Source: an uncultured Variovorax sp. (GTDB lineage: Bacteria; Pseudomonadota; Gammaproteobacteria; Burkholderiales; Burkholderiaceae). From it: a DNA stretch of 18,459 nt. The stretch is taken from positions 1-18,459 of the forward strand of contig CAMLCW010000060.1 in assembly GCA_946478645.1 (NCBI GenBank). The letters run 5' to 3'. Shown here one piece after another: positions 1 to 18,459 of this stretch. The notes below the pieces were generated by a model. The model did not search any database. It saw only the letters and a program-made list of their open reading frames with translations, and was not told where the DNA came from. The first letter of the stretch is position 1. The number at the start of each line of letters is the position of its first letter. The position numbers and the translations under genes are program-made.

Positions 1-341
1 GTCGACGTGGTCGAGGAGACGACTCGGCGACGCCTCTGGACCGACGCGACCACGCCGGGCACGCGCCGGAACACGTTGGAGATGTCGCGCCCCACGTTGA
101 GCGTGCCGATCTCTTCGGGCGTGATGACACTGAGCGCCGCGGGCAGGCCGGTGCTGTCGTTCGTGACGCGGGTGCGGCGGATCTGCCGCGCTGCGTTCTC
201 CTCGCTGTCGGCGGTCACGCTGATCTCGCCGAGCGTCTGCACGGGTGCCTGCGCGGCGGCGCCGGCCGAACAGCCGACGCCGACGGCCAGGGCGAGGGAG
301 GAGGGGAGGCGGGGACGGGATCTCTTCGGGCGCGCGTTCAT
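1..341 (-). CDS. TonB-dependent outer-membrane receptor, N-terminal part (runs off the left edge)
   Basis: Reading the minus strand from the ATG at 341 gives 113 codons: a basic start and hydrophobic signal peptide ending near AAAQA (residues 28-32), a short linker, then the opening of a plug domain with LPAALSVITPEEI (67-79), NVGRDISNVFRRVPGVVA (82-99). This is the start of a TonB-dependent siderophore/metal receptor, which carries a chelate across the outer membrane using TonB-ExbBD energy. The barrel lies outside the window. A Fur-box-like array lies 46-76 bp upstream, so iron (or another Fur-family metal) repression is likely. After residue 99 the translation turns into an Arg/Ser-rich run (VQRRRRVVSSTTS) instead of the Gly/Asn-rich plug sequence that normally follows VPGV, so the outermost ~44 bases may be a junction or sequence error. 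The family call is firm; the substrate is not known. Confidence 0.85.
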   Translation of the reverse strand, partial: MNARPKRSRPRLPSSLALAVGVGCSAGAAAQAPVQTLGEISVTADSEENAARQIRRTRVTNDSTGLPAALSVITPEEIGTLNVGRDISNVFRRVPGVVASVQRRRRVVSSTTS

Positions 342-386
342 GGTCTGGAAGGCCGCGGGGCGGCAGGGCGGTGCGGGGCAGTGAAA

Positions 387-417
387 GCAATAATGATATT
401 GCATTCGCAATAGCAAT
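387..417 (-). promoter_or_regulatory. Fur-box-like array upstream of the TonB receptor
   Basis: In an AT-rich island within GC-rich DNA there are overlapping inverted repeats: GCAAT (387-391)/ATTGC (398-402), and TATTGC (397-402)/GCAATA (407-412), plus another GCAAT at 413-417. The stretch 389-407 matches the classic Fur consensus at 11 of 19 positions by my count, including a perfect ATAATGATA core. Alternating half-sites of this kind suit several Fur-type dimers binding side by side. It lies between the receptor start (341) and the divergent Fur-family gene, so it could serve both. Confidence 0.7.
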
Positions 418-565
418 TTACCTTTTCAACCATTGACGTGCGCCGCGTCACTCCGCGCATCCGCGTGCGCCGGCGAAGTGGTTCGAGGGGCTAGACTTGG
501 TTTCCCGACTTTCTCCGGGGCGTGCTGTGCGGTGCAGCGCAGCGCGCCTCCTTGCTCCCCTGCCC

Positions 566-1036
566 ATGGCCGCTTCCACTCCGACCCGAACCGTTCCATC
601 CCGCGCCGCGCAAGCGCCCGCGGCCGCGCAGCGCGGCACGCGCCAGAAGGCCGCGATCCGCAGCGTGATCGACGGCTCGGCGCGGCCGCTGCTGCCGCAG
701 GAGATCCTCGAGGCGGCGCAGCAGGAGGTGGCCGCGCTGAGCATCGCCACCGTCTACCGCAACCTCAAGCTCCTGGCCGAGGCCGAGGAGATCCGCGCGG
801 TCGAGCTGCCGGGCGAGGCGCCGCGCTACGAGTCGGCACGGCATGGCCATCACCATCACTTCCAGTGCCGCACGTGCGCACGCGTCTTCGACGTGCACGC
901 CTGCCCGGGCAACTTCTCGGCGCTGGCACCGAAGGGATTCCGCGTCGATGGGCACGAGCTGACGCTCTACGGGCAGTGCGCCGACTGCCGCAGGCAGGAT
1001 GCCGCGCCGCGCGCGGCCCGGAAGAGCGCCGGCTGA
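566..1036 (+). CDS. Fur-family metal-responsive transcriptional repressor
   Basis: A 156-aa Fur-superfamily protein that represses metal-uptake or stress genes when its metal is bound. The winged helix spans about residues 25-85, with the recognition helix ALSIATVYRNLKLL (57-70). The C-terminal dimerisation domain has the His cluster HGHHHHF (93-99) and two CxxC structural-zinc pairs, C101/C104 and C138/C141. The acidic residue usual in the HHDH motif of true Fur is replaced by His, and the protein is not the canonical housekeeping Fur, so Zur-, PerR- or other metal sensing is possible. The start is uncertain: ATG 566 has no clear Shine-Dalgarno, while TTG at 497 follows GAGGGG with good spacing and would add 23 non-conserved residues. 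It diverges from the TonB receptor and converges on the bufferin operon; the stops are 21 bp apart. I infer that it may control one or both. Confidence 0.88.
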   Translation: MAASTPTRTVPSRAAQAPAAAQRGTRQKAAIRSVIDGSARPLLPQEILEAAQQEVAALSIATVYRNLKLLAEAEEIRAVELPGEAPRYESARHGHHHHFQCRTCARVFDVHACPGNFSALAPKGFRVDGHELTLYGQCADCRRQDAAPRAARKSAG

Positions 1037-1057
1037 GGCGCCGCGGGCAAGCCTGGT

Positions 1058-1837
1058 TCAGCGCCCGGTCAGGCCGGCGAGCAGTTCCTCGTCGAGCCAG
1101 CGCTGCAGCCAGCGGCCGGCGGTCTCGGCCACCTCCTGCGCGCGCTCCGGGTCTTGCGCCGCCATCTGGCCGCACAGGTCGGCGAAGCGGCTGCCGTCGT
1201 GCAGCATCTGCAGCGCATCGCGCTCGTCGGCGGCGATGCTGCGGAAATGCGGCTGCAGTTGCTTGCGCCACACCATCACCGTTTGCGGTGCAGCCAGCGC
1301 CTGCACGGCCGGCGGCGCCTGCTCGCCGTCGAGCGCGAGCCAGAGCGCGAGCGTGTTGTGGCGCTGTTCGAGCAGCGTCCAGGTCGGCACCGGCGCGAAG
1401 CCGACCTCGGCCCAGGCATCGAGCGGCAGGGCGGCCAGGTCTTCGCGCTGCAGCACCGGGCTGTCGCGGCCGTCGAAGGCGCGCCGCAGTGCCCAGTCCA
1501 TTTGCGCGAGCTCGCTGCGTACGGGCGCCTCGGGGCAGGCCTCTTGCAGCCAGTGCGGCCATCCGGCGCCGTAGTCGTTGAGGCTGTGGCCCTGCGAGGG
1601 ATGAGCATCGATCCAGGCCAGCGCGAGCGCGTCGAACTCGTCGTCTCCGAGCCAGCGGGCCAGGTGGCCGTAGCTGTCCTTCAGCGCGGCGAGCAGGCGC
1701 AGCCGGTAGCCGTCGCGGTAGATCGCGAGGCGCCGCGCAATGCCGATGCCGCCGCGCTGCAGCGCGCCGGCGATCGCTTCGTCGCCATGCAGCAGGTGCG
1801 CCTGCAAGGCTTGCTGCAGCGCGGCCAGCGCTGTCAT
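1058..1837 (-). CDS. bufC: DUF2063 protein, BufC-type partner of the MNIO enzyme
   Basis: A 259-aa protein whose N-terminal part (about residues 4-95: [52 protein letters not shown]) is the DUF2063/BufC domain. Family knowledge: DUF2063 proteins are obligate partners of DUF692 (MNIO) enzymes and are thought to recognise the precursor peptide and present it for cysteine modification in the cytoplasm. The C-terminal half is Trp/Leu-rich and less recognisable. The start ATG overlaps the bufB stop by 4 bp (ATGA), so it is translationally coupled as the third gene of the operon. No DoxX-like fourth gene (bufD), which often follows in such operons, is present downstream; the next gene is the convergent Fur-family regulator. 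Confidence 0.88.
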
Positions 1838-2685
1838 GCGGCTTCCCGCAGCGTGTCGGCCGCGATGCGGCGCGCGAGGTCGAGCTCGGCCAGCAGTTCG
1901 GCCAGCGGCGGGATGTGGTCGTCGCGTTCGATCATCGTCGCGACCGGGCCGAAGCGCTGCAGCGCCGCGCGATAGAGCGCCCATACCGGGTCGGCCACGG
2001 GATGGTCGTGCGTGTCCACGAGGTGGTCGCCATGGTCGGTGTGGCCGGCCAGGTGAAACTGGCGCACGCGGTCGACCGGCATGGCGCGCAGGTACGCGAG
2101 CGCATCGAAGCCGTGGTTCACCGCGCTGACGTGCACGTTGTTGAGGTCGAGCAGGATCAGGCAGTCGGCCTGCTGCGCGACCTGCGCAAGAAATTCGGAC
2201 TCGGCCATCGTCGAGGCCGAGAAGCTCAGGTAGCTCGACACGTTCTCGAGCAGGATGCGCTGCCCGAGGACATCCTGCACCTGCTGCACATGGCGCACCA
2301 CGAGCCGCAGCGCTTCTTCGGTGCAGGGCAGCGGCAGCAGGTCGTGCGTGTTGTGGCCGTTGACGCCGGTGAAGCACAGGTGGTCGGAGATCCACATCGG
2401 CTGCACCCGGTCGGCCAGCATGCGCAGCTTGTGCAGGTAGAGCGGGTCGGGGCCGTCGACGCTGCCGATCGACAGCGACACGCCGTGCATCGCGACCGGA
2501 TAGCGCTCGCGCAGCGCGTCGAGCGTGGCGAGCGGCTTGCCGCCCGGGACCATGTAGTTGTCGGAGATGACCTCCAGCCAGTCCACCGGCTGCGGCGCAT
2601 CCAGGAAGTCGCGGTAATGGGCCGTACGAAGGCCCAGGCCGAAGCCGGGCGCCGTGCCCGGCCGCAAGGCAGGCGCCGCGTGCAT
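1834..2685 (-). CDS. bufB: Multinuclear non-heme iron oxidase (MNIO, DUF692), BufB type
   Basis: A 283-aa TIM-barrel protein of the DUF692/UPF0276 family. Opening residues [15 protein letters not shown] (14-28) and [11 protein letters not shown] (35-45) are typical, followed by candidate metal-binding motifs in order: [10 protein letters not shown] (66-75), SDHLCF (100-105), [11 protein letters not shown] (145-155), [11 protein letters not shown] (178-188), FHLAGH (210-215), DTHDHPV (224-230). Family knowledge: MNIO enzymes use a di- or tri-iron centre and O2 to turn precursor cysteines into heterocycles such as thiooxazole, making copper- or other metal-binding RiPPs (methanobactin, bufferins). 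The gene begins 3 bp after the bufA stop and overlaps bufC, placing enzyme and partner directly behind the likely substrate. Full family length; no key motif appears lost. The exact modification made here is inference. Confidence 0.93.
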
Positions 2686-2688
2686 GGC

Positions 2689-2982
2689 TTACTTCTTGGC
2701 CGTGATGTCGCCGATCACGCCGTTCTTCGACAGGCATTCGCCCGCGGGCGCGGCCTTGAAGCTGTGGCCCTTGCAGGCGTTCTGGCCCTTGCAGGCGTTC
2801 TCGGTGGTCTTGCAGTCGGCCATGCCCTTGCACTCGTGCAGGCCGTAGCAATGCACCTTGTCGCTCGCCGCGATGGCCTGGCCGGTGCTGCCCTTGGGCG
2901 GGGTCGCGGCGCAGGCCGAGAGCGCGAACATGGCGGCGGTGCCGGCGATGGCGGCGGCAAAAGAAGGCTTGGTGAGGGACAT
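2689..2982 (-). CDS. bufA: Bufferin-type Cys-rich RiPP metallophore precursor (BufA-like), possibly lipidated
   Basis: A 97-aa exported peptide: Sec-type signal (residues 1-23) then a short mature part with six cysteines, C45, C51, C57, C64, C70 and C83, arranged as CKG repeats (CKGMADCK, NACKGQNACKG). Its position immediately before the MNIO and DUF2063 genes, its size and its cysteines fit the substrate of BufBC: cysteines are modified in the cytoplasm and the peptide is exported to the periplasm to sequester excess metal, mainly copper in studied cases. The CKG pattern differs from the common DUF2282 bufferins, so it may belong to another bufferin subfamily. Unusually, the signal ends in LSAC (21-24), a good lipobox, so it could be a lipoprotein. 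GGAGAA precedes the ATG. Precursor identity rests on context plus Cys pattern; the bound metal is unknown. Confidence 0.82.
   Translation of the reverse strand: MSLTKPSFAAAIAGTAAMFALSACAATPPKGSTGQAIAASDKVHCYGLHECKGMADCKTTENACKGQNACKGHSFKAAPAGECLSKNGVIGDITAKK
2766..2801 (-). repeat. Perfect 18-bp tandem duplication inside bufA
   Basis: Two identical 18-bp units abut (2766-2783 and 2784-2801). In the bufA frame each unit encodes one Asn-Ala-Cys-Lys-Gly-Gln/His repeat, so the duplication added one cysteine (C64 or C70). Identity without even a silent change suggests a recent event. Confidence 0.9.
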
Positions 2983-3009
2983 GTGATTTCTCCGAAATGA
3001 TGATGTTGA

Positions 3010-3033
3010 AAAGGCCGCGCCGGATGGCGCGGC
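3010..3033 (-). promoter_or_regulatory. Hairpin in the bufABC leader, attenuator-like
   Basis: On the minus strand an uninterrupted 8-bp G+C stem, GCCGCGCC/GGCGCGGC with loop ATCC, is followed by CTTTTC. It lies between the proposed ECF promoter and the bufA ribosome binding site, about 31 nt before the ATG. It resembles an intrinsic terminator with a short U run, so it could act as a leaky attenuator or as an mRNA-stabilising hairpin. The stem is seen directly; the function is inference. Confidence 0.55.
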
Positions 3034-3077
3034 ATCCTTCCCCGGACACGGACGCAGGCTGCTGCGGCCGTGGGATC

Positions 3078-3105
3078 AGTTCGGAGGCGTTTGCGCAGGG
3101 TTACA
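3078..3105 (-). promoter_or_regulatory. ECF-sigma-type promoter of bufABC
   Basis: On the minus strand, TGTAACC (-35; GTAACC at 3104-3099) is followed after 15 nt by CGAACT (-10; 3083-3078). As I recall, a GTAACC / CGAA pair with this spacing is the promoter of ECF sigma-F-type regulons that drive heavy-metal-induced bufferin operons in Caulobacter. No sigma-70 elements of similar quality are visible. The predicted transcript start near 3070 leaves a leader of about 90 nt. No ECF sigma gene is present in this window. Confidence 0.6.
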
Positions 3106-3200
3106 TCGCACAGGCCGTGGACCGGAATTTCGGTGCGGATGAATTTACGGGTGTTAAAAATGCCGGCATCGCGCGCGATGGACGCGCCGGAAAAGCGAAG

Positions 3201-3899
3201 TCAGGACGGCCGGAGCGCCTTGATCCGACGCCAGAGCACTGCGGGCGCGATCGAAGACATTTGCAGCACGGCCATGCAACGGGCCAGGCGACCCTCGCGG
3301 ACCCGCAGCGCGTCGACGGCCTTGGAAAGGTCTTCGTCGATGCTGTTGCCGTAGGCTTTCCTGGCCTTTTCCGCTGCTCGGCGCAGCAGCGTCGAACCTG
3401 TGTTCATCATGGCCAGATCGATGAGGTCGCGACTGAACACGCTGTCGTCGGCCCAGCGGTCCGAGTTCGCGAGCAACTTTCCTGCCGCCATGTCCAGGGG
3501 CGTGAGTGCGAGAACGCCACCCAACATGTCGTGCGGCCCCGGAAGTTCGAGTTCGATGCGGGCCTCGAGCACGATTTCGAACTTGATGTCGACGTCGCTC
3601 ACCCGCACCGCTGACCGGATGCCGTATTGGTCGGCGCGAAGTTCTGCGGCTTGGGCCACATCGGACCCCCGGCGTATCAGTGCGCCGAGACTTTGATTTC
3701 CGGTCAGCGCCTGGCGCAACTGCCGGTATCCATCGATGTCCGAGACAAGGAAGTCGATGTCCAGGGATTCGCGGAACTCGCCGTAGCGAAGCGCGATGGC
3801 CGTACCGCCGCCGAAGAAACAGTGGTTGTGGGCCAGCATGTCCGCGTCCAATGCGGCGAGCACCTGTGCGATGCGCTGATGGTGCGGGCGTTCAAACAT
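3201..3899 (-). CDS. AbiEii-type nucleotidyltransferase toxin
   Basis: A 232-aa DNA-polymerase-beta-fold nucleotidyltransferase of the AbiEii/AbiGii family. Visible motifs: FFGGGTAIALRYG (28-40), then the catalytic acidic pair SLDIDFLV (45-52), a possible third Asp in VSDVDIKFEIV (100-110), and the family's Lys and RDL-D segment (MAAGKLL 137-143; SRDLIDLAMM 156-165). Family knowledge: such toxins (AbiEii, MenT) are the toxin half of two-gene modules that limit growth or phage infection; studied MenT toxins add nucleotides to tRNA acceptor ends. The start ATG overlaps the antitoxin stop by 8 bp, so translation is coupled. Length is at the short end but complete. The cellular target here is unknown. 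Confidence 0.87.
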   Translation of the reverse strand: MFERPHHQRIAQVLAALDADMLAHNHCFFGGGTAIALRYGEFRESLDIDFLVSDIDGYRQLRQALTGNQSLGALIRRGSDVAQAAELRADQYGIRSAVRVSDVDIKFEIVLEARIELELPGPHDMLGGVLALTPLDMAAGKLLANSDRWADDSVFSRDLIDLAMMNTGSTLLRRAAEKARKAYGNSIDEDLSKAVDALRVREGRLARCMAVLQMSSIAPAVLWRRIKALRPS

Positions 3900-4362
3900 G
3901 CAGCGGTTTCTTGCCGAGCATTTGCGCCAAGTCTTCGAGAAGACGGCGCTCCCGCTCGTCGAGAAGCGCCGGATCCATGTGGCGCCAATTGCGTTCGTAG
4001 ATGCCCCATGCTTCCGCGGGCGTGAGCTCGGTGCCGGGCGCCAACTGCCACGCGAGGCGGCGCAGTTGCGGGTAATCCGCGACCGGGATGCCTCCGGGCA
4101 CAGCCAACAGGGCGGACGGCCCGAACGATGGGACCACGTCGACGCCGAGCCCGAGTGCCTCGAGCGCATTCATGTAGGCCCCGATGGTGACCGAGGGCTC
4201 GCCCCGCTCGATGCGGTGCAGCGTCATCCGTGACACCCCAGCGGCTTCCGCTGCATGCGTGGCGCTGACTTTGAGCGCCTGGCGGCGCGCACGGATGTGC
4301 CGGCCGAATGCCTGCAGGCGGCGGTCTGCCGTCGCTGTGGTCGGAGGAGAAGAAGACGGCAT
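3892..4362 (-). CDS. XRE-family helix-turn-helix antitoxin/autorepressor
   Basis: A 156-aa protein with an XRE/Cro-type helix-turn-helix at about residues 18-73 (FGRHIRARRQALKVSATHAA, AGVSRMTLHRIERGE, IGAYMNALEALGL) and a distinct C-terminal part (PQLRRLAWQL, LTPAEAWGIYERNWRHMD, ERERRLLEDLAQMLGKKPLHV minus its last residue) that probably contacts the toxin. It precedes and overlaps the AbiEii-type toxin gene, so it is the likely antitoxin and repressor. The ATG at 4362 is chosen because the other in-frame ATG at 4374 lies inside the proposed -10 element; the transcript would start only about 4 nt before 4362, giving a nearly leaderless mRNA. Canonical AbiEi antitoxins have a different winged-helix fold, so this is a hybrid arrangement, though XRE/AbiEii pairs are known. 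Confidence 0.85.
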   Translation of the reverse strand: MPSSSPPTTATADRRLQAFGRHIRARRQALKVSATHAAEAAGVSRMTLHRIERGEPSVTIGAYMNALEALGLGVDVVPSFGPSALLAVPGGIPVADYPQLRRLAWQLAPGTELTPAEAWGIYERNWRHMDPALLDERERRLLEDLAQMLGKKPLHV

Positions 4363-4372
4363 GGTGTATCTC

Positions 4373-4400
4373 ATGTTAGACAAATTGCCAGGTTTGTCCA
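4373..4400 (-). promoter_or_regulatory. Sigma-70 promoter of the toxin-antitoxin module
   Basis: Minus strand: TGGACA (-35, 4400-4395), 16-nt spacer, TAACAT (-10, 4378-4373). The expected start near 4366 is only a few bases before the antitoxin ATG at 4362, pointing to leaderless or near-leaderless translation. The spacer contains most of the palindrome at 4379-4398. Confidence 0.65.
4379..4398. promoter_or_regulatory. Palindromic operator GACAAA-N8-TTTGTC
   Basis: A perfect 6-bp inverted repeat with an 8-bp spacer lies over the antitoxin promoter and overlaps the -35 of the divergent gene. The half-site/spacer geometry resembles operators of HipB-type XRE repressors (half-sites separated by 8 bp). 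It is the obvious autorepression site for the XRE protein; binding would also block RNA polymerase facing the other way. Confidence 0.7.
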
Positions 4401-4422
4401 GAACCCCCTGCGCCGCTATGCT
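4394..4422 (+). promoter_or_regulatory. Sigma-70 promoter of the AI-2E-family gene
   Basis: Plus strand: TTGTCC (-35, 4394-4399), 17-nt spacer, TATGCT (-10, 4417-4422). The start near 4429 gives a leader of about 23 nt to the ATG at 4452. The -35 shares bases with the palindrome and with the opposing -35, so the two promoters are face to face and mutually exclusive in part. Confidence 0.6.
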
Positions 4423-4451
4423 GGCCCGTTCCTGCGGGCCCGCTGACACAC

Positions 4452-5588
4452 ATGACCGCTCCATCGCCCCGACCGCCGAGCGAAGACAACGCATCGCCGC
4501 GCCGCGACACCGGCTGGTTCACGCGCGCGCGGACGTCGGCATTGCTCCTGATGGCGGCCACGGCACTGGCGCTTTACCTGTGCTGGAAGATGGCCGAGCC
4601 CTTCATGCCCGCGATGGCTTGGGCGCTGACGCTTGCGATCCTCGGTGCGCGCATGCACCGCCGCCTCTGCGAGCGCCTGCGCAGGCCGAACCTCAGCGCC
4701 GGCCTCGTGACGGGCCTGCTGTGCGCGCTGGTGGTCGCGCCCATCGTGGCCTTTGCGCCTTCCGCGGTGAACAGCGCGGCGGAGGGCTGGGACCGGATGC
4801 GGTCCGAATCGGTGCGGAGCCGCGTCGACAAGGCGGTGCAGGCGCAGCCCGCGCTGGCGCCGGTGGTCGAATGGGTGGCGCGGCAGGCGCCGTCGGGCGA
4901 GGACATTGCCAAGCAGGTCGCGCCGCGAATGTCGGGCCTGCTCGCGGGTTCGATCTGGGCCGGCGTGCAATTGCTCGTGACCTTCTTTGCGCTGTTCTAC
5001 CTGCTGCGCGACCGGGCGCAGGCGCTCGCGTACGTGCGCACGATGCTGCCGCTCACGGGCACCGAAACCGACCGCATGTTCCAGCGCGTCTCGGAGGTGG
5101 TGCGCGCGAGCGTGCTCGGCACGCTGCTGGTGGCCGCGGTCCAGGGGCTGCTGGGCGGTCTGATGTTCTGGTGGCTCGGCCTTCCGGCGCCGCTGCTCTG
5201 GGGCACGGTGATGTTCCTGCTGTCGATCCTGCCGCTGCTCGGCGCGGCGGCCGTCTGGGTGCCGGCGGCGCTGTTCCTGCTGCTCGAAGGCAGCTGGGAG
5301 AAGGCGCTGGTGCTGACCGTCTGGGGCTCGGTCGTGGTGGCGCTGATCGACAACCTGCTCTATCCGATCCTGGTCGGCGACCGGCTGCGGCTGCACACGC
5401 TGGCGGTGTTCGTCGCGATCGTGGGCGGGCTCGTGGCGTTCGGCGCGCCGGGCGTGGTGATCGGTCCGCTGGTGCTTGCGCTGACCGTGGCGCTGCTGGA
5501 GATCTGGCGCGACCGCACGCGCTTCGGGCGGGCGGCGGATGCCGCGCCCGCCGGGGGCACCGGCAGCGGCAGCGGGGGCAGCGGCTAG
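4452..5588 (+). CDS. AI-2E family (PerM/YdiK-like) inner-membrane transporter
   Basis: A 378-aa polytopic membrane protein of the AI-2E (formerly UPF0118/PerM) family, with about 7-8 hydrophobic segments: two near the N-terminus (about residues 28-70), one at about 90-115, then, after a soluble loop (115-170), a C-terminal cluster containing the family's signature stretches (LLVTFFALFYLLRDR; PLLGAAAVWVPAALFLL; LIDNLLYPILVG; FGAPGVVIGPLVLAL). Members export small molecules or ions (autoinducer-2 in some, Na+/H+ exchange in others), so the substrate is open. The tail is a low-complexity Gly/Ser run. No good Shine-Dalgarno precedes the ATG. It is divergent from the toxin-antitoxin genes and 62 bp ahead of the GntR gene, which probably belongs to the next unit. 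Confidence 0.9.
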   Translation: MTAPSPRPPSEDNASPRRDTGWFTRARTSALLLMAATALALYLCWKMAEPFMPAMAWALTLAILGARMHRRLCERLRRPNLSAGLVTGLLCALVVAPIVAFAPSAVNSAAEGWDRMRSESVRSRVDKAVQAQPALAPVVEWVARQAPSGEDIAKQVAPRMSGLLAGSIWAGVQLLVTFFALFYLLRDRAQALAYVRTMLPLTGTETDRMFQRVSEVVRASVLGTLLVAAVQGLLGGLMFWWLGLPAPLLWGTVMFLLSILPLLGAAAVWVPAALFLLLEGSWEKALVLTVWGSVVVALIDNLLYPILVGDRLRLHTLAVFVAIVGGLVAFGAPGVVIGPLVLALTVALLEIWRDRTRFGRAADAAPAGGTGSGSGGSG

Positions 5589-5650
5589 CAGGATCCAGCC
5601 CGGCGGATCACGCTATCCTCGCTGGTATCTCACAAGGATTCCAACGATAT

Positions 5651-6331
5651 ATGCACAAGGATCTGCACTCCACGCCGGAACCCACGCTGGTCGAAAAAGC
5701 GCGCAGGGAACTGGAGACGCGGTTCGTCACGCTCGTCCTGCCGCCGGGCTCCGTCTGGACCGAGGGTTCCCTCAGCGAACTGCTCGACATCGGCCGCACG
5801 CCGGTGCGCGAGGCGGTCGTGAGCATGGCCATGGACGGTCTCGTGACCGTGATCCGGCGCGCGGGGATCGTGGTGAGCGAGATCTCGGTGGAGGACCAGA
5901 TGGCGGTGCTGGATGCGCGCCGGGTGCTGGAGAAGCTGGTGTCGATCCGCGCGGCCGTTCGGTCCACCGATGACGAGCGCAGCCAACTGCTCGAAATGGC
6001 AGACGGCATCCAGCGCGCTGGAGAGTCGCAGCAGGCCGAGGCGTACCTGCAGTTCCACTTCCAGATCAAGCGGTTCGTCGCGCAGTGCGCGCGCAACAAA
6101 TTTGCCGCTCGCGCGCTCCGCCCGCTCCACACGTTGTCGCAGCGCTTCTATTTTGCGCACCACCGTGCCTTCAACAACCTTCCCGTGGTAGGCCCGGCCC
6201 ATGCCGAACTCACGCGCGCCATCGTGGCCGGCGACGAGTCACAGGTGGCCCAGCACTGCGACAACGTCAGCGACATCGCCGAACAGTTCACCCGAAATCT
6301 GCTTGGGAGCAGCCATGCGATCAGGGGCTAG
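5651..6331 (+). CDS. GntR-family (FadR/FCD) transcriptional regulator
   Basis: A 226-aa regulator. The N-terminal winged helix is at about residues 12-75, with the diagnostic SELLDIGRTPVREAVVSMAMDGLV (42-65, quoted in parts: SELLDIGRTPVREAV and MAMDGLV). The all-helical FCD ligand domain follows (about 84-215) with likely metal/ligand residues D88, H136, H184 and H202. FCD regulators usually repress adjacent catabolic genes and release DNA on binding the substrate or an early metabolite, often a carboxylate. It stands 105 bp before the TRAP operon in the same direction, so it is its likely regulator. The nearest Shine-Dalgarno-like AAGGA is about 12 nt from the ATG, a little far; the start agrees with the family's N-terminus. 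Confidence 0.92.
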   Translation: MHKDLHSTPEPTLVEKARRELETRFVTLVLPPGSVWTEGSLSELLDIGRTPVREAVVSMAMDGLVTVIRRAGIVVSEISVEDQMAVLDARRVLEKLVSIRAAVRSTDDERSQLLEMADGIQRAGESQQAEAYLQFHFQIKRFVAQCARNKFAARALRPLHTLSQRFYFAHHRAFNNLPVVGPAHAELTRAIVAGDESQVAQHCDNVSDIAEQFTRNLLGSSHAIRG

Positions 6332-6362
6332 TGGAAAACCCTGTAAATTTTTTTTGAGCCTC

Positions 6363-6395
6363 TTAATATATTACTGGCCTGAAGTCAGATATATC
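6363..6395. promoter_or_regulatory. AT-rich imperfect dyad upstream of the TRAP operon (candidate GntR operator)
   Basis: In the 105-bp gap between the GntR and dctP-like genes an AT-rich patch carries ATATAT at 6366-6371 and 6389-6394, symmetrically flanking an inner dyad CTGA-AG-TCAG (6379-6388). It is the only obvious symmetrical element here and is the natural place for the operon promoter and GntR operator. I could not assign confident -35/-10 boxes. Confidence 0.4.
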
Positions 6396-6436
6396 AACTA
6401 TCCACGCGGCTTCCAGCCCAACCAGGAGACAACGAA

Positions 6437-7477
6437 ATGACCACCTTCCATCGACGCAGGGTTCTGCAGGCGGTTGCCGCATCGTCCACCGCACTGATCG
6501 CCGGGATGCCAGCCATCGTGCTCGGGCAGAAGCCGACCAAGTGGCGGATACAGACCCTCTGGAGTGCGGGCGAAGACGCCTTCAAGTACTTCGAGGAGTT
6601 CGCCGGGAAGGTGAAGGCCAACACGGGCGGCCGGCTCGAGATCCAGGCCTTCGCGGCCGGCGCCGTGGTGGGCGCCTTCGAAACCCTGGATGCCGTCAGC
6701 CAGAACGTGCTGCAGGGCCAGTCGACGTATCCCGGCTACTGGGCGGGCAAGGAGCCCGCGTTGGCCGTCATCGGCGACTTCGCCTTCGGCTACCGCTCGC
6801 CGGAGCAGCAAAACCGCTGGCTGTACGAGAAGGGCGGCCTCGAGATGCTGCGCAAGGCCTACCAGCGCTTCAACGCCTACACCGTGGGCGCGACCTGGTG
6901 GGGCGTCGAGTCGCTCACCTCGAAGAAGCCCATCCGGCGCCCTGAGGATTTCAAGGGCATCAAGCACCGCGGTGCGCAAGGCATCGCAGCCGAGACCATC
7001 GCCAAGATGGGCGCGTCGATCGTCGTGCTGCCCGGCGGCGAGGCCTACTCCGCCATCGAGAAAGGCATTGTCGACAGCGTCGACTGGTCCACGATTTCGG
7101 TCAATGCCAAGGTCGGTTTCTTCGAGGTCGCCAAGTACGCGACGTTTCCGGGCTTCCACTCGATGCCGATCCAGGATTTCACGGTCAACGCCAGCGCCTG
7201 GAAAAGCCTGCCCGACGATGTCAAGCAGATCCTCGAGCGGACCTGGCGCGAGTTCTCGACCACCCAGGTGAGCCGCATCGCCGAGAACGACCAGCGCGTG
7301 GCGGCGGAAGTGCAGAAGAAGGGCGTCGAACTGGTGGTGTGGTCGGACGCCGACATCGCCCGAGCGCGCCAGGTCGCCCAGGGCGTGGTCGACGAATGGG
7401 CCGCCAAGGGGCCGCTCGCCAAACAGGCGGCGGAATCCCAGCGCGCCTTCCTGCGTGAACTGAAGCTGCTGGCCTGA
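6437..7477 (+). CDS. TRAP transporter substrate-binding protein (DctP/FcbT1-TakP type)
   Basis: A 346-aa periplasmic binding protein. The signal (residues 1-30, HRRRVLQAVAAS then a hydrophobic run) has twin arginines and may be Tat- or Sec-dependent. The mature part follows the DctP pattern of the mannitol/chloroaromatic/keto-acid branch: GGRLEIQAFAAGAVVGAFE (64-82), YWAGKEPALAVIGDFAFG (101-118), FKGIKHRG (172-179) whose R178 should bind the substrate carboxylate, VLPGGEAYSAIEKGIVDSVD (197-216) and W217. It captures an organic acid anion and delivers it to the QM membrane pair. AGGAGA sits 8 nt before the ATG. First structural gene of the operon; the next ORF starts 5 bp after its stop. Family firm; substrate not predictable. 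Confidence 0.93.
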   Translation: MTTFHRRRVLQAVAASSTALIAGMPAIVLGQKPTKWRIQTLWSAGEDAFKYFEEFAGKVKANTGGRLEIQAFAAGAVVGAFETLDAVSQNVLQGQSTYPGYWAGKEPALAVIGDFAFGYRSPEQQNRWLYEKGGLEMLRKAYQRFNAYTVGATWWGVESLTSKKPIRRPEDFKGIKHRGAQGIAAETIAKMGASIVVLPGGEAYSAIEKGIVDSVDWSTISVNAKVGFFEVAKYATFPGFHSMPIQDFTVNASAWKSLPDDVKQILERTWREFSTTQVSRIAENDQRVAAEVQKKGVELVVWSDADIARARQVAQGVVDEWAAKGPLAKQAAESQRAFLRELKLLA

Positions 7478-7482
7478 CGCGC

Positions 7483-8007
7483 ATGAACCACTACGTCCGA
7501 TTCGTGGGGCATGTGAACGAGTGGGTGGGCCGGATTGCCGGCCTGCTCATCGTCGCAGTCGTCCTGATCATCCTCAAGGAAGTCATCGGCCGGGGCGTGT
7601 TCAATGCGCCCTCCCTCTGGGCCGACGAATCCATGACCTACCTGGCCGGCATGGCCTATGCGCTGGGCGGCGGCTTCACGCTGCTGCACCGCAAGCACGT
7701 GATCGTCGATCTGGTGTACCAGCCCATCGCGGACCGCGGCGGCTCCCTGAAAAAGATCGTCGACGTGATTGCGTTCGTCCTGTTCTCGATCTACTGCGTG
7801 ACGCTGATCTATTTCGGTGCGGAACTGGCCCTGGCGTCGATCCGCGAGCACGAGGGAAGCGGCACGCTGTGGAACCCGGCGCTGTGGCCCGTGAAGCTCG
7901 CCATTCCCATCGCCGGCGTCCTGCTGCTGCTGCAAGGCTTCGCCAATCTGCTGGTCGATCTCGGCCTTGCCCCCCACCCCGCTGCGGAAGACATTCATGG
8001 CCGTTGA
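7483..8007 (+). CDS. TRAP transporter small permease (DctQ)
   Basis: A 174-aa inner-membrane protein with four hydrophobic segments (about residues 15-35, 49-70, 87-110, 127-152), the small Q subunit of a TRAP transporter that supports the large permease and docks the binding protein. The conserved region SLWADESMTYLAGMAYALGG (44-63) and HRKHVIVDLVY (68-78) is the usual DctQ core. It starts 5 bp after the dctP-like stop and overlaps the large-permease gene, so the three are co-transcribed. Confidence 0.92.
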   Translation: MNHYVRFVGHVNEWVGRIAGLLIVAVVLIILKEVIGRGVFNAPSLWADESMTYLAGMAYALGGGFTLLHRKHVIVDLVYQPIADRGGSLKKIVDVIAFVLFSIYCVTLIYFGAELALASIREHEGSGTLWNPALWPVKLAIPIAGVLLLLQGFANLLVDLGLAPHPAAEDIHGR

Positions 8008-9316
8008 CACCCTGACCCTTCTCCTGCTGCTGGCGCTGGTTTCGGCGCTGGTGGTGGGTGTGCCCATCGCGTTCGCGACCGGCGCCGTCGCCGTGGTGTT
8101 CGGCGTCTGGCTGTTCGACGTCAACACGTTGAACCTGATCGTCAGCCGCGTCTTCACGCTCATGGGAAATCAGATCCTGGTCTCCGTGCCGCTGTTCATC
8201 CTGATGGCGATGGTGCTGGAGAAAGCCGGCATCGCGGAAGACATCTTCAAGGCCGCCTACGTGTGGTCCGGGCGCATCCGTGGGGGCCTCGCCGTCGCCG
8301 TGATCATCTCGTGCGCGCTGATGGCCGCCATGGTCGGCGTGATCGGTGCGGAGATCGTGACGATGGGGGTCGTGGCGCTGCCCGCCATGCTCAAGCGCGG
8401 CTATGGAAAGTCGCTCGCGCTGGGCTCGATCTGCGCCGGCGGTGGACTTGCCACGCTGATTCCCCCGAGCGTGGTCCTGATCATGTATGCGCTGACCACC
8501 GGCACATCGATCGGACAGCTCTACATGGCGGGCATCCTGCCCGGTGCCATGCTCGCCGGGCTCTACATCATCTATGTGGTCACGATCTCCTACCTGAAGC
8601 CCGAGATCGCACCCGCTGCGCCACCGGAGGAAATCAACATTCCGCTCGCGGAAAAGATCGGCTACCTCAAGAAGCTGATCCTGCCGGGCGCCGTGGCCTT
8701 CGGGGTCCTGGGTTCGCTCTACATGGGCATTGCCACGCCGACCGAAGCGGCAGGCATCGGTGTCGCCGGCGCGGTGGTGGCAGCCGCGGTGAACCGGCGC
8801 CTGAGCTGGGCCGGCATGTCCAGCGCCGTGGTGGAAACCACCAAGGTCACCTGCATGCTGTATTGGCTCTTCTTCGGTGCCTCTGCGCTGATCGGCATCT
8901 ACACCATTGCCGGCGGCACGCAGTACCTCAAGGACCTGATCGCCGGGCTGCCCATCGGCAAATGGGGCATCCTGCTGGTGGTCAACCTGGTGTGGGTCGT
9001 CCTCGGCTGCATCATCGACTGGATCGGCATCCTGCTGTTGACCGCGCCGATCTTCGTGCCCGTGCTCGTCGCCCTCGGCTTCGATCCGATCTGGATCGGT
9101 GTGCTGTTCTGCATGAACATGCAGATCTCCTACATCTCCCCGCCATTCGGGCCCGCGGCCTTCTACCTCAAGGGCGCCGCGCCGCCGGGGATCACGATGG
9201 GCGACATCTTCCGCTCGGTCTGGCCCTTCATCGGCATCCAGGTGCTCGCCGTGCTGCTGCTGGTCGCGTTCCCGGACATCGCGCTGTGGCTGCCGCGCAC
9301 CATGCTCGACAACTGA
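7997..9316 (+). CDS. TRAP transporter large permease (DctM)
   Basis: A 439-aa, roughly 12-helix inner-membrane permease of the DctM family, the Na+-driven translocation subunit. Recognisable stretches include VGVPIAFATGAVAVVFG near the N-terminus, the motif GGLATLIPPSVVLIMYALTT, PTEAAGIGVAGAVVAA, and the C-terminal MQISYISPPFGPAAFYLKG. The ATG at 7997 overlaps the small-permease gene by 11 bp and gives the usual N-terminus (MAVDTLTLLLLLALVSAL); an in-frame ATG at 7967 would add ten residues. The FAD oxidoreductase gene follows after 11 bp, tying transport to metabolism. Confidence 0.93.
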   Translation: MAVDTLTLLLLLALVSALVVGVPIAFATGAVAVVFGVWLFDVNTLNLIVSRVFTLMGNQILVSVPLFILMAMVLEKAGIAEDIFKAAYVWSGRIRGGLAVAVIISCALMAAMVGVIGAEIVTMGVVALPAMLKRGYGKSLALGSICAGGGLATLIPPSVVLIMYALTTGTSIGQLYMAGILPGAMLAGLYIIYVVTISYLKPEIAPAAPPEEINIPLAEKIGYLKKLILPGAVAFGVLGSLYMGIATPTEAAGIGVAGAVVAAAVNRRLSWAGMSSAVVETTKVTCMLYWLFFGASALIGIYTIAGGTQYLKDLIAGLPIGKWGILLVVNLVWVVLGCIIDWIGILLLTAPIFVPVLVALGFDPIWIGVLFCMNMQISYISPPFGPAAFYLKGAAPPGITMGDIFRSVWPFIGIQVLAVLLLVAFPDIALWLPRTMLDN

Positions 9317-9327
9317 AGGAGATCCTC

Positions 9328-10680
9328 ATGACGAGTCAATCGCGATTGCTGGACAGCCGTCCGGCAGAGAGGGTCACGACCGATGTGCTGGTGGTCGGCG
9401 GTGGCGCGGCCGGCCTGGCAGCGGCCTGCACGGCGGCGCGGCAAGGGCTGAAGGTGACGCTGCTCGAACGCTACGGCTTCTGCGGCGGCGCCGCGGTGGC
9501 CGGGCTGTCGGGCACGATCTGCGGCCTGTACCTCGCACGCCCCGGCGCTGCGGGCAAGCCGGAGAAGATCGTCTTCGGCTTCGTCGACGAGTTCATCAGC
9601 GCCATGAACGGCAGAGGCGGGCTGACCGGCCCGGTGCGCTACGGCGACACCTACACGCTGGTGCACGAGCCACTCGCGTGGCGGGAAACCGGCGATGAAC
9701 TGCTGCAGCGCCATGGCGTCCAGGTGATCTATCACGCGACCGTGATCGGCGTGCACATGGAGGGTGGCGAACGCGTGGAAGGCGTACGGGCCTTCACCAA
9801 GCAGGGCGCCATCGACATCCGTGCACAGGTCACCATCGATGCCAGCGGCGACGCCGACGTGTTTGCCATGGCCGGCCTGCCGACGAATGTGGGAGCCGAT
9901 GGGAAGGTGCAGAACCCCACCATGATTTTCCGGATGGGGAACGTGGACGTGGAGCGCTTCCTGGCGACCTACGGCAGCGACGCGATCATGCCCGAGTCCG
10001 TGTCCAAGGCCATTCTGGCGGCGAACGCCGCGGGTACCTACGAGTTGCCCCGCGCCAAGGCCTTCCTGTTCCCGACGCCGCGCGAGAACGAACTGCTCTG
10101 CAACTGCACGCGCGTCATCGGCCGCGACGGACGCGAACTCAATCCATTGGTGGCGGCCGACCTCACCGAAGCCGAGATCGAGGGGCGCCGGCAGGCACGC
10201 CAGTACTGGGCGTTCTTCCGGGCGAACCTGGCCGGCTGCGAAAGCGCCACGCTCAACGACACCGGCGTGCAGGTCGGCGTGCGCCAGACCCGCCAGATCG
10301 CGGGCATCGACACGCTGCAAAACCAGGACGTGGAAACCGGCCGCAAGCGCACCGACGCCATTGCCCGTTCAGCCTGGCCGATCGAGTTGCACAGCGGAAG
10401 CAAGCCACGTCTTTCATGGCTGTACGAGAACCACTACGACATTCCGCTGGGCTGCTTCATTCCGCGCCAGGGCGAATCCCTGCTGGCGACAGGCCGCTGC
10501 CTCAGCGCGCAACACGAAGCCATGGCGTCCGCGCGCGTGACCGCGCAATGCTTCAGCTACGGACACGCCATGGGTCATGCCGCGGCCCTCAGCGTCAAGG
10601 AAAAGATTCCGGTGCGCAGCCTGCGCGCCGCCGACGTCAGAACACTCTTAAACAAGGATGGAGCCCAACTCGATGCATGA
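9328..10680 (+). CDS. FAD-dependent oxidoreductase (FAD_oxidored family)
   Basis: A 450-aa flavoprotein with an N-terminal Rossmann dinucleotide site, DVLVVGGGAAGLAAACTAAR (19-38; GGGAAG at 24-29), acidic end of the second strand at E47, then RYGFCGGAAVAGLSG (48-62) typical of the PF12831 family. A second FAD-contact segment TIDASGDADVFAMAG lies midway and a closing IPLGCFIPRQGESLLATGRC-like segment near the C-terminus. It probably oxidises the imported acid or a derivative, passing electrons to an unknown acceptor. No FeS motif or membrane segment is seen. GAAGGAG precedes the ATG. Its stop overlaps the crotonase gene by 8 bp. Product type is clear; the substrate is inference from the operon only. 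Confidence 0.88.
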   Translation: MTSQSRLLDSRPAERVTTDVLVVGGGAAGLAAACTAARQGLKVTLLERYGFCGGAAVAGLSGTICGLYLARPGAAGKPEKIVFGFVDEFISAMNGRGGLTGPVRYGDTYTLVHEPLAWRETGDELLQRHGVQVIYHATVIGVHMEGGERVEGVRAFTKQGAIDIRAQVTIDASGDADVFAMAGLPTNVGADGKVQNPTMIFRMGNVDVERFLATYGSDAIMPESVSKAILAANAAGTYELPRAKAFLFPTPRENELLCNCTRVIGRDGRELNPLVAADLTEAEIEGRRQARQYWAFFRANLAGCESATLNDTGVQVGVRQTRQIAGIDTLQNQDVETGRKRTDAIARSAWPIELHSGSKPRLSWLYENHYDIPLGCFIPRQGESLLATGRCLSAQHEAMASARVTAQCFSYGHAMGHAAALSVKEKIPVRSLRAADVRTLLNKDGAQLDA

Positions 10681-11428
10681 CGAAGAACTCAACCTGGACT
10701 TGCGCGGCCGCGTGGCCGTGCTGACGATCGCCCGCCCCGCGCGGCGCAATGCGCTGGGCGATGCGCTGGTGGCGCGCCTGCGCGAATCGATGACCCAGCT
10801 CGATGGCCGCGAGGACGTGGGCGCCATCGTTCTCACGGGGGGTGCGCCCGGCTTCTGCGCCGGCAGCGACCTCAAGGAACTCGGCGCCATGTCGTTGGAC
10901 GACATGTGCGCCCACGAAGCCCGCACCGCGCTCTTCTGCCGCGAGATCGCCATGCTGCGCAAGCCGGTCGTTGCCGCCGTGGAGGGCTTTGCACTGGGCG
11001 GCGGCTTCGTGCTGGCGGCCAGTTGCGACGTGGTGGTCACCGCGCGCTCCACCCGCTGGAACCTCCCGGAGGTCGAGATCGGATGGATCCCGCCATGGGG
11101 CCTCGAAGCGGTGATCAGCCGCGTCGGCCGCACGCGGGCCCGGCAACTGGTCTGGGGCGGCACGCCGTTCCACGGCGAGGAGGCGATGCGCCTCGGGCTG
11201 GCCGATCACCTCGCCGAAGACGGCGCGGCCCTGGACCGTGCGATCGAGGTCGCTGCCTCCTATGCCCGCCTTCCGCAAGAAGCCATTGCCGCCACGAAGC
11301 TGTACTTCGCCTCGCATGGCGCCCCCGATGGTGAAGGCGGCGATCTGCTCGCGTCGCACCTCTTCAAGGACAACTGCCGCCACGCCACTGCGCAGGCGAC
11401 CCTCAGGAAATTCGGAGTGAAAGTATGA
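10673..11428 (+). CDS. Enoyl-CoA hydratase/isomerase (crotonase) family protein
   Basis: A 251-aa crotonase-fold protein acting on an acyl-CoA. Oxyanion-hole segments are present: APGFCAGSDLKEL (58-70) and EGFALGGGFVLAASCD (104-119). Of the two catalytic glutamates of classical hydratase, the one in NLPEVEIG is kept (E133) but the other, expected four places into GGGxE, is Val113. This favours an isomerase, dehydratase or other single-acid crotonase over a standard beta-oxidation hydratase. The start at 10673 is preferred because GGAG lies 9 nt upstream and it overlaps the previous stop by 8 bp; ATG 10658 lacks room for a ribosome site. It overlaps the CoA-transferase gene by 4 bp (ATGA). Confidence 0.9.
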   Translation: MHDEELNLDLRGRVAVLTIARPARRNALGDALVARLRESMTQLDGREDVGAIVLTGGAPGFCAGSDLKELGAMSLDDMCAHEARTALFCREIAMLRKPVVAAVEGFALGGGFVLAASCDVVVTARSTRWNLPEVEIGWIPPWGLEAVISRVGRTRARQLVWGGTPFHGEEAMRLGLADHLAEDGAALDRAIEVAASYARLPQEAIAATKLYFASHGAPDGEGGDLLASHLFKDNCRHATAQATLRKFGVKV

Positions 11429-12990
11429 GCAAGATCTGCTCGGTGGAAGAAGCCGTCGCGGTCGTGAAAAGCGGCGATGCGGTGGCCAGCGTGGGCGTGA
11501 TCGGATGGATCACGCCGGATGCGCTGCTCAAGGGCCTGGCGGACCGTTTCAAGGCATCGGCCGAACCGCGCGACGTGACCTTCTATTTTCCCTGCGGCAC
11601 CGGCGATGCGATGGCCATCCGAGGCATGGACCATGTGGCGATCGAAGGCCTCATGAAGCGCATCGTGTCCGGCTCCTACGTGAACCCGGTCGACCCTGCG
11701 ACCGGCAAGCGCCCCGAGCTGATGCGCCTGATCCGGGAGAACCGCATCGAAGCCTACAGCTGGCCCATCGGCGCCAGCATGCACTGGCTGCGCGAAGTCG
11801 CCCGGCGCAGCCCGGGCTATCTCACGAAGATCGGCCTCGACACCTATGCCGATCCGCGCCAGACCGGCGGCAGGTTCACCACGCTCGCCAAGGACGACCT
11901 GATCAAGCGCGTCGAATTCGAGGGCGAAGACTACCTGTTCTACCCGAGCTGGCCGCTCGACGTGGGCTTCATCAGGGCCTCGACGGCCGACGAGTTCGGT
12001 AACCTGTCGTTCGAGGACGAACCCATTCATTCCGCAGCGCTTCAAATCGCACTGGCGGTCAAGGCCTGTGGCGGCACCGTCGTCGCCCAGGTCCGCCGGA
12101 TCGTGGAGCGTGGCAGCCGCCCCGCGACCATGGTCAAGATTCCCGGCGTGTTGGTCGACAAGGTGGTGGTGGACGCGCAGCAGATGATGACCACGCAGGT
12201 GCCGTATGAAGAGAGCTACCTGGGCGGCGTGCCGTGGGACGGCCAGACGGATGACCGCCTGCCCCTGGGCGCGGACAAGATCATTGCGCGGCGGGCCGCG
12301 CTCGAAGTGCGGCCGGGCGTGACCTCCATTTTCGGCTTCGGTGCTTCGTCCGACGTGCCCACCGTGCTGCTGGAAGACGGCCAGTTCAAGGACGGTGCCT
12401 ACCGCGACTACCAGTTCACCACGGAGCATGGCCCGTTCGGTGGCCTCGTCATGAGCGGATGGCAGTTCTCGGCCAACAAATACCCCGAGGCCTTGCTCGA
12501 CGGCGTCAGCCAGTTCGATTTCATCGATGGCGGCGGATGCCCGTTCGCGGCCCTGGCCTTTGCCCAGTTCGACGATGCGGGCAACGTCAATGTCTCGCGC
12601 TTTGGCGTCGCCAATCCGGGCGCCGGCGGCTTTATCGACATTGCCTACAACGCGCGGGAACTGTTGTTCACCGGCACCTTCACCACGGGCGGCCTCGAGG
12701 TCGAGTTCAAGGATGGCAAGCTGGTCATCCTCAAGGAAGGCAAGGTCAGGAAGTTCGTGAAGAGCGCAGACCACATCACCTACCCCGTGCGGCGCAACGT
12801 GGCCGAGCGCGGCCAGCAGGCCAGGATCATCACCGAGCGTGCGGTCTTTGAAATCCACCCCGAAGCCCTGGTGCTGACGGAACTCGCACCCGGGATCGAC
12901 CTGCAGGCCCAGGTGCTCGACATGATGGACGGATTGACGGTTCGCGTTGCGGACGACTTGCGCGAAATGGACGCAGCGCTCTTCCGTTGA
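11425..12990 (+). CDS. Fused-subunit acyl-CoA:carboxylate CoA-transferase (family I, YdiF-like)
   Basis: A 521-aa protein in which the alpha and beta halves of a family I CoA-transferase are joined, as in propionate CoA-transferase and YdiF. The N-half starts with the typical SVEEAVAVVKSGDAVASVG (6-24); the C-half has IFGFGASSDVPTVLLEDG (302-319) and FTTEHGPFGG (331-340), where E334 is the expected nucleophile that forms the glutamyl-CoA intermediate. It would move CoA from a donor such as acetyl- or succinyl-CoA to the imported acid. Length matches full-length members. It is coupled to the crotonase gene by an ATGA overlap and ends the operon; a convergent gene's stop is only 12 bp away, so no dedicated terminator fits between them. 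Confidence 0.9.
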   Translation: MSKICSVEEAVAVVKSGDAVASVGVIGWITPDALLKGLADRFKASAEPRDVTFYFPCGTGDAMAIRGMDHVAIEGLMKRIVSGSYVNPVDPATGKRPELMRLIRENRIEAYSWPIGASMHWLREVARRSPGYLTKIGLDTYADPRQTGGRFTTLAKDDLIKRVEFEGEDYLFYPSWPLDVGFIRASTADEFGNLSFEDEPIHSAALQIALAVKACGGTVVAQVRRIVERGSRPATMVKIPGVLVDKVVVDAQQMMTTQVPYEESYLGGVPWDGQTDDRLPLGADKIIARRAALEVRPGVTSIFGFGASSDVPTVLLEDGQFKDGAYRDYQFTTEHGPFGGLVMSGWQFSANKYPEALLDGVSQFDFIDGGGCPFAALAFAQFDDAGNVNVSRFGVANPGAGGFIDIAYNARELLFTGTFTTGGLEVEFKDGKLVILKEGKVRKFVKSADHITYPVRRNVAERGQQARIITERAVFEIHPEALVLTELAPGIDLQAQVLDMMDGLTVRVADDLREMDAALFR

Positions 12991-13002
12991 ACCTGCAGGC
13001 GC

Positions 13003-13269
13003 CTATCCGCGCAGTGGCTGCAGCGGGCGATTGAGCGCTTCGAAGTCGAGGTTGTCCACCTGCGCGAGCACCGATTGCCTGGCGCTCGCGGTGCGCGCAT
13101 CGGGGTCGGGGCCGACGACGGTCCCGCCCTCGAGCTCGTGCCGCACGTTGCCTGCCAGCAGCACGCGCGCGGTGTAGGTGCTGGATTCGAGGCCATGGAT
13201 CAGGCTCATCTCGTAGGTCACCGTTTCGCCGGTGCTGCTCTGCACATGTTGCCCATCCATCGTGACCAT
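13003..13269 (-). CDS. Small conserved-looking hypothetical protein (88 aa)
   Basis: An 88-residue, cysteine-free soluble protein I do not recognise. The ATG at 13269 is preceded by a strong GGGAG five to six bases away, and codon choice matches the neighbours, so it is probably real. Sequence features: an N-terminal beta-like half with YEMSLIHGLESSTYTARVLL (19-38) and a polar C-terminal half (DPDARTASARQSVLAQVDNL) ending in RPLQPLRG. No signal peptide or membrane segment. It lies 50 bp downstream of the CBS-domain gene in the same direction, with a weak terminator-like element between them, so it may be partly co-transcribed. Confidence 0.65.
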   Translation of the reverse strand: MVTMDGQHVQSSTGETVTYEMSLIHGLESSTYTARVLLAGNVRHELEGGTVVGPDPDARTASARQSVLAQVDNLDFEALNRPLQPLRG

Positions 13270-13290
13270 CGTCTCTCCCTGTTGGTTTGA

Positions 13291-13316
13291 TAAAAAAAAG
13301 CGGTGCCGGCCGCGGA
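13291..13316 (-). terminator. Weak intrinsic terminator after the CBS gene
   Basis: On the minus strand a short GCGG/CCGC stem with a 6-nt loop (13313-13300) runs directly into eight U residues (13299-13292). The U tract is strong but the stem is only 4 bp, so partial read-through into the 88-aa gene is likely. Confidence 0.45.
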
Positions 13317-13319
13317 GGC

Positions 13320-13745
13320 TCAGGCGGGCACGGGCTCCGAGATGCCGCACAGCGCCTCGGTGGCCGGCTTGGTTTTGCGTTCCTTCACCGCGACGTCGGC
13401 CAGGGCCAGGATGCCCACGAGCCGCTTGTCGTGGTTGATGACCGGCAGCCGGCGGATCTGGTACTGCGCCATCATCAGCGCGGCGCGCTCCACGGTTTCG
13501 TCGTCGTAGGCCCAGCGCACGCGGTCCGACATCACGTCGCGGACCTTGGCCTGGCCGTCGCGGCCTTCGGCCAGTCCGCGCACCACGATGTCGCGGTCGG
13601 AAATGGCACCGACGAGCCGGTCGTTCTCGCCGACCGGCATCATGCCGAAGTCGCCGTCGCGCATGCGCTTCGCGGCTTCGGCGATGAGGGCATCGGGACT
13701 GATGACCTGCACGTCCCGGCTCATGACATCCTTGATCTTGTGCAT
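13320..13745 (-). CDS. CBS-pair domain protein
   Basis: A 141-aa protein made almost entirely of two CBS motifs: the first at about residues 5-60 (DVMSRDVQVISPDALIAEAA; LVGAISDRDIVVRG) and the second at about 68-125 (VRDVMSDRVRWAYDDETVE; IRRLPVINHDKRLVGILALADV). CBS pairs bind adenosyl ligands (AMP, ATP, SAM) and report energy status; stand-alone versions are common stress-associated proteins in proteobacteria with no fixed partner. AAGGAG is well placed before the ATG. A 157-bp gap separates it from the upstream oxidoreductase operon, so it should have its own promoter there; I could not assign convincing boxes. Confidence 0.92.
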   Translation of the reverse strand: MHKIKDVMSRDVQVISPDALIAEAAKRMRDGDFGMMPVGENDRLVGAISDRDIVVRGLAEGRDGQAKVRDVMSDRVRWAYDDETVERAALMMAQYQIRRLPVINHDKRLVGILALADVAVKERKTKPATEALCGISEPVPA

Positions 13746-13902
13746 GGAAAACTCCTTTGTCTGGCAAGTGAGTGGAAGATCGGCCGAAACGCGTGCAGGC
13801 CGCCGGCCCCGGAAGGAGGCGGCATGCCTGGGCGAAGTCGAACCGTTTCACCTCACCTTGCTACCGGCGCCGCCACCGATGTGTAGGACAAGCGCCGAAA
13901 CC

Positions 13903-15021
13903 TCAGCGGACCCGTCTTTCAGCGGCGCCGACGAAGCGCCGGTCGATCGCATCCTTCCATCGCCACGCCCAGGCGCTGCGCCAGCACCACGGCCCCCAGA
14001 GCGCCAGCGCACGTTCGTCGGCGGTGCTCAGCAGGTTCAGCGCGCGCAGCCGCGGCGTCCATGCCGGCAGCGCCTGTCCGGTGCAGTAGGCGCGCAGGCT
14101 CCGCGCGAGCGGCGCGCCCGCGCGCACCGCGTGAACGCCCGACCGCGGCAGCGAATGCGGATGCGCGGCCACGTCGCCGGCCGCGAACACCGCCGGGTGC
14201 GACACGCTCTGCAGCGCGGCATTCACGCGCACGAAGCCGTCCGCATCGAGGGCCAGTCCGCTCGATGCGAGCCAGCGCGGGGCGGCCGCGCCGGCCGCGC
14301 TCCAGCATAGGTCGAAGGGCAGTGCGCCGCCGTCGTCGAAGTCGATCCGCCCGGCGTGGACGCTCGTGGCGCGGCGCGCGCCGAGCCAGCCGATGCAGCG
14401 CTGTGCGAGCAGCGTGTGCACGATGCGGCGCGCGCGCAGGGGCGCGCCTTCCAGCGGCAGCGCGTCGCTTCCGACGAGGGTCACGCGCAAGTGCGACCAG
14501 CCTTCGCGCATGCCGCGGTGGCGCACCGCGAGCGCGAGTTCGACGCCCGCCGCACCGGCGCCGACGATCACCACGTGGAAGGGGCTGCACTGGCCGCCGA
14601 TCTGCGCCTGTGCGGCCAGCCACGAGGCCGCGAGCCGGGACAGCGGGCGCACCGGCACGCTGGTGGCGGCGGCCTCGGACGAAGCCTCGATGGCGCCCAC
14701 CGACCCGACGTCGAGCGAGACCGCATCGAAGGCGATGCGCGCGCCGTCGTCGCAGTGCAGGGCGTGGGCCGCGAGATCGAGCGCGACGCCGCGGGCTTGA
14801 TGGAACGCCACGCCGGCATGCGTCGCGAGCGCGGCCACCGGCAGCAGGATCTCGGGCATCGCGTAGTGGCCCGAGATCCAGCCCGGCAGCATGCCCGAGT
14901 AGATCTGCTGCGGCTCGGGCGAGACGAGCTGCACCCGCCAGCCGGGGATCGGCCGCGCGGCCAGCGCGCGCAACACGCCCAGGTGCGCATGGCCGCCGCC
15001 GATCAGCAGCAGGCGCTTCAT
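13903..15021 (-). CDS. SelD-associated type pyridine nucleotide-disulfide oxidoreductase (NDH-2-like FAD protein)
   Basis: A 372-aa flavoprotein with an N-terminal FAD site LLLIGGGHAHLGVLRAL (4-20), the segment YSGMLPGWISGHY (41-53), a second nucleotide site VVIVGAGAAGVELALAV (150-166) for NAD(P)H, FAAGDVAA (279-286) contacting FAD, and a C-terminal WRWKDAIDRRF (353-363). This pattern, especially GGGHAH and YSGMLPG, matches the family described as lying N-terminal or adjacent to selenide-water dikinase (SelD); here no SelD domain follows and none is in the window. No redox CxxC or membrane helix is seen. The start overlaps the DUF3047 stop by 4 bp, so it is the last gene of a coupled three-gene operon. 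Electron acceptor and substrate unknown. Confidence 0.88.
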   Translation of the reverse strand: MKRLLLIGGGHAHLGVLRALAARPIPGWRVQLVSPEPQQIYSGMLPGWISGHYAMPEILLPVAALATHAGVAFHQARGVALDLAAHALHCDDGARIAFDAVSLDVGSVGAIEASSEAAATSVPVRPLSRLAASWLAAQAQIGGQCSPFHVVIVGAGAAGVELALAVRHRGMREGWSHLRVTLVGSDALPLEGAPLRARRIVHTLLAQRCIGWLGARRATSVHAGRIDFDDGGALPFDLCWSAAGAAAPRWLASSGLALDADGFVRVNAALQSVSHPAVFAAGDVAAHPHSLPRSGVHAVRAGAPLARSLRAYCTGQALPAWTPRLRALNLLSTADERALALWGPWCWRSAWAWRWKDAIDRRFVGAAERRVR

Positions 15022-15806
15022 GGCGCGGGCGCCAGCACGAGGTCGGAGAACCAGGCTTGCACGCTGTCTGTGGTGTTGTCGGTGTCGGCCCCGACGGCGA
15101 CCGCGGCGATGGGTGGCATGGCGCCGCCGAACGCGGCCTCCCAGTCGGCGCGCAGGTCGCGCCGCACGCCGCGCCACTGCTGCGCGAAGGTGTCGCCGCT
15201 CTCGACCACGAACATCCGCAGCCGGTCGGTGTAGGGGTTCCAGCCCGAGGCGCCCGCCGGCTGGGCCCGGCCCCAGACGTAGCACAGGGCCGCGGCGGGC
15301 AGCTCGGCGTCGGAGAGCGCGCGGGCGGCCGCGAGGCGCAGCCGGTCGACCAGCGAGAGCCGCTCCGAGGGCAGGTCGAACAGCACGTAGACGCGCGCCG
15401 CATAGTCGTCGCCGTCCTTGCTGCGCAGGTCGGAGCCCCCGAGCGCGCGCGAGACCTTCCACTGCCACTCGAGCACGGGCCGCGCGGGCGTCTCGCCCGG
15501 GAGCCGGGCGATCCATGTCGACGCGGCAGCGGCGGAATGGACCTGCAGCACGCGGCGGCTGCCGTCCTGCACGATCTCGAAGCGGTTGGCCGCAGGCACT
15601 TTCGGCAGGCGCTGGTGCGCCCAGCCCGGCGCCACGGCGCTGCCCGCGGGCGCGGTGGAGAAGCGCGGAATGGACATCGCGGCGCCGGCGCGCGCAGGCG
15701 CCCCGATGCCCGCGGCCGCGACCGCGCCCGAGAGCAGCAGCCGGCGCCGCACGACGTCGCTGGGGGTGGTCGTCGTCTTCATCATCTGCATCGAGGCCTT
15801 CGTCAT
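15018..15806 (-). CDS. DUF3047 family exported protein with a twin-arginine signal
   Basis: A 262-aa protein. After a polar lead it has a Tat-like signal, VVRRRLLLSGAVAAAGIGAP (18-37), with cleavage likely near ARA (38-40). The mature part shows the DUF3047 pattern: VLEWQWKVSRALGGSDLRSKDGDDYAARVYVLFD split over about residues 100-135 (key pieces VLEWQWKV, DGDDYAARVYVLF), then LCYVWG, NPYTDRLRMFVVESGD and a closing VAVGADTDNTTDSVQAWFSD. The fold resembles a beta-sandwich carbohydrate-binding-like domain, but no activity is known. The start at 15806 is set by the ATGA overlap with the preceding flavoprotein gene, and the stop overlaps the next flavoprotein gene by 4 bp. A periplasmic protein locked between two redox enzymes suggests a shared pathway. 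Confidence 0.88.
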   Translation of the reverse strand: MTKASMQMMKTTTTPSDVVRRRLLLSGAVAAAGIGAPARAGAAMSIPRFSTAPAGSAVAPGWAHQRLPKVPAANRFEIVQDGSRRVLQVHSAAAASTWIARLPGETPARPVLEWQWKVSRALGGSDLRSKDGDDYAARVYVLFDLPSERLSLVDRLRLAAARALSDAELPAAALCYVWGRAQPAGASGWNPYTDRLRMFVVESGDTFAQQWRGVRRDLRADWEAAFGGAMPPIAAVAVGADTDNTTDSVQAWFSDLVLAPAP

Positions 15807-17971
15807 CCGCGCCGCCATGCGTGATAGCGCGCGACCCATCGCAGCAGGCGCGCGGGCTGGTGCGCGCGCCGCCATTCGCCCGCGGCGTACTTGTTGCCTT
15901 CGGACCAGGTCGGGTAGGTGTGGATCGTGCCGAGGATCTTGCCGAGGCCGAGCCCGTGCTTCATGGCGAGCACGAACTCGGCCAGCAGCTCGGACGCATG
16001 CGGGCCGACGATCGTGGCGCCGAGGATGCGGTCCTTGCCGGGCACCGTCAGCACCTTGACGAAGCCGCGCGCCTCGCCGTCGGCGATCGCACGGTCGAGG
16101 TCGTCGAGGCCGTAGCGCACCACTTCGAAGTCGATGCCTTGCGCCTTCGCCTCGCACTCGTTGAGCCCGACGCGCGCGACTTCGGGATCGACGAAGGTGG
16201 CGGCAGGAATCGCGCCGTGGTCGACCTTGAAGCGGCGCAGGCCGCCGAACAGCGCATTGACCGTGGCGTACCAGGCCTGGTGCGCGGCCGTATGGGTGAA
16301 CTGCCAGGGCCCGGCCACGTCGCCGGCCGCCAAAATGTGCGGGTAGCGCGTGCGCAGGAAGGCATCGGCCTCGACGGTGCGGTCGGTGGGAATGCCGAGC
16401 TCCTCGAGGCCGTAGCCGGTGAGCCGGGCGCGGCGGCCGACCGCGCAGACCAGCATGTCGAAGGCAATCTCTAGCGGCTCGCCGCCTTCGGCGCGCGCGA
16501 CGACGAGGAACCTGTCTTCGCCGCGTGTCTCGCAGCGCAGCGCCTCGTGGCCGGCCAGCACGCGCACGCCGTCGGTAGCGAGCGCCTGCTGCACCAGCGC
16601 GGACACTTCGTCGTCCTCGCGGGTGAGCAGGCGCGCAGAGCGTTCGACCTGGGTCACCTGCGAGCCGAGCCGCGCGAGGGCCTGCGCCAGCTCGCAGCCG
16701 ATCGGCCCGCCGCCGAGCACGACCAGCCGCGCGGGCGGTTGGTCCATCGCCTCGAGCGCGGCCCACAGCGTGTCGCTCGTGACGTAGCCGGCTTCTTCGA
16801 GCCCGTCGAGCGCGGGCACCACCGGCTCGGCGCCCGCCGCGATCACGATGCTGCGCGTGGTGATGCGGCGCGTGCCGCCGCCGTTCAGCGCCACCTCGAC
16901 GGTCCACGGGTCGACGATCTTCGCGTGGCCCTCGACCACGTCGACGCCGAGCCCGCGGTAGCGCTCGGCACTGTCGTGCGGCTCGACCGCGCGGATCACC
17001 GCGCGCACCCGCTGCATCACTTCGTGGAACGAAAACGGCGGCGCGGTGGGCGCGAGGCCGTAGCGGTCGGCATGGCGCATCTGGTGGGCCAGCGTGGCCG
17101 AGCGGATCAGCGCCTTGCTCGGGATGCAGCCGTAGTTGAGGCAGTCGCCGCCCATCTTGTGGCGCTCGACCAGCGTGACCGAGGCCTTGAGCGCCGCGCC
17201 GATGTAGGCCGAGACCAGCCCCGCGGCACCGGCGCCGATCACCACCAGGTTGCGTTCGAAGCGCCGCGGCCGCATGCCGCGCCAGCGCGCATGCACCTTG
17301 CGCGCCTGCAGGGCGGCCGCGCCCCGGCGTGCGAGCCATGGGAAGAGCGCGAGCAGCACCAGCGAGCCGAGGATCGAGGGCGTGAGGATGCCGGCCAGCG
17401 AATCGAGCGTGGCGAGCTGGGTGCCGGCATTCACGTAGACGATGGTCGCCGGCAGCATGGCCGCCTGGCTGACCGCGTAGTAGGTGCGCGCCCGGATGGC
17501 AGTGAGTCCCATCGCGAGGTTGATGACGAAGAAGGGCACCACCGGCACCAGGCGCAGCGTGGCGAGGTAGAGCGCGCCGTCGCGTTTCACGCCCGCGTCG
17601 ATCTCCTCGAGGCGGCGCCCGAAGCGCTTGCGCACCGCCTCGCGCAGCAGGGTGCGCGAGGCAAAGAACGCGAGCAGGGCGCCGAGGCTCGACGCGAACG
17701 AGACGAGCAGCGTCCCGGTGAAAAGCCCGAACAGCGCGCCGCCCGCCAGCGTCAGCACGGTGGCGCCGGGCAGCGAGAGCGCGGTCACCGCGACGTAGAC
17801 GACGAAGTACATGCCGGTGACCTTGACGGGGTGCTCGGCATGCATGGCGAGCAGCGCCTGATGCGCCTCCTTCAGGAAGTCGAGGCTCAGCACGCGGTCC
17901 AGGCCCAGCGCGAAGAAGGCGCCGATGGCCAGGACGATCGCTGCGGCAATCGCCGCATTTCTTCTGTTCAT
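15803..17971 (-). CDS. TVP38/TMEM64 (VTT) membrane domain fused to a Lpd/MerA-like FAD disulfide oxidoreductase
   Basis: A 722-aa two-part protein. Residues 1-225 form a TVP38/TMEM64 (SNARE-associated, VTT) domain with hydrophobic segments near 7-24, 52-72, 74-105, 134-155, 165-182 and 195-213, including LSLPGATVLTLAGGALFG (65-82). Residues 240-722 are a complete class I pyridine nucleotide-disulfide oxidoreductase: FAD site VVIGAGAAG (243-251), redox-active GGDCLNYGC (274-282; C277/C282), NAD(P) site VVLGGGPIGCELA (417-429), AAGD (548-551), and the C-terminal catalytic HTYPTWSE (H684...E691). There is no N-terminal heavy-metal domain or C-terminal Cys pair, so it is not mercuric reductase. 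The fusion would place a thiol/disulfide reductase at the inner membrane. AAGG precedes the ATG. First gene of the operon, with an ATGA overlap to DUF3047. Confidence 0.92.
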   Translation of the reverse strand: MNRRNAAIAAAIVLAIGAFFALGLDRVLSLDFLKEAHQALLAMHAEHPVKVTGMYFVVYVAVTALSLPGATVLTLAGGALFGLFTGTLLVSFASSLGALLAFFASRTLLREAVRKRFGRRLEEIDAGVKRDGALYLATLRLVPVVPFFVINLAMGLTAIRARTYYAVSQAAMLPATIVYVNAGTQLATLDSLAGILTPSILGSLVLLALFPWLARRGAAALQARKVHARWRGMRPRRFERNLVVIGAGAAGLVSAYIGAALKASVTLVERHKMGGDCLNYGCIPSKALIRSATLAHQMRHADRYGLAPTAPPFSFHEVMQRVRAVIRAVEPHDSAERYRGLGVDVVEGHAKIVDPWTVEVALNGGGTRRITTRSIVIAAGAEPVVPALDGLEEAGYVTSDTLWAALEAMDQPPARLVVLGGGPIGCELAQALARLGSQVTQVERSARLLTREDDEVSALVQQALATDGVRVLAGHEALRCETRGEDRFLVVARAEGGEPLEIAFDMLVCAVGRRARLTGYGLEELGIPTDRTVEADAFLRTRYPHILAAGDVAGPWQFTHTAAHQAWYATVNALFGGLRRFKVDHGAIPAATFVDPEVARVGLNECEAKAQGIDFEVVRYGLDDLDRAIADGEARGFVKVLTVPGKDRILGATIVGPHASELLAEFVLAMKHGLGLGKILGTIHTYPTWSEGNKYAAGEWRRAHQPARLLRWVARYHAWRRG

Positions 17972-17998
17972 GAGCCTTGTTCGCGCCAGGTTCGCGAT

Positions 17999-18041
17999 AA
18001 GTTACACGAATGGCCGGTTCCATGCGGCTTGCATGTAACTT
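17999..18041. promoter_or_regulatory. Inverted repeat AAGTTACA ... TGTAACTT in the divergent promoter region
   Basis: A perfect 8-bp inverted repeat (17999-18006 and 18034-18041) with a 27-bp spacer lies between the two divergent genes. Similar half-sites facing each other about 35 bp centre-to-centre suggest a regulator bound at two places, or one site for each divergent promoter. Seen directly; the binder is unknown and not encoded in the window. Confidence 0.55.
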
Positions 18042-18045
18042 CGCA

Positions 18046-18058
18046 CGTTGCGGCAACG
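18046..18058. promoter_or_regulatory. Palindrome CGTTGC-G-GCAACG upstream of the phosphotransferase gene
   Basis: A perfect 6-1-6 palindrome 38 bp before the ATG at 18097. It may be an operator or a small leader hairpin of the plus-strand gene. It does not share half-sites with the neighbouring inverted repeat. Confidence 0.45.
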
Positions 18059-18096
18059 AACAATCGTCAACCCTACCGAGTCAACCAGGATGCGTC

Positions 18097-18459
18097 ATGC
18101 AAGCAATCTGCTCCGATCCCAAGCTCGACGCCGCGCTGCGCACGGCGCTGCGCGCCGGCGGGTGGCCCGACACCGCCTTGCAGCCGCTCGCCGACAAGGG
18201 GCTCGCGCACCTGCATGTGCGCATGGCGGGCACCGGCACGCTGGCGCGCATTCCCAAGCAGAGCCAGGTGGGGCTCGGGCCCGAGGCCAATCTGCGCCAC
18301 GAGGCCGCCTGCTTCGAACGGGCCGGTGACAGCGGGCACACGCCGCGGCTGCGCGGGACGCTGCCGGTCTCGCCGCAGCTGCCGCGCGGCGCGCTGCTGG
18401 TGGAAGAAATGGAGGGCCGACCTGCCGAGCTGCCCGCGGACCTGCCAGCCATCGCCGCG
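18097..18459 (+). CDS. Phosphotransferase (APH/choline-kinase-like), N-terminal part, runs off the right edge
   Basis: The 121 visible codons look like the N-lobe of an aminoglycoside phosphotransferase/choline-kinase-fold enzyme: LARIPKQSQVG (50-60) with a likely ATP-binding Lys, the helix-C-like NLRHEAACFERAG (66-78) with its Glu, and a hinge-type strand LPRGALLVEEMEGRP (95-109). The catalytic HGD and DxD motifs would lie beyond the edge, so activity cannot be judged. The start at 18097 follows AGGA by six bases. Divergent from the TVP38-flavoprotein operon with a 125-bp shared control region, which suggests related roles. Likely a small-molecule kinase with unknown substrate. Confidence 0.75.
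   Translation, partial: MQAICSDPKLDAALRTALRAGGWPDTALQPLADKGLAHLHVRMAGTGTLARIPKQSQVGLGPEANLRHEAACFERAGDSGHTPRLRGTLPVSPQLPRGALLVEEMEGRPAELPADLPAIAA

Follow-up and report, generated by a model that had tools for sequence, protein, structure and literature searches.

A compact operon in the window (the whole 18,459-nt stretch of DNA analysed here) joins a precursor peptide with CKG repeats to an MNIO maturase and a DUF2063 partner protein. Does its six-cysteine precursor stand for a new peptide chemistry, or does it belong to a bufferin family that has already been described? An earlier reading, made from the sequence only, had set it apart from the characterised bufferins and suggested that its chemistry might be new. 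We find the precursor instead to be a member of the curated BufA2 (Buf2) family. We consider it very likely that the window carries a Buf2-type bufferin (captophorin) operon, whose peptide would bind Cu(I) through thiooxazoles made from its four Cys-Lys cysteines, and which is probably induced through sigma-F/NrsF.

Gene content and surroundings of the operon

The precursor, MNIO and DUF2063 genes follow one another on the minus strand from 2982 to 1058 (Table 1), with a 3-bp gap between bufA2 and bufB2 (bases 2686–2688) and a 4-bp overlap between bufB2 and bufC2 (ATGA at 1834–1837), just as the sequence-only reading had described. Its term "bufferin-type operon" was borne out by BufA2, BufB and DUF2063 family matches, and all three proteins were matched by their family models with E ≤ 3.2e-19. 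The precursor scored 88.3 bits on NCBIfam model NF050166 ("BufA2 family periplasmic bufferin-type metallophore"; cut-off 60, model positions 2–78 of 79). The MNIO scored 382.3 bits on NF050167 (MNIO family bufferin maturase; cut-off 310) and also matched PF05114, and its score on the HvfB model was 265.7 bits, below the cut-off of 360. The bufC2 product matched PF09836 (DUF2063) over residues 7–97 (69.4 bits, cut-off 27.2, E=3.2e-19) and reached 29 bits on the HvfC model NF050145, far under the cut-off of 142.

Table 1. Positions of the operon genes, associated sequence motifs and the adjoining downstream gene in the window
Feature	Position	Strand	Basis
bufA2, precursor, 97 aa, ATG start	2689..2982	-	NF050166 BufA2
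bufB2, MNIO (MbnB/TglH/ChrH family) maturase, 283 aa	1834..2685	-	NF050167 MNIO_BufB, PF05114, alignments
bufC2, DUF2063 partner protein (PME-type 1), 259 aa	1058..1837	-	PF09836
GGAG, ribosome-binding-site-like motif of bufA2	2990..2993	-	Sequence
Lipobox LSAC, residues 21–24, overlapping the A-C-A↓A signal peptidase I-type site	2911..2922	-	Sequence
Putative sigma-F-type ECF promoter TGTAAC-N16-CGAA	3080..3105	-	Sequence; like sites in relatives
Fur-family gene, convergent, next downstream of the operon	497-1036	+	PF01475

Related loci were fetched with the MNIO, and the best 80 of 338 were compared; two of these, L003 and L004, carry the same strain name. A DUF2063-like ORF was present in all 80 loci and a match to a home-made bufA2 profile in 78. 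The two loci without a match were L071, which has no bufA2, and L005, whose sequence ends immediately upstream of the MNIO gene; in L050 the bufA2-like ORFs are encoded on the opposite strand. As the arrangement recurs across the related loci, the order bufA2-bufB2-bufC2 is standard, and this recurrence in nearly all of the 80 loci together with the three family-model matches argues that the operon is not a chance arrangement.

Upstream of the operon and on the same strand lie an AbiEii-like gene and a helix-turn-helix gene. By eye, a frame resembling the start of a TonB-dependent receptor also adjoins the operon. A role tied to the neighbouring Fur-family or TonB-receptor-like genes (zinc or iron) was considered and rejected, because none of the 80 related loci had a phmmer match to them at E ≤ 1e-6 in the flanks covered. 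No near DNA matches were found to plasmids (window 1000–4200) or to E. coli genomes (window 1800–2982), and Rfam gave no match at the gathering threshold over the whole window.

The operon has no bufD (DoxX) gene, as had been noted before, and is followed directly by the convergent Fur-family gene. In the related loci we listed 63 hydrophobic ORFs in a region that runs from 2.8 kb before the DUF2063 frame ends to 2 kb beyond it, and scanned 52 of them with Pfam, leaving out ten ORFs of at least 418 aa and a duplicate from L004. Six of the 52 were DoxX, which is a lower bound, with several loci having short flanks. Four of the six belong to loci with a second MNIO (L029, L059, L060 and L062), and the remaining two, according to a home-made model, most likely to L072 and L078, where they lie on the opposite strand. 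DoxX was thus seen beside only 6 of the 80 related loci and is usually absent in the flanks covered, and we rejected the absence of bufD as a special trait of this operon. The CC2907–2905 operon of C. crescentus is likewise described as having no doxX (PMC3511200).

Cysteines of the precursor and its probable signal peptide

The six core cysteines of BufA2 (C45, C51, C57, C64, C70 and C83) are spaced 6, 6, 7, 6 and 13, and KG follows C51, C64 and C70 while KT follows C57; spacing and CKG repeats are as had been reported. The NACKG motif occurs twice. A protein search gave 226 precursor homologues at E ≤ 0.001, and the following figures cover the 120 of them that were listed. The spacing was identical in 120 of 120, Lys followed Cys2, Cys3, Cys4 and Cys5 in 119, 113, 119 and 119, respectively, Cys1 stood in HCY in all 120, and Leu followed Cys6 in 118. 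These contexts match the "Cys-Lys" class and a division of the cysteines into an outer and a central group. The window precursor had no Pfam match to DUF2282 (PF10048) and contains no EGKCG repeats. Among the three operon proteins, only the MNIO had relatives of solved structure by sequence; the precursor and the DUF2063 protein had none. AlphaFold modelled BufA2 with low confidence (mean pLDDT 58), the block means being higher around C45 (68 for residues 41–50) and C83 (77 for residues 81–90) than over residues 51–70 (44–47).

The maturase points to the same class. In an alignment with 3BWW, D255-D256 and R20-T21 of the window MNIO stand against ERDF and RR, with D256 aligned to the 3BWW Phe. 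Across 81 MNIO sequences, D256 (after D255) is present in 79 and R20 in 81, and residue 21 varies. In Cys-Lys enzymes the position of FonB Phe250 is reported to hold Asp, and the second Arg to be no longer conserved (PMC13097082), although one later sentence of the same paper calls the second Arg conserved, contrary to its own logos. The window accordingly carries the whole set described for Cys-Lys captophorins, namely C51K, C57K, C64K and C70K in the precursor and D255-D256 and R20-T21 in the enzyme. The BufA2 model places the peptide in the Buf2 family, which has been described before, also as the "Cys-Lys" captophorins, and the claim of a possibly new chemistry does not hold up.

In Buf1 the modified cysteines are reported to be the central ones, with a disulphide joining the outer pair (PMC12452194). 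By analogy with this split, heterocycles are predicted at C51, C57, C64 and C70 and a disulphide between C45 and C83. The peptide could instead, as the sequence-only reading proposed, be a bufferin with a different chemistry or a different metal, such as one produced under gold, cadmium, chromate or zinc stress. The Buf2 modifications are described as not yet identified in the survey PMC12452194, but according to the same source C. vibrioides Buf2 acts like Buf1, with the same mass loss per Cys and a 305 nm maximum. FonBC left the NACKG motif unprocessed, so the Cys-Lys enzymes have a specificity of their own; against a different chemistry, all characterised MNIO-PME1 clusters are reported to install thiooxazoles (PMC13097082). 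With regard to the metal, the C. crescentus sigma-F operons respond to chromate and cadmium too (PMC3511200), and a Fur-family gene and a TonB-receptor-like frame adjoin the window's operon, but these neighbours are the ones left unmatched in the related loci within the flanks covered. We regard a departure in chemistry or metal as very unlikely. Both would be those expected from the known Buf2 family, and the operon is largely ordinary.

By eye, the N-terminus of BufA2 has a positive n-region, a hydrophobic stretch, and both an A-C-A↓A site and a lipobox. The mature peptide had been described as having six cysteines. This is correct for the core, but a seventh, C24, lies in the lipobox LSAC, so that the count in the mature peptide depends on which signal peptidase cuts. 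In a 66-sequence alignment A26 is invariant and A23 and A25 are nearly so, so that C24 occupies the variable position of a conserved A-x-A↓A site. The peptide could thus be either lipidated or simply cleaved. If C24 is lipidated, the product would be a membrane-anchored copper peptide, a minority form of Buf2 that is compatible with the assignment made above. The strict lipobox LSAC is shared with the nearest relative, P0002, and lipoprotein signal peptides are reported as predicted in ~16% of Buf2 (PMC12452194). On the other side, a strict lipobox is found in just 6 of the 120 listed homologues and in 2 of 77 loci, the window being included in both counts, and ordinary cleavage at the signal peptidase I-type site would fit equally well. 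We put the chance of lipidation at slightly below even.

Promoter-like sites upstream of bufA2

Positions 3105–3080, which precede the start codon of bufA2 by 97 bp, read TGTAAC-N16-CGAA, a site that the sequence-only reading did not mention. In C. crescentus the sigma-F motif GTAACC-N16-CGAA was mapped by 5′ RACE before CC2907 and CC3254 (PMC3511200). The sigma-F regulon is reported to be copper-induced and a sigF::Tn5 strain to be copper-sensitive (PMC8224329). Compared with this motif the window site reads GTAACC-N15-CGAA and is one base short.

We looked for similar sites in 77 loci, the window and 76 relatives; dropped from the 80 were L005 and L071 (without a bufA2 match), L050 (other strand) and L037 (truncated). 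The pattern TGTAA[CG]-N14-18-CGA, which like the other site patterns was picked after inspecting the sequences, was present in 52 of the 77 loci within the region 121–360 bp ahead of the codon for the first core Cys; the remaining sequence of the loci predicts 0.0035 matches per 240-bp region. Taken by single spacing, N16 was seen in 34 loci, N17 in 18, N14 in 1, and N15 and N18 in 0. In 25 of the 77 loci no ECF-like site was found in this region. The sites fall into two classes, 16 TGTAAC...CGAA (the window's included) and 36 TGTAAG...CGA. The window site has N16 and, as its -10 element, CGAACT; the other 15 of its class all have N17, with CGAAT in 13 of the 15.

The site at 3105–3080 is probably a real promoter. 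That it is a chance match, with the operon driven from another promoter, appears unlikely, though there is something to be said for it. The spacer is one base shorter than in the other TGTAAC sites, and genome-wide the TGTAAC pattern showed no excess in eight genomes, matching 45 times where its reversed form matched 54 times. As these counts are at control level, the weight of the site rests on its position. Its distance to the codon of the first core Cys, 255 bp, is within the 195–343 bp spanned by the other sites, and the local background of 0.0035 speaks against coincidence. Likewise, no sigma-70 consensus promoter was found in 900–3500, where terminators were also sought and none found; upstream of bufA2 there were no convincing repeats.

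A link to sigma-F/NrsF was seen in the genomes of relatives, not in the window's own, which leaves some room for a chance match. NrsF (PF06532) was sought in the genomes of 23 of the 80 loci, relatives only. All nine genomes that have a TGTAAC site before bufA2 contained it, as against 0 of 5 with a TGTAAG site and 2 of 9 with neither, the latter two being Dyella (61–63 bits). Fisher's test gives p 7e-5 for 9/9 against 2/14, a value that ignores kinship, five of the nine genomes being Acidovorax. Each of the nine strong NrsF loci has two divergent TGTAAC-N17/18-CGAA sites; at the two Dyella NrsF loci no TGTAAC...CGAA sites were found. By eye, the frames beside the NrsF-locus sites resemble a Buf1 precursor and an ECF sigma factor; for L081, Pfam bore out the DUF2282 frame. 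In Acidovorax a further TGTAAC-type site precedes msrP (L100 scored 488.5 bits on the MsrP model, and three frames start alike), just as CC2748 (YedY) is reported to be a sigma-F gene in C. crescentus (PMC3511200). In L006, a Rubrivivax MAG outside the NrsF genome count, an ECF sigma gene and nrsF, both Pfam-confirmed, lie divergent from the bufA2 operon. This differs from the 2025 survey PMC12452194, which reports Buf2 clusters to be free of sigma-factor and NrsF genes; the word promoter does not occur in its main text. If the promoter link is true, Buf2 operons without local sigma genes would be tied to a metal-stress ECF regulon.

The TGTAAG sites expose a second promoter-like class. In seven of eight genomes the exact sequence TGTAAG-N16-CGACTA occurs once per genome, always before bufA2, and in the eighth it does not occur; the reversed TGTAAG pattern, used as control, had 1 match in the eight genomes. 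With the L006 sigma factor as phmmer query, no sigma gene was found right beside bufA2 in TGTAAG-type loci. In L017 and L028 there were weak matches, at a distance of over 3 kb from bufA2, and L069, which has neither type of site, had one ~0.85 kb upstream of the gene. A combined picture, which we hold tentatively and think somewhat doubtful as a whole, would place betaproteobacterial Buf2 under two ECF-like controls, sigma-F/NrsF and TGTAAG-N16-CGACTA, with the peptide lipid-anchored in the lineage of the window. The sigma-F/NrsF kind would then be TGTAAC-N17-CGAA, common to sigF, buf1 and msrP, and would include the window with its spacer one base shorter.

Proposed function and relation to known systems

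Gene content, family membership and the conservation of residues and of promoter-like sites were established directly. For the modification sites, metal, regulation and anchoring of the window peptide we infer the following course. Metal stress in the envelope, chiefly from copper, would release a sigma-F-like ECF factor, encoded elsewhere, from the anti-sigma factor NrsF, and the freed factor would start transcription at 3105–3080. The Sec signal peptide of BufA2 would double as leader for the BufB2-BufC2 complex, as in other bufferins. BufB2, a multi-iron oxidative enzyme, would then turn the four central cysteines into 5-thiooxazoles at about -4 Da each, and C45 and C83 would form a disulphide, as suggested by Buf1 and by residue conservation. 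After export to the periplasm the peptide, whether released in free form or anchored as a lipoprotein by C24, would bind Cu(I). The predicted mass shift is ~-16 Da for the four heterocycles, plus -2 for the disulphide.

Known systems resemble the operon to different degrees. The EGKCG oxazolin/fontiphorin systems (HvfA, FonA) share its MNIO-PME1 pathway and provide 5-thiooxazoles and Cu binding, but have Lys-Cys repeats where the window has Cys-Lys, and the window MNIO is under the HvfB cut-off. The Buf1 (DUF2282) or gig operons share the MNIO and DUF2063 genes, and Buf1 responds to copper. Buf1 has four Cys, whereas the window precursor has six core Cys and no PF10048 match; the Buf1 operons of C. 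crescentus and C. metallidurans are also adjoined by an ECF sigma gene and contain DoxX.

NF050166 gave no match in 14 control genomes, a set in which NrsF was matched in C. vibrioides, so the best-studied Buf2, that of C. vibrioides, is too distant for the model. We take this protein to be CC2907. The operon CC2907–CC2905 (CCNA_03001–02999) of C. crescentus is described, like that of the window, as a three-gene precursor/DUF692/DUF2063 operon (PMC3511200, PMC8224329), and lies under sigma-F with GTAACC-N16-CGAA, to which the window site is similar (PMC3511200). CC2907 is labelled DUF2282 there, a match that the window precursor does not show.

The operon belongs with the Cys-Lys captophorins (BufA2B2C2) and the Buf2 bufferins. 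Cys-Lys precursors have been placed among the captophorins, with NACKG tested as a common motif, and the account of this group used here (PMC13097082) gives an AlphaFold model and sequence logos and no product structure. The window shares with them several CK motifs including NACKG, the Asp for FonB Phe250 and the loss of the second Arg. Buf2 bufferins (Buf_6/12Cys) are reported to have six conserved Cys in 90% of members (PMC12452194), and the window has six core cysteines, a signal-peptide-like N-terminus, the MNIO (NF050167) and the DUF2063 partner. The six-cysteine CKG precursor is thus a standard Buf2 member and not an orphan chemistry: the window shows no structural difference from Buf2 operons, and adds to them a putative sigma-F-like promoter site.

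Genes flanking the operon in the window

The coordinates of the features discussed here are compiled in the table. The AbiEii-type nucleotidyltransferase gene and the helix-turn-helix gene that precedes and overlaps it may form a type IV toxin-antitoxin-like pair. The Fur-family gene and a frame similar to the beginning of a TonB-dependent receptor form a divergent pair. The receptor-like frame gave no match in a Pfam scan, and neither of the two was matched by phmmer (E ≤ 1e-6) in the best 80 of 338 related loci, as far as their flanking sequence extended.

Coordinates of features in the window and in related loci (L handles)
Locus	Position	Strand	Feature
Window	3-416	-	Frame resembling, by eye, the beginning of a TonB-dependent receptor
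Window	497-1036	+	Fur-family regulator gene
Window	3201-4494	-	AbiEii-type nucleotidyltransferase and helix-turn-helix genes
Window	6437-9316	+	Set of TRAP transporter genes: binding protein of the DctP type, then two membrane-protein frames (latter by eye)
L006	4302-5991		NrsF and ECF sigma factor genes, divergently oriented to the bufA2 operon
L053	5421-5909		Duplicated BufA2, Marinobacterium jannaschii
L069	4116-4802		Sigma-factor-like frame, Neptuniibacter caesariensis

Fusions and variant loci among the relatives

In 10 of the same 80 loci, from Acidovorax and others, a single open frame spans the MNIO and its DUF2063 partner (L046, L049, L052, L061, L064, L066, L074, L076, L077 and L080), an apparent fusion. 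A text search of the bufferin survey PMC12452194 found no such fusion described.

Other arrangements were also observed. The duplicated BufA2 of L053 consists of two stretches (135.7 bits) and carries a lipobox. L029, L059, L060 and L062, the relatives with a same-strand DoxX gene among the best 80 of 338, have it together with a second MNIO gene, both lying upstream of the operon bufA2-MNIO-DUF2063. In L050 the MNIO genes are flanked by two bufA2-like frames encoded on the other strand, and L071 has MNIO and DUF2063 genes with no recognised bufA2 within the locus.

Promoter-like sites and sigma-factor genes

The TGTAAG...CGA promoter-like class lies upstream of bufA2 in 36 of the 77 loci examined (e.g., L008, L010, L015, L020, L025, L031 and L040). 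The exact TGTAAG-N16-CGACTA occurs once per genome in seven of eight genomes, always preceding bufA2.

The bufA2 operon of L006 has a promoter site of the TGTAAC type. The frame in L069, which scores 40.8 bits against the L006 sigma factor, lies ∼0.85 kb upstream of bufA2, and neither the TGTAAC nor the TGTAAG type of site is present at that locus. Whereas PMC12452194 reports no link of Buf2 clusters to sigma-factor or NrsF genes, L006 has both as neighbours.
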